DNA of 53,705 nucleotides from an uncultured Gammaproteobacteria bacterium (GCA_947259075.1 CAMYKQ010000065.1:1-53705), one strand, 5' to 3'. Positions 1 through 53,705 are shown, counted from the first letter of the stretch. The notes: generated from the letters alone by a model not told the origin. Translations and numbers: made by a program.

Positions 1-152
1 CAAGGCGGGAGGGCGAGGCCAGTTTTTCGATCGTTCGAGGGAAGAGCGAAGCGAAGGGTGGAGCCGTCGCTATTTGACGAGAAGGATCGGAAAAATGGAC
101 CGCTCTCCCACCGGCGCAGTAGATCAGCCCCAAGTCCGACAGGCTCCTAGCG
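1..152. mobile_element. Partial copy of a small inverted-repeat (MITE-like) element
   Basis: This segment matches the complete element at 2251-2423 nearly base for base, with a short insertion around 41-62. It ends in the same right terminal repeat (128-152), which reads CAAGTCCGACAGGCTCCTAG followed by CG. The left terminal repeat lies beyond the window edge. There is no coding capacity for a transposase, so it is either mobilised in trans or a spread palindromic repeat. The two copies lie about 2.2 kb apart in the same orientation. Confidence 0.75.
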
Positions 153-729
153 TGATTACATGAATGCATAGGGTTCGACGATTGCACTAATGACCCGTTT
201 CAGCGGCTCCTTCTCAAGCTTGCCAACAGTGCCGAGCCTATTTGTGATGGCGGCGATGAATGAAATAAACGTTTGCATCGACAAGCGTGTTCTTTCGAGT
301 AGAGCAGCGATCACTAGAACCTATCTCAAAACATGAACGGGAACCAAAATGCCTCGACGGCTGGCATGGTAGGCAATCCTATTATCTTCCTCTCCCTCAG
401 GGAGAGGGTTGGGGTGAGGGGGCGTAATGCCTTAATTATTTGATCCCCTCATTCTCTCCTTCTCCCTGAGGGAGAAGGAACCAAGATTAACCAGCTCGGT
501 GGAATACCTGTCATTACGCAGTCAAATTTAATTTTGAGATAGGTTTTAGTAGAGCAGTGATCACTATGATATGAGAGTGGCCGGGTTTTACAGTCGCGCC
601 CGTGAAAATGATGAGCCTCGCACGGCATGACGCGGGGCTGCATTCCTGCCCAGGCTGGCGCCTTGGTTGTGAGCGGACAAGGCGAGCGCGTAGAATCGAC
701 GGTTTTAGTCTCGCCAGGATTGAGCTTCA
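153..729. other. Gene-free stretch containing repeats
   Basis: No convincing coding sequence is seen on either strand. The stretch holds the element at 318-545 and its flanking repeats. Bases 567-729 form the leader of ubiC. No clear promoter stands out. Confidence 0.6.
318..545. mobile_element. Second MITE-like element with 14-bp terminal inverted repeats
   Basis: AACCTATCTCAAAA (318-331) is the exact reverse complement of TTTTGAGATAGGTT (532-545). Nearly identical 19-bp direct repeats flank it (298-316 and 548-566, AGTAGAGCAGYGATCACTA, one mismatch), which could be a long target-site duplication. Inside are two nested palindromes, 389-407 around CCTCTCCCT/AGGGAGAGG and 458-478 around CCTTCTCCCT/AGGGAGAAGG, which also face each other as larger inverted arms. 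No gene is present. It is a different family from the element at 2251-2423. Confidence 0.6.
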
Positions 730-1338
730 ATGATTGTGATGGCTACAGGGCGGCGCGAACCGGCATGGCGGCCGGCGCGGCGGTATTTGCGCAGCGCCGC
801 GCCGCTGGCGTTGTGGGATTGGCTGCTCGACCCCGGTTCGCTGACGCAGCGGCTGCGGCAGCGCTGCCCCGGCCGTTTCCGCGTGGCGTTGCGGCGTCAG
901 GGCTGGGGCCGGCCCGCGCCCGATGAGCGCCGCGCGCTGGGCATGGGCCACGGCGAGCGCGCGGTGATACGCGAGGTGCATCTGCTGTGCGGCGACATGC
1001 CGTGGGTGTTCGCGCGCACGGTGATTCCGGTGAGCACGCTGCGCGGGGCGCAGCGGCGCTTGACTCGTTTGGGCACTAAATCCTTGGGCGCGGTGCTGTT
1101 CGCCGATACCAGTATGCGCCGCGGTGAAGTCGAGGTGACGCGGCTGCAACGCGGCGAGCCGTTGCGCCTGCGCGCGCTGGGTGACGCGGCAACCACGGCG
1201 GCGACGGTTTGGGGGCGGCGTTCCGTATTTCGTCTGCAGGCGCGGTCGCTGCTGGTGAGCGAGTTTTTTTTACCCGCGTTGTGGGCGGGCGATGACGCTG
1301 AGGCCGCGAGTGCGCGGCTTGCGCGGGCCGTGGGCTGA
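730..1338 (+). CDS. ubiC: Chorismate pyruvate-lyase
   Basis: It converts chorismate to 4-hydroxybenzoate and pyruvate, the first committed step of ubiquinone synthesis, in the cytoplasm. The 202-residue product carries the family landmarks: the REVHLL stretch with the substrate-binding Arg (residue 81), PWVFARTVIP (91-100), the Leu-Gly pair (119-120), and the late VSEFFLP with its conserved Glu (178). Length is slightly above the roughly 165-190 usual for the family because of an Arg-rich N-terminus; a second ATG at 742 is an equally good start. It is followed after about 50 bp by ubiA, whose enzyme uses its product, so the two probably form an operon. Confidence 0.9.
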   Translation: MIVMATGRREPAWRPARRYLRSAAPLALWDWLLDPGSLTQRLRQRCPGRFRVALRRQGWGRPAPDERRALGMGHGERAVIREVHLLCGDMPWVFARTVIPVSTLRGAQRRLTRLGTKSLGAVLFADTSMRRGEVEVTRLQRGEPLRLRALGDAATTAATVWGRRSVFRLQARSLLVSEFFLPALWAGDDAEAASARLARAVG

Positions 1339-1389
1339 GGCGGGTGCGCATGCGGCGCGATAAGGCGAAATAAACCGGCGCCTGAATCA

Positions 1390-2256
1390 ATGAAGTTAGA
1401 TAAACAACGACTGCGCGAATACGTCTTGTTGATGCGGCTGGACCGGCCCATCGGCATTCTATTGCTGCTATGGCCCACGCTGTGGGCGCTGTGGATCGCG
1501 GGCGCGGGGCGGCCCGATGCGCTGGTAGCCGCGGTCTTCGTGCTGGGCGTGGTGCTGATGCGTTCCGCCGGTTGCGTCATTAACGATTACGCCGACCGCA
1601 AAATCGATCCGCATGTGGCGCGCACCCAATACCGGCCGCTGGCGGCGGGGCGGGTCCAAGCGCGTGAGGCGCTGATCCTGTTCGTGGCCTTGTGTCTCGC
1701 GGCCTTCGGCCTGGTGCTGCTGCTGAATCCGTTGACCATCATGCTCTCCGTCGGCGGCGTGCTCCTGGCGGCGGTCTATCCCTTCATGAAGCGCTATACC
1801 CATTTGCCGCAAGTGGTGCTGGGCGCGGCCTTCGGCTGGGCCGTGCCCATGGCCTTCGCGGCGCAGACCGGCGCGGTACCGCCGCTGGCCTGGCTGCTGT
1901 TCGTCGCCACGGTGTTGTGGGCCACGGCCTACGACACCATGTACGCCATGGTCGACCGCAACGATGATTTACGCATCGGCGTCAAATCCACCGCCATCCT
2001 CTTCGGCGAGGCGGACCGGGTGTTGATCGGTCTCTTGCAAGCGATGGTCTTGTTCGCCTTGGCGCTGGCGGGCAAGCAGGCCGGTTTGGGCGCGCTGTAT
2101 TTCGCGGGCTTGACCGTGGCGTCCGGCCTGGTGATCTATCAGCTTTATTTGATCCGCCGCCGCGATGGCGCCGGTTGCTTCAAGGCCTTTTTGAACAACA
2201 ACTGGTTCGGCGCGGCGGTGTTCGCGGGGGTCGCGCTGGATTACGCGCTGCGCTAG
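1390..2256 (+). CDS. ubiA: 4-hydroxybenzoate polyprenyltransferase
   Basis: This integral membrane prenyltransferase attaches the polyprenyl chain to 4-hydroxybenzoate in ubiquinone synthesis. The 288-residue product has about eight hydrophobic segments and both Asp-rich motifs that bind Mg-diphosphate: [11 protein letters not shown] (65-75) and [13 protein letters not shown] (181-193). Length is normal for the family. The last sense codon (CGC) and the TAG stop lie inside the terminal inverted repeat of the element at 2251-2423, so the insertion appears to have fixed the present C-terminus. It lies directly behind ubiC. Confidence 0.95.
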
Positions 2257-2423
2257 GAGCCTGTCGGACTTGGGCGATCGTAGCGAGCAAGGTGGGAGGG
2301 CGAGGCCAGTGTTTCGATCGTTCGAGGAAAATAGCCGTCGCTATTTGACGAGAAGGATCGGAAAAATGGACCGCTCTCCCACCGGCGCAGTAGATCAGTC
2401 CCAAGTCCGACAGGCTCCTAGCG
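2251..2423. mobile_element. Complete MITE-like element with 24-bp perfect terminal inverted repeats
   Basis: Bases 2251-2274 (CGCTAGGAGCCTGTCGGACT followed by TGGG) are the exact reverse complement of 2400-2423. Imperfect complementarity continues inwards, so the whole 173-bp unit could fold into a long hairpin. A partial second copy is at 1-152. It lies between ubiA and the small metal-binding protein gene, overlaps the ubiA stop codon, and contains only a spurious short open frame. Confidence 0.85.
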
Positions 2424-2501
2424 GCGGTTGGCAGCGGGCGCGGCGCGTGGGAAGATGGGCGCCCGGCGCGGGCGGCGGATGATGGTGACGAGGTGAGCGC
2501 G

Positions 2502-2705
2502 ATGCAGACGGAAGTGTTTGCGGTAAAAAACGTAAAATGCGGCGGCTGCGCCAGCACGATTCAGCAAGGTCTGGCGGGACTGCCCGGGGTGAACGCGGTG
2601 GAGGTGAATTTCCCCGGCGGCCCGGTGACGGTGCGCGGCGAGGGTTTGGAGCGCGCGGCGCTGGCGCGGAAATTGGCGGAGCTCGGTTATCCCGAGGCTG
2701 CTTAA
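2502..2705 (+). CDS. Heavy-metal-associated (HMA) domain protein, copper-chaperone-like
   Basis: A 67-residue cytoplasmic protein consisting of one HMA ferredoxin-like fold. The metal-binding loop is KCGGCASTI, with the Cys pair at residues 13 and 16, and the pattern resembles CopZ/Atx1-type chaperones or the N-terminal domains of P1B ATPases. The ATG at 2502 is preferred over the upstream GTG at 2493 because GAGG lies 8 bases before it. No partner ATPase is nearby. A link to copper delivery for the copper-containing oxidase 25 kb away is possible but not shown by position. Confidence 0.75.
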   Translation: MQTEVFAVKNVKCGGCASTIQQGLAGLPGVNAVEVNFPGGPVTVRGEGLERAALARKLAELGYPEAA

Positions 2706-2716
2706 AAACAGGATGA

Positions 2717-3718
2717 ATGATGACAGTGACGAATAAATCCGCCCTGCCGCCCGGCCAGCGTTTTCGCACCTTGGGGCTGGCGGTGCTGGAAATCGAGGCC
2801 AAGGCGGTGGCGGCGCTGGCGGAGCGGGTCGACGCGCATTTCGAGCGCGCCTGCGAATTGCTGCTGGCCTGCGAGGGCCGCATCGTGGTCTTGGGCATGG
2901 GCAAGTCCGGCCACATCGGCGGCAAGATCGCCGCGACGCTCGCGAGCACCGGCAGTCCGGCCTTCTTCGTCCATCCCGGCGAGGCCAGTCACGGCGACCT
3001 CGGCATGATCACCGAGAAGGATGTGGTGCTGGCCTTTTCCAATTCCGGCGAGACCGCGGAGATTCTCACCATCCTGCCTATCATCAAGCGCCTCGGTGTT
3101 CCTTTAGTGGCGTTGACCGGTAATCCGGCCTCGACGCTCGCGACCCTGGCCGATGCCCACATCAATGTGAGCGTGGCGCAGGAGGCCTGTCCGCTGGATT
3201 TGGCGCCCACCGCCAGTACCACCGCCGCCTTGGCCATGGGCGATGCGCTGGCGATCGCCTTGCTGGAGGCGCGCGGTTTCACCCGCGACGATTTCGCCCG
3301 TTCGCACCCCGGCGGCCGCCTGGGGCGGCGCTTGTTGCTGCATGTCAGTGATGTCATGCGCGGCGGCGAGGCCCTGCCCATGGTCGGGCCCGAGGTGAAA
3401 TTGAGCGCGGCTTTATTGGAGATCACTCGCAAGGGCATGGGTATGACCGCCATCGTCGACGCCGAGCGCAAGGTGCTGGGCATCTATACCGACGGCGATC
3501 TGCGCCGGACCTTGGATCACGGCCTGGATGTGCACACCACGCTCATCCGGGATTTGATGACACCCAAGTGTAAAACCGTGCGCCCCGGCATACTGGCCGC
3601 CGAGGCCCTGCAGGTGATGGAGGCGGCCAAGATCAACGGCCTGCTGGTGGTGGACGAGGACGGCCGCTTGGTCGGCGCCTTGAATATGCACGATCTGCTG
3701 CGCGCGGGCGTGGCCTGA
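2717..3718 (+). CDS. kdsD: D-arabinose-5-phosphate isomerase
   Basis: It interconverts ribulose-5-phosphate and arabinose-5-phosphate, the entry step to Kdo for LPS. The 333-residue protein has an N-terminal SIS domain (about 45-180; GMGKSGHIGGK at 60-70 and HPGEASHGDLG at 86-96) and two C-terminal CBS domains (about 210-330). Length and order match the family. It is followed by kdsC and the lpt genes, the standard arrangement. Two adjacent ATGs (2717, 2720) are possible starts. Confidence 0.95.
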   Translation: MMTVTNKSALPPGQRFRTLGLAVLEIEAKAVAALAERVDAHFERACELLLACEGRIVVLGMGKSGHIGGKIAATLASTGSPAFFVHPGEASHGDLGMITEKDVVLAFSNSGETAEILTILPIIKRLGVPLVALTGNPASTLATLADAHINVSVAQEACPLDLAPTASTTAALAMGDALAIALLEARGFTRDDFARSHPGGRLGRRLLLHVSDVMRGGEALPMVGPEVKLSAALLEITRKGMGMTAIVDAERKVLGIYTDGDLRRTLDHGLDVHTTLIRDLMTPKCKTVRPGILAAEALQVMEAAKINGLLVVDEDGRLVGALNMHDLLRAGVA

Positions 3719-3746
3719 GTCCATACCACTCTAAATAAGGAATATC

Positions 3747-4295
3747 ATGCAAGACGTATTAAAAAAAGCGGCGCAAATCCGTCTGGTGATTTTTGACGTG
3801 GACGGCGTGCTCACCGACGGCGGTCTGCATTTCGACGAAGCGGGGCGCGAGAACAAGGTGTTTCATTCCCGCGACGGCCACGGCCTCAAGATGCTGCAAG
3901 GCGCGGGGGTGGAACTCGCGGTGATCTCCGGGCGCAGCTCCGCCGCCGTAACTCATCGCATGAGCGGCTTGGGCATAAAGCGCGTGTATCAAGGGCAGAG
4001 CGATAAATTGCCGGCCTTCGCGGAATTACTGCGCGAGCTGAACATCGCCGCCGGGGATGTCGCCTACGCCGGCGACGACGTGGTGGACCTGCCGGTGATG
4101 TTGCGGGTGGGGCTGGCGGTGGCGGTGCAGGACGCCCATCCCTTGGTAAAAAGGCATGCCCATTGGACCACGCCCAGCCCGGGCGGGCGCGGCGCGGCGC
4201 GGGATTTAAGCGAGTTGATATTAGAGGCGCAAGGCAAGCTCGACGGACTGTGGGCCGGGTATTTAAATACCAGCCCGGTGACCCGCGCGGTGTAA
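3747..4295 (+). CDS. kdsC: 3-deoxy-D-manno-octulosonate 8-phosphate phosphatase
   Basis: This HAD-superfamily phosphatase removes phosphate from Kdo-8-phosphate to release Kdo. The 182-residue product begins with the catalytic Asp motif DVDGVLTD (17-24) and has later YAGDDVVDLPVM metal-site residues. It lacks a cap domain, as is usual for this tetrameric family. The SD AAGGA sits just upstream of the ATG. It lies 28 bp after kdsD and 3 bp before lptC, so it is clearly in the same operon. Confidence 0.95.
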   Translation: MQDVLKKAAQIRLVIFDVDGVLTDGGLHFDEAGRENKVFHSRDGHGLKMLQGAGVELAVISGRSSAAVTHRMSGLGIKRVYQGQSDKLPAFAELLRELNIAAGDVAYAGDDVVDLPVMLRVGLAVAVQDAHPLVKRHAHWTTPSPGGRGAARDLSELILEAQGKLDGLWAGYLNTSPVTRAV

Positions 4296-4298
4296 TGC

Positions 4299-4874
4299 AT
4301 GATTTTGCGCGCGGATAAAGGCCTGGTGGTGCTCACGGTGGCGGTGTTGTCGACGCTGAGCTGGTGGTTTCCGCTGCGCATGGGGCCGGCCCCGGTTGAG
4401 GCGCCGCCGGCGGTGGAGACGCGCCACATTCCCGACTTCTTTTTGAGTGAGTTCGACCTCACCAGCATGGACGTGGCCGGTGCGCCGCGTTACCGCTTGC
4501 AAGCACAAGGTATGACGCATTATTCGGATGACGATACCGCGGATATCACCGCGCCGCGAATGACGGTGTTTCGCGCCGGCTCGGCGCCGTGGCTGGCGAG
4601 CGCCGGCCGCGGCTGGGTGGCGGCGGGCGGCGAGACGGTGAAATTGATGGACGCGGTTTTAATCGAACGGCCCACGCGCGGCACGGATCAGGGCTTGGAA
4701 ATCCGCAGCGAGGAGCTGCGTGTCTGGCCCGCCGCGGAATTCGCCGAGACCGAGCACCCGGTGACCCTGCAAAACACTTTGGGCGTGACCCGCGCGGTGG
4801 GCATGCGCGCCGATTTTAAAGACGATGTGGTGGAGTTGCAGGCCCAAGTGCGGGGTGAGTATGCGGCGCGCTAA
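4299..4874 (+). CDS. lptC: LPS export protein LptC
   Basis: LptC is the bitopic inner-membrane component that passes LPS from LptB2FG to LptA. The 191-residue protein has one N-terminal membrane segment (about 8-25) and a periplasmic beta-jellyroll rich in alternating hydrophobic residues. Length matches the family. The start lies 3 bp after kdsC, and its 3' end overlaps lptA by 14 bases. The partner permease genes lptF and lptG are not in the window. Confidence 0.9.
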   Translation: MILRADKGLVVLTVAVLSTLSWWFPLRMGPAPVEAPPAVETRHIPDFFLSEFDLTSMDVAGAPRYRLQAQGMTHYSDDDTADITAPRMTVFRAGSAPWLASAGRGWVAAGGETVKLMDAVLIERPTRGTDQGLEIRSEELRVWPAAEFAETEHPVTLQNTLGVTRAVGMRADFKDDVVELQAQVRGEYAAR

Positions 4875-5403
4875 TTGGAGGATTCCGCTGGCGTGCGTCT
4901 TGGCGCTGGCGAGCGGCGCGGTGCAGGCCTTGTCCAGCGATAAACAGCAGCCGATTCATATTGAGGCCGATAGTGTCACCATCGACGATGGGCGCGGCAT
5001 CGCGGTCTATCGCGGCAATGTCCGCTACACCCAGGGCAGCGCCGAACTCACCGCCGATGAAGTCACCGTGTACAGCGCCGATCGCAAGCAGGTGAGCAAG
5101 GCCGTCGCCAGCGGCGCGCCCGCCACCTTCCGCCAGCGGCCGGACAATAAAGACGAAGATATGCGCGGCCAAGCGGCGCGCATCGAGTTTTTCGCCAGCG
5201 AAGAGCGGGTGGTGCTGGACATCGACGCCCGCCTCTGGCAAGGCGCGAATGAATTCACGGGCAATCACATTGAGTACCGCGCCGGTGATGAGGTGGTGCA
5301 GGCGAGCAAGGCGCCGGACAGCAGTCAGCGGGTGCGGGTCGTCATTCAGCCGCGGCCGGCGGCCGAAGACCCCGTTGCGCCGTCGAACCCGCCCTTGCCA
5401 TGA
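4861..5403 (+). CDS. lptA: Periplasmic LPS transport protein LptA
   Basis: LptA forms the periplasmic bridge carrying LPS to the outer membrane. The start at 4861 is chosen because it gives a proper signal peptide (residues 1-23, ending SGAVQA); the open frame extends upstream without signal-like sequence. The mature part carries the OstA/LptA pattern PIHIEADSV...GIAVYRGNV...LTADEVTVY. The gene overlaps lptC by 14 bases and its TGA overlaps the lptB ATG (ATGA), which implies translational coupling. Confidence 0.92.
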
Positions 5404-6125
5404 GCCTGTTGCGGGCCGAGGGGCTGACCAAGCGTTACCGCGCGCGCCAAGTCGTCAACGGTGTCTCCCTGCACTTGGCCGGTGGCGAGGTGGTTGGGTT
5501 GCTGGGTCCCAACGGCGCGGGCAAGACCACCTGTTTCTATATGATCGTCGGCCTCATTGGCTCCGATAGCGGCAGCATTCACCTCGACGACCGCGACATC
5601 ACTGCCTATCCCATGCACGCCCGCGCCCGCTTGGGGCTGGGTTATCTGCCGCAGGAGGCCTCGGTGTTCCGCAAGTTGAGCGTGGCGCAGAACATCATGG
5701 CTATACTCGAAACCTTGCCGGATATGGGCCGTGCCGCGCGTGCCGAGCGCTGTGAAGTGTTGCTCGAGGAATTACACATCACCCATTTGCGCGGCAGCAT
5801 GGGCATGAGTCTGTCCGGCGGCGAGCGCCGCCGGCTGGAAATCGCCCGCGCCCTGGCCACCGAACCGCGTTTTATTTTGCTCGACGAACCCTTTGCGGGC
5901 GTCGATCCCATCTCGGTAATGGACATTCAGGCCATTATCAATCAGTTAACCGAGAAGGGGATAGGCGTCCTCATCACCGACCACAATGTGCGGGAAACCT
6001 TGGGCATTTGTGAACGCGCCTACATCATGAGTGAAGGCCAGGTCATCGCCGAGGGCGCGCCGCAACAAATTTTGCTCAACGAACGGGTGCGGCAAGTGTA
6101 TTTGGGCGAACATTTTACCTTGTAG
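5400..6125 (+). CDS. lptB: LPS export ABC transporter ATP-binding protein LptB
   Basis: This is the ATPase that powers LPS extraction with LptF/LptG. The 241-residue protein shows Walker A GPNGAGKT (36-43), the signature [15 protein letters not shown], Walker [13 protein letters not shown], and a C-terminal H-loop region [12 protein letters not shown]. It starts within the lptA stop codon. A 90-bp gap separates it from rpoN. Confidence 0.97.
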
Positions 6126-6215
6126 CGAATGCTCACAGCTGCCCCGTCAATTGCGCTAAACTAAACCCACCTTGGCATATGCCATCAATGTGATGATTAA
6201 GTATTAAGTAATGGA

Positions 6216-7730
6216 ATGAAACAGTCGCTTCAGCTTCGGCTCGGTCAACAGCTCACCATGACGCCGCAATTGCAGCAGGCCATCCGCCTGTTGCAATTGT
6301 CGACCTTGGAGCTGCAGGCCGAGGTACAACAAGCCCTGGAAAGCAATCCTCTGCTGGAGATGGTGGAGGAAGGGGAACCGCAGGCCGGCGAGACGGGTTT
6401 AGAGTCGGATGTGCCGGCCTATGAAATGCTCAACGGGCAGGACACCGCCGGCGCCATGGGCTTGAAGGAAGAGGCGCGCGCCAACGGTGCCGATGAATCG
6501 CCGGCTACGGAAATGGCCCTCGATATTCCCCGCGAGCTGCCCGTCGATACCAGTTGGGACGATGTCTACGACTCCGGCGGCACGGGCGCCGCCGCGGGAC
6601 CGGACAATGATTTGCGTGGTCTGGAACCGCAGGGCAGTCCCTCGACGAGTCTGAACGAGCATTTGGTGTGGCAGATGGACCTCACCCCCTTTTCCGACAC
6701 CGACCGCGCCATCGCCGTCGCCCTCGTTGACGCTATTGATGAAGATGGTTATCTCACCACCCCCGTGGAGGAGATTCATCAAGGTTTGGGGCAAGAACTG
6801 GAGGTGGAGCTCGACGAAGTCGAGGCGGTGCTGCATCACATCCAGAGTTTCGATCCCCCCGGCGTCGGCGCCCGCGACTTGCGTGACTGCCTGCTCATCC
6901 AGTTGCGGCAGTTGCCCGAGGACGTGCCGTGGCTGGCGCAGGCCAAGCAGCTGGTCAGTGAACACCTCGCCGCCTTGGGCAGCCGCGATTACGCGCAATT
7001 GACACGGCGCTTGAAGCTGAGCGAGACCGAGCTGCAAAGCGTCATCGAGCTGATCCAATCACTCAATCCCCGGCCCGGCGGTACCATCGCCAGCAGCCAG
7101 GCCGAATACGTGATCCCCGACGTGATCGTGCGCAAACATGAAGGCGCGTGGCGCGTTGAGCTCAACGATGAGGCCATGCCGCGTCTGCGCATCAACAAAC
7201 ACTACGCCGGGATGATACGCCGCGCCGACAGCAGCAACGACAACACTTATCTCAAGGGCCAGTTGCAGGAGGCGCGCTGGTTCATGAAGAGCCTGCAAAG
7301 CCGTCACGAGACCCTGCTCAAGGTGGCGAGCTGCATCGTCGAGCGTCAGCGCGGATTTTTAGAGCACGGCGAAGAGGCGATGAAGGCCCTGGTATTGCAC
7401 GACGTGGCCGAGAACGTGGGCATGCACGAATCCACCATCTCGCGGGTGACGACGAAAAAATACATGTGGACGCCGCGCGGCATCTTCGAGCTGAAGTATT
7501 TCTTCTCCAGTCACGTGAGCACGGCCGAGGGCGGGGTGTGTTCGGCCACGGCGATCCGCGCCTTGATAAAAAAGCTCATCGCCGCCGAAAACCGCCGCAA
7601 GCCGCTGAGTGACAGCAAGCTCGCCGCCATATTGTGCGATCAAGGCATCAACGTGGCGCGGCGCACGGTGGCCAAATACCGCGAGGCGATGGCTATTCCG
7701 CCGTCCAACGAACGAAAACAATTAGTCTAA
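6216..7730 (+). CDS. rpoN: RNA polymerase sigma-54 factor
   Basis: It directs RNA polymerase to -24/-12 promoters with activator ATPases. The 504-residue protein has the Gln/Leu-rich region I (residues 1-50), an acidic linker, the core-binding domain, the HTH ([26 protein letters not shown] region, split here by description), and the C-terminal RpoN box [10 protein letters not shown]. Length is normal. A 12-bp perfect palindrome TGGCATATGCCA lies at 6173-6184 in its leader. Its place before hpf and ptsN is the classic rpoN cluster. Confidence 0.97.
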
Positions 7731-7757
7731 ACTTAAATCCTTAAAGAGGTAGCAGTC

Positions 7758-8066
7758 ATGCAAATCCAGCTGAGTGGACAACATGTGGATCTCACGCCCG
7801 CCTTGCACCAGTATGTGACGGATAAAATGGATCGTCTGGCCCGGCATTTCGATAATGTCAGCAACGTGCATGTGGTGTTGAGCGTGGAAAAACTGCGGCA
7901 GAAGGCCGAAGCCACCATCCATCTGGCGCGGGGCACGGTGTTCGCGGATGCCGAAGCCGAGGATATGTACGCGGCGATAGACGCGTTGGTCGACAAGCTC
8001 GACCGGCAGGTAAAAAAACAAAAAGAAAAGAACACCGATCACCGCAGTGGTGGTGTCGCCAAGTAA
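7758..8066 (+). CDS. hpf: Ribosome hibernation promoting factor, short form
   Basis: This small cytoplasmic protein binds the ribosomal A/P-site region and promotes dimerisation of idle 70S ribosomes. The 102-residue product has the S30AE fold pattern (MQIQLSGQHVDLTPAL at the start, later YAAIDALVDKLDRQVKK) and lacks the C-terminal dimerisation domain of the long form. The SD AAAGAGG precedes the ATG. It sits 27 bp after rpoN, as in many proteobacteria. Confidence 0.93.
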   Translation: MQIQLSGQHVDLTPALHQYVTDKMDRLARHFDNVSNVHVVLSVEKLRQKAEATIHLARGTVFADAEAEDMYAAIDALVDKLDRQVKKQKEKNTDHRSGGVAK

Positions 8067-8120
8067 AATTATTGCGGCGAGTGTGCTTGATCGCGCACCC
8101 GTCGTGGGGGGATAACGAAC

Positions 8121-8609
8121 ATGCAGATTGGTGATTTCATCACGCCGGAGCGCGTCGTGTATCGTTTGCACGCCACGAGCAAGAAACGCGCCTTGGAATT
8201 GGTGAGCGGTTTGCTGGCCGGGGGGGAGGCGGGTTTGGCGGAGGCCGAGGTATTCGATTGCCTGGTCGCTCGCGAACGCTTGGGTAGCACTGGGCTGGGC
8301 CATGGCATCGCCATTCCTCACGGGCGGCTCAAGGGCATCGACCGCATCTTGGGCGCATTCGTGCGCTTGGATCAGGGCGTCGATTTCGACGCCATCGACG
8401 CCGCGCCGGTGGATATGGTGTGCGCCTTGGTGGTGCCCGCCGAATCGACGGAAGATCATTTGCAACTGTTGGCCTCGCTGGCGGCCTTGTTCAGCGAAAC
8501 GGCGATGCGCGAGCGTTTACGCGGCGCGGAGTCGGCGGGCCAATTGTACGATTTGCTGACCTCGCATGATATTACGCCGGTGAAGCAAACGGCGGCGCCG
8601 CGCCGCTGA
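8121..8609 (+). CDS. ptsN: PTS IIA-like nitrogen regulatory protein
   Basis: EIIA-Ntr is the output phosphoprotein of the nitrogen-related PTS and affects potassium, stringent and sigma-54-linked responses. The 162-residue product has the active-site motif GIAIPHGRL, with the phospho-acceptor His at about residue 67. Length is normal. It lies 4 bp before hprK and in a run with every other soluble component of the phosphorelay. Confidence 0.95.
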   Translation: MQIGDFITPERVVYRLHATSKKRALELVSGLLAGGEAGLAEAEVFDCLVARERLGSTGLGHGIAIPHGRLKGIDRILGAFVRLDQGVDFDAIDAAPVDMVCALVVPAESTEDHLQLLASLAALFSETAMRERLRGAESAGQLYDLLTSHDITPVKQTAAPRR

Positions 8610-8613
8610 GCGC

Positions 8614-9159
8614 ATGACTACGCGGACCGCCACGCTGCACGGGGTGTTCATGGATGTCATGGGCCTCGGTGTCCTGTTGTCGGGGGTCAGCGGCGTGGGC
8701 AAGAGCGAGCTCGCGCTGGAACTCTTGACGCGCGGCCATCGTCTTATTGCCGACGATGCGCCGCTTTTCACTTGCGTCGCGCCCAATGCGGTGGAGGGTG
8801 TGTGTCCGCCGCCGCTCAATGATTTTCTCGAAGTGCGTGGTTTGGGCGTCATCAACATCCGCGCCATGTATGGCGACGGCGCCATCGCGGAGCGGGCCCG
8901 CTTGCAGCTCATTCTGCATTTGCGCTTGATGGATGATAATCAGCTCGCCAATGTCGATCGCTTGCGCGCCAGCAAGGACGAGGTGAGTGTGTTGGGGGTC
9001 GCGGTGCCGCGCATCACGCTGCCGGTGGCGCCGGGCCGCGAGTTGGCGGTGCTCACCGAGGCGGCGGTGCGCAACCATGTGCTGGCGCTGGGCGGCTATG
9101 ACGCGGCGGCGGATTTCGCCCAGCGTCAGCGCCGCCACATGGCCGGCGGCGTGACATGA
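8614..9159 (+). CDS. hprK: HPr kinase/phosphorylase, catalytic domain only
   Basis: The family phosphorylates and dephosphorylates a Ser on HPr. This 181-residue protein consists of the C-terminal catalytic domain alone: P-loop GVSGVGKS (24-31), GHRLIADD (41-48) and the HprK signature LEVRGLGVI followed by NIRAMYG (72-87). Full-length enzymes are about 310 residues with an additional N-terminal domain; that domain is missing and no remnant fits in the 4-bp gap after ptsN. Kinase-only forms are known from alphaproteobacteria. The target HPr is encoded at 10429, with LHARAAAK and the GKSIMGVMML Ser region intact. Confidence 0.88.
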   Translation: MTTRTATLHGVFMDVMGLGVLLSGVSGVGKSELALELLTRGHRLIADDAPLFTCVAPNAVEGVCPPPLNDFLEVRGLGVINIRAMYGDGAIAERARLQLILHLRLMDDNQLANVDRLRASKDEVSVLGVAVPRITLPVAPGRELAVLTEAAVRNHVLALGGYDAAADFAQRQRRHMAGGVT

Positions 9160-9172
9160 GCCGAAGGAAGCT

Positions 9173-10030
9173 ATGAAGCTTATCGTAGTCAGCGGTCTGT
9201 CCGGTTCGGGAAAAACCATCGCCTTGCAGGCGCTGGAAGACATGGGCATCTATTGCATCGATAATCTGCCCTTCAAATTGCTCCCTTCCTTGGCGGCCCA
9301 TATGTTAAACGCGGCGCGCCTGCAGCAAAAAGACGCGGCCGTGGGCATCGACGCCCGTAACCTGGCCGACGACTTCGACGCCTTTCCCGAGATCCTCGCC
9401 CAAGTGCGGGCGCAGGGCATCAAGTGCGAAATCATCTTTCTCACCGCCGATGACAACACCTTGCTCAAGCGTTTCAGCGAGACGCGGCGCAAACATCCGT
9501 TGAGCAGCGACAGCGTGCCCCTCAACGAAGCGGTGATGGCCGAGCGCGCCCTGCTGGCGCCGGTGGCCTCCGATGCCGACTGGCATCTCGACACCAGCCA
9601 CACCACCGTGCACCAATTGCGCGCCCTGGTGCGCGAACGCATGGGGCAGAGCGATGAGCACAATCTCTCTGTGCTGTTTCTCTCCTTCGGCTACAAGCAC
9701 GGCCTGCCGCCCGACGCGGATTTCGTCTTCGACGCCCGCTGTCTGCCCAATCCCTATTGGGAACCGCGGCTGCGCCCCTACACCGGCCGCGACGCCGAAG
9801 TGGTGGCCTTTCTCGAACAGCAGCCGGCGGTCAACCGCATGTACGACAGCATCCGCGGCTATTTGGAAGAATGGATCCCCAGCTTCGAGGCGGAGAACCG
9901 CAGCTATATGACCGTGGCCGTGGGTTGCACCGGCGGTTACCATCGCTCGGTCTATTTAGTGGAACGCCTCGCGGCTCATTTCACCGCGCAACGCGGTCAT
10001 GTGCTGGCGCGTCACCGGGAATTGCCATAA
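9173..10030 (+). CDS. rapZ: RNase adapter protein RapZ
   Basis: RapZ is a nucleotide-binding protein that in enterics binds GlcN6P and guides RNase E to the sRNA GlmZ. The 285-residue product has an N-terminal P-loop GLSGSGKT (8-15), the early DNLP motif, and the C-terminal RNA-binding domain with VAVGCTGGYHRSVYLVE. Length is normal. Its TAA shares a base with the ATG of the next gene. The position between hprK and EIIA-Man is typical of beta- and gammaproteobacteria outside the enterics. Confidence 0.95.
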   Translation: MKLIVVSGLSGSGKTIALQALEDMGIYCIDNLPFKLLPSLAAHMLNAARLQQKDAAVGIDARNLADDFDAFPEILAQVRAQGIKCEIIFLTADDNTLLKRFSETRRKHPLSSDSVPLNEAVMAERALLAPVASDADWHLDTSHTTVHQLRALVRERMGQSDEHNLSVLFLSFGYKHGLPPDADFVFDARCLPNPYWEPRLRPYTGRDAEVVAFLEQQPAVNRMYDSIRGYLEEWIPSFEAENRSYMTVAVGCTGGYHRSVYLVERLAAHFTAQRGHVLARHRELP

Positions 10031-10419
10031 TGGTGGGTCTGCTGGTCATCACCCATAATCAAATCGGCACGGCCTTGATGGAGACCGCTACGCATACCTT
10101 GGGCATGTGTCCGCTGATGGCGGAGGTGCTGCCGGTGCTGGCCGATTGCGAGCCCGAGGCCATGGTGGCCGAGGCGCGGCGCTTGGCCGCCAAGGTGAAT
10201 AAGGGGGATGGTGTCTTGGTGTTGACGGATATGTACGGCTCCACTCCCAGCAATGTTGCCGGGCATTTGGCCGAAGATCACGGTACCCTGGTAGTGTGCG
10301 GGGTGAACTTGCCCATGTTGATCCGGGTGATGAATTATCCCAAGCTCACATTGCAAGAGCTGGCGGCCAAGGCGGAGAGTGGAGGGCGTGACGGCATTTT
10401 TCCGTACGTACCTCAGTAA
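10030..10419 (+). CDS. PTS fructose/mannose-type EIIA domain protein
   Basis: This 129-residue single-domain EIIA-Man-family protein can accept phosphate from HPr. His9 in VITHNQIG is the expected phospho-acceptor, and DMYGSTPSNVA is the conserved loop. The start at 10030 overlaps the rapZ stop by one base; the frame stays open further upstream but lies wholly within rapZ. No IIB, IIC or IID gene is present, so it is probably regulatory rather than a sugar importer. Confidence 0.9.
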   Translation: MVGLLVITHNQIGTALMETATHTLGMCPLMAEVLPVLADCEPEAMVAEARRLAAKVNKGDGVLVLTDMYGSTPSNVAGHLAEDHGTLVVCGVNLPMLIRVMNYPKLTLQELAAKAESGGRDGIFPYVPQ

Positions 10420-10428
10420 AGGCATCGG

Positions 10429-10698
10429 GTGGAGTGTAAGCAGATTACGATTATCAACAAGCTTGGCCTGCACGCCCGCGCGGCGGCCAAGTTCGTCACC
10501 CTGGCCTCGCGCTTCAAAGCCGATATCCGTGTCACGCGCGGCGAGAAGACGGTGAGCGGCAAGAGCATCATGGGCGTGATGATGCTGGCCGCGGCGCGCG
10601 GCACGGAGCTGGAACTGAGCGCCGAAGGTCCGGACGCGGCGCAGGCGCTGCGCGAGCTGGACCGTCTCGTCAACGAGCGTTTCGGCGAAACCGAATAG
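10429..10698 (+). CDS. Phosphocarrier protein HPr (NPr type)
   Basis: This is the small phosphocarrier between enzyme I and the EIIA proteins. The 89-residue product has His15 in the motif LGLHARAAAKF and the Ser-site region SGKSIMGVMML, the site HprK would modify. The start is GTG, 9 bp after the previous stop. It lies between the EIIA-Man-type gene and enzyme I in one operon. Confidence 0.93.
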   Translation: MECKQITIINKLGLHARAAAKFVTLASRFKADIRVTRGEKTVSGKSIMGVMMLAAARGTELELSAEGPDAAQALRELDRLVNERFGETE

Positions 10699-10743
10699 GG
10701 CCGCGCCCACCCAGCGTGGTCCGGGCGCACGGTGGGGGTGGCG

Positions 10744-12483
10744 ATGACACTGGTCTTGCATGGCATCAGTGCCGGGAAAGGGGTGGGTATAGGTAAGGCC
10801 CGCCTCCTGCGGCGCGGCTATTTCGAGATCAGCCATTACAGCATCCCCGCCCGCTATCTCCACGACGAGGTCGGGCGCTATCGCGCCGCCATCGGCGCGG
10901 TGAGGCGTCAGCTGGAGGACGCCCGCCGGCAAATCCCCCGTGACACCCCCCTCGACATTTTCGCCCTCGTCGACGTGCATCTGATGATGGCCGACGATAG
11001 CGCCTTCGCGTACGAGCCGGTGCGCCTCATCGAACAGCACCGTTGCAATGCCGAGTGGGCCTTGCAGATGCAGCGCGAGATGTTGCTGCAAACCTTTCGC
11101 GCCATGGATGACCCTTATCTGCGCGCCCGCGCCGAGGATGTGGAGCAAGTGGCGCGGCGTATTTTGCTTGCCTTGTTGAGCGAGAGGCCGGAGCCGGATC
11201 AGGCCGGCGCGCCCTTGCGTGATTGCATCGTGCTGGCCGAAGATTTGACGCCCGCCGAGGCCGTGCTGCTGCAACAGCAAGGCGTGCGCGCCTTGGTCAC
11301 CGAGGCCGGCGGCGTCGCCTCGCACACGGCCATTCTCGCCCGCAGCTTGGGCGTACCCACCCTTGTTGGTCTGCGTCAGGCTTCACAGTACATCCGCCAC
11401 GACGAGCAACTCATCGTTGATGCCGAGCGCGGCGCCCTGGTGGTGGCGCCCGATGCGCGCGCACTGCGCCACTACCGCCGCCGCGCCCAGCGCGCGCAAC
11501 GCGCCCGCGCGCTGTTGAAGAAATTGACCGGGAAACCCGCGCTGAGCCGCGACGGGGTGGCGGTGGCCTTGCGCGCCAACGCGGAATTGCCCGAGGAGTT
11601 GCGGGCGGCGCACGAATGCGGCGCGGAAGGCATCGGTCTTTATCGCACCGAGTTTTTATTTTTGGAACGTGAGGACCTGCCGGGCGAAGAGGAGCAATTG
11701 GAAACCTATCTGCGCGCGCTGCGGGTGATGGCGGGCGCGCCGGTCACTATCCGCAGCGTGGATCTTGGCGCTGATAAGGAATGTCCGGGGCACGAACCGC
11801 GGACCGGCGGGCACGTCAATCCGGCCTTGGGGCTGCGCGGCATCCGCCGCTGCCTCAAGGACCCCGCGGTGTTGTGCACGCAGTTGCGGGCGATCCTGCG
11901 CGCCTCGGCTCACGGCCCGGTGCGTTTATGTATTCCGATGCTGAGCGGACTTGAGGAATTGCGCCAAGTACTGAGCTGGCTCGAGCGTGCCAAGAACGAA
12001 TTAGATGCCGCGGGGCAGGCCTATGACCGCGCCTTGCCGCTGGGCGCGATGATCGAGGTGCCGGCCGCCGCCTTGATGGCGGACGGCTTCGCCGCGCGCT
12101 TGGATTTTCTCGCCATCGGCACCAACGACCTCGTGCAGTACACCTTGGCGGCCGATCGTCTCGACGAAGAAGTGAGTTACCTCTACGACCCTTTACACCC
12201 CGCGGTGCTGCGGCTGATTCACCTCACCGCGGAGGCTGGCGCGCGCCACGGCGTGCCGGTAAGCCTGTGCGGGGAGATGGCCGCCGACAGCCGTTACACC
12301 CGCTTGCTCTTAGGTTTGGGTTTGCGTGATCTCAGTTTGCACCCGGCCATGTTGCTGGAAGTGAAGCAGGCGGTGCTGCGCAGCGAGGTGGCCGCCGCGA
12401 GTGAATATGCGCGGAGCGCGTTGGCGGCGGATGACGCCGGCGCGGTGGCGCTGCTGGTGGAGCGGCTCAACCGTTCGCCGTAA
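10744..12483 (+). CDS. ptsI: Phosphoenolpyruvate-protein phosphotransferase (enzyme I)
   Basis: Enzyme I takes phosphate from PEP and passes it to HPr. The 579-residue product has the N-terminal HPr-binding domain, the phospho-His motif GGVASHTAILARS (His194), and the PEP-binding TIM-barrel with GLYRTEFLF, RSVDLGADK and AIGTNDLVQYTLAADR. It has no GAF domain, so it resembles classic PtsI rather than PtsP. The ATG at 10744 has a G-rich SD just upstream; an in-frame GTG at 10732 would add four residues. Confidence 0.94.
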   Translation: MTLVLHGISAGKGVGIGKARLLRRGYFEISHYSIPARYLHDEVGRYRAAIGAVRRQLEDARRQIPRDTPLDIFALVDVHLMMADDSAFAYEPVRLIEQHRCNAEWALQMQREMLLQTFRAMDDPYLRARAEDVEQVARRILLALLSERPEPDQAGAPLRDCIVLAEDLTPAEAVLLQQQGVRALVTEAGGVASHTAILARSLGVPTLVGLRQASQYIRHDEQLIVDAERGALVVAPDARALRHYRRRAQRAQRARALLKKLTGKPALSRDGVAVALRANAELPEELRAAHECGAEGIGLYRTEFLFLEREDLPGEEEQLETYLRALRVMAGAPVTIRSVDLGADKECPGHEPRTGGHVNPALGLRGIRRCLKDPAVLCTQLRAILRASAHGPVRLCIPMLSGLEELRQVLSWLERAKNELDAAGQAYDRALPLGAMIEVPAAALMADGFAARLDFLAIGTNDLVQYTLAADRLDEEVSYLYDPLHPAVLRLIHLTAEAGARHGVPVSLCGEMAADSRYTRLLLGLGLRDLSLHPAMLLEVKQAVLRSEVAAASEYARSALAADDAGAVALLVERLNRSP

Positions 12484-12561
12484 TAATTTTTTACAGAAAT
12501 CCATTCGCAATCCACTATGCTTTTGCATACACTCTCGCAGCGTCGAGGGCGGGAGGCGGCT

Positions 12562-13920
12562 ATGGGCGAAACAGCGGAAAGAGTGGAACGCGAACATCAT
12601 CTGCGCCGGTTTACCGCGGCGCTGGAAAGCGGCGCCTTGTCCAATGTCCGCCGCATGCTCAATGGCCTGTATCCGGCCGAGATCGCCCATCTGCTCGAAT
12701 CCTTGCCCGCCGACGAGCGCGAGCTCGCCTGGGAACTGGTCGCGCCCGAGCACGAAGGCGACGTGCTGCTGCATCTCAGTGACGGGGTGCGCGCCGGCCT
12801 GATCCGCGAGATGGAGCCGCACGAGCTGGTGGCCGCCACCGCCGGGCTGGAAACCGACGACCTCGCCGACTTCCTGCGCGACGTGCCCGGCGCGGTGGTC
12901 ACTCAGGTGTTGCACTCGATGAGCGAGCAGGACCGCGAGCGCCTGCAAGCCGTGCTGTCTTATCCCGAAGACACCGCCGGCGGTTTGATGAACACCGACA
13001 CCCTCACCGTGCGTCCCGGCGTCACCCTCGACGTGGTGCTGCGTTATCTGCGCTGGCGCGCCGACATCCCCGAGATGACCGACAGCCTCATCGTGGTGAA
13101 GCGCGATGATACTTATCTGGGTCTGTTGGCGATCAATGATCTCCTCACCAAGGACCCGGACCTGACCGTGGGCGAGGTGATGGTGCGCGACGTCGATCCC
13201 ATCGATGCCTTGATGCCGGTCAACGAGGTGGCCAATCTTTTCGAACATCGCGACTTCGTCTCCGCGCCGGTGGTGGACGGTCAAGGCAAACTGCTCGGCC
13301 GTATCACCATCGACGACGTGGTGGACGTCATCCGCCAGGAGGCGGACCATTCCTTGATGAGCATGGCCGGTCTGTCCGAGGAAGAAGACCTGTTCGCGCC
13401 GGTGGCCCAGGCCAGCCGCCGCCGCGCGGTGTGGCTGGGCGTGAATCTCGCCACCGCGCTGCTGGCCTCGTGGGTCATTGGTCTGTTCGATGCCGCCATC
13501 GAAAAGGTGGTGGCCTTGGCGGTGTTGATGCCCATCGTCGCCAGCATGGGCGGGATCGCTGGCAGTCAGACGCTGACCTTGGTGATACGCGGCATGGCGC
13601 TGGGGCAGATCAGCGGCGACAACGCCCGCCAATTTTTCAATAAAGAGCTGGCGGTGGGCGCCGTGAACGGGCTGATCTGGGCGCTGGTGGTGGCGGTGAT
13701 CGCCGGGCTGTGGTTTCAGGACGTCTCCATCGCCTGGATACTCGGCCTGGCCATGGTGGTCAATCTGGTCGCGGCGGCGGCGGCGGGCGCGATCATTCCA
13801 CTATTGTTGCGCCGCTTCGGCATTGATCCGGCGCTGGCCGGCTCGGTGGTGCTCACCACCGTCACCGACGTCGTCGGTTTCACCGCCTTTCTCGGCGTGG
13901 CGAGTTTGGTGTTCCTCTAA
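12562..13920 (+). CDS. mgtE: Magnesium transporter MgtE
   Basis: This inner-membrane Mg2+ channel is gated by its cytoplasmic domains. The 452-residue protein has an N-terminal superhelical domain, two CBS domains (about 125-255) with PEDTAGGLMNTD, and five C-terminal membrane helices with the pore region PIVASMGGIAGSQTL. The ATG at 12562 is preferred for its GGGAGG SD; a more upstream ATG at 12517 would add 15 residues. No Mg2+ riboswitch structure was recognised in the short leader. Confidence 0.92.
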   Translation: MGETAERVEREHHLRRFTAALESGALSNVRRMLNGLYPAEIAHLLESLPADERELAWELVAPEHEGDVLLHLSDGVRAGLIREMEPHELVAATAGLETDDLADFLRDVPGAVVTQVLHSMSEQDRERLQAVLSYPEDTAGGLMNTDTLTVRPGVTLDVVLRYLRWRADIPEMTDSLIVVKRDDTYLGLLAINDLLTKDPDLTVGEVMVRDVDPIDALMPVNEVANLFEHRDFVSAPVVDGQGKLLGRITIDDVVDVIRQEADHSLMSMAGLSEEEDLFAPVAQASRRRAVWLGVNLATALLASWVIGLFDAAIEKVVALAVLMPIVASMGGIAGSQTLTLVIRGMALGQISGDNARQFFNKELAVGAVNGLIWALVVAVIAGLWFQDVSIAWILGLAMVVNLVAAAAAGAIIPLLLRRFGIDPALAGSVVLTTVTDVVGFTAFLGVASLVFL

Positions 13921-13934
13921 ACGCTGGCGCGGCT

Positions 13935-14345
13935 TCAGTCCGGCGGCAATCCCCGCCAAGCCAGATAATGTTGATGGGTGTCGGACAGGTGTTTGAAGCG
14001 CGCCACCTTGCCGTCGGCGCCAAAGGTCCAGAGATGCATCTCCAGCTCGCGGATGGCGCGGCCCGTGGCCTTGACCCGCGCGTGCAGTTCCACGGTGACC
14101 GCCACCTTGTCCTCACCGGACAGAAAGGCCTGCGGCGCGAAGGTCTTGATCTCCAGCAGAGACAGCGCCGCGAAAAATTTGGCCACCTCGGCGCGCCCGC
14201 GCCGCGGCACATACCAGGGGATGCCGTGATCCACGGCGCCGTACTCCCATTCCACCTCCGGCGCCAGACTATCGAGGATGCGCGGAATCTCGCCCGCGCC
14301 GAAGAATTGGTAGATGCGTTTCACCGTGTCGACCTGCGGGTTCAT
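13935..14345 (-). CDS. SnoaL/NTF2-like protein of unknown function
   Basis: The 136-residue product follows the ketosteroid-isomerase-like pattern: an N-terminal helix (VDTVKRIYQFFGAGEIPRIL), LAPEVEWEYG, and later strands ending with FKHLSDTHQHYLA. Such proteins bind small hydrophobic ligands or act as isomerases or cyclases; no substrate can be deduced. The second of two adjacent ATGs is chosen because AGGAGG lies 5 bases before it (only 2 before the first). It converges on mgtE and lies downstream of the hydantoinase-like gene on the same strand. Confidence 0.75.
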   Translation of the reverse strand: MNPQVDTVKRIYQFFGAGEIPRILDSLAPEVEWEYGAVDHGIPWYVPRRGRAEVAKFFAALSLLEIKTFAPQAFLSGEDKVAVTVELHARVKATGRAIRELEMHLWTFGADGKVARFKHLSDTHQHYLAWRGLPPD

Positions 14346-14390
14346 CATGTCCTCCTGGTGTTGCGTGATTGCACGGCCGTGCCGCGGCGT

Positions 14391-16367
14391 TCACCTGACG
14401 AGCAGTAAATGGCCCTCGTCATCCATGGTGCAACGCCAGCCCGGCGCGATCAGCGTGGTGGCGGCAGTTTCACAAATCAGCGCCGGGCCGGGCACGGCCG
14501 CGCCCGGGCGCAAATCTGCCCGCGCGAGCAGCGGCACCGCCGCGTCTATCCCATAGAGATACGCATGCGCCCCGGGGCTTGGATGCAAGCGCGTCTCCTC
14601 CGGCGCGGCGGCCAATGACAGTGTTGGCGCGGGGCCGTGTACCGCCACCCGCAGATTCACCAGCTCGATAGGCAAGGGCAGGCGATGGCCGTAACGCGCG
14701 GCGTGGGCGGCGTGAAAGGCCGCGGCGCTGGCGGCGCCGTCTTGCCACGGCAGCGTGAGCGCGCTGGATTGGCCGCGGTAGCGCAGATCGGCGCTGCGCG
14801 TGATGCGCAGCGCGCTGGCGGCGAGTCCCTCGCGCTGCAAGGCCGCGGCGCCCTCCCGTTCCAGCGCGGCATACGCCGCCTCCGCTTCCCCGGCGCTGAT
14901 ATCGTCGAGCAGCGCGCCCACGGTGCGCGACAATTGCCGGCCGCGCGGCGCCGCCAGCATGCCCAGCGCCGACAACACCCCGGCATGCAGCGGCACCAGC
15001 GCCGCGCGCATATCGAGCGCTTCGGCCAGCGCGCACACATGCAGGCCGCCCGCGCCGCCGAAGGAGAACAGGGTGAAGTCGCGCGGGTCGATACCGCGTT
15101 GCACCGAGATGACCCGCAGGGCCTGCGCCATGTGTTCGTTGGCGACGCGCACCACGCCCAGCGCCGCCTCTTCCGGGGAAAGATTCAGCGGCGCGGCGAG
15201 CCGCGTCAGCGCGGCGCGGGCCGCGGCGCTATCGAGTTGCACGCTGCCGCCCAAGCGCGCGCCCGCGGGCAGGCGGCCCAAAACCAGATTGGCGTCGGTC
15301 ACCGTGGCCGCCTCGCCGCCACGGCCGTAACAGGCGGGGCCGGGGTCGGCGCCCGCGGACTCGGGTCCCACCAGCAGCAGGCCGCCGGCATCGACGCGCG
15401 CGATGGAGCCGCCGCCGGCGCCGATGGTGTGCATGTCCACCATGGGTACCGCGACCGGATACGGACCGATGCTGCCTTCATTGCTGAGGCGGATGGCGCC
15501 GTCGATCAGCGCCACGTCGCTGGAGGTGCCGCCCATGTCGAAACTCAATAGGCGGGTGCGGCCCGTGCGTTCACCGATGAAAGACGCCGCCGCGAGCCCG
15601 CCCGCGGGGCCGGAGAGCAGCAGGCGCACGGCGTGCTGGCCCGCGGCCTCCAAGGCCATGGTTTCGCCGGCGCTTTGCATCACGGCGATGCGCGCGCCGC
15701 CGAGTTGCGCCTGCAGGCGTTGCAGATAACCTTGCACGATGGGGCCGACCCAGGCGTTGAGCCAGGTGGCGATGCCGCGTTCGTATTCGCGGTATTCGGG
15801 CAAGACGTCCGAGGAGCGCGAGACGAAGAGGCCGGGCGGCAGCGCCGCGGCGACGGCCTGTTCGTGACGCGGGTCGAGGAAAGAGAACAGCAGATTGATG
15901 GCCACCGCGCGCGGCGCCAGCCGCAATAATTCGTCGTGCAGCGCGCTGAGTTCGCTTTCGGGCAGCGCTTCCAATTCGCTGCCGTCGGCGGCGAGGCGGC
16001 CGCCCACTTCCAGGCACAATTCGGGCGGCACCGGCGGCGGCAGCGGCGCGGGCTGTAGATTGTAGAGTTCGCGGCGCGCCTGGCGGCCGATGCTGAGCAT
16101 ATCTTTAAAGCCGCGATTGGTGATGAATACCGTGCGCACGCCCTTGCCTTCCAGCACCGCGTTGGTGGCGACGGTGGAACCATGCACCAGGCGCAAGCCG
16201 CGCGGATCGAGGCCGAGGGCGGCGATACCTTGCAGGATGGCCTGCTCCGGCGCGGCGGGCGTGGAGAGGCATTTATGAGTGCGCAGGCTCGCGCCGTCGT
16301 AGAGCACGAAGTCGGTGAAGGTGCCGCCGGTGTCGACGCCGAGCAGCAAAGGGGCCGTGTCAGTCAT
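14391..16367 (-). CDS. Hydantoinase/oxoprolinase family protein, HyuA-type
   Basis: This is an actin-fold ATPase subunit related to N-methylhydantoinase A, 5-oxoprolinase and acetone carboxylase beta subunits. The 658-residue protein has the N-terminal phosphate-binding motif GVDTGGTFTDFVLYDG (9-24), LVHGSTVATNAVLE, and the central SFDMGGTSSDVALIDG and GAGGGSIARVDAGG stretches. Relatives normally work with a HyuB subunit encoded next door, but none is present, so it is an orphan and its substrate is unknown. It diverges from the ABC transporter genes across a 113-bp gap that contains a 19-bp palindrome. Confidence 0.85.
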   Translation of the reverse strand: MTDTAPLLLGVDTGGTFTDFVLYDGASLRTHKCLSTPAAPEQAILQGIAALGLDPRGLRLVHGSTVATNAVLEGKGVRTVFITNRGFKDMLSIGRQARRELYNLQPAPLPPPVPPELCLEVGGRLAADGSELEALPESELSALHDELLRLAPRAVAINLLFSFLDPRHEQAVAAALPPGLFVSRSSDVLPEYREYERGIATWLNAWVGPIVQGYLQRLQAQLGGARIAVMQSAGETMALEAAGQHAVRLLLSGPAGGLAAASFIGERTGRTRLLSFDMGGTSSDVALIDGAIRLSNEGSIGPYPVAVPMVDMHTIGAGGGSIARVDAGGLLLVGPESAGADPGPACYGRGGEAATVTDANLVLGRLPAGARLGGSVQLDSAAARAALTRLAAPLNLSPEEAALGVVRVANEHMAQALRVISVQRGIDPRDFTLFSFGGAGGLHVCALAEALDMRAALVPLHAGVLSALGMLAAPRGRQLSRTVGALLDDISAGEAEAAYAALEREGAAALQREGLAASALRITRSADLRYRGQSSALTLPWQDGAASAAAFHAAHAARYGHRLPLPIELVNLRVAVHGPAPTLSLAAAPEETRLHPSPGAHAYLYGIDAAVPLLARADLRPGAAVPGPALICETAATTLIAPGWRCTMDDEGHLLLVR

Positions 16368-16407
16368 GGTGCGCCGGAACTCATTCGCTATTGAGTACTC
16401 ATTAGTG

Positions 16408-16426
16408 GCGGCCTATTATAGGCCGC
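16408..16426. promoter_or_regulatory. 19-bp perfect palindrome in a divergent intergenic region
   Basis: GCGGCCTAT-T-ATAGGCCGC is a perfect 9-bp inverted repeat around one central base. It lies between the divergent hydantoinase-like gene (start 16367) and the ABC ATPase gene (start 16481). The position suits a repressor or activator site, but no regulator is encoded nearby. It could equally be a chance or structural palindrome. Confidence 0.4.
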
Positions 16427-16480
16427 ATTGTCCGTGCCGCGTCGCGGTGTCGCAATAACCAGAAGTCATTTCAAATCGCC

Positions 16481-17443
16481 ATGAGCGAAGCCGCACTCAT
16501 CAAAGTAGAACATGTTCATCGTTACTATGGCGCCGCTTGCGCCTTGCACGACGTGAGTTTCAGTGTCGGCAAGGGCGAGGTGCTGGGTCTGTTGGGGCCG
16601 AATGGCGCTGGCAAATCGACGACGATGCAGATCATCAGCGGCAATCTCGCGCCCAGCGCGGGGCAGGTGTGGATCAACGGCATCGATCTGCTCGACCAGC
16701 CCAAGGCCGCAAAATTAGGTTTGGGTTATTTGCCCGATCAGCCGCCGCTGTACCGCGAACTCACCGTCGATGAATATCTGGCGTATTGCGCGCGCTTGAA
16801 TCGCATCGCGCCCGCGCAACGCCGTGCCGCGCTCGACACCGCCAAGCAGCGCTGCGGCTTGACCGGGGTGGGGCAGCGCTTGATTGGGAATCTATCGAAG
16901 GGTTTTCAGCAGCGCGCCGGTATCGCGCAGGCCATCATTCATTCGCCGCCGGTGGTGATTCTCGACGAACCCACCGTGGGCCTTGACCCGTTGCAGATGC
17001 GTGAGATTCGCGCCTTGATCCGCGAGCTGCGCGGCGAACACAGCATTATTTTATCGACGCATATTTTGCCCGAGGTGCAGGCCGTGTGTGACCGGGTGCA
17101 GATCATCAGCGGCGGCAAACTGCTGCTGAACGACAGCATCGAGGGCCTGCAGCGGCGCATGAATGTCTCCAGCCTGCTGCTGGGGCTGCGGCGGCCGCCG
17201 CCGCTGGCGGAATTGCAGGCGCTGCCCGGCGTCGAGTCGGTGGAGATGGTGGAGTCTGGCCGTTTCCGTTTGCATTATGTGCCTGAACACAGCCCCGCCG
17301 AAGCGGTGGCGGAGCGCGCGGTGCGCGGCGATTGGGGCTTGTTTGAGTTGTCGCCCGAGCGCATGTCGTTTGAGCAGGTGTTCGTGGATATCACCCGCAG
17401 CGATCCCACGGAGCAGGCGGCGCCCGCGGAGGTAATTTTATGA
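16481..17443 (+). CDS. ABC transporter ATP-binding protein, GldA-like
   Basis: The 320-residue ATPase of an ABC-2-type exporter has Walker A GPNGAGKST, signature LSKGFQQRAGIAQA and Walker B VVILDEPTVGLDP, followed by a C-terminal extension of about 90 residues as in GldA/CcmA-type ATPases. It begins a four-gene run (ATPase, permease, GldG-like, DUF4340) whose genes overlap or nearly touch. The same set outside Bacteroidetes is of unknown role; a gliding function is not implied. Confidence 0.88.
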   Translation: MSEAALIKVEHVHRYYGAACALHDVSFSVGKGEVLGLLGPNGAGKSTTMQIISGNLAPSAGQVWINGIDLLDQPKAAKLGLGYLPDQPPLYRELTVDEYLAYCARLNRIAPAQRRAALDTAKQRCGLTGVGQRLIGNLSKGFQQRAGIAQAIIHSPPVVILDEPTVGLDPLQMREIRALIRELRGEHSIILSTHILPEVQAVCDRVQIISGGKLLLNDSIEGLQRRMNVSSLLLGLRRPPPLAELQALPGVESVEMVESGRFRLHYVPEHSPAEAVAERAVRGDWGLFELSPERMSFEQVFVDITRSDPTEQAAPAEVIL

Positions 17444-18195
17444 TCGGACATATCGCGGCCTTGGAATTGCGGCGTTTGTTTCTCTCGCCCTTGGCCTGGT
17501 GCGTGCTGGCGGTGGAGCAGCTTATCCTCGCCTATTTCTTTTTGATCGCGGTGGACAATTACATCGAGTGGCAGCCGCGTTTGGCGGCGGTGGCGGGCGC
17601 GCCGGGGGTGAGCGATATCATCGTCGGGCCGCTGTTCGGCGATGCCTCGATGTTCATGCTGTTCGCCGTACCCATCATGACCATGCGTTTGCTCAGCGAG
17701 GAGCGGCGCGCGCAGACCTTGAGTCTGTTGTTCTCCGCACCGGTGTCGATGACCGAGATCGTGCTCGGCAAATTTCTCGGCGCCGCCGCCTTCTTTTTAA
17801 TCTTGGTGTGCATGATCGCCTTGATGCCTTTGTCGCTGCTGGTGGGGGTGAATCTCGACTTCGGTGTGTTTTGGTCCAGTCTGCTCGGCGCGTCATTGCT
17901 GGTGTCGAGTTTCGTCGCGGTGGGTTTGTACATGTCCACCCTCACCGCGCAGCCGGCCATCGCCGCGGTAAGCACCTTCGGTGTGTTGCTGCTGTTATGG
18001 GTCATCGATTGGGCGGGTGGCGATCGCGCCGGCGATTACAGCGGCGTGTTCGCGTATCTGTCGACGCTGCGCCACTACGAGCCTCTGCTCAAAGGGGTGT
18101 TCAATAGCAGCGATGTGCTGTACTACCTGTTGTTCATCGCCACGTTTTTGATCTTGAGCATCCGCCGTCTGGATGCCGATCGCTTGCGGCATTGA
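17440..18195 (+). CDS. ABC-2 type transporter permease
   Basis: The 251-residue protein has six predicted membrane segments and the ABC-2 pattern MTMRLLSEERRAQTLSLLFS followed by VSMTEIVLGKFLG. It starts four bases before the end of the ATPase gene (ATGA overlap), so the two proteins are probably made in a fixed ratio. It resembles GldF-type permeases. Confidence 0.87.
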   Translation: MIGHIAALELRRLFLSPLAWCVLAVEQLILAYFFLIAVDNYIEWQPRLAAVAGAPGVSDIIVGPLFGDASMFMLFAVPIMTMRLLSEERRAQTLSLLFSAPVSMTEIVLGKFLGAAAFFLILVCMIALMPLSLLVGVNLDFGVFWSSLLGASLLVSSFVAVGLYMSTLTAQPAIAAVSTFGVLLLLWVIDWAGGDRAGDYSGVFAYLSTLRHYEPLLKGVFNSSDVLYYLLFIATFLILSIRRLDADRLRH

Positions 18196-18239
18196 GGCGC
18201 GGCCATGCGTGCGCGGCCCTCGTTTGAAGAAGGTATGAG

Positions 18240-19622
18240 TTGTTTATGCAGGTGACGCCGAAATCGCGCCGCGCCGCACGCGCGCAAAATGCCGTGTTCC
18301 TCGTGTTGCTGCTGGTCGCGGTGGGGCTGTTGGCATGGTTGAGCACGCGCTATAACTACCACGCCGATTGGACCGCCGACACCCGCCGCTCGCTGTCCGC
18401 GGCCAGCGTGCAGCTGCTGGGCAAGATAGAGGGGCCGGTGACGATCACGGCCTTCGCCCGCGATGACCGGCAAATCCGCCGGGCCATCAGTGATCTCATC
18501 GAGCGTTACCAGCACTACAAGCAGGACATCATCCTCGATTTCGTCAATCCCGATACCGAGCCGCAGCGGGTGCGTGATATGGGCGTGAGCAGCGACGGTG
18601 AGCTGGTGCTGACTCATGGCGGGCGCACGGAACACCTCAAGCCCTTTGAGATGAACGAGCAGGCGATGACCAATGCCTTGCAGCGGATATTGCGCGCGGG
18701 TGAGCGCTGGGTGGTGTTTCTCGACGGCCACGGCGAACGCCGTCCGCATGCCGAGGGCAATCATGATGTGTCGCTGTGGGTGAAGGAGCTGGAGAATAAG
18801 GGTTTCAAGGCGCGCGCGGTGAATTTGGCCGAGAGCGCGGTGATTCCCGATAACACCACGGTGTTGGTGATCGCCGGGCCACAGGTGGATTTATTGCCCG
18901 GCGAGATTAAGGCGGTGCAGGAGTACGTCGAGCGCGGCGGTAATCTGCTGTGGTTGAGTGATCCCGGTCCTCAGCGCGGTTTGGAAGCGCTGGCCACGCA
19001 ATTGGGCGTGCATTTCTTGCCGGGCGCGGTGGTGGATCTCACCACGCAGTTATTGGGCATACAAAGCGCGGCGATCGCCGCGGTGACGAGTTATCCGCCG
19101 CATCCCATCACTCGCGATTTCGCCTTGCTCACGGTGTTCCCGCTGGCGGTGGGTTTGTCCTTGGAGCCGGACTCGGGCTGGCAGGGCGAGGCCTTTTTGC
19201 GCACCGGCTCGGGCAGCTGGGAGGAGACGGGCGCGCTCGCCGCCGAGGTGCAGTTCGATGAAAATCAGGATATCCGCGGGCCGATTACGCTGGGTGTGAG
19301 TTTGACGCGCGCGCGCGGCGCGGCCGCGGAGGGCGGCGCGCAAGGCGAGAGGCAGCAGCGCGTGGTGGTGATCGGCGACGGTGATTTTCTCTCGAATCGT
19401 TATCTGGGTAATGTGGGCAATCTCGACATGGGGATGAATATCGTCAACTGGCTGAGCGCCGACGAACAATTGATCTCCATTCCCGCCAAGACCGCGCTGG
19501 ACAGTGGTCTGACGCTGACGCCGCTGCAGTCGAGCGTGATCGGTTTCGGTTTTCTCATGGGCTTGCCCGCGCTGCTGCTGGGCAGCGGTTTGGTGATTTG
19601 GTGGCGGCGGCGCAAACGTTGA
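18240..19622 (+). CDS. GldG-like ABC-associated periplasmic protein
   Basis: The 460-residue protein has an N-terminal membrane segment (about 18-38), a large extracytoplasmic part with an ABC_transp_aux-type fold (YNYHADWT, LSAASVQLLGKIEGPVTITAF, FLDGHGERRP) and a C-terminal membrane segment followed by an Arg/Lys-rich tail. A TTG at 18240 has AGAAGG at good spacing; the ATG at 18246 is the alternative. It probably complexes with the preceding permease and ATPase. Confidence 0.83.
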   Translation: MFMQVTPKSRRAARAQNAVFLVLLLVAVGLLAWLSTRYNYHADWTADTRRSLSAASVQLLGKIEGPVTITAFARDDRQIRRAISDLIERYQHYKQDIILDFVNPDTEPQRVRDMGVSSDGELVLTHGGRTEHLKPFEMNEQAMTNALQRILRAGERWVVFLDGHGERRPHAEGNHDVSLWVKELENKGFKARAVNLAESAVIPDNTTVLVIAGPQVDLLPGEIKAVQEYVERGGNLLWLSDPGPQRGLEALATQLGVHFLPGAVVDLTTQLLGIQSAAIAAVTSYPPHPITRDFALLTVFPLAVGLSLEPDSGWQGEAFLRTGSGSWEETGALAAEVQFDENQDIRGPITLGVSLTRARGAAAEGGAQGERQQRVVVIGDGDFLSNRYLGNVGNLDMGMNIVNWLSADEQLISIPAKTALDSGLTLTPLQSSVIGFGFLMGLPALLLGSGLVIWWRRRKR

Positions 19623-19660
19623 GCGCTGAGTGAGGCGGGCGGCGCGCGCCGGGAGGGGTG

Positions 19661-20542
19661 ATGAATAAACGGCGGTGGCTGAACATTGGTTTATTCGGGC
19701 TGGTGTTGTTGCTCGCCCTGCTGGCGTGGCAGGAAGCGGGGCGCGATACGGCGCCGCCGCGCACGCCGCTGACCACGCTCACGCCCGGCGCCGTTAACAA
19801 GATCGAAATTTTCCGCCGCGGGCGCGACAGCATTATGCTCACTGGCCAGGGTGATGCTTGGTGGTTGAAGGCGCCGCTGCGCGTCGCCGCCAACCGTTTC
19901 CGGGTGGAGAGTCTGCTGGGCTTGTTGACGACGGAGAGTTTGGCGCAATTCCCGGCGCAGGGTAAGGATCTCGCGGCCTTTGGTTTGGACCAGCCCGCGG
20001 TGCGGGCGACGTTCAATAACACCGAGCTGACCTTTGGTGGTATGACGCCGCTGGATCAACGCCGCTACGTGTTGGCGGGCGATACGGTGCATCTCATCGT
20101 CGACAGTTATTATTTTGATCTCATCGCCGAGGTGGCGGATTTCGCCAGCCGTAATTTGGTGCCCACTGAGCAGCGCATCACCGCCTTGGCCACGCCCGCG
20201 TTTCAGTTGAAACAGGCTGAGGGCGGTCTATGGGCGGTGACGCCGCCCGGCCGTATCCGCTCGGCCGATGCGATACAGGCGCTCGTCGATGAATGGCAGC
20301 ATGTCCAGGCCCTGCGGGTGAGTCTGTATCAATCCGCGCCGGCGCGGGGTGAAGTGACGCTCGCCCTCGCCGGTCAGCAACAGGCTTTGCACTACCGGAT
20401 TACCGCGCAGGGGCCGGAGTGGGTTCTGGCGCGGCCGGAACTGGGGCTGCAGTTTCATCTCAGCGAAGAGCAGGCTAAGCGTTTGTTCATGCCTGAGCCG
20501 GTGGTGGACGGGCGCAGCGAGGGGGCGGGCGCGGCGCCATGA
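19661..20542 (+). CDS. DUF4340 domain protein
   Basis: A 293-residue protein with one N-terminal membrane segment (about 7-22) and a periplasmic repeat-containing region characteristic of DUF4340 (VNKIEIFRRG, WWLKAPLRVAANRFRVESLLGLL, FGLDQPAVRATF). Family members regularly follow GldG-like genes, as here. The role is unknown, but it is probably a periplasmic partner of the ABC system. A GGGAGG SD precedes the start, and an in-frame GTG lies directly before it. Confidence 0.82.
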   Translation: MNKRRWLNIGLFGLVLLLALLAWQEAGRDTAPPRTPLTTLTPGAVNKIEIFRRGRDSIMLTGQGDAWWLKAPLRVAANRFRVESLLGLLTTESLAQFPAQGKDLAAFGLDQPAVRATFNNTELTFGGMTPLDQRRYVLAGDTVHLIVDSYYFDLIAEVADFASRNLVPTEQRITALATPAFQLKQAEGGLWAVTPPGRIRSADAIQALVDEWQHVQALRVSLYQSAPARGEVTLALAGQQQALHYRITAQGPEWVLARPELGLQFHLSEEQAKRLFMPEPVVDGRSEGAGAAP

Positions 20543-20545
20543 TCC

Positions 20546-21361
20546 ATGCCTGAATTGCCCGAAGTGGAGACCACGCGGCGCGGTATCGCGCCGCACGTGG
20601 AAGGGCGGCGCATCAGCCGCGTGCGGGTGCGTGAGGGGCGTTTGCGCCAGCCGGTGCCGCCGCGCATCAATGAATGGGCCGCCGGACAGGTCATTAACAA
20701 GGTGTCGCGGCGCGGCAAATATTTGCTATTGGAATGCGCGGCGGGCTGTTTGCTGATTCATCTCGGCATGTCAGGCAGCTTGCGTCTGCTCGCCGCGGGC
20801 AGCGCCGCGGCGAAGCACGATCATGTTGACGTGGAGCTGGCGGGCGGGCAGTGTTTGCGTCTGCGCGATCCGCGCCGTTTCGGTTTGTTGCTGTGGGTGG
20901 AGGGTGATCCGGCTTTGCATCCCTTGCTGTGCCGGCTGGGGCCCGAGCCCTTGGCGCGCGCTTTCAGCGGCGCTTACCTGTTTGAGCGCGCCCGTGGCCG
21001 GGCGCGGGCGGCCAAGCCTTTCATCATGGATGCGATGATCGTAGTGGGGGTGGGGAATATCTACGCCAACGAGGCCTTGTTCCGCGCCGCGATTCATCCG
21101 CTGCGCGCGGCCGGCGGGTTGACGCCTGCCGAATGCCAGCGGCTGGTGACGGAGATTAAGGCGGTGTTGCGGCGCGCCATTGCCCAGGGCGGCACGACCC
21201 TGCGCGATTTCGTTGATGGCGCGGGCAAGCCGGGTTATTTCAAGCAGCAGCTCCAGGTGTATGGCCGCGCGGGCGCGCCGTGCGTGGTCTGCGGCGGCGC
21301 GATCAGTTGCGAGCGGCTGGGCCAGCGCGCCACGTATTTTTGCGAGCGCTGCCAACGCTGA
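20546..21361 (+). CDS. mutM: Formamidopyrimidine-DNA glycosylase
   Basis: This base-excision repair enzyme removes 8-oxoguanine and formamidopyrimidines. The 271-residue product begins [13 protein letters not shown] with the catalytic Pro2 and Glu3 after Met removal, has the conserved Lys region RRGKYLL, the helix-two-turn-helix with NIYANEALF, and the C-terminal zinc finger (CVVCGG ... FCERCQ). It starts 4 bases after the DUF4340 gene. In relatives mutM often sits close to the ferredoxin and coaD genes; here about 24 kb separates them. Confidence 0.97.
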
Positions 21362-21451
21362 GCATGGCGCTTGCTATACTGCTGCGCGAGCGGGGTGAGC
21401 GTTTGATCGGTCAGGGTGTGTGGCTGCGCCGGAGTGAAAGGTAAGGAACTG

Positions 21452-21922
21452 ATGAAGATTAACTTCTTGAGTATATTCGACCGGGTGGTGGCGCTGGTGT
21501 TTGGGGCGATGATGCTAGTCATCACCCTGGGCATGGTCATCGGCGTGTTCAGTTTGTTCGTGGATATCCGCGATATGTTATTCGCGCGCGAACTCACTGA
21601 AGGTTATCTCAAGATCATCTCCGGTGTACTGACGCTGTTTATCATGATCGAGCTGCTGCGCTCCATCGTGGAGTATTTCAGCGCCAGACGCCTGCGCATG
21701 ACCTTCATCGTCGACGCGGCGCTGGTGTTCGTGCTGCGGGAAATCATGATTAAGCTCTTTGAGCATAAGATTTTGCCCGAGGAGCTTTACGCCATGAGCG
21801 CCTTGATTTTAGTGCTGACCGTGCTGCGCATGGGCAGTATGCTGATGTATCAACGCGAATCCGCCTTGGGTTTGCGTATCAGCGTTGCGCCTCCCGCGAA
21901 AGACAAGCCGAGCGCAGACTGA
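21452..21922 (+). CDS. PsiE-like membrane protein
   Basis: The 156-residue protein has four membrane segments and resembles the phosphate-starvation-inducible PsiE family (INFLSIFDRVVALVFGAMML, later SGVLTLFIMIELLRSIVEYF and VFVLREIMIKLFEH). The function is unknown. The ATG at 21452 is preferred for its AAGGA SD; the frame is open back to 21416. It converges on the next gene with only 12 bp between. Confidence 0.75.
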   Translation: MKINFLSIFDRVVALVFGAMMLVITLGMVIGVFSLFVDIRDMLFARELTEGYLKIISGVLTLFIMIELLRSIVEYFSARRLRMTFIVDAALVFVLREIMIKLFEHKILPEELYAMSALILVLTVLRMGSMLMYQRESALGLRISVAPPAKDKPSAD

Positions 21923-21934
21923 GTTACGCCTTTC

Positions 21935-23419
21935 TTATTGCGATGGCGTGCTGGCGCCGTCCGGTGCGGGGGCGGCGTGCGGCGCGCCCGCTTCATCCGC
22001 TGAGTTGGCGTTGTCACCCATGTCGCGGATGTGAATGATCACCCCGCTCTCTTCCAGCGCCAAGGTTTCGGCGATGCCGCTGAGTTCAGCGATATTTTTA
22101 CCTAGCGCAAGATTTTCGGGCGCCTTGTGATCGAAGATCATGTGAGTGATCCCGGTGATGCTCTTGAGGAAGCTTTCCCCGTCGGCCTGCGCCGCGGGTA
22201 AGGGGAAGACATCGCGGCGTACCGCGAGCATGGTGCGCCCGGGCCATTGACTGGCGGCGCGAAATTCTTGCTCGGGATCCGCCGCTTCCAGCGCCAATTG
22301 GCGTATCAGTTGATCCTGCGGGCTGAAGATCTCTTGCTTCAGGGCGAGCGCGCGGGTTTTATCCGTGAGCATGAAAGTGGTTGTGGCGATAAACAGTACG
22401 ATGATGACGATGCCGCGCTGGCGGATCAGTCCCGTGCCCTCGCTGTGCTGATTGAGCGCGATCAAATGCGGGATGCCGCGATACAGTAACAAAGCGACCG
22501 CCAGCAGGGCCCAGTTTTGGTCAGCGGCCAGCAGGCCGATGCCGAGCGCTAATAAAAACATCAGGCCCACCGGGTCGGTGCTGAGGAAGCGCCGGTCAAC
22601 CCACGCGGTAATCGCCAGCAGCGCGGCCAGCAGGCCGCCGACGAACCAGTTCGGTTGCGTGAGTTCGGGGACGATTTGATGGGCTTGAGCCAGGCTGAGC
22701 AGGGGGTTGCTGAGCCAGGGAATGGTCTCCCAGCCTTGACGTAATACCAATAACAGAATCGTGACCAGGGCAAGGCCAATGAGTACATGGCGCCGCTGGT
22801 GGGCGTCGATGGGATTTTTATACCAAGTCCATGCCAGCATCAACACATAGGCTAGGCCGATGGGGTGCAGGGTTAGTGTGACGCTGGCCCACAGCAGCTG
22901 CGCGAAAAACCAGCCGCCGAGCGGGCGGTTGACGCGGCGATAGGCCTTGTCGAGCCAGGCTCCCAAGCCAAAGGCCAGCAGTAAAAAAGGTCCGGTGGCG
23001 AGGCTGTCCATCCCGTTGATTAAGTGCGGTGACACCAGTAGAAGCGCGCTGGCGAGCAGCGCGGATTCGCCATCGCTGCTGCGCTTGCTCCACACGTAGA
23101 GCAGCGCGATGGCGCTGAAGCTCAAGATAAGGGTGAACACTTTGGCGGCGACGATGCTGCCGGGCCAGTAGAGGCCCAAGGGGATAAATAACAGAGCGCG
23201 AAAGTCAGGAATGCCGAGGGTGAAGATGGGGTTGATGATTTTGTCAAAAATCGACCAAATCAGCAGCAAGCCGCGGGCCGCGCTTTCGTCGAGGCCATAA
23301 GAATCGAAGCGCAGCAGTCCGAACCCAAGTAATGCGCCGCCCCAGAGAATTAAAACAAGAACACCCCAGAAATGAGATAGAGCGTGCGCGGCTTTATGTG
23401 ATAAGTTATTCAAGGTCAT
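21935..23419 (-). CDS. Membrane protein, GT-C glycosyltransferase-like
   Basis: The 494-residue protein has about ten membrane segments. The first loop contains DSYGLDESAARG, reminiscent of the acidic motif in the first periplasmic loop of PMT/ArnT-type glycosyltransferases, and a soluble C-terminal region of about 120 residues ends in an Ala/Pro-rich tail. The assignment rests on topology and that motif only, so the donor and acceptor are unknown. It is a single gene facing away from the respiratory region. Confidence 0.55.
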   Translation of the reverse strand: MTLNNLSHKAAHALSHFWGVLVLILWGGALLGFGLLRFDSYGLDESAARGLLLIWSIFDKIINPIFTLGIPDFRALLFIPLGLYWPGSIVAAKVFTLILSFSAIALLYVWSKRSSDGESALLASALLLVSPHLINGMDSLATGPFLLLAFGLGAWLDKAYRRVNRPLGGWFFAQLLWASVTLTLHPIGLAYVLMLAWTWYKNPIDAHQRRHVLIGLALVTILLLVLRQGWETIPWLSNPLLSLAQAHQIVPELTQPNWFVGGLLAALLAITAWVDRRFLSTDPVGLMFLLALGIGLLAADQNWALLAVALLLYRGIPHLIALNQHSEGTGLIRQRGIVIIVLFIATTTFMLTDKTRALALKQEIFSPQDQLIRQLALEAADPEQEFRAASQWPGRTMLAVRRDVFPLPAAQADGESFLKSITGITHMIFDHKAPENLALGKNIAELSGIAETLALEESGVIIHIRDMGDNANSADEAGAPHAAPAPDGASTPSQ

Positions 23420-23893
23420 GGCGTAATGCGAGATCAGCTTTTTTGTTGCGAATCCATGCGGTAATTCGCCGCGAAGCTTATCAGAGACGCTATTGCAATG
23501 GTACAGGCAAGCGTCGGGTTATTTTGTCATATTCATGCTGCCCGGCCGCGTCGCACACGTTGTTCAACGGTGATCGCAGGCGCGATTGGCGTGGCGGCGG
23601 TGCGCGGTGTAGTCAAATAAAACGGCGTGTACGATATTGTGGTTCGATGGCGCGGTGTTTAGCGGCGCGCGAATAAAACGACAAGATGCTTGCGTTGTGG
23701 GAGAGTGTCGTGTTAAATAATTCCGCTATGCTTAAAAACGGCGGTGGGGCGCCTAGCTTCGCAAGTGGGATGGTGGCGGAGTGGTGGTCCCCGTTGTACA
23801 TTGGGGAATGTTGCGGTGTCACATATGTGGTGCCAGCTTGGGGGGTTTGCAGGCCCGGGGTTAAAGTACTTAGAAGTTCAATGGAGGTGTGCC
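23420..23893. other. Intergenic region at the left edge of the respiratory region
   Basis: No convincing gene is seen in these 474 bases. It is the shared upstream region of the GT-C-like gene (leftwards) and the small membrane protein gene at 23894 (rightwards). Open frames exist but lack start signals or family features. Confidence 0.5.
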
Positions 23894-23992
23894 GTGCTAG
23901 ATACTTCAGGGGTGATTACCATTTATACCGTTTGGTTTACGGTGATTTTTCTGTTTGCTACGATTCTTCTCAAAGTAAATTCAAAGAAGTAA
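23894..23992 (+). CDS. Very small single-span membrane protein (32 aa)
   Basis: A GTG start with GGAGG six bases before it opens a 32-codon frame. The product begins MLDTSG, has one hydrophobic stretch (ITIYTVWFTVIFLFATILL, about residues 8-26) and ends KVNSKK, giving a positive tail after the helix. The size and shape fit CcoM/CcoQ/CydX-type oxidase microproteins. It stands about 150 bp upstream of the c4-type cytochrome gene. Longer overlapping frames here have no such signals. Confidence 0.5.
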   Translation: MLDTSGVITIYTVWFTVIFLFATILLKVNSKK

Positions 23993-24140
23993 TTAGTCTC
24001 AACTCAGCCCGGGCCTTGCTTGATTGCGAAGAGGTGGGTAGAGGGTCAGGCAAATTGGGAAGTGAATTTTCAGGGTATGTGGGTGGCCGTCATGGTCATT
24101 GCACGCTAGATATATAGCTAGAGTGGGAGGGGGTCTGTCG

Positions 24141-24938
24141 ATGCGACACGTCATAGCAATAGTTTCAGCCGCAGCAGTGATGTTAGGGGTTCTGGCCCCG
24201 ACGGGAGCGTTTGCCTCTGATGCGTTTTATCCAAAAGGTGATGGCAACAAGGCCAATGGAGAAACGATTTTCAAGGAAGGTAAGGGCGAAGTGCCAGCCT
24301 GTCAGAGCTGTCATGGTGAGGATGGGTCAGGTAATGATGACATGGGGACGCCGCGTATTGCCGGGCAGTTCTTCACGTTTTTGTTGAAGCAGCTTGAAGA
24401 TTTCGCGGCCGATAAGCGGATGGATACGACCATGTTCGTGATGAATGCGAACGCCAAAGGTCTTTCGCAGCAAGATCGCCGTGACGTAGCCACTTATTTG
24501 GCCGCCCGGAAAATCGATTTCAAGGGTTCCGATTTGAAGGCCGTGGAAGCGGCTGGTCAGGTGCCGGTCGGTTTGGACTATAAGGGCCGTGCATTGGTGG
24601 AATACGGTAGCCCAACGCGTAACGACGGCTTCCCGAACAGCCTGGGTAGCAAAGGCCCGGGTGCGCCCGCGTGTAAGTCTTGCCACGGTTATGCCGGTGG
24701 TGGTGCGCCGCCCCTCTATCCCATGATTGGCAATCAGCGTTATGTCTACCTCGTCAATCAGCTGAAAAAGTGGCGTGATGGCAGTCGTGCCAACGATCCT
24801 ATGGGTCAGATGCAAGCTGTCGCGAGAAAATTGTCCGACGATGACATTCATAATGCGGCTGCTTACCTGACTGGTGCGAGCGATTTGACCAGCGGTAATC
24901 CTCGTACACCGTACGACAACCGTTTTGGTGACCATTAA
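24141..24938 (+). CDS. Dihaem cytochrome c, c4-type
   Basis: This periplasmic electron carrier has a signal peptide (about 1-25, ending GAFA) and two class I haem domains: CQSCH (residues 54-58) in ACQSCHGEDGSGNDDMGTPRIAG, described in parts, and CKSCH (178-182) with a matching LYPMIGNQ. At 265 residues it is somewhat larger than standard c4 (about 190-210). The ATG at 24141 has a strong GGGAGGGGG SD. It probably donates electrons to the oxidase encoded downstream. A terminator follows at about 25025. Confidence 0.88.
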   Translation: MRHVIAIVSAAAVMLGVLAPTGAFASDAFYPKGDGNKANGETIFKEGKGEVPACQSCHGEDGSGNDDMGTPRIAGQFFTFLLKQLEDFAADKRMDTTMFVMNANAKGLSQQDRRDVATYLAARKIDFKGSDLKAVEAAGQVPVGLDYKGRALVEYGSPTRNDGFPNSLGSKGPGAPACKSCHGYAGGGAPPLYPMIGNQRYVYLVNQLKKWRDGSRANDPMGQMQAVARKLSDDDIHNAAAYLTGASDLTSGNPRTPYDNRFGDH

Positions 24939-25020
24939 GTAGTTTCCCTCGATCGGGTCGTGTGTTTGTGAGGCCCAGTTGTCACGCACTTTGAAATATG
25001 CGTGGGGCATTTGAAGGACG

Positions 25021-25057
25021 AAAAAAAGGGGGCGGGGTGAACCCGCCCTCTTTCTTT
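25021..25057. terminator. Rho-independent terminator after the c4-type cytochrome gene
   Basis: GGGCGGG (25030-25036) pairs with CCCGCCC (25042-25048) around a GTGAA loop. The flanking A-rich and T-rich arms extend the stem to about 12 bp, and the T-rich tail TTTCTTTA follows. It separates the c4 gene from the next transcription unit. Confidence 0.8.
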
Positions 25058-25121
25058 ATGTCGAACAGTTAATTCAATTGTTTAAGTTCTGCGCCCTCTT
25101 TTTTCGAGCTGGTATTTTCAT

Positions 25122-25676
25122 ATGAGTAAGCATCCACTGAAACGCGGTGAAAAAATCCTGTTGAGTGTTTTTGGGGTTTTTGCGACGCTGGCGGTAATAG
25201 CTTATATAGGCATCGAAACTGTCCGCCTGCGTTCAGATAAACCCCTCTTCCCTCAAACTACACATTTTGATTTCACGCCAGAAGGTAAGCAGGGCTCGTC
25301 TATTTACCTTAAGGCCAACTGTAATACATGTCATCGAGCGCTCCGGTCTGGTACGAGCATGGGCTTGTCCTTGGATGGGATTGGTTCTAAGCGCTCAGTG
25401 GAGTGGATCGAGAAATTTCTCCATGACCCGGAAAATGTGTATGGAGCGCAGACCTTGGATCATGGTATGGCGCCAAAAGAGGCGGCCTATGTGTCTAGGA
25501 TCCCGGCGGAGAATTTGCATTTGATCGCGGTCTTTCTTTCTGAGCTCAGGGCGGATCCGGGTTCTTCAGTAGCCAAGAGGCCGCCCGAGGGCCGCTCGGA
25601 ATTCATTGATAGCATGATAGGAACCTGGGCGCCGGATAGTTGGAAGGAAAAATACCAAGATATCCGCGAAAAATAA
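25122..25676 (+). CDS. Membrane-anchored monohaem cytochrome c
   Basis: The 184-residue protein has an N-terminal membrane anchor (about 11-31) and one haem site, CNTCH (67-71), followed by SLDGIGSKRSVEWIEKFLHDP; the Met of HGMAP is a likely sixth ligand. It shares its anchor-haem-LDGIGS layout with the protein at 32395, so the two look paralogous. It opens a run with a half-length CcoN-like gene and a thioredoxin-like gene and may take the electron-entry role that CcoP has in canonical cbb3 oxidases. Confidence 0.82.
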   Translation: MSKHPLKRGEKILLSVFGVFATLAVIAYIGIETVRLRSDKPLFPQTTHFDFTPEGKQGSSIYLKANCNTCHRALRSGTSMGLSLDGIGSKRSVEWIEKFLHDPENVYGAQTLDHGMAPKEAAYVSRIPAENLHLIAVFLSELRADPGSSVAKRPPEGRSEFIDSMIGTWAPDSWKEKYQDIREK

Positions 25677-25715
25677 TGGTATTGAATGTGCGGCGGAAGG
25701 GTGGGATAAGAGTAA

Positions 25716-26240
25716 ATGAATGACGTGTCTTGGTCTGCACAAGAGATTGAATATCGGCGTTATACCCTTTGGTTTGTCTATGCTTGTATCATCTACAGCA
25801 TCATTGGGTTTTCATGGGGGGCCTTGATGGGCGGCATTGCTGAGTTTCGGCATTTTGTCGATCACCGTGCTCATGGTGATCTGATCGTGCGCGGCCATAC
25901 CCATGTCAATCTTCTCGGTTGGGTGGAGATGGCCATCTTCGCTGCCGTTTATTACATTGTCCCTCGCTTGGTGAGGCGTAATATTTATAGTTTACGTTTG
26001 GTGAAGGTTCATTTCTGGATACACAATCTGGGTTTGATCGGGATGGTGGTTTTCTTTACAGTGGCGGGTGTGGCGGGTGGAATTAGCAGCCAAACGCTCG
26101 ATCCGGCCGAGGTCGAACAAATCATTCGGCCTTTCTTGGCCTTGGTCGGGGTGTTTGGCAGTCTTGTGCTGCTGGCTAATTTTATATGGGCTTATAATCT
26201 TTTCAGAACCTGCTCGGGTTGGGAAAAGGAATATGTCTAA
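25716..26240 (+). CDS. Half-length CcoN-like membrane protein
   Basis: The 174-residue protein has about five membrane helices. It aligns by eye with the C-terminal half of the CcoN-like protein at 28321: RGHTHVNLLGWVEMAIF matches AHAHLALLGMSSFLEIA, RRNIYSLRLVKVHFW matches RRKLYSLVLANFHFW, and the last helix ANFIWAYNLF matches GNMVWLYNMY. It keeps the HxH pair that binds haems in full-length CcoN but has none of the CuB ligands, so it cannot be a catalytic subunit alone. Its end overlaps the next gene by 8 bases. Confidence 0.75.
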   Translation: MNDVSWSAQEIEYRRYTLWFVYACIIYSIIGFSWGALMGGIAEFRHFVDHRAHGDLIVRGHTHVNLLGWVEMAIFAAVYYIVPRLVRRNIYSLRLVKVHFWIHNLGLIGMVVFFTVAGVAGGISSQTLDPAEVEQIIRPFLALVGVFGSLVLLANFIWAYNLFRTCSGWEKEYV

Positions 26241-26742
26241 GCGAATTCCGATCTTCATTATGTCGCTGCTCTTGGTGGGCGGATTGTCCGCTTGTGGCTT
26301 TGCGCCCGAATCTTCTCTCAAGGTGGGTGTGAAGGCCCCAGCCATTCAGACCAAAACGTTGGCGGATGTGGGCGGGGATTTTAGTCGGATGACATCCTAT
26401 CGCTATCCTGATGAACGGATGTATCAGCATTCCTTGGACAAGGCTTTGCAGCAAGGTAAGCCGATTCTTGTCGAGTTTGCGACACCTGGCCATTGCACCG
26501 TATGCGATGTCCAATTGCAGATGTTGAAGTCGCTGGTGAATAAATATGATCCCGAGGTCTTGTTCTTGCATATGGATCAATATGAAAATCCTGGTGCCTT
26601 TAAGGCATTCAACGTCAAAGGCGACCCCTGGACGTTTTTGATAGACCGTAATGGTGTCGTTCAGTTTAAACAGCCTGGCCGGATGTTGTACGGTGAGTTG
26701 GAAAGGCAGATTGAGCGCGTCCGAGCGAGCGGTCAGGGGTAG
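26233..26742 (+). CDS. Thioredoxin-like lipoprotein
   Basis: The 169-residue product has a lipoprotein signal ending LSAC (Cys21) and a thioredoxin fold with the redox pair CTVC (88-91) in FATPGHCTVCDV, and a later cis-Pro-like GDPWTFLIDRNG. By analogy with Sco- or TlpA-type proteins it may keep cysteines or a copper site reduced during cytochrome or oxidase assembly on the outer face of the membrane. The start is preferred for the signal; an upstream open frame overlaps the preceding gene without meaning. Confidence 0.78.
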   Translation: MSKRIPIFIMSLLLVGGLSACGFAPESSLKVGVKAPAIQTKTLADVGGDFSRMTSYRYPDERMYQHSLDKALQQGKPILVEFATPGHCTVCDVQLQMLKSLVNKYDPEVLFLHMDQYENPGAFKAFNVKGDPWTFLIDRNGVVQFKQPGRMLYGELERQIERVRASGQG

Positions 26743-26745
26743 AGA

Positions 26746-27204
26746 ATGGCGGAGAAGGGGAAGCGGTATGAGTTGCAGCAAGACCGCAAGGGGATGGTGT
26801 GGGACCTCTTATTGTATGTGCCCACGGTCACGGCGCTATTGCTGATCGGGGGCAAGTTGTGGTTCGGACCAGACAAAAACTGGTCTTATCTTTTGATTTT
26901 TCTAGGAACATTCTTTTTTCTGATAGGCTTTAATCGCATCATGAAGACACGTCTCATGGTGTTTCCGGCGTCGCCAGTGGCGTTGGAGATAGGCAAAGAC
27001 CGCGTTAGCCTGCAGTTGAGAAGCGGGGCGGTGGTGGATATCGTAAAAGATGTCCGGTTCTTCTCGGAGGTGGGTGGTAAAACCATCGCCTTGACCGGGA
27101 TGGATGCCTCAGGCCAAAAGCAGCAGTTCATCTTTCATCAGGGGCAGTTTGGTAATGAGTCGGCTTATAAGGATGCGAAGAGCTGGCTTGAGGTTTATCG
27201 CTGA
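26746..27204 (+). CDS. Membrane protein of unknown function (152 aa)
   Basis: Two close membrane segments (about 18-40 and 46-64) are followed by a soluble cytoplasmic part of about 85 residues with alternating strands (VALEIGKDRVSLQLRSGAV, DVRFFSEVGGKTIAL) and a final helix, a layout like a PH-type domain. No enzyme motif is seen. It starts 3 bases after the thioredoxin-like gene and is the last gene of that run. Confidence 0.65.
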   Translation: MAEKGKRYELQQDRKGMVWDLLLYVPTVTALLLIGGKLWFGPDKNWSYLLIFLGTFFFLIGFNRIMKTRLMVFPASPVALEIGKDRVSLQLRSGAVVDIVKDVRFFSEVGGKTIALTGMDASGQKQQFIFHQGQFGNESAYKDAKSWLEVYR

Positions 27205-27301
27205 TGCTTTCTAAGTGATTGAATGGCGCGCCTGCACGCCCTTGTGAGCCGCAAATTTTGCGTGGCATGTCGCCGCTTAAAGTGCCTGCTGTGATTATTT
27301 A

Positions 27302-27496
27302 CGAATTGCCTCTCCGTCTTCTCAAAATATCCCGCGCTAAAATAAGCATTACGATGGCGCCGATGATGACAGCTCCGCCCATTGCCATTGACTCCGTTTC
27401 TTCGCTAACTAAGCCGCCTATAAACATATGAACGGTGTAGGCGAGCATGGTAAGGGAGCTGAGCGCGACCAGGCCGTATATGATGACTTCTTTCAT
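27302..27496 (-). CDS. Small two-span membrane protein (64 aa)
   Basis: The product has two hydrophobic helices, about residues 4-27 and 39-55, and an Arg-rich end (ILRRRRGNS). It is unlike any family I can name. It faces the 26746 gene tail to tail and diverges from the oxidase operon. It could be another accessory membrane peptide of the oxidase or unrelated. Confidence 0.5.
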
Positions 27497-27806
27497 TAAG
27501 TGTTCGACTGATTAGAGTTTATGGTGATGATACGTACGTGATTGTGATCGGGCAAGGGGGTGCACAGCTTGGGTGATTAAGGCTTGAATAAAGAAGCTGC
27601 GTTCTCCTAGTTGACGAAGGCGGGGTAGGGGTGTATGTTTCTAAAATAATGCTTGGGGCGAGCGTTTATTGTGAATTGAACGTATCGTTAAATTAGAATA
27701 AAAATAAGTCTCTGCTGGCTGGTTTATACAGAGGGCTGCTTCGTTTGTAAGAGTGCAAGTTGGGTTGGTGTTTTCAATTTTGTTTAGTAACAAACCGGGG
27801 GGGAAA
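27497..27806. other. Divergent intergenic region before the oxidase operon
   Basis: These 310 bases are AT-rich and carry no gene. They should hold the promoter of the oxidase operon. I looked for an FNR/ANR box (TTGAT-N4-ATCAA) and found none. A G-rich SD (GGGGGGG) ends the region just before the ATG at 27807. Confidence 0.5.
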
Positions 27807-28097
27807 ATGGAAAACAAACTTACTTTCGGACGCCTGTTCTTTTTCTTGTTGGTGCCTGCGTTTACCACGGGAATGGGGAACGGGAGCGTGTTTGGCGCTG
27901 CTGTCATGTGCGCTGTTGGTCGTGGACCATACGATAACTGGGGCGGTTGGGGGATGGATGCCTATAACCCCGCGACCTTTTCCGGTTTCGTTGATTGGAT
28001 GATGATCTTGTTTGGTCTTGCCTTCGCTATTATTTCGCTGATGGCTATGATTAAGCATGGGCAAATTGAGTCGCAGCGCGACAACACCGCGTGGTAG
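27807..28097 (+). CDS. Membrane protein of the oxidase operon (96 aa)
   Basis: This has two hydrophobic segments (about 9-36 and 62-82) separated by a Gly/Trp/Tyr-rich loop with GRGPYDNWGGWGMDAYNP. There is no recognisable family. It is the first gene of the run leading to the CcoN-like subunit and has a very strong SD, so it may be an accessory subunit. Confidence 0.65.
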   Translation: MENKLTFGRLFFFLLVPAFTTGMGNGSVFGAAVMCAVGRGPYDNWGGWGMDAYNPATFSGFVDWMMILFGLAFAIISLMAMIKHGQIESQRDNTAW

Positions 28098-28167
28098 GCC
28101 GCCCTGTTTTACGGGCTGAGTAATAACGCCGTAAGATTAAATTTATTATTTTATAAAGGGGGAAGTT

Positions 28168-28257
28168 ATGGCTGGAATTGCAGGCGCATTTGGCATCGTC
28201 TTGGCGTTTTCAAGCATGTGGTTTTTTTGGTACTTGATGAACAAGATGACCGAGTGA
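28168..28257 (+). CDS. Very small single-span membrane protein (29 aa)
   Basis: An ATG preceded by AAAGGGGGAAG opens a 29-codon frame. The product starts MAGIAGAFG, continues IVLAFSSMWFFWYLM as one helix, and ends NKMTE. It lies 64 bp before the CcoN-like gene, where canonical operons have no gene. It resembles CcoM/CcoQ-type single-helix subunits in form, not clearly in sequence. Confidence 0.6.
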   Translation: MAGIAGAFGIVLAFSSMWFFWYLMNKMTE

Positions 28258-28320
28258 TAACGGTTGATTGCGCGGGTGTTTGAAAAAAACACTGGGGATT
28301 ATTAGGGAGAGGCTACTGCT

Positions 28321-29730
28321 ATGCTGTTAAAATATCTCTTTGCAAAAAACGAGGATATACCGGCCGGTTCGTCGACCATATTCTTTGGCTATTCGGCGAT
28401 ATTCTGGTTTGTGGTTGGTACAGGGTTAGGGTCATTCAATGCAGCTAAGCTCGCATTTCCGGATTTTGCTACCGGTGTCGAGCTTTTTGCGTTTGGCCAT
28501 ATGCGCCAGGTTCATGTGTTGGCGGTCATTCTGGGCTGGATTTCAATGGCCTTTGCGATGACGATGATGTATATGACACCGGCCTTGGGGAATACCAAGC
28601 TGTGGTCTGAAAAGCTAGGTTTGTGGACCGCATTTAACTGGAATGTCGGTCTCAGCTTAGGTTTGATCTTGTTGTGGCTGGGCTTCACCTCGGGTCGTGA
28701 ATATTCCGACTTGATTTGGCCGATTGACCTCGTGGTTATCTTCGGCGTGTTGGTCCCGCTGGGTATCAACGTGTGGATGACTATCGCGCAACGTAAAACG
28801 CAAGGCATTTACATTACCAACTGGTTCTTTGGTGCCTGTATTTTTATGTTGATTATCGTGTTTTTGGTAGGTAATTCAGCAGAGTTTTTCAATCTTACCG
28901 GGTTAACTGAAGGCTACCTCACGTTTTGGTTTGCCCATAACGTGTTGGGGTTATGGATTACCCCAGTTGCCGCAGGCATCGCTTATTACACGATTCCTAA
29001 ATTAACTGGTAATCCGCTTTATTCGCATCGTATCGGTCACTTGCACTTTTGGTCGATAATCGCGTTCTACTCAACGCCTGCTTCTCACCATCTTCTTTCA
29101 GCGCCGCTGCCGGAATGGTTGAAGTCTTTCGCGTCCGTGGAAGGTGTGTTGATCCTGATTCCCGCTATTGCCTTTGTCGCGAACATCCTTCTCACGATGA
29201 AAGGTCGTTGGAGTATGTTCGTGGAGAATGTGGAAACTAAATTCTCCGTGACGGGTGTGCTTTTGGCCATTCCGTTGAATATGCAAGGTGGTTTCCAGCA
29301 GACTCGTGCCATTAACTGGTATGTGCATGGCACCGGCTGGATTGTGGCGCATGCGCATTTAGCCTTGCTAGGTATGTCTAGCTTCTTGGAGATTGCTGCT
29401 GTCTATTTCGGGCTGCAGCAGGTGCTGCGCAGGAAGCTCTATTCCTTGGTGTTAGCTAACTTCCACTTCTGGTTCGTTATCATTGGCTTCTGTATCTACT
29501 GGATCTCCATGACCATCGCCGGTTTGATTCAGGGCGCGGGCAAGATCTACGAAGTGCCTTATATTGATGTCGTGATTGCCGAACATCCTTACATGATTGC
29601 CCGCTGGATCGGTGGGACGATGGTGTTCACGGGTAATATGGTGTGGTTGTACAACATGTATATGACTGCTCGTGAAGGTACTGTTGTGCCCAAGGGGCGA
29701 TATGCGCATGAGATGGCGTACGAGCGGTAA
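28321..29730 (+). CDS. ccoN: Divergent cbb3-type cytochrome c oxidase subunit I (CcoN-like)
   Basis: Catalytic subunit of a C-family haem-copper oxidase, 469 residues, 12 helices. Visible ligands: low-spin haem His65 (MRQVHVLAV) and His346, haem b3 His344 (VAHAHLALLG), CuB His206 (FWFAHNVLG), His256 and His257 (PASHHLLSAPLPEW), and the active-site Tyr250 (HFWSIIAFY). Canonical stretches EYSDLIWPID and YITNWFFGA are kept. At the place of the conserved Glu of cbb3 oxidases (Glu323 in P. stutzeri numbering, from memory) there is Gln322 (NMQGGFQQ). Ligands plus Tyr argue for O2 reduction rather than NO reduction. Confidence 0.88.
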   Translation: MLLKYLFAKNEDIPAGSSTIFFGYSAIFWFVVGTGLGSFNAAKLAFPDFATGVELFAFGHMRQVHVLAVILGWISMAFAMTMMYMTPALGNTKLWSEKLGLWTAFNWNVGLSLGLILLWLGFTSGREYSDLIWPIDLVVIFGVLVPLGINVWMTIAQRKTQGIYITNWFFGACIFMLIIVFLVGNSAEFFNLTGLTEGYLTFWFAHNVLGLWITPVAAGIAYYTIPKLTGNPLYSHRIGHLHFWSIIAFYSTPASHHLLSAPLPEWLKSFASVEGVLILIPAIAFVANILLTMKGRWSMFVENVETKFSVTGVLLAIPLNMQGGFQQTRAINWYVHGTGWIVAHAHLALLGMSSFLEIAAVYFGLQQVLRRKLYSLVLANFHFWFVIIGFCIYWISMTIAGLIQGAGKIYEVPYIDVVIAEHPYMIARWIGGTMVFTGNMVWLYNMYMTAREGTVVPKGRYAHEMAYER

Positions 29731-29778
29731 TTTAGGCATTGGCATTATCGAAGTCTAATTATCCTTCAAGTGATGTGT

Positions 29779-29824
29779 GCCTCCGGTGGGCTTACCTAAA
29801 AAATAGGGGGGGCGCACCGGAGGC
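29779..29824 (+). other. Hairpin between the CcoN- and CcoO-like genes
   Basis: GCCTCCGGTG (29779-29788) pairs perfectly with CACCGGAGGC (29815-29824) across a 26-base loop. It lies in the 121-bp gap between the two main oxidase genes. There is no T-run after it, so it is not an ordinary terminator; a role in mRNA stability or stoichiometry is a guess. The SD of the next gene (GGGGAGG) lies just beyond. Confidence 0.55.
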
Positions 29825-29851
29825 TAGGGGAAAACAGGGGAGGAATCATAC

Positions 29852-30808
29852 GTGGCATTTCAAACATATAAGCTAGGAGCGGCTGGTATCGGAGGCATGT
29901 TCGGATTGTCTATGACAATTACGTTGATGTTTCCCAGCTTTGATTTTCGGTCCGCTGAGTCGACTTGGGTTGGTTTGGATAAACAACTTTCGGCTGGGTT
30001 AAGGATAGGCTGGAGTTATGAAGACCCATTCGTGCAAGGCGCGGGTAAGCCTCTTACGGTAATCTTGAACGCGGACCCCAAGACCGGCGAGGCGTATGAC
30101 CCACCCAGGAGGGCTTATGTTTATCCGCCAGGTACGCCATTTGCTTCGGGCGTGGCTCATCCGGACAATCTTGGTCCCACGGTTAAAAAGCTGAGTTTTG
30201 AGCGCGGTAAAATTGACCAAGCAGATAATAGCCAAGGCGCGGTCTTTACGATTGATTTTGCTGATCTCAATGGTGAAGAGTGGGCGTATGTTGTAAATGA
30301 GACTGCCATCAATGGCTGGACGCCTCAAATGGCTCTTAGCGCTGCGGGTGATGCAAACACCCGGTATGTTGGTCGTGGTAAGACTGTGTACATCACGGAA
30401 GGTTGCTGGTGGTGCCATACTTTATTGCCTGAGCATACCCAGGACTGGCAGGTGTTCGGAACGCCGCCATATCTAGGCGACTTTAACGGTGAAATGCCGA
30501 CGGCCTTTGGTTCAGATCGTAAAGCTCCTGATATCCTTCATGTGGCATCCAGAAACTCTTCTCGCGAATGGATGATGATGCATTTCTTTAACCCTCGTCT
30601 GGTGCAGCCTAATTCAATCATGCCGCGCTTTGATTATTTGTGGGGTAAGGTGGATATCAATGGTAATCCCATTGATTACGCCAAGTGGCGTACGGATTAC
30701 AACGCCTATCGGAAAGGTGAGCGTGCCTATCCTCCTGAAGTGCCGGAGTACGCGCGCGACACGGAAATACGAGCGTTGATCGACTGGGTGTTAACGAGTC
30801 TGAAGTAA
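29852..30808 (+). CDS. ccoO: CcoO-like monohaem cytochrome c subunit with large insertion
   Basis: Membrane-anchored cytochrome subunit of the oxidase, 318 residues, GTG start with GGGGAGG nine bases upstream. The anchor is about residues 8-28, haem site CWWCH (185-189) in ITEGCWWCHTLLPEHTQDW, and the likely Met ligand is Met257 in NSIMPRFDYLW. The region around these matches CcoO (EGCYYCH..., NPR...P.S.MP). Canonical CcoO is about 200 residues with haem near residue 70; here about 115 extra periplasmic residues separate anchor and haem. Confidence 0.85.
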   Translation: MAFQTYKLGAAGIGGMFGLSMTITLMFPSFDFRSAESTWVGLDKQLSAGLRIGWSYEDPFVQGAGKPLTVILNADPKTGEAYDPPRRAYVYPPGTPFASGVAHPDNLGPTVKKLSFERGKIDQADNSQGAVFTIDFADLNGEEWAYVVNETAINGWTPQMALSAAGDANTRYVGRGKTVYITEGCWWCHTLLPEHTQDWQVFGTPPYLGDFNGEMPTAFGSDRKAPDILHVASRNSSREWMMMHFFNPRLVQPNSIMPRFDYLWGKVDINGNPIDYAKWRTDYNAYRKGERAYPPEVPEYARDTEIRALIDWVLTSLK

Positions 30809-30824
30809 AACGGGGGGGTAAAGT

Positions 30825-31478
30825 ATGGCTTGGAAATTTGATAATCCACTCTATTCTATGAGTGACGAGCAAACGAATAAGGCGACTATAGCGTTATGGG
30901 AGAAAGAAAAGCACGGTGGCTTATGGGCGGCAAATAGCCGCTTACCCTTCCCGTTGACTATTCTGATTGCGCTTACTATTACAACGGCGTTCTTGGTTAC
31001 GATGCCGATTTGGGGGCAGCGTCCTAGTGCCTTACTCTATGCGCCGATGGTGGACTTGATGGATACACCTGAGGTGCAGCAAAAAGCAACGCCAGAAGAG
31101 AAGATGGCTTATCTCACCACGCGTGCGATGGAAGTGCATAAGGCGGCCTCCGATTCTCGTCTGCCCGGTTTGTTGGAGCGGCATCCGATTCGGTGGGATG
31201 ATTTGCAATTGGCTGCTCCCCATATACGAGAAATTCAGTCGTCAAATAGTACGTATGGTCTTGAGAGTTATACCGTGGTGGGGGATCAGGTTGTTCTCGG
31301 TAACTTTGAAGGTAGTTATCGCGCTGATGGTAAGCGTGAGCGTACCCAGCCTTGGTGGGATAAAGGCTACACAATTGATCTTTTCTATGTCACATACTTT
31401 GTGATAACGATGGTCTTTGTGTGCAAGCGCCTCCCTCATTTCTCACAAAAGCCTGATATGTCTAAGGTAGCAAAGTAA
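30825..31478 (+). CDS. Two-span membrane protein of the oxidase operon (217 aa)
   Basis: The protein has an N-terminal helix (about 44-66) ending in TMPIWGQRP, a periplasmic domain of about 115 residues (APMVDLMDTPEVQQ ... RWDDLQLAAPHIREIQ) and a C-terminal helix (about 185-203). There is no haem motif. The TxPxWGxRP block recurs in the protein at 40667. In position it replaces the ccoQ/ccoP genes of canonical operons, so it may be a third structural subunit. Confidence 0.7.
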   Translation: MAWKFDNPLYSMSDEQTNKATIALWEKEKHGGLWAANSRLPFPLTILIALTITTAFLVTMPIWGQRPSALLYAPMVDLMDTPEVQQKATPEEKMAYLTTRAMEVHKAASDSRLPGLLERHPIRWDDLQLAAPHIREIQSSNSTYGLESYTVVGDQVVLGNFEGSYRADGKRERTQPWWDKGYTIDLFYVTYFVITMVFVCKRLPHFSQKPDMSKVAK

Positions 31479-31491
31479 GGGGAGATAAATC

Positions 31492-31638
31492 ATGATTAAC
31501 TTGGATTACGCGCCTGCGGTCTTTGCGAGTATTATCCTTATAGTGCTGATTGCCCCGGCGCTGTACGGGATATTATTGGTGGATAAATTTTGGAAAAAAA
31601 ATCAGCAGGATAAAACCTCTGATGACGTATTTAATTAA
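31492..31638 (+). CDS. Small single-span membrane protein (48 aa)
   Basis: An ATG preceded by AAGGGGAG opens a 48-codon frame. One helix (about 8-30, ending YGILLVDKFW) is followed by a short charged tail (KKNQQDKTSDD). The layout, helix then charged tail at the end of the ccoN-ccoO run, is like CcoQ, though no sequence match is claimed. A terminator follows at 31666, so it is the last gene of this operon. Confidence 0.65.
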   Translation: MINLDYAPAVFASIILIVLIAPALYGILLVDKFWKKNQQDKTSDDVFN

Positions 31639-31665
31639 TTAAATACTTACTAAAAAAGTAAACTT

Positions 31666-31696
31666 GATGCCGCTTCTAAAGCGGCATCTTTTTATT
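31666..31696 (+). terminator. Rho-independent terminator closing the core oxidase operon
   Basis: GATGCCGCTT (31666-31675) pairs perfectly with AAGCGGCATC (31679-31688) around a 3-base loop and is followed by TTTTTATT. It separates the core oxidase genes (27807-31638) from the accessory run starting at 31765. Confidence 0.9.
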
Positions 31697-31764
31697 GTGC
31701 TAAGTGAAACTTAGTTGAGTCGAGTAAGGACTAATGAGCGTATGCGAGTTAAGGTTGTGGGTGT

Positions 31765-32109
31765 ATGATGATTGATCGCTTGACGTCATTGTTGTTGGAA
31801 GAGCATGCGCAGCGATTGATGTATTCGAAACAAGGTATATATTCCATGCTTGTGGAAGCCAACGACAATAAATTGCTTGGCATTGATATGAGCATAGAAA
31901 GCGTAAGCTCGCAGTCCTATAGTAATTTTATCTTCGGTTTCTTGATTGTCTCGTTAATTATATTTGGGGTAATTATTTATTTTTATTTACCGAAGAAAAA
32001 AGGCGCGCTAAAAACAGGCGAAAAGATTATGTTTGGCGCCATTATTATGGGTATGGTCATCGCGGTGGCTATGGGATATACCCAATTAATAGGTGGGTAT
32101 TTATTCTAG
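31765..32109 (+). CDS. Two-span membrane protein (114 aa)
   Basis: It has an amphipathic N-terminal part (about 50 residues), then two helices (about 52-73 and 87-107) joined by a Lys-rich loop (LPKKKGALKTGEK). No family is recognised. This stretch is strikingly AT-rich for the window (15 G+C of 60 bases at 31921-31980). It heads a run of tightly spaced genes up to 35159. Confidence 0.6.
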   Translation: MMIDRLTSLLLEEHAQRLMYSKQGIYSMLVEANDNKLLGIDMSIESVSSQSYSNFIFGFLIVSLIIFGVIIYFYLPKKKGALKTGEKIMFGAIIMGMVIAVAMGYTQLIGGYLF

Positions 32110-32120
32110 GAAGGTGGCAT

Positions 32121-32408
32121 ATGAAAGAATTTGTCGAGTCATTACCAGATGGGTGGACTATTTATTTTTGGATGATTTTCGCTGTCGGGATATTGATCGC
32201 GGCGGGCTTTATGCTGCGTTGGGCTTCCAAAAACGCCCAATTTGACGAGGACATCAAATATACGGTGTTTAACGAGGATGATAGGGATAAGATGGATCCC
32301 GATGAATTTGAAAAGTACCGTGAGGTGATTGCCCATCAAACCGAGTTGCGAAAAGATTTTCTGAAACAAAAGGCCGAGGCACAATCGGGTAAACATGCGA
32401 GCAGGTGA
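32121..32408 (+). CDS. CcoS-like protein with C-terminal extension
   Basis: The 95-residue protein has one helix (about 14-34) followed by RWASKNAQFDEDIKYTVFNEDD, which matches the CcoS pattern (helix, RxxQFDD, then acidic end). CcoS is needed for cofactor insertion into cbb3 oxidases and is normally 50-70 residues; here about 45 charged residues follow that are predicted helical. Its 3' end overlaps the next gene by 14 bases. Confidence 0.6.
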   Translation: MKEFVESLPDGWTIYFWMIFAVGILIAAGFMLRWASKNAQFDEDIKYTVFNEDDRDKMDPDEFEKYREVIAHQTELRKDFLKQKAEAQSGKHASR

Positions 32409-32910
32409 AAAAGGTATTTTAATTTTAATCGGGGTGATAGTTGTAGGCTTGATGGGATATAGAGCTTTTAAACTTACCGTCGATGAGGCTGATCCCGGTA
32501 TTCCGTTTTACACCACGGCTTCTCATGATGAGAAGAGGCGGGCGGAGCTGATTTATAAGCGCAATGGTTGCGAGAATTGCCATTCTTTATGGCTGGTGCG
32601 AGATATGATGTCAAGTGTCCCCGCTCCCGCGCTTGATGGTATCGGCTCGATTCGCGATGAAGCTTGGTTTTATAATTATTTTTCCGCGGAGCAGCCACAA
32701 ACTATTCTGCCTTCGCGTCTTAAAGCCGAATTCCGTATGCCCTCCTACGCCCATTTGCCCGAGGAAGAAAGGCGCTTGCTTGCGGCCTATATGGGTAGTC
32801 TCAAAGTAAAGGACTGGTATTTGTATGAAACTAAAAAATCAGAATACGAAAAATTGACGGGGGAGCCTTACCCAATGGTAAAAGGTCATGATGCCACGCC
32901 TGAAAATTAA
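32395..32910 (+). CDS. Membrane-anchored monohaem cytochrome c
   Basis: The 171-residue protein has an N-terminal anchor (about 6-24) and a haem site CENCH (59-63), followed by ALDGIGSIRDEAW and a likely Met ligand in FRMPSYAHLP. It shares the anchor, haem and LDGIGSxR layout with the protein at 25122. It starts inside the CcoS-like gene and ends inside the next gene (23-base overlap), which implies strong translational coupling. Confidence 0.82.
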   Translation: MRAGEKGILILIGVIVVGLMGYRAFKLTVDEADPGIPFYTTASHDEKRRAELIYKRNGCENCHSLWLVRDMMSSVPAPALDGIGSIRDEAWFYNYFSAEQPQTILPSRLKAEFRMPSYAHLPEEERRLLAAYMGSLKVKDWYLYETKKSEYEKLTGEPYPMVKGHDATPEN

Positions 32911-33412
32911 GCTTGCTGACGTTGGGATGGCCGCCATAGCGATTCTGGCTGGCGCTCTGGTTATATACTTGGGTGATACCTTGCTTGGGGTTAGGCTGGA
33001 GTATTTTGCCGGTGTGGCGACCTTTAGTCCTTTGTGGGTTTTGGATTTATTTTTCGTGCCTTTCGTTGCGGGCGTAGTTGTATCATCCATATACGGTATG
33101 GGTGGGAAAATGCTAGCGCATATATCGCCTTTGGTAGTACGTATTCCAAGTTTTTATATGCTAAGCCATGGTGAGATGCCGCCACCGGGTGTGGAAGTGT
33201 TGCCCATGGGTTATTGGCTTTTGGTTGTGATTATGTCCGTGGAGTTTGCGGCTTTTGGTGGTGTGGTGGGTGAAATTCTCATTAAAAAAACTTACGGACG
33301 CACGCCAAAAGAGCGCTTGCATAAAAAATATCAAAAGGCTGAATCGCTAAAAGATGAATTGGCGGGGCCGCCGGGCGTGGTAGAACAAAAGACGGGTGTC
33401 GTAGAAAAGTGA
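32888..33412 (+). CDS. Multi-span membrane protein (174 aa)
   Basis: It has three to four hydrophobic segments (about 13-32, 44-68, 104-128) and a Lys/Glu-rich cytoplasmic tail. A conserved-looking loop reads LSHGEMPPPGVEVLPMGYW. No family is recognised. It overlaps the cytochrome gene before it, and its TGA overlaps the GTG of the next gene (GTGA). Two adjacent ATGs (32888, 32891) are possible. Confidence 0.65.
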   Translation: MMPRLKIKLADVGMAAIAILAGALVIYLGDTLLGVRLEYFAGVATFSPLWVLDLFFVPFVAGVVVSSIYGMGGKMLAHISPLVVRIPSFYMLSHGEMPPPGVEVLPMGYWLLVVIMSVEFAAFGGVVGEILIKKTYGRTPKERLHKKYQKAESLKDELAGPPGVVEQKTGVVEK

Positions 33413-34476
33413 AGCTGCAATATAACAAAGGTATCCCGAATGCGACTGGCGCCGATGTCGAGCGCAGAAAAAAATATTTGGCCGCGACTTTAGTGACGTG
33501 CGTTGTTGTGAGTTTGGTGGGGGGCACGATTCATGTGCTCGAGCTCGGCGCGAACCGTATGCATGACATGCGTGGTAAGGCGCAAATTGATCTTGAGGCG
33601 GAGAAGAATCACGTGCGCGCGGCCGGCGAGGACTTTTTCCGGCAATTTGATCATGAGCTCGGGAAGGCGGAGCTTGAAATATATACCGAGGCCGAAGCGG
33701 AAGCCTTGCTGACGCCGGAGCAGTGGCAAGAACTCTCCACCATGGTGACGATCCCCACGGGCGAATATACCGTTGGTACAGATAGCAGTCGCGCCGACGT
33801 GCAGGATCGGCCGCAGCATAAAGTGAAATTGCCCGCCTTTCAAATCGATAAATATCCCGTGACTAATGCGCAATACGCGCGCTTTGTCGCGGCGACTTCT
33901 TACCGCCCGCCTTTGCATTGGGTGAAGGGTAAAATTCCCGCTGGTCTTGAAATGCACCCCGTTACCATGGTGTCCTGGTTCGATGCTAAAGCGTACGCGG
34001 CTTGGGCGGGTAAGCGTTTGCCTGGTGAGCGCGAATGGGAAGCCGCGGCGCGTGGCACGGATGGCCGGCGTTGGCCATGGGGCGACAAGATGGACCCCTC
34101 TCGCCTGAATACGTATTATCAGATCGGCGCTACTACGAAGGTGCTTGAATATCTGGTTGGCGCCAGTCCATATGGTGTGATGGATATGGCGGGCAATGTG
34201 AGTGAATGGATGGCGGATGATTTTCTGCCGTACTCGGGTAGTGACGCGCCCGAGGAGATGTTTATGGCCAAAGCTGCGCAAGTGCCCGCCTCTGGCGCCG
34301 ACCGTTCCATGCGTGTGGCTGATTTCGCGCTAACGAACGAGCGTTACAAAGTCTTGCGCGGTGGTTCATGGAAAAGTGATCCGTTTTCAACCTCTGCTTA
34401 CCACCGTAATTTCTCATGGCCCAATTTCGCCTCCAACTTTTTTGGATTTCGCTGTGTTAAAGACGTTGTATTTTAA
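33409..34476 (+). CDS. Membrane-anchored SUMF1/FGE-fold protein
   Basis: The 355-residue protein has an N-terminal anchor (about 24-45), a coiled or charged linker, then a formylglycine-generating-enzyme-like domain (about 110-353): MVTIPTGEYTVGTDS, FQIDKYPVTNAQYARF, WFDAKAYAAWAGKRLPGEREWEAAARG, GNVSEWMADDF, VLRGGSWKSDP, FFGFRCV. The catalytic Cys pair of true FGE is absent in the STSAYHRNFSW region, so sulfatase activation is unlikely. NirV of nitrite reductase clusters is a similar case. GTG start overlapping the previous stop. Confidence 0.8.
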   Translation: MKLQYNKGIPNATGADVERRKKYLAATLVTCVVVSLVGGTIHVLELGANRMHDMRGKAQIDLEAEKNHVRAAGEDFFRQFDHELGKAELEIYTEAEAEALLTPEQWQELSTMVTIPTGEYTVGTDSSRADVQDRPQHKVKLPAFQIDKYPVTNAQYARFVAATSYRPPLHWVKGKIPAGLEMHPVTMVSWFDAKAYAAWAGKRLPGEREWEAAARGTDGRRWPWGDKMDPSRLNTYYQIGATTKVLEYLVGASPYGVMDMAGNVSEWMADDFLPYSGSDAPEEMFMAKAAQVPASGADRSMRVADFALTNERYKVLRGGSWKSDPFSTSAYHRNFSWPNFASNFFGFRCVKDVVF

Positions 34477-34753
34477 ATTGAGTCGCCGTTTCCCCATTCA
34501 TGTCATCGGCATGGTTGCGCTGTTGCTGCCACAAGTATCGCGAGCGACTGACAGTTATCGTTGGCTGCATGTCACCATTGACACGCCTTGGGCGATTTTC
34601 ATTTTTTTATTGCCGATGGTTTTGTTGCCCGTCGTCTTGATGGCGTATCTGTATTGGCGTTTTGCCGGACGTGAGGAAACAAATAATAAATCTAGGGGCC
34701 GTCAAGCAGTCACTGAAGATAAAGCTGAGCCGCGGCCTTCAAGCCCTGAGTGA
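34454..34753 (+). CDS. Small membrane protein, possibly with signal peptide (99 aa)
   Basis: It overlaps the end of the SUMF1-fold gene by 23 bases in another frame. The product has a basic N-terminus, a hydrophobic stretch (HVIGMVALLLPQVSRA, maybe a signal), a short soluble part (YRWLHVTIDTPW) and one helix (about 58-78), then a charged tail. The start is uncertain: GTG 34454, TTG 34478 and ATG 34511 are all in frame. Function unknown. Confidence 0.5.
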   Translation: MLKTLYFKLSRRFPIHVIGMVALLLPQVSRATDSYRWLHVTIDTPWAIFIFLLPMVLLPVVLMAYLYWRFAGREETNNKSRGRQAVTEDKAEPRPSSPE

Positions 34754-34775
34754 ATTATATGGAGCGAGATCGCGG

Positions 34776-35159
34776 ATGAGCGCATGGCGAGAGATGCAGG
34801 TGATAAGTTTCAGTAAATTTTTGATGTTATTGGTTTGCATGGTTCTTGTCACGAGTGGTTTGGGCTCAATGGCAAAGGCCGAGAAGGCGGATGAAGGGCT
34901 TGAGGTGCTTCGCGGTTTCACCGAAAAGGCGGTGGAAGAGAGCGAGGCGGTCAAGATTTCGGATCAGAAAAAACACAAAATCTTGTTCGTCATGGGCGTT
35001 TTATTGTTGGTTGGCATTATCTCGACCGCCCTCTTGGGTGTTTCCATGGTCGTGTTTGGTAAGCAGGTCTTTGTCGCGCATATGGTGTGTGCGGGCTTGA
35101 GCGTCTTTCTTTCGGTGGCGCATGCGGTCACCGCCATGGTCTGGTTTTTCCCATTCTGA
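34776..35159 (+). CDS. Membrane protein with N-terminal signal-like segment (127 aa)
   Basis: It has a first hydrophobic segment ending LGSMAKA (signal or anchor), a charged region (EKADEGLEVLRGFTEKAVEE), and two further helices (about 70-92 and 98-125). No family is recognised. The frame extends upstream to 34662, but the ATG at 34776 gives the cleanest N-terminus; ATG 34794 is possible. It is the last of the tightly packed accessory run. Confidence 0.6.
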   Translation: MSAWREMQVISFSKFLMLLVCMVLVTSGLGSMAKAEKADEGLEVLRGFTEKAVEESEAVKISDQKKHKILFVMGVLLLVGIISTALLGVSMVVFGKQVFVAHMVCAGLSVFLSVAHAVTAMVWFFPF

Positions 35160-35184
35160 TTTTCTGTTGCTTAGCTAGCGCATC

Positions 35185-37839
35185 ATGCCGCAATCGGATC
35201 CTCTAGCCGCGCCCCTGAGCCGCGCTGCCATCGATGGCGCGCAAGCAGGGCATCGTTTAGTCGTTTTCGCATATTTTCTCAGTGGCCTGACCTGCATCGC
35301 CTATGAGGTGCTTTGGGTGCGCATGCTCACCCTGCAATTCGGCGCCAGCATCTTCGGCGTGGTGCTCACCGTGTCGGCTTTTATGGCCGGCTTGGGGCTG
35401 GGCAGCCTGCTCGGTGTGCGCTTCAGCAATAAATTGAAATCACCTTTACTGTGGTGTGCGCTGTTGGAGGCGGGCGTGGCCTGCTTCGCGCTGATAATGC
35501 CGTGGCTATTTCAGTGGCTAGAGGGAGGCTTGGACAGGCTAGCGGTTGGCGTTGATCTTTCGCATTGGCATGCGCTGCAAGGTGGCGCGAGTTTCTTGAT
35601 GTTGTTTTTGCCAGCTTTGGCCATGGGGGCGGGGTTCTCGCTGATCTTGCGCGGCTTGTCGGCAACGCCGGTGAGTCTCGGCAAGCTCTATGGCCTGAAC
35701 ACCTTGGGCGGCGTGCTGGGCGCTCTGTTGCCCTTATTGTTGTTGCCGCTGCTGGGCTGGGCGCTGTCTTTGCAATTTATAGTCGTCGTGGGGTTCGTCG
35801 TAGCGGTCATGATTGCCTTGGGCGCGCGAGCCGTGCCGTTACCGCTGGCCGCGCAGGTTACGTTCTCTTCCACTGGGGAGCGGCCGCCATTGTTTGTGTT
35901 ATTGAGTTACGCCGGGGTCGGTGCGGGCGCCTTGATGTTGCAGGTGGGATGGACGCGCTTGTATGGCATGGTGTTGTTGCGCACCGAGTATGTGCTGGCG
36001 GTGCTGCTGGCGGTGTTTCTTTTAGGCATTGGGCTCGGCAGTCTGCTGGCCCGGCGCAGTCTATTGCAAAAGTGGTTCGCCTGGCTGCCGCCTATCGCCG
36101 GCATGTTCGCTTTGCTCAGTCTGTGGGGCTTGCCCTGGCTGGCGGGCTGGGCCGACCGTCAACAATTTGAGTCCTTGTCGGCCGCGCTGATTTGGCAGGG
36201 CTTGGCGTTGGCGCTGCTGACCTTCCCCACGACCTTGATGCTAGGTGCTTGGCTGCCTTTGTTGAGTGAGCGCATCGCGGCGGGAAAAAATGTGGCGGGC
36301 GCATGGCTGTATGGCGCCAACTCGGTGGGGGCGGCGCTGGGTGCGATGCTGGGCGGGGTCGTGTTGGTGCCGTGGATGGGTACGAGCGCGGTCATCGTGC
36401 TCGCGGCGTTGTTGCTGTTCGTGAGTGGCATGGGGAGCATATCAAACCGCCGGCCCTGGTTGACGGCGCCGGTGCTGGTGGCCGCCGCGGTGCCGGTGCT
36501 GGCCTTTCCCGCGGTCAGTGTGCTGCTGCCCGTGACCCAGGCCGAGGTGAAGGATCTGGCGCTCTACGAGGACGCGTTATCCATTACTCACGTAGTAGAA
36601 CAGCCGGACGGCCAGCGTTTACTGCTGGCGGATCTGCAGCGCATGGATGCGTCCTCCGATCCGGTCGCGGTGGTCGGCCAGCAAAACCAGGCGCGCTTGC
36701 CACTGTTGTTGCATGAGGCGCCGCGCTCGGTGCTTTTTCTGGGCTTGGGTACGGGGATTTCCGCTTCGGGTGCCTTGCTGTTTCCAGACATCGAGATAAC
36801 GGCGGTTGAGCTGTCGGAGGGGGCGATCCGCGCGGCGGAGCGCTGGTTTGCCCCGGTGAATGCGGGCGTGATGGGGCGGATCCGTGTGGTGAATGATGAT
36901 GCCCGGCGATTTCTGCGTGCTGACACGGCCAAGTATGACGTCATTATTGGTGATCTCTTTCACCCGGATTTGATCGGGCGCGGCAATCTCCTTTCGGTGC
37001 AGCAGTTCCAGCAGGCGCGCGGGCATTTGACGGCCAATGGCTTGTTTGTGCAATGGCTCGCTTTGAATCAGTTCGATGCCGAATCGTTGGCGATTGTGCT
37101 GCGCAGTTTTAGACGGGTATTCCCCGATGCGCGTTTATTCGTCGAGGGTTTTCGTTTGGCGCTGGTGGGGCCACGCGATCACTGGCGGGGGGCGCCCGCG
37201 GTGCTGAATAATCTGGCGCGCATGCCGGCGGAGATGCGTGTGGCGGCCACTGGGAGCGAGGGGCCGTGGACTTGGCTGGGGCGTTACTGGGGTCCTATTT
37301 TGGATAGTCCGGGGCCGCTACAGGATGAATGGCGGCCTAAAATCGAGTTTAAGCTGCCCCAGTCGCGTTATGCCGGTTCATTCGATCTAGGCGGGCTGCT
37401 GGATCAATTGTTGTGGCAACGCCAAGACCTCGGGGTTGCGGCATCGGCCTTGGGGGTTGAGGCTAAAGATCAGGAGGCGTTCGAACGGGCCTTTATCGCC
37501 TCGGATTTGTCGCTACGCAGTTGGATGCTGTCTTTGCGGGGTAATGCGCAGGAAGCGCAGCGCTTGCTGCGCGCGGCTTATGAGGCTAATCGGCAAGATC
37601 GGTGGATTGCATTTAATTTGGCTGATCAAATGCTCTTGTCTCTGCCGCAAGCCATACGCCAGGGGCGAGATGAGCGCGATGCCTTGAAAGCAGTGCTGGA
37701 GGTGCATCCGGATCATGCAGGGGCGCTACGAGCGCTTTGGCGGCTTTATCAAGCGGCAGGTGATAGCGACGAGGCGCAACGCCATTGGGGCCGTTTGCGG
37801 AGGCTGAGTCCGCTTGAGCGAGAGGCGGGCCTTAATTAA
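35185..37839 (+). CDS. Fused membrane transporter-like/spermidine synthase-like protein
   Basis: The 884-residue protein has about 12 membrane segments (residues 25-450; SGLTCIAYEVLWVRML is the typical start), then a Rossmann methyltransferase-like domain of the spermidine synthase family (about 510-690) with VLFLGLGTGISASG, the acidic ITAVELSE and YDVIIGDLFHPDL. The last 110 residues look like TPR helices (RLLRAAYEANRQDRWIAFNLAD). It probably does not make spermidine in the usual way; membrane fusions of this type are widespread and uncharacterised. GC content is back to the window's high level here. Confidence 0.8.
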   Translation: MPQSDPLAAPLSRAAIDGAQAGHRLVVFAYFLSGLTCIAYEVLWVRMLTLQFGASIFGVVLTVSAFMAGLGLGSLLGVRFSNKLKSPLLWCALLEAGVACFALIMPWLFQWLEGGLDRLAVGVDLSHWHALQGGASFLMLFLPALAMGAGFSLILRGLSATPVSLGKLYGLNTLGGVLGALLPLLLLPLLGWALSLQFIVVVGFVVAVMIALGARAVPLPLAAQVTFSSTGERPPLFVLLSYAGVGAGALMLQVGWTRLYGMVLLRTEYVLAVLLAVFLLGIGLGSLLARRSLLQKWFAWLPPIAGMFALLSLWGLPWLAGWADRQQFESLSAALIWQGLALALLTFPTTLMLGAWLPLLSERIAAGKNVAGAWLYGANSVGAALGAMLGGVVLVPWMGTSAVIVLAALLLFVSGMGSISNRRPWLTAPVLVAAAVPVLAFPAVSVLLPVTQAEVKDLALYEDALSITHVVEQPDGQRLLLADLQRMDASSDPVAVVGQQNQARLPLLLHEAPRSVLFLGLGTGISASGALLFPDIEITAVELSEGAIRAAERWFAPVNAGVMGRIRVVNDDARRFLRADTAKYDVIIGDLFHPDLIGRGNLLSVQQFQQARGHLTANGLFVQWLALNQFDAESLAIVLRSFRRVFPDARLFVEGFRLALVGPRDHWRGAPAVLNNLARMPAEMRVAATGSEGPWTWLGRYWGPILDSPGPLQDEWRPKIEFKLPQSRYAGSFDLGGLLDQLLWQRQDLGVAASALGVEAKDQEAFERAFIASDLSLRSWMLSLRGNAQEAQRLLRAAYEANRQDRWIAFNLADQMLLSLPQAIRQGRDERDALKAVLEVHPDHAGALRALWRLYQAAGDSDEAQRHWGRLRRLSPLEREAGLN

Positions 37840-37863
37840 TGACGGTGATAAAAGCGAGATATG

Positions 37864-37897
37864 AAAAAGGGGCCGCTAACGCGGCCCCTTTTTTTAC
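37864..37897. terminator. Bidirectional terminator between convergent genes
   Basis: AAAAAGGGGCCGC (37864-37876) pairs with GCGGCCCCTTTTT (37881-37893) around a TAAC loop, with A- and T-runs on the two sides. It can serve the fusion gene ending at 37839 and the leftward microprotein gene ending at 37920. Confidence 0.9.
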
Positions 37898-37919
37898 ATT
37901 CATCCTGGACTTTTGATGA

Positions 37920-38057
37920 TTATTTTCCGCGTTCTTCTTCCCGGCGGCGGCGCAGAACGTCTTGAAAGGCCGCGTCGCTAACCAAGTAGGCGCCAAAAAT
38001 GACGACGCTAAAAACGATGATAGGAACCAGAACTCGAATACCGATTTCTTCGACCAC
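37920..38057 (-). CDS. Small single-span membrane protein (45 aa)
   Basis: A GTG with AAGGAGG seven bases before it opens a 45-codon frame. The product starts MVEEIGIRV, has one helix (LVPIIVFSVVIFGAYLV) and ends in a charged tail LRRRREEERGK. The strong SD, clean helix and following terminator support a real gene. It stands alone and diverges from the next microprotein gene. Confidence 0.65.
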   Translation of the reverse strand: MVEEIGIRVLVPIIVFSVVIFGAYLVSDAAFQDVLRRRREEERGK

Positions 38058-38377
38058 GTTACCCCCTCCTTATAAGAAGCCTTCCCCGATTAGGTAGAAT
38101 AGGCGAGTTTCAAGACTATAGACAATCATCTTGCAAAATACAATATCCTTTTCAGTGAGAGATGCTTGGCCAGTAGATGGTTGAGGGAATAAACCCGCGA
38201 TGCGTTAAGCCTGTTATCTGGCGGGGCTTGCTGCTGGGTGCTAGCGAAACCAATAGGCTTTGGACGGTTGCATCCATGAAAGGGATTGGATAAAGTAACT
38301 TTGCTCGAATAAAGCGGGTTTGCCCTGGAAGGGTGGGCGGTTTTTGGGTCGTTCGTAAATAAGGGGGAGTGGATAAT
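38058..38377. other. Divergent intergenic region between two microprotein genes
   Basis: There is no gene in these 320 bases. They are AT-rich next to 38057 and must hold promoters for both flanking microprotein genes. No operator or promoter could be fixed with confidence. Confidence 0.5.
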
Positions 38378-38458
38378 ATGAATAACGTTGGATTTCTTGC
38401 CGTTCTGTTTGGTATTGCGCTTTTGATTTTCGTCGTTCTGCCCTCAATGACCATCTAG
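38378..38458 (+). CDS. Very small single-span membrane protein (26 aa)
   Basis: An ATG preceded by AAGGGGGAG opens a 26-codon frame. Almost the whole product is one helix: MNNVGF, then LAVLFGIALLIFVVL, then PSMTI. It lies about 140 bp before the second half-length CcoN-like gene. The size fits the smallest known oxidase subunits. Confidence 0.55.
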   Translation: MNNVGFLAVLFGIALLIFVVLPSMTI

Positions 38459-38599
38459 GCAGGCGGACAGTTCACGAGTCTGTTTTTTCAGCGGTGCTGA
38501 GGGGAGATGGGAGCGGGGCTCGGCATTTGCCCTGGCTCCGTTATTGTAAAGACGTTGGCGTCTGTTGGTTGGTGTTTATTTATATTGTAAATAAGAGGC

Positions 38600-39127
38600 T
38601 TGATTTTGCATCCCCCGCAGCCCGCCGCTGAATTACGTCAGCTGCTCAAGTTTTTGCTTGGAGCGGCATTCTTCCTTTTTGTCGGCACGGTGCATGGCGT
38701 GCTGCAAGTCCTTCCCCCCATACGGGCGTGGTTGGACTCCGTAGGCAGTCCGATCAGTGGGCCTGGCCACATGATTGACCCGCTGGCCCACGCCCATATC
38801 AATGTCGTTGGTGGCCTAGTCATCATCGGGATGGCGGTGACCTATTATTTGCTTCCAATTTTGTCGAATAAGCCCCTGTGGTCGAGACGCTTGGTTGATC
38901 ATTCGTTTTGGTGGACCGCGTTGGGGGTGAGTGGGTTTTACCTCACTTTGATGGTTTTCGGTATCGTTGAAGGTAATTTGTTGCTGTCTGATCCCAAGGC
39001 CGTACCGGATGTCCATCGCTATTACGGCCCGTGCATCAGCGTGGTTGCCACGGTGATGGGTGTTGGTTTCTGGGTGTTTTTCACTAATGTCTTTATTACC
39101 TTCAGAACCGTCTACAAGAAAGCATGA
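38600..39127 (+). CDS. Second half-length CcoN-like membrane protein
   Basis: The 175-residue protein has five helices. AHAHINVVGGLVIIGMAVTYYLLP corresponds, in parts, to the HxH helix of CcoN, and SFWWTALGVSGFY to the next helix, so it resembles the C-terminal half of CcoN and the protein at 25716. The CuB ligands are missing. The start is a TTG (38600), with another TTG at 38606 as an alternative. Its TGA overlaps the ATG of the next gene. Confidence 0.72.
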   Translation: MILHPPQPAAELRQLLKFLLGAAFFLFVGTVHGVLQVLPPIRAWLDSVGSPISGPGHMIDPLAHAHINVVGGLVIIGMAVTYYLLPILSNKPLWSRRLVDHSFWWTALGVSGFYLTLMVFGIVEGNLLLSDPKAVPDVHRYYGPCISVVATVMGVGFWVFFTNVFITFRTVYKKA

Positions 39128-39639
39128 GCGGCGCTTGCGGCTGTCCCACTGAGATCCCGGCTTGGGACGGCGAGGATGTCGATCTCGGCGGGATCCAGGT
39201 TCACGCGTTACCGATTCCCATGTTCATGCATATGCCTATTGCCTACGATCTCTATTTGGATCGCCAGCGGCAACTCATCGAAAAGTTAGGCGTTAAAGAG
39301 CGCTGGCCTGGGCTGGTGTTGAGCCGCACGGGATTTTTCAGGGGTAGTCTCACACGCTTGCTGGAAGAGACGCTCTCGCCGTCCCGGCATATTCGGATGC
39401 TGCCCAAGCCGTTCTGGTTGCGGGCGGTGGTCCATCACGGCAATGTCAGTACCAGCTATAAAGTGATTCAGCGCATGCAGGCGGAGCTGGTTGATGCCGG
39501 GCGGGCGCCCAAGGAGTTGTATATGTGCCATCTCACCTGCCCGCTTTGCAGTGAAGCCAGGGGCGGTGAGCGGATTCTCTTATTGCGCCGCTGGGAAGAG
39601 AGCGCGTTTTTGAAAAAACGCCAAGCAGGCCGCGCTTGA
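39124..39639 (+). CDS. Cysteine-motif protein of unknown function (171 aa)
   Basis: A soluble protein with CGC near the N-terminus (residues 5-7) and CHLTCPLC near the C-terminus (about 135-142), a possible metal or cluster site. The middle contains MFMHMPIAYDLYLDR and a helix-rich region. It is coupled by ATGA overlap to the half-CcoN gene, so it may act on that protein or its metal or haem content. No family is recognised. Confidence 0.6.
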   Translation: MSGACGCPTEIPAWDGEDVDLGGIQVHALPIPMFMHMPIAYDLYLDRQRQLIEKLGVKERWPGLVLSRTGFFRGSLTRLLEETLSPSRHIRMLPKPFWLRAVVHHGNVSTSYKVIQRMQAELVDAGRAPKELYMCHLTCPLCSEARGGERILLLRRWEESAFLKKRQAGRA

Positions 39640-39791
39640 ATCTTTAAATTTCTTTGTTCCCCATCTTGATTCGACGCGCTGGTTTTCGTAACCGATAGTG
39701 TGCCGCGCCTTCAACAAGCTAACTCACGAATAAATTGCTGGCTTCTCGTCATCTGGCGACTGATGGATGGCGCTGCCGCTATCGAGGGCCG

Positions 39792-40214
39792 TTAGGGTTC
39801 GATTGTATTTGGCTGCGTTGTTTGTTCGTTTAAGGGGAAGCGCAATATGGCTTGGCGGTTGTCACGTTCAATGCGCACATACAAGACGTCAGTGCCAGGG
39901 TCGCCTACCGCGATGGCGCGGCGGTATACGCCAACATGGCCATCTTGAATGGCCTGGTTCCAGCGGCCTTCTTCGTTGATGCGCAAGGTGATGATCAAGT
40001 TATGAACGGGTTTTCGGCCCTCGCGGGAGGCGATGATGAGGAATTCATTCATGCCGCGGCTGATCTGGGATGGCCGTGTTTCAACTTGGATTTTCACGTC
40101 CTCCCAAGTCTGCGCGGGCATGCTGGGGACGGGGGTGCTATCGCAGGCGCTCAAGATTAAACAGAGTGAGCTTATAATCCAGACGGCGGGTAATTGCATT
40201 TTATGAAGGCGCAT
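39792..40214 (-). CDS. FixH/YtkA-like lipoprotein
   Basis: The 140-residue product has a lipoprotein signal ending LSAC and an immunoglobulin-like domain as in FixH/YtkA (VETRPSQISRGMNEFLI, later LIITLRINEEGRW). CcoH/FixH is needed for cbb3 assembly, and this is the fourth gene of the leftward run after ccoG. The start at 40214 is chosen for the signal; ATG 40199 is an alternative. It overlaps the previous gene by 14 bases. Confidence 0.65.
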   Translation of the reverse strand: MRLHKMQLPAVWIISSLCLILSACDSTPVPSMPAQTWEDVKIQVETRPSQISRGMNEFLIIASREGRKPVHNLIITLRINEEGRWNQAIQDGHVGVYRRAIAVGDPGTDVLYVRIERDNRQAILRFPLNEQTTQPNTIEP

Positions 40215-40569
40215 TGGTTTGAAAATAATGGATGAGTTTACGCATATCTTCCTCTGCGATGGGTGATAAGCCGCTGGTGTTCCGGTGTTGCTGCATGCGC
40301 AACACGATGGGCCGCCATTCGCCCCTGCCGTGAGAAGAGGGGCGCGGCGGGGCGTGGCAATCGCCACACCATTTTTTCAGCAGAGTTTGGGTTTCGCTAC
40401 TTGCGCTAGTTTGAAAACCCATGGTTGCTTCCTGTTTGCCCATGTCGCAGCCCGTCATGCCAAGGACTGTGAGTATCGATATCGAGAATAGCATGCATGG
40501 CATGATGGCGGTGATGCGTCGGGTGCGTTGTGTTTGTGATTGCGTCAGAGTGATGGTCATTTTGGGCAT
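40201..40569 (-). CDS. Cytochrome c lipoprotein (monohaem)
   Basis: The 122-residue protein has a basic, then hydrophobic N-terminus ending GMTGC (lipobox) and one haem site CGDCH in LLKKWCGDCHAPP. The Met in VLRMQQH or the later region may be the sixth ligand. It would be anchored to the membrane facing the periplasm and could bring electrons to the oxidase. It follows the 40667 gene after 97 bp. Confidence 0.75.
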   Translation of the reverse strand: MPKMTITLTQSQTQRTRRITAIMPCMLFSISILTVLGMTGCDMGKQEATMGFQTSASSETQTLLKKWCGDCHAPPRPSSHGRGEWRPIVLRMQQHRNTSGLSPIAEEDMRKLIHYFQTNAPS

Positions 40570-40666
40570 GGCTTTTTACATCTGAATTCATGGTGTGCCG
40601 TGTCCCGCTGCTCGAATACGATTGACGGGGTGCGCCTGCTAGTACGGTGTACTGTATTTTCGCGGC

Positions 40667-41089
40667 CTATTTTTTTTGTTCTTTTTCGAGTGCCGCCGCG
40701 GCTTGTTGTTCCTTTTTGCGCATGCGCCGCGCGCGGCCATCGACCATGTAGTAGATGGCGCCCGCCATGGTGATGACCCACACCGCGCCGGCGACGATGC
40801 CCCAGTCGAACCAGGGGCGCTCATAACCAGGGCGTACGCCCCAGAAGGGAAAGGTGAGACCGGTGGCGACGAGAAGGAGCACGAAAAAGAGCGCGAAAAA
40901 CCAGTAGGGGACGCCGTGATCGGACGAAGGGTCCGCCATTTTTTCGAGCATCTCCCAATCTTCGAGACCGCGTTTGTTGATGCGGTCTTCATCGCTGGCG
41001 TAGCCGAAGTGATCGCCGCGTTTTTCACCCCACTGGGTTTCAGGGGTGGCGCTCATCTTCTCGCGTTCATCATTCTCTTTTGCGGCCAT
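40667..41089 (-). CDS. Two-span membrane protein with WGxRP motif (140 aa)
   Basis: It has a hydrophilic N-terminus of about 60 residues, a helix (about 62-82) ending in LTFPFWGVRP, a second helix (about 94-113) and an Arg/Lys/Glu-rich tail. The FPFWGVRP block matches MPIWGQRP in the 30825 protein, also just after a helix. It starts 6 bases after ccoG, so it is in the same operon. Confidence 0.65.
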   Translation of the reverse strand: MAAKENDEREKMSATPETQWGEKRGDHFGYASDEDRINKRGLEDWEMLEKMADPSSDHGVPYWFFALFFVLLLVATGLTFPFWGVRPGYERPWFDWGIVAGAVWVITMAGAIYYMVDGRARRMRKKEQQAAAALEKEQKK

Positions 41090-41095
41090 GGGGCA

Positions 41096-42406
41096 TTAAC
41101 CTCGTTCTGCGTAGTGCTGTATCTGAAAACTATCTTTCCAGCCATCCGCCGCTTGGGCGTGGACCGTGATGTTGTAAAAACCCGTCGCGAGCCCAGGCTT
41201 GATATGCAGGTTGATATCTTTGCGATCCGCCGTAGTGAAAGCCGCTTGAGTGTTGTCGAGGCTGTACATGTTTTCGGGGAGTCCTTCCACTTGCACGCTG
41301 ACGCTGGCCGCTTGATAGGTCTTATTGGCGATATTGATGCGATAGTCTTGGATTTGCTTGCCGTGGTTGACTTCCGCGCGATAGACCGAGAGATGATATG
41401 GGTTGTAATCGATGATGCCCCAGGCGAGCATGCTTATCGCAAGGATGAAAACCGGGGTGACCCATTTGGTGCGGTTGAGCAGGCTGATCAGATCCATTTT
41501 ATTGTTGTCGCGCTGTTTGCCGCGCCGGTGGCCGAACTTCAGGCTCAGCAGTCCGGGCTCACCGTGTTTGGTGTGGAGGCTGTCACAGGCGGTGATGCAT
41601 TCGCCGCAGTTGATGCAGCTGTCGAAGGTGAGTGTGTTGCGCGGGTCGATGCTGACTGGGCATTTGGTTTCGCAATAGTTGCACTTGCCGCATTCCTCGC
41701 CGCGGGAGGCGTCGTATTCGATGTGCAGGGTGTCGCGGGTTTTGAATAGAAATTGCCACATGCGGTAGATGCACATGTAACGGCAGACGTAGTGGCGGAT
41801 GACGGCGATATTGGTGGCGGCGATGAAAACAAAGACCGCGTAAATCCAGTACAGTGAATTGGTCAGGGCTGGGTGCGTCTGCAGGGTTAAAAAGGCCCAA
41901 GCTGCCTCGGGCGGCAGAAAATAAAGCATCGGAATGATGCAGATCAGCATCGATGCCGCGATAATTTTTACGCCCAGCACTACCCAGTTTTTCCAGTTGT
42001 TTTTCCCCGATGAGACGCGCGAGCCGCTCGGCTCGTCGCCCCAGTTGATCATGGCGCGCTTGCCGAGCAGGCGCGAGGTGAGGTTGTTGGCCCAAGTGGA
42101 GAAGGTGTTTTGCGGGCAGACCCAGCCGCAGAAGACATTGCCCATGGTGGAGTAGAGTACGATCAGCAGGCAGGCGGCGGCGAGCCAGAAGCCGAAGACG
42201 ATGAAGAAGTCCGCGAACCAGATTTGGTGGTTGAGGATGACGAAGCCGGAGGAGACGTCGATGCGGAACAGGCCAAGCAATGGGATGAGAATAAGGGCGG
42301 CGATCGTGCCGATCCGGGTCGATTGCCGCCAGCGCGCCATTTTCGCCCCGCCACTTTTGGGCTCAGTCACAATGGGGATGCGCTTAAATGTCGCGTGTTC
42401 ACTCAT
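41096..42406 (-). CDS. ccoG: Cytochrome c oxidase accessory protein CcoG
   Basis: CcoG (RdxA/FixG) is a membrane-bound ferredoxin-like copper reductase needed for cbb3 assembly. The 436-residue protein has five helices and two cluster motifs: CGKCNYCETKCP and CINCGECITACDS, the first Cys near residue 215, then a C-terminal periplasmic Ig-like domain. All marks are intact. The presence of CcoG supports the cbb3 nature of the nearby oxidase. It leads a four-gene leftward run. Confidence 0.93.
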   Translation of the reverse strand: MSEHATFKRIPIVTEPKSGGAKMARWRQSTRIGTIAALILIPLLGLFRIDVSSGFVILNHQIWFADFFIVFGFWLAAACLLIVLYSTMGNVFCGWVCPQNTFSTWANNLTSRLLGKRAMINWGDEPSGSRVSSGKNNWKNWVVLGVKIIAASMLICIIPMLYFLPPEAAWAFLTLQTHPALTNSLYWIYAVFVFIAATNIAVIRHYVCRYMCIYRMWQFLFKTRDTLHIEYDASRGEECGKCNYCETKCPVSIDPRNTLTFDSCINCGECITACDSLHTKHGEPGLLSLKFGHRRGKQRDNNKMDLISLLNRTKWVTPVFILAISMLAWGIIDYNPYHLSVYRAEVNHGKQIQDYRINIANKTYQAASVSVQVEGLPENMYSLDNTQAAFTTADRKDINLHIKPGLATGFYNITVHAQAADGWKDSFQIQHYAERG

Positions 42407-42618
42407 GGTCCAATGTTGCCCGCTTCAGTTAGGTGTGCTTCATTTCTCGCTGACGCTACTTCAAATTGGGGTGTATGGAACGGTGATTGCTCAGTAGCCG
42501 ACAGGGTGTGATCTCTGCTGGTATAGTAAGTGAGGCATGCATCATGTGCAGGTGTTCCTGACAGCAGAGACTCCACTGCGCATGATATCACTCACAGGGA
42601 TAATTGGGGAGCGCCATC

Positions 42619-43038
42619 GTGCCGAGAGCTGGGATTCGTTTGCGAGGTTTTATAGTTCTGTGCGCTTGCTTGTTGCTCTTGCCCGGGTGTGAGACGGGCA
42701 GTCCGGTAGCGGATGCGCAAGCGGTGGCCGAGCGCTACTATCAAGCGTTGAAAAACAAGGATTTTGAGGCGGCTTCGGGCTTTTTCGCGGCGGGGTTAAA
42801 GAGTCCGGATCAGTGGTTGCAGCAGCTTGAGGTGTATCACGATAAGCTGGGTGATTTCGAGACCAGTAGACTTACGAACGCGGTGGTGAACACCGTATTC
42901 AGCGGCCGGCGTTACTCGCTTACCTATGCCGTTAAATATGCCAAGTTTCCCGCGACCGAGACGCTCATTTTGTTCGAACCCGTCTCCAAGGAGAGTCTGC
43001 TGATTGAAAATGTCGTGGTGATGTCCCGGGGTTTGTGA
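42619..43038 (+). CDS. Lipoprotein, NTF2-like (139 aa)
   Basis: It has a lipoprotein signal ending LPGC and a soluble domain with AVAERYYQALKNKDFEAASGFF, typical of NTF2-like/DUF4019-type proteins. The GTG at 42619 is preferred for GGGGAG eight bases upstream; the frame is open to 42604. It diverges from ccoG and converges on the VWA gene. Function unknown. Confidence 0.65.
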   Translation: MPRAGIRLRGFIVLCACLLLLPGCETGSPVADAQAVAERYYQALKNKDFEAASGFFAAGLKSPDQWLQQLEVYHDKLGDFETSRLTNAVVNTVFSGRRYSLTYAVKYAKFPATETLILFEPVSKESLLIENVVVMSRGL

Positions 43039-43045
43039 ACCGCGC

Positions 43046-43825
43046 TTATTTGAAATCCAGCAGCAGCATTTTGCCCCCGGTTTTTTGCGCCAGGGCTTGG
43101 TATTCGCGCTCGGTATATGGGTCGGACCGGCCCAGGGGCAGCGTGAACACTGGCCGGGGAATTTCATTGTAATGCACGGTGTCATCCGAAGGCTCATCAC
43201 CGATGAGAAGATAGGCGCCGGGTAAGGGGGCGTTCTTCAAGGCCATGCGGAAGGCGAGGCCGATGTTTTCAATATTGCCCGCGAACGGGGCGCCACTCAT
43301 CAGGTTGTCGAACATCTCGCCCATCGTGCCGGTGTAAGTTTGGATGGTGCGGTCGGAAAACCAGGTGATGGCCGAGACCTGTTTGTCGGAACGCACGGCG
43401 ATGAGACGTAGGATGGGGATCAAGAATGCGGAAACACCGTGCATCGAACCCGAGGCATCAACCACCATGTGCAGGTCTTTCCCCGGAATATCCTTCAAAC
43501 CTTCAATGAATAAATCAAAATCCTTGCGCCCGATACTGGCGGCGCTCAAGATGATGTCCACTTCCCCTTCCGGATCGGTGATCAGGATTTTCTCCAAATT
43601 CTGCTTGAGCCGGGTCTTATCGCTTTCCACCACTTTCAGTTCTTTTTCCAGCGCCTCCAGTTGTTTCTTTAATTTGGGGAGTTCGTTTTGCTCGGAGACG
43701 CGCGAGGTGATGAGGATGACCACGAGCAAAAAGACGAAGGTGCCGAGCATCATCAATGCGATGTCGGAAAAACTTTCGTGGATATTGGACCCCCCTTTGC
43801 GGCGGCGGCGCGTTTGCCGGGCCAT
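43046..43825 (-). CDS. MotB-like membrane protein with von Willebrand A domain
   Basis: The 259-residue protein has a basic start, one helix (about 21-41) preceded by FSDIALMMLGTFVFLL, with an Asp (21) in the place of the proton-binding Asp of MotB. A coiled coil (45-80) follows, then a VWA domain (about 115-259) with MIDAS residues DASGS (123-127) and GDEPSDD. MotB normally has an OmpA-type peptidoglycan-binding domain here. It shares one base with the stop of the MotA-like gene upstream (TAATG). Confidence 0.75.
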   Translation of the reverse strand: MARQTRRRRKGGSNIHESFSDIALMMLGTFVFLLVVILITSRVSEQNELPKLKKQLEALEKELKVVESDKTRLKQNLEKILITDPEGEVDIILSAASIGRKDFDLFIEGLKDIPGKDLHMVVDASGSMHGVSAFLIPILRLIAVRSDKQVSAITWFSDRTIQTYTGTMGEMFDNLMSGAPFAGNIENIGLAFRMALKNAPLPGAYLLIGDEPSDDTVHYNEIPRPVFTLPLGRSDPYTEREYQALAQKTGGKMLLLDFK

Positions 43826-44868
43826 TATTTATCCGGGCGTGATTTGTTGAGGCTGCGTTTCAGCCGGCCCCACCAGGAACGATTGATCTTGTTCATGACC
43901 CGGATCTCCTCCTTCAGCAGGTCGGCGTAGTAATGTTGCAGAACGACGGAGTCCCGCAGACTGGCTTTGTCTTGATCGTCTTCGCCGAGCTGGCTGAGCT
44001 GTTGGGCGGCATGACGGAATTCGAGCATCGCTTTCATGGAATCATGCATGGCGCCCTGTAAGGCGCGGACATTGTCGCCCAATTGACTGATCTCTCTATT
44101 CAGAAGTTGGACGTCGCGCTCCAAGGTGGGTTTTAAATCCGCGGTACAGTATATCGTGCATATTCTTCTGACGACTTCCGACAAAGTTTCGACGCCGTGT
44201 TCGGTAATCAGGGCGAAAATGCGCAGCAAAACTCCCCCCAGTACGGAGCCGAGCAGAGTGGTGTAAAAGGCGGTGCCCATACCGCTCATGGCTTGACGCA
44301 AGCCATTCAAGAGCCGCTCCTCATCGTGCCCGAGGGCATCGAGCGAGGTGGTCAGGCCGGTCAGGGTGAGGGTGAGTCCGACCACGGTGCCGATGAGTCC
44401 GAGGGTGATCAGCAGATTACCCATGATTTCGACTGAACTACTGACGCGATGATACGAGGCCAGCTCAATGTCGAGTAGCGACTCAATATCGGGTTGGTCG
44501 TTGTTATTGACGACCTCTTTAAGTGAGTTGAAAAACCGGTCGACCGCGCGGTTGGTTTTATTAGGATTGAGCCCATGTAGACCGTTTTTTCGGGCTACTA
44601 CGCCGTGTTGCGAGGCGCGTAGCGCCTCTTCCGTGATGGTGATGGCCAGGCCGAAGCTGATGGCGACCCCAAGGATGAACATGGCCATGATTACCCAAGT
44701 AATCTTACTCTGGTCATTTTCGAGGTAGCCCCACAAATTGGTGTCGAGGTACAGCGCGAAGTAGATGGCGAGCGCGGTTATCGCCCATATCAGCCACAGA
44801 AAGATGGTGCGAAATGCTTTTTCTTGCACCAGTTGTTTGTGGCTGTTTTTCTCTATGCGGCTGCTCAT
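43825..44868 (-). CDS. MotA/TolQ/ExbB-like proton channel protein
   Basis: The 347-residue protein has two N-terminal helices (about 23-43, 55-77), a cytoplasmic section (GLNPNKTNRAVDRFFNSL), two helices (about 155-185, 195-220; the first includes MGNLLITLGLIGTVVGLTLTL, given here in part) and a long C-terminal coiled-coil region with LLNREISQLGDNVRALQ. ATG at 44868 with AAGGA five bases before. Coupled to the VWA protein, it should form an ion-driven complex of the MotAB/TolQR/ZorAB type. Confidence 0.78.
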   Translation of the reverse strand: MSSRIEKNSHKQLVQEKAFRTIFLWLIWAITALAIYFALYLDTNLWGYLENDQSKITWVIMAMFILGVAISFGLAITITEEALRASQHGVVARKNGLHGLNPNKTNRAVDRFFNSLKEVVNNNDQPDIESLLDIELASYHRVSSSVEIMGNLLITLGLIGTVVGLTLTLTGLTTSLDALGHDEERLLNGLRQAMSGMGTAFYTTLLGSVLGGVLLRIFALITEHGVETLSEVVRRICTIYCTADLKPTLERDVQLLNREISQLGDNVRALQGAMHDSMKAMLEFRHAAQQLSQLGEDDQDKASLRDSVVLQHYYADLLKEEIRVMNKINRSWWGRLKRSLNKSRPDK

Positions 44869-45259
44869 GGGTGTCCTTAGGATGCTCTGGAGCGATATTA
44901 ACGCATGCGCGCCCCGTACCTGCCATGTTGTCACTTCGCGATGGATTAAGCTGAAGAATTTTAATTTATCTTTGGATTCTTTATTACATGAGGTCTAGCG
45001 TCAAGCCGGGCGTGGTGGTGGAGGGGAGATACTTTGCTTGTTATGGCGGGAATTTAGAGAGAGCATGCTGGCTTTTATCGTGCTCTACGTTGGATGCGGC
45101 AAAGGCCGTTCAAGCATGAAAGAGTTTTTTGCGCGCGGGGCGCCATTGGTCCGGCTTGAGCGATGGGGCGAGATGGTTGAGTAATTTTTTTAGAGAGGCG
45201 CGACCGGGGGTGAATTCCCGGTCGCGCCATAATTTACTTTGACAAGAATTACCTGGTTT
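44869..45259. other. Intergenic region upstream of the MotA-like gene
   Basis: There is no convincing gene. It contains the promoter side of the MotA-like gene and a 12-bp hairpin at 45197-45228. A 39-codon frame on the + strand (45065-45184) lacks convincing signals. Confidence 0.5.
45197..45228. other. Strong 12-bp hairpin
   Basis: GGCGCGACCGGG (45197-45208) pairs perfectly with CCCGGTCGCGCC (45217-45228) around an 8-base loop. It lies just beyond the stop of the leftward microprotein gene at 45260. The T-run (45185-45191) is on the wrong side for a normal terminator of that transcript, so its role is uncertain. Confidence 0.5.
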
Positions 45260-45370
45260 TTACAGTGAGATTGATTTAGCCAAAAAGAACAGGCCGAAGA
45301 ATATAGCGGTGAGTCCCAGGACGATGACGGCATCATTGGTGCTGATATCTTGCCAATTTTTATTTGACAT
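45260..45370 (-). CDS. Very small single-span membrane protein (36 aa)
   Basis: An ATG preceded by GGGGAAC opens a 36-codon frame. The product starts MSNKNWQDISTNDA and has one helix, VIVLGLTAIFFGLFFLA, ending KSISL. At 36 residues with one helix it is the same size as CcoM of P. stutzeri cbb3 oxidase (from memory), but homology is not shown. Confidence 0.6.
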   Translation of the reverse strand: MSNKNWQDISTNDAVIVLGLTAIFFGLFFLAKSISL

Positions 45371-45526
45371 AATGTTCCCCTTCCCATTGCTGTGATGACT
45401 TAGTTCATTAAACCGCATAAACAATGTTGAATACGCGACTAAATTACTCTGTTTTTTTACACGATAGATGAATTGCGCGTCAAGTATTAAGTGAGGGGGC
45501 CGCCTATGGTGGCGCGCCCGTCACTC

Positions 45527-45805
<279 letters not shown>

Positions 45806-45833
45806 TTACTGGGCTATCGGCCGCGCGGCGATG

Positions 45834-46917
<1,084 letters not shown>

Positions 46918-46921
<4 letters not shown>

Positions 46922-48282
46922 GGCGCCGCCGCGGCCACCGTGCCGCCGACGATGACGGTGGTCATGCGCTGCGGATCGACCCGGCGTTTAAAGGCGTCGC
47001 GGATTTGCGCCGCCGTCACCGCCTCGACGCGCTGATTGAAGGCGTCGAGATAATCGAGCGGCAGCTGATAAAAGCCGATCATCGCCAGGTTGTCGACGAT
47101 CTTGCTGTTACTGTCCAGACGCAGGGCGAAACCGCCGGTGATGTTTTTCTTGGCGGCGATCAGCTCTTTTTCCGCCGGGCCTTTTTCAATGAAGGTTTGC
47201 ATGACCTCGCGCAGTACGGCGAGCGCTTGTTCGGCCTGGTTGTTGCGGGTTTGCAGGCCCGCGGTGAAGGGGCCCGCGGCGCGCATGGGGATGAAGTAAC
47301 TGTAGGCGCTGTAGGACAAGCCGCGTTTTTCCCGCACCTCATCGCTGATCCGCGATACGAGACCGCTGCCGCCGAGGATGTGGTTGCCGACGTAGAGCGG
47401 GAAGTAGTCGGGGTCGTCGCGGGTAATGCCCGGCTGGCCGAGCAGGATGTGGGTTTGCTCCGAGGGGTAGTTGATGCGCTGCGGTTTGGATTCCACCGGC
47501 GCCGGCACCGCGGGCACGCTCGCGGCCGCCTCGCCCGCGGGCAGTTTGCCCAATACTTGGTCGGCGATGCGTTCCGCGCCTTTGCGATCCAGTGCGCCGA
47601 CGATGGCCACGGTGGCATTGCGGGCTACGTAATAGCGTTGGTAAAACGCCCGCGCATCTTCGCGGCTGAGGGCCTTGACGCTTTCTTCGGTGCCCAGCGG
47701 CGGCGTGCCGTAGGGGTGGTCCGGATAGAGCGCGGCGAAGAAGGCCTTGCTGGCGATGTCACCGGGGGATTCTTTCTCGCTCTGCAGCGACACCAGCATG
47801 CGGCTGCGTTCGCGCTCCAAGGCATCGGCGGGGAAGCTGGGCTGGGTCAGCACCGTGGTCAGGGTGGCGAGGGCCGGGTCGAGCAGGCTGGGCTCGGTGA
47901 GGCTGCGCAGGCTGACGATGGCCATATCGCGTTGCGCGTCACCGCCGAATTGCGCGCCCAGTCCTTCGAAGCGTTCGGCGATTTGATCGGCGTTGAGCTC
48001 GCCCGCGCCTTCGCCCAGCAGGCTGCTGGTGAGTTGGGCGACGCCGTCCTTGCCGCCGTCCTTGGCGCTGCCCGCGTCAAACACGATGCGGACATCGACG
48101 ATGGGCAGCTCCGGCGCCGGCACGAAATAGACCCGCGCGCCGTTGGCGGTGGTCCAGGTTTCAATCTTGGGCGCGGCAGTGACGATGTTTGCGGTGAACA
48201 AAACGGCGAGCGCCGTGCCCGCCATCACCAAGCGCCGGGCCGCTAGCATGCGGGTGTATCTTGCCCGTGTCTTAGCGTACAT
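46918..48282 (-). CDS. M16 family protein without catalytic motif
   Basis: The 454-residue protein has a signal-like N-terminus (ending TAA) and the M16 fold pattern (GARVYFVPAPELPIVDVRIVF, as two pieces, and RGLSYSAYSYF near the end), but where active members have HxxEH it reads GVAQLTSSLLGEGA. It is therefore the non-catalytic partner of the next gene's product, as in other two-subunit M16B peptidases. It overlaps that gene by 11 bases. Confidence 0.9.
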
Positions 48283-49657
48283 GGTTGCCTCCTCCGTGCT
48301 GACTTTGCTGCATGCGTTGCGCCTGTTCTTTATCGATGGGCTGGGGGTCGAGCACCGCGACGGTCAGGCGGTCGTCGACGAGGTATTTGCGCGCCACCTC
48401 GCGCACTTGATCGGCGGTGACGGCGTTGAGGCGTTCAAGGTCTTTTTCCATGATGCGCCACGGCAGGCCGATGGCCTCCAGCGAGCCGATTTTCATCGCT
48501 TGATAGAATACCGAGTCGAGTTGATAGACGTCGCTGGCCATCACTTGGGCCTTGACCCGCTTGAGCTCGTCTTCGCTCACCAGGTCTTCACGCAGCTGCT
48601 GGACTTGCTCGCGCAAGGCCGCTTCCAGCGCCGGGATGTCGTGGCCTTGATTGGGCGTGCCGTCCAATAAAAACAGGCTTTGGTCGCGCGAGTCGATGTC
48701 ATAGCCCGCGCCGGCCTGGGCCGCCACTTGGCTGCCGCGCACTAAGTTCTTCGCAAAACGGGCGCTGCTGCCGCCGTCCAAAATGCCGGCCAGCACTTCC
48801 AAGGCATAGGGTTCCCACTCGTCCGCCGCGCCGCTGCGGGGCGGGACTTTATAGCCCATCACCAGGTAGGGCAGTTCGGCGGGGGCCTTCACCGTGATGC
48901 GGCGCGTGCCCACTTGCGCGATTTCCTTGCGGGGTTTGAGCGGGTCGATCTTGCTGGGCTTTAGCGGGCCGAAATGCTTTTTCGCGAGTTTGAGCACCGC
49001 TTGCGGCTCGACATCGCCCACCACCACCAGCACCGCGTTATTGGGGGCGTACCACATGCCGTACCAGCGTTGCAGGTCGGCCACGTCGAGATTTTTCAGG
49101 TCATCCATCCAGCCGATGACGGGAATACGGTAGGGGCTGCTCAAATAGGCGGCGGCGTTGAATTGTTCGTAGGTGAGCGCTTGCGGGTTGTCCTCGGTGC
49201 GCATGCGCCGCTCTTCCATCACCACTTGCACTTCCTTGGCGAACTCTTCGGGTTTGAGCCGCAGGTGGCGCATGCGGTCGGCCTCGAGCTCGAAGCTGAT
49301 TTCGAGGCGGCTCTTTTCCAGTTGCTGGAAATAGGCGGTGTAGTCGCGGCTGGTGAAGGCGTTTTCGCGGCCGCCATTTTCGGCGATGATGCGCGAGAAC
49401 TCATTGGGGCCGTGGTTTTTAGTACCCTTGAACATCATGTGTTCGAGCACGTGGGAGACGCCGGTAATGCCGTCGTGCTCGTAGCTGCTGCCGACCTTGT
49501 ACCACACTTGCGAGACCAGTACCGGCGAGCGGTGATCTTCTTTGACGATCACCTTCAGGCCGTTGTCGAGCTTGAATTCGTGAACGTCGCCGGATTGGGC
49601 GAGGGCGCTTAAGGGCGCCAACAGGCACAGCAGCATCAACGATTTTATATTTCGCAT
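48272..49657 (-). CDS. M16 family zinc peptidase, catalytic subunit
   Basis: The 461-residue product has a signal peptide (about 1-20, ending ALA) and the inverted zinc motif HVLEH (69-73) in GVSHVLEHMMFKG, with the downstream Glu region of the family. The start at 49657 is chosen because it gives the signal; the frame extends to 49738 without one. It diverges from ftsY, as is common in gammaproteobacteria. Confidence 0.92.
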   Translation of the reverse strand: MRNIKSLMLLCLLAPLSALAQSGDVHEFKLDNGLKVIVKEDHRSPVLVSQVWYKVGSSYEHDGITGVSHVLEHMMFKGTKNHGPNEFSRIIAENGGRENAFTSRDYTAYFQQLEKSRLEISFELEADRMRHLRLKPEEFAKEVQVVMEERRMRTEDNPQALTYEQFNAAAYLSSPYRIPVIGWMDDLKNLDVADLQRWYGMWYAPNNAVLVVVGDVEPQAVLKLAKKHFGPLKPSKIDPLKPRKEIAQVGTRRITVKAPAELPYLVMGYKVPPRSGAADEWEPYALEVLAGILDGGSSARFAKNLVRGSQVAAQAGAGYDIDSRDQSLFLLDGTPNQGHDIPALEAALREQVQQLREDLVSEDELKRVKAQVMASDVYQLDSVFYQAMKIGSLEAIGLPWRIMEKDLERLNAVTADQVREVARKYLVDDRLTVAVLDPQPIDKEQAQRMQQSQHGGGNHVR

Positions 49658-49797
49658 AGAATAGGGATCCCTGTATTGCCGACTTACCCGGTGGACGGAG
49701 GGGTGATAGGATAGCCTATTCGTCCGGCGCGCGGCCATGTGCTTGACCCCGGACCTCGCTCCCTCGCTAAATGCGTTAGCTACGACTGCGGTTTACT

Positions 49798-50802
49798 ATG
49801 TTTGGTTTCAAAAAAAAACGCGATAAAGAACACACCCCGCAGGCGGAGGCGGCCGCGCGCCCCGGCCTGTTTCAACGGCTCAAGCAGCGTCTCGGCCGCA
49901 CCCGCGGCAGCCTCACCGAAGGCTTGGCGCGGCTGGTGCTGGGTAAAAAGGTCATCGATGATGAGCTGCTCGAAGAGATCGAGACCCGCTTGCTGCTGGC
50001 GGATGTCGGCGCCGAGGCCACCGCGCGCATCATTACCGATTTGACCGCGCGCGCGCGGCGCAAGCAGCTGGGCGACGCCGAAGCCTTGCTCGCCGCGCTG
50101 AAGGAGGATATGCACGCCATCCTCGCGCCCTGCAGCGCGCCGCTGGTTATTCCCGCGGAAACCCGGCCCTATGTCATTCTCATGGTGGGCGTGAACGGCG
50201 TGGGCAAGACCACCACCATCGGCAAGCTGGCGAAAAAATTTCAAGCCGACGGCTTGTCGGTGATGCTGGCCGCGGGCGATACCTTCCGCGCCGCGGCGGT
50301 GGAACAGCTGGAGACCTGGGGCGAGCGCAACGGCGTGGCCGTGGTGGCCCAGGCGCGCAACGCCGATCCCGCCTCGGTGGTCTTCGATGCGCTGCAAGCG
50401 GCCAAGGCGCGCCGCATCGATGTCTTGATCGCTGACACTGCCGGCCGGCTGCACACCCAGGCCAATCTGATGGAAGAGCTTAAGAAGATAAAGCGGGTGC
50501 TGGGCAAACTGGAGCCTAGCGCGCCCCACGAGACCATGCTGGTGATCGACGCCGGCACCGGCCAGAACGCACTCAATCAGGCGCGCCAGTTCCACGAAGC
50601 CGTGGGTCTCAGCGGCATCAGTCTCACCAAGCTCGACGGCACCGCCAAGGGCGGCATTATTTTCGCCATCGCCGAGCAGATCAAATTGCCCATCCGCTTC
50701 ATCGGTGTCGGCGAGGGCATAGACGATCTGCGCCCCTTCGACGCCGGGGACTTCGTCGAGGCCTTGTTCGCGGTGGAGACGGGGGACGAGACGCAGGCCT
50801 GA
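49798..50802 (+). CDS. ftsY: Signal recognition particle receptor FtsY
   Basis: It docks SRP-bound ribosomes at the membrane. The 334-residue protein has a short charged N-terminal region and the NG GTPase domains: GVNGVGKTTTIGKLA (P-loop), DTAGRLHTQ and TKLDGTAKGG. The acidic A domain is short compared with E. coli. It is followed by ftsE and ftsX in the standard cluster. Confidence 0.97.
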   Translation: MFGFKKKRDKEHTPQAEAAARPGLFQRLKQRLGRTRGSLTEGLARLVLGKKVIDDELLEEIETRLLLADVGAEATARIITDLTARARRKQLGDAEALLAALKEDMHAILAPCSAPLVIPAETRPYVILMVGVNGVGKTTTIGKLAKKFQADGLSVMLAAGDTFRAAAVEQLETWGERNGVAVVAQARNADPASVVFDALQAAKARRIDVLIADTAGRLHTQANLMEELKKIKRVLGKLEPSAPHETMLVIDAGTGQNALNQARQFHEAVGLSGISLTKLDGTAKGGIIFAIAEQIKLPIRFIGVGEGIDDLRPFDAGDFVEALFAVETGDETQA

Positions 50803-50827
50803 GGTAGCAGAGGGTAGCCGTTCCACC

Positions 50828-51505
50828 ATGATTGAGTTTCACAACGTCGCCAAACGCTATCCCAGCGGGCATGCCGCGCTGCGCGATGTCAGCTTCGCGG
50901 TGGCGCGTGGTGAAATGGTCTTTCTCACCGGCCATTCCGGCGCGGGCAAGAGCACCTTGCTCAAGCTCATCGCCCTCATCGAGCGCCCCAGCGCGGGCGA
51001 AGTCATCGTCAATGAGCGTAATCTCACGCGCCTAGGCCGGCGCCACATCCCCTATCACCGCCGCGGTCTCGGCATGATCTTTCAAGATTACCGCCTGCTG
51101 CAGGAACGCAGCGTGTTCGACAACGTGGCCCTGCCGCTGGTGATCGCCGGGGAATACGATCAGCGCGAGACCGGCCGCCGGGTGCGCGCCGCGCTGGATA
51201 AAGTCGGCCTGCTGGGCAAGGAGAAATATTATCCCGTCGAACTCTCCGGCGGCGAACAGCAGCGCGTGGGCATCGCCCGCGCCGTGGTGCACAAGCCGGT
51301 GTTGCTGCTGGCCGATGAGCCCACGGGCAATCTCGACCCGGACTTGTCGCGGGAGATCATGGCCCTGTTCGAGGCCTTTCAGCGGGTGGGGGTGACGGTG
51401 CTCATCGCCAGTCACGATCACGATCTGATCGCGCGCATGAATCACCGCGTGCTCACCTTGCACCAAGGCGTCATGTTAAACGGCGAGGGGGCGCCAGCGC
51501 CATGA
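50828..51505 (+). CDS. ftsE: Cell division ATP-binding protein FtsE
   Basis: The ATPase of FtsEX, which activates peptidoglycan amidases at the septum. The 225-residue protein has Walker [10 protein letters not shown], signature [14 protein letters not shown] and Walker [14 protein letters not shown]. It ends with an ATGA overlap with ftsX. Confidence 0.97.
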
Positions 51506-52503
51506 ATCGCCGCATTGAGCCCGCTAGCGAACCGCGGCCCGCGCCCCCGCCGAATCGCCGCGCAAGTCCGCGGCGTGCTCGCAGCATGGCGAGTTATTTC
51601 ACTAATCATCTGCGTGCCTTCTTCGCCAGCCTCGGCCAGTTACTGCGGACGCCGCTGCCGACCCTAATGACCGCGACGGTGATCGGTATCGCTCTCGCCC
51701 TGCCCGCCGGTTTTCATGCCGTGCTTAGCAGTGTGCAGACGGTGGCGGCGGGCTGGGAAGGGGATATGGCGCAAATCTCGCTGTTTTTGAAGCCGTCCGT
51801 CAAAGAGGTGCAGGCCGGCAAATTGGCCGACCGCATGCGGGCCATGAGTGAGGTGGCTGAGGTGCACTACATTTCGCCGCAGGAGGCTTTGGCGGAGTTC
51901 GAGCAATCCTCCGGCTTGCGCGACGCGCTGGCGTATTTGAATGAAAATCCGTTGCCGGGCGTCTTGGTGGTACGTCCGGCGGCGCAATTCGCCGAGCCCG
52001 CCGCCGCGCGGGGTTTGCTGCGGCGCTTTGAGGCGATGACGGAGGTGGACAGCGCCCAGCTCGATCTGGCCTGGCTGGAGCGTTTGCACGCCATGGTCGG
52101 CTTGGCCGCGCGCGGCGTATGGCTATTGGCGGGGGTGTTGTCATTGGCCGTGCTATTGATCGTCGGTAATACCATCCGCCTCGGGATTCAAAACCGCCGC
52201 GAGGAGATCGTGGTGACCAAACTCATCGGCGCCACCGACGGCTTCATCCGCCGGCCCTTCGTGTACGGCGGCATGTGGTACGGCCTGTTCGGCGGCGTGA
52301 TCGCGCTGGTCGTGGTGAATGGGCTGTTGTTGAGCCTGAGCGGCCCAGCGCGGCAACTGGCCGCGCTTTATCACAGCAATTTCCGTTTGGAGCTCTTGGG
52401 CGGGGCGGCGACGCTGGGCGTGTTAACCGCCGGCGCGCTGCTGGGCTGGTTGGGGGCTTGGCTGGCGGTGGGCCGCCACTTGCGGCGTATCGAGCCGGTT
52501 TGA
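51502..52503 (+). CDS. ftsX: Cell division permease-like protein FtsX
   Basis: The 333-residue protein has a basic Pro/Arg-rich cytoplasmic N-terminus, a first helix, a periplasmic domain (QISLFLKPSVKE onwards) and three C-terminal helices with the FtsX pattern LIGATDGFIRRPFVYGG. Coupled to ftsE. The stop lies 29 bases before the CIRCE element of rpoH. Confidence 0.95.
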   Translation: MNRRIEPASEPRPAPPPNRRASPRRARSMASYFTNHLRAFFASLGQLLRTPLPTLMTATVIGIALALPAGFHAVLSSVQTVAAGWEGDMAQISLFLKPSVKEVQAGKLADRMRAMSEVAEVHYISPQEALAEFEQSSGLRDALAYLNENPLPGVLVVRPAAQFAEPAAARGLLRRFEAMTEVDSAQLDLAWLERLHAMVGLAARGVWLLAGVLSLAVLLIVGNTIRLGIQNRREEIVVTKLIGATDGFIRRPFVYGGMWYGLFGGVIALVVVNGLLLSLSGPARQLAALYHSNFRLELLGGAATLGVLTAGALLGWLGAWLAVGRHLRRIEPV

Positions 52504-52532
52504 GCAAGCAGGGCAGGAACTTACCGGGGGGC

Positions 52533-52559
52533 TTAGCACTCTCAGGGATCGAGTGCTAA
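52533..52559. promoter_or_regulatory. CIRCE operator (HrcA site) upstream of rpoH
   Basis: TTAGCACTC-N9-GAGTGCTAA is a perfect 9-9-9 CIRCE inverted repeat, the binding site of the heat-shock repressor HrcA. It lies between ftsX and rpoH, 133 bases before the rpoH start. A weak sigma-70-like pair (TTAGCA at 52533, TAAACT at 52556, 17 bases apart) would overlap the operator; that promoter call is a guess. hrcA itself is not in the window. Confidence 0.9.
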
Positions 52560-52691
52560 ACTTACAACATGTGGGTCAGGCGGGGAGCGGGGAAAAGCCC
52601 TGGCTGGACCGCCGATTGCATAGTGAACGTTTTACCCGGGTGAGCGTCAGAGGAATGCCGCTGGGACCTATTACAGAGGGGTGAGTCTCAA

Positions 52692-53546
52692 ATGATCGAA
52701 CAGCACAAAGGTTTGGAATTGGCCGTGCCGGTGGGCAGCCTGGAGGCGTATAGCCAGGTGGTTAACCGCATTCCCATGCTGACGGCCGAAGAGGAGCAGG
52801 CCCTGGGCCGCCGCCTGCGGGACACTAATGACCTGGAGGCGGCCCGCCAACTCATCCTCTCTCATCTGCGCTTCGTGGTACGCATCGCCCGCGGTTATGC
52901 CGGTTACGGGCTGTCACAGGCGGACTTGATCCAAGAGGGTAACGTGGGCTTGATGAAGGCAGTGAAGCGTTTCGACCCCGAGATGAACGTGCGCCTGGTC
53001 TCCTTCGCGGTGCATTGGGTGCGCGCCGAAATGCACGAATTCATCTTGCGCAACTGGCGCATCGTCAAGGTCGCCACCACCAAGGCGCAGCGCAAATTGT
53101 TTTTCAACCTGCGCAGCGCCAAGACCCGCCTGGGCTGGTTCACGCATGATGAAGTGGATGCCGTGGCCAAGGATCTGGGCGTGAGCCGCGAGACGGTGGT
53201 GGAAATGGAGTCGCGCATGAGCGGTTACGATGCGTCCCTGTACGGTGAGAGTGACAATGACGGCGACGAAACCCATGTTGCGCCCATCGCTTATTTAGCC
53301 GCCACGCGCGCCGATCCCGCCGAACAAATGGAAAGCGATGATTGGGACGAACACCATAGCGACAAATTACACGAAGCCCTCGCGGAGCTGGACGATCGCA
53401 GCCGCGATATCGTTTCCCGGCGTTGGCTGGCGGATAGCAAATCCACCCTGCACGAGCTGGCCGACCAATATAAGGTCTCGGCGGAACGTATTCGCCAGTT
53501 GGAGCAGAATGCCATCAAAAAACTCAAGCTCGCGCTGGAAGCCTAA
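52692..53546 (+). CDS. rpoH: RNA polymerase sigma-32 factor
   Basis: The heat-shock sigma factor, 284 residues, with region 2 ([19 protein letters not shown]), the RpoH box [11 protein letters not shown] that is specific to sigma-32, and the region 4 HTH ([23 protein letters not shown], in parts). Length is normal. It is a single gene behind a CIRCE operator and before a strong terminator. Confidence 0.97.
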
Positions 53547-53562
53547 GCGCGCTAACGTGAAT

Positions 53563-53603
53563 AAAAAACCGGGCGGGTAATTGACACCCCGCCCGGTTTT
53601 TTT
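53563..53603 (+). terminator. Rho-independent terminator of rpoH
   Basis: AAAACCGGGCGGG pairs with CCCGCCCGGTTTT (53588-53600) around a 10-base loop, followed by a run of seven T. Confidence 0.93.
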
Positions 53604-53612
53604 ATTTATACA

Positions 53613-53705
53613 CTTGCGAACTTGCGAACTTGCGAACTTGCGAACTTGCGAACTTGCGAACTTGCGAACTTGCGAACTTGCGAACTTGCGAACTTGCGAA
53701 CTTGC
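53613..53705. repeat. 8-bp tandem repeat at the window end
   Basis: CTTGCGAA is repeated without change about 11.6 times up to the last base. It starts ten bases after the rpoH terminator and runs off the window, so its full length is unknown. It could be a true variable repeat or an assembly edge. Confidence 0.95.

Follow-up and report, generated by a model that had tools for sequence, protein, structure and literature searches.

Which reaction is catalyzed by an enzyme that combines the complete active site of a cbb3 oxidase with a deviating subunit set is the question raised by a locus of an uncultured Gammaproteobacteria bacterium. The window, i.e. the whole stretch of DNA analyzed, comprises 53,705 nt (GCA_947259075.1 CAMYKQ010000065.1:1-53705). 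The interval studied (27807-31638) holds five ORFs, all on the + strand, encoding a 96-aa protein, a CcoN-like and a CcoO-like subunit, a 217-aa protein, and a 48-aa protein. The initial annotation described the last four as an operon, and these ORFs are indeed present in that order on the + strand; its extent was underestimated, since they belong to a conserved cluster of about 20 genes (Table 1). Judged from sequence comparison, the products probably form a functional cytochrome c oxidase that reduces O2 and belongs to the C family of haem-copper oxidases, in a lineage outside canonical cbb3, a reading in which considerable confidence is placed.

Gene cluster and accessory proteins

Table 1. 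Features of the oxidase gene cluster within the window
Feature	Position	Strand	Basis
Dihaem c4-type periplasmic cytochrome, Cyc1-like	24141..24938	+	2 CxxCH in 79/79 homologues
Membrane-anchored monohaem cytochrome c	25122..25676	+	1 CxxCH in 98/98 homologues
Mini-CcoN 1, 174 aa, HxH (H61, H63)	25716..26240	+	COX1 4e-18 over model 307-431; H61/H63 invariant
Thioredoxin-like lipoprotein with CxxC	26254..26742	+	Thioredoxin 9e-7
152-aa membrane protein	26746..27204	+	Conserved position
65-aa membrane protein	27299..27496	-	Conserved position
96-aa small membrane protein, directly upstream of ccoN	27807..28097	+	Conserved position
CcoN-like catalytic subunit, 469 aa	28321..29730	+	COX1 8e-74; TIGR00780 233 bits vs cut-off 583
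CcoO-like monohaem subunit, 318 aa, CxxCH at 185, ~125-aa insert (about 36-165)	29852..30808	+	FixO 7e-16 over 175-266
Third subunit, 217 aa, two membrane helices, FixP_N-type N-terminus, no haem motif	30825..31478	+	FixP_N in homologues; hhalign vs CcoP
48-aa single-helix protein, CcoQ position	31492..31638	+	ORF and conserved position; homologues in only 48 loci
114-aa membrane protein	31765..32109	+	Conserved position
CcoS/FixS-like assembly protein, 95 aa	32121..32408	+	FixS E 0.003, sub-threshold; QFDExIxxxxFxEDD resembles CcoS of L217
Membrane-anchored monohaem cytochrome c, 171 aa	32395..32910	+	1 CxxCH in 110/110 homologues
174-aa membrane protein	32888..33412	+	Conserved position
Membrane-anchored FGE-sulfatase/SUMF1-like protein	33409..34476	+	PF03781 3e-55
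Membrane protein	34800..35159	+	Conserved position
884-aa membrane/spermidine-synthase-like protein	35185..37839	+	PF01564 4e-8
Mini-CcoN 2, 175 aa, HxH (H64, H66)	38600..39127	+	COX1 9e-10; H64/H66 invariant
140-aa two-helix protein paired with CcoG-like gene	40667..41089	-	Short similarity to haem-free third subunit
CcoG-like ferredoxin-type accessory protein	41096..42406	-	TIGR02745 6e-37, below its cut-off

The neighbor proteins were searched by tblastn against 28 gammaproteobacterial loci, in which the gene order is kept. The upstream part runs from the dihaem cytochrome through a monohaem cytochrome, mini-CcoN 1, the thioredoxin-like, the 152-aa, and the 65-aa protein (opposite strand) to the 96-aa protein. 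The downstream part consists of CcoN, CcoO, the third subunit, the 48-aa and 114-aa proteins, the CcoS-like protein, a monohaem cytochrome, the 174-aa and FGE-sulfatase-like proteins, the small membrane protein, and the spermidine-synthase-like protein. The genes for the CcoG-like protein, the 140-aa protein, and mini-CcoN 2 usually lie near the cluster. Rearrangements, or truncation at the end of a contig, affect a few of the loci. The cluster also occurs in named loci of Candidatus Nitrotoga, Gallionella, Sideroxydans, and Ferrovum and in genomes of three families of the same phylum (f200, f220, f233), which the two-form pattern described in PMC7029218 would place in the Zetaproteobacteria. 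The CcoN proteins of this clade share 72-98% identity among Gammaproteobacteria, Gallionellales, Ferrovum, and Zetaproteobacteria, and together with the retained gene order this argues that the finding is not due to chance.

Both mini-CcoN proteins match the last third of CcoN only and retain its HxH haem-ligand motif, and almost all carrier genomes contain two such short COX1-like matches in addition to the oxidase. They probably help to insert haem b or serve as accessory haem subunits, which makes them candidates for new haem-b assembly factors. The thioredoxin-like lipoprotein is a probable haem c/Cu maturation factor.

Catalytic subunit and candidate proton-path residues

The active-site residues originally reported for CcoN (H65, H206, Y250, H256, H257, H344, and H346) and Q322 are each found at exactly the number given. 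In an HMMER alignment with Pseudomonas stutzeri CcoN (3mk7_A; E 2e-65), which is continuous in this region, Y250 corresponds to Y251 and Q322 stands opposite E323, as had been claimed. The ligands, Tyr250, and Gln322 are invariant in 117/117 clade CcoN copies drawn from Gammaproteobacteria, Gallionellales, and Zetaproteobacteria, and the same applies to E274 and A316; some genomes are counted twice in this number, as two collections were used, and the distinct genomes are fewer.

The initial annotation also took the Gln, together with the missing CcoP, as a pointer to a different proton or electron path, an argument that the Gln does not carry by itself. Among 34 other C-family CcoN proteins compared, 33 carry Glu at this position and one carries Gln, namely that of a CcoNO-cytochrome c enzyme encoded on the Paraburkholderia plasmid pBN2 (L154, WP_095423610). 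Gln is likewise present in a fused CcoN-O-P oxidase of 971 aa from another gammaproteobacterium (L212), so that Gln322 is not a hallmark of the clade and cannot alone indicate a new proton path; its use as a unique clade signature was dropped. Both enzymes belong to the non-canonical C family. L154 (32% identity) differs from the clade in keeping the Tyr at 316, in having no haem-free CcoP, and in its neighbors, a P-type ATPase and a Mo-oxidoreductase; a search for further L154-like enzymes around G318 returned only clade and canonical forms. L212 also keeps the Tyr at 316, differs from the clade by three haem c motifs in one chain, and resembles the Nitrospina gracilis oxidase as described in PMC3578206. 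Based on the tree and on one sequence per extra lineage, Glu323 appears to be a derived feature of the canonical enzymes. Judging from the enzyme studied here, Glu323 and the dihaem CcoP would characterize canonical cbb3 and not the C family as a whole.

Better candidates for an altered proton path are three clade-specific changes that the initial annotation did not mention: A316 in place of the Tyr of the other C-family enzymes (P. stutzeri Y317), G239/H240 in place of Ser-Ile (S240), and, in helix VIII, E274 in place of Phe. Two of the sites replaced, P. stutzeri S240 and Y317, we take to be K-pathway residues. The residues R57, E122, and E125 of the periplasmic proton cavity (PMC3431322) are kept in the window CcoN as R62, E127, and D130.

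Third subunit, CcoO and proposed electron entry

The two-span 217-aa protein had been listed as unknown and CcoP as missing. The altered subunit set stands, and so does the absence of a dihaem CcoP, as no FixP_N match above threshold was detected in the 99.9% complete genome to which the window belongs. The two-span protein, however, is a haem-free relative of CcoP. A blind FixP_N search of 40 genomes gave strong matches (at least 65 bits) in only five (G009, G101, G242, G372, G454), each with a non-clade CcoN, and 13 weak matches (22-28 bits), of which 12 fell inside the third-subunit gene. FixP_N is matched by 18 of 32 third-subunit homologues at E<0.1, several of them above the gathering score; the window protein itself does not reach significance, and the link to CcoP rests on the homologues and on the profile. 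The latter aligns with canonical CcoP (hhalign probability 89, E 2.3e-6) along the GG-x-x-E-x-N-N-x-L-P segment and the first membrane helix, which follows it. The Glu of this segment, invariant in CcoP, is kept in many homologues and replaced by Ala in the window protein. None of 110 homologues contains a CxxCH motif or the two cytochrome c domains expected of the CcoP family. The third subunit thus keeps the CcoP N-terminus without its haem domains. Its model (pLDDT 85) has long helices at 42-62 and 179-201; a fold search with this model gave no significant match, and a comparison of the profile with PDB sequences retrieved nothing.

CcoO has one CxxCH in nearly all homologues, at residue 185 in the window copy. 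An insert of about 125 aa (about 36-165) separates its membrane helix from the haem domain. The model (pLDDT 75) matches CcoO 3mk7_B only over 172-318 and weakly (Z 3.1), and a fold search with it gave no significant match for the insert.

The dihaem c4-type cytochrome is a likely electron donor, and the cluster cytochromes as a whole, two anchored monohaem proteins and this dihaem protein, are probable electron donors or replacement subunits. If one of the anchored cytochromes (25122-25676 or 32395-32910) were a permanent subunit replacing the CcoP haems, the haem count would be nearly canonical. This sub-variant, which is compatible with the preferred reading of a C-family oxidase outside canonical cbb3, is given not quite an even chance: both proteins are anchored, carry one CxxCH in every homologue, and lie in the cluster in nearly all loci, and for the related enzyme L154 one cytochrome c gene follows CcoNO. 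However, a role as mobile donors in the manner of cytochrome cy is just as conceivable for the anchored cytochromes.

In the C-family oxidase proposed here, anchored or periplasmic cytochromes c would hand electrons straight to the haem of CcoO, with no dihaem CcoP in between, and the electrons would pass on to haem b and the b3-CuB center, where O2 would be reduced to water. Protons would enter by a remodeled K-type route, in which Gly replaces S240 and Ala replaces Y317 of P. stutzeri and H240 and E274 are new residues. Known carriers include Nitrotoga, Gallionella, Sideroxydans, and Ferrovum, which use nitrite or Fe(II), so that the enzyme may be suited to donors of high potential. A more far-reaching proposal, tentative and quite possibly wrong, is that of a separate C-family subtype distinct from cbb3. 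Dedicated cytochromes c would feed straight into CcoO, the proton route would be remodeled by loss of the K-channel Ser/Tyr and gain of His240/Glu274, the yield of proton pumping would be adapted to the narrow energy gap between Fe(II) or nitrite and O2, and assembly would need the two mini-CcoN proteins as dedicated haem proteins.

Phylogeny, probable oxygen reduction and carriers

The tree of CcoN with NOR as outgroup, proposed with the initial annotation together with an alignment at 322, places the window protein outside canonical CcoN, with Gln and not Glu at the site. With FastTree, rooted on cNOR, the clade has a support of 0.998 on a branch of 1.04. With IQ-TREE and more distant relatives included, canonical cbb3 is monophyletic without the clade (UFBoot 100), in line with the distinct C-family lineage claimed earlier, and NOR is separated from all C-family CcoN proteins (UFBoot 100). 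The node of the clade itself reaches UFBoot 72, and the deep branch order is moderately supported. The window CcoN scores below the cut-off of the NCBI ccoN model, and CcoO below that of the ccoO equivalog (57 vs 201 bits).

The enzyme has the features of the C family: the His ligands of haem b, b3, and CuB, the cross-link Tyr on a separate helix, and a CcoO-type monohaem subunit in place of CuA. With canonical cbb3 (CcoNOQP, P. stutzeri 3mk7) it shares the CcoN ligands, the Tyr, the Ca-site Glu (E127), the Arg (R62), the CcoO haem domain, a small Q-like helix protein, and CcoS- and CcoG-like helpers, at a CcoN identity of about 27-31%. It differs from canonical cbb3 in the scores against the ccoN and ccoO models, the dihaem CcoP, the Glu at the 323 site, and the place in the tree, and further in the CcoN residues described above, the CcoO insert, the haem-free third subunit, the mini-CcoN partners, and the cluster of about 20 genes. 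By these sequence comparisons, the lineage is an early-branching, functionally important C-family relative of the cbb3 oxidases, neither canonical cbb3 nor wholly unknown.

The genome of the bacterium encodes as COX1 proteins the clade CcoN, the only full-length one, and the two mini-CcoN proteins. Cytochrome bd was not found in this 99.9% complete genome, and bc1 cytochrome b is present; the enzyme is thus the only recognized terminal oxidase of a c-type chain. Among 30 related gammaproteobacterial carriers, 22 are without another full-length COX1, and 18 of these also lack bd. Candidatus Nitrotoga fabula was isolated as an aerobic nitrite oxidizer, for which O2 uptake served to determine the kinetics (PMC6050957). 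A genome of this species (G651), from isolate ZN8, a strain other than that of the cited work and with no completeness stated, holds only the clade CcoN and two mini-CcoN proteins and no bd. As the enzyme is the sole recognized oxidase in the bacterium's own genome, in 18/30 relatives, and in the N. fabula genome, it very likely reduces O2. The earlier assignment of this activity, the most likely one given the invariant active-site residues and Tyr, is thereby upheld.

Instead of an O2 reductase, the enzyme could be a nitric oxide reductase (NOR) of the C-family/NOR branch, or one that reduces both O2 and NO, but this is considered very unlikely. In its favor, C-family enzymes are related to NORs, NO reduction is possible for canonical cbb3 (PMC8780969), and the cavity residues R57 and E122 are kept (PMC3431322). 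However, Y250, the cross-link Tyr, is invariant in the clade and absent from the aligned NORs, which are distant in the tree; the clade branches with CcoN and not with NorB; and it supplies the sole haem-copper oxidase of a species that oxidizes nitrite aerobically and whose O2 uptake has been measured. On account of the Tyr, the tree position, and the status as sole oxidase, the NOR reading was dropped. With cNOR (NorB, L155/L156) the clade has the His pattern of the haem ligands in common. That the enzyme is an ordinary cbb3 oxidase with a normal dihaem CcoP encoded elsewhere in the genome is hardly credible, even though carriers have been annotated simply as cbb3 or ccoNOP (PMC6050957, PMC10993476), because FixP_N is not matched above threshold in the own genome, the strong matches among the 40 genomes searched are confined to the five named above, each with a non-clade CcoN, and the window CcoN lies outside canonical CcoN and far below the ccoN cut-off.

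If the preferred reading of an O2-reducing C-family oxidase outside canonical cbb3 is true, whole groups of Fe(II)- and nitrite-oxidizing bacteria reduce O2 with this enzyme, which is the only recognized O2-reducing one in many uncultured bacteria and in a nitrite oxidizer of a cultured species. Annotations and discussions treat it simply as cbb3 and ascribe to it the high O2 affinity and the proton pumping of canonical enzymes, whose electron-entry subunit and proposed proton-path residues are different. Part of the present findings may already have been published (Ducluzeau 2008).

According to three papers, iron oxidizers have two cbb3 forms, 'proximal' and 'distal', terms that follow Ducluzeau 2008 (PMC7029218, PMC10734462, PMC8788666). 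Two CcoN forms occur in Zetaproteobacteria and Gallionellaceae (PMC7029218, PMC8788666, PMC10734462), and the forms differ in subunit composition (PMC8788666). In the text available, these papers describe neither the haem-free third subunit and the Gln nor the mini-CcoN proteins and the conserved cluster (PMC7029218, PMC8788666, PMC10734462). For Sideroxydans lithotrophicus, raised proximal ccoNO on Fe(II) and a Cyc1 homologue in a cbb3 cluster are described. The clade lineage is probably this 'proximal' form. One Sideroxydans genome carries the two forms together; there the dihaem cytochrome lies with the clade cluster (L079), much as the Cyc1 homologue lies in a cbb3 cluster of S. lithotrophicus, and is absent beside the canonical cluster (L217).

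Third subunit and a possible second FixP_N relative

When the haem-free third subunit of the oxidase (30825-31478) is compared with its homologues, the CcoP Glu located directly ahead of the first helix is found to be retained in many of these proteins; this position is occupied by Ala or Thr in the window protein and its nearest relatives. The third subunit shares about 30% identity over 65 aa with a 140-aa two-helix protein, possibly a second relative of FixP_N, the N-terminal domain of CcoP.

Conserved neighbors of the oxidase

Similarity of both mini-CcoN proteins is limited to the C-terminal third of haem-copper oxidase subunit I, with the HxH haem ligands retained, and the pair co-occurs with the window-type oxidase in nearly all carrier genomes. 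The spermidine-synthase-like protein, whose C-terminus is TPR-like, is a conserved cluster member. An FGE-sulfatase/SUMF1-like gene belongs to the cluster in nearly all loci; a formylglycine- or EgtB-type role would be puzzling in such a setting.

Gln in other C-family oxidases

Like the window CcoN, the fused protein of L212, from a genome harboring three C-family oxidases, carries Gln at the Glu323 site (P. stutzeri numbering), as does the L154 CcoN. At the latter locus, CcoN and CcoO are accompanied by a cytochrome c, along with genes for a P-type ATPase and a molybdopterin oxidoreductase; this CcoP-less arrangement differs from that of the window cluster.

Features of the window and of two comparison loci (L212, L154)
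Feature	Position	Strand	Remark
Mini-CcoN 1	25716-26240	+	Stand-alone protein
FGE-sulfatase/SUMF1-like protein	33409-34476	+	Membrane-anchored
Spermidine-synthase-like domain protein	35185-37839	+	884-aa membrane protein
Mini-CcoN 2	38600-39127	+	Stand-alone protein
Two-helix protein, 140 aa	40667-41089	-	Adjoins CcoG-like gene
Fused CcoN-CcoO-CcoP, 971 aa	L212:3028-5940		Gammaproteobacterium G242
Non-canonical CcoN + CcoO and neighbors	L154:8731-15593		Paraburkholderia aromaticivorans plasmid pBN2
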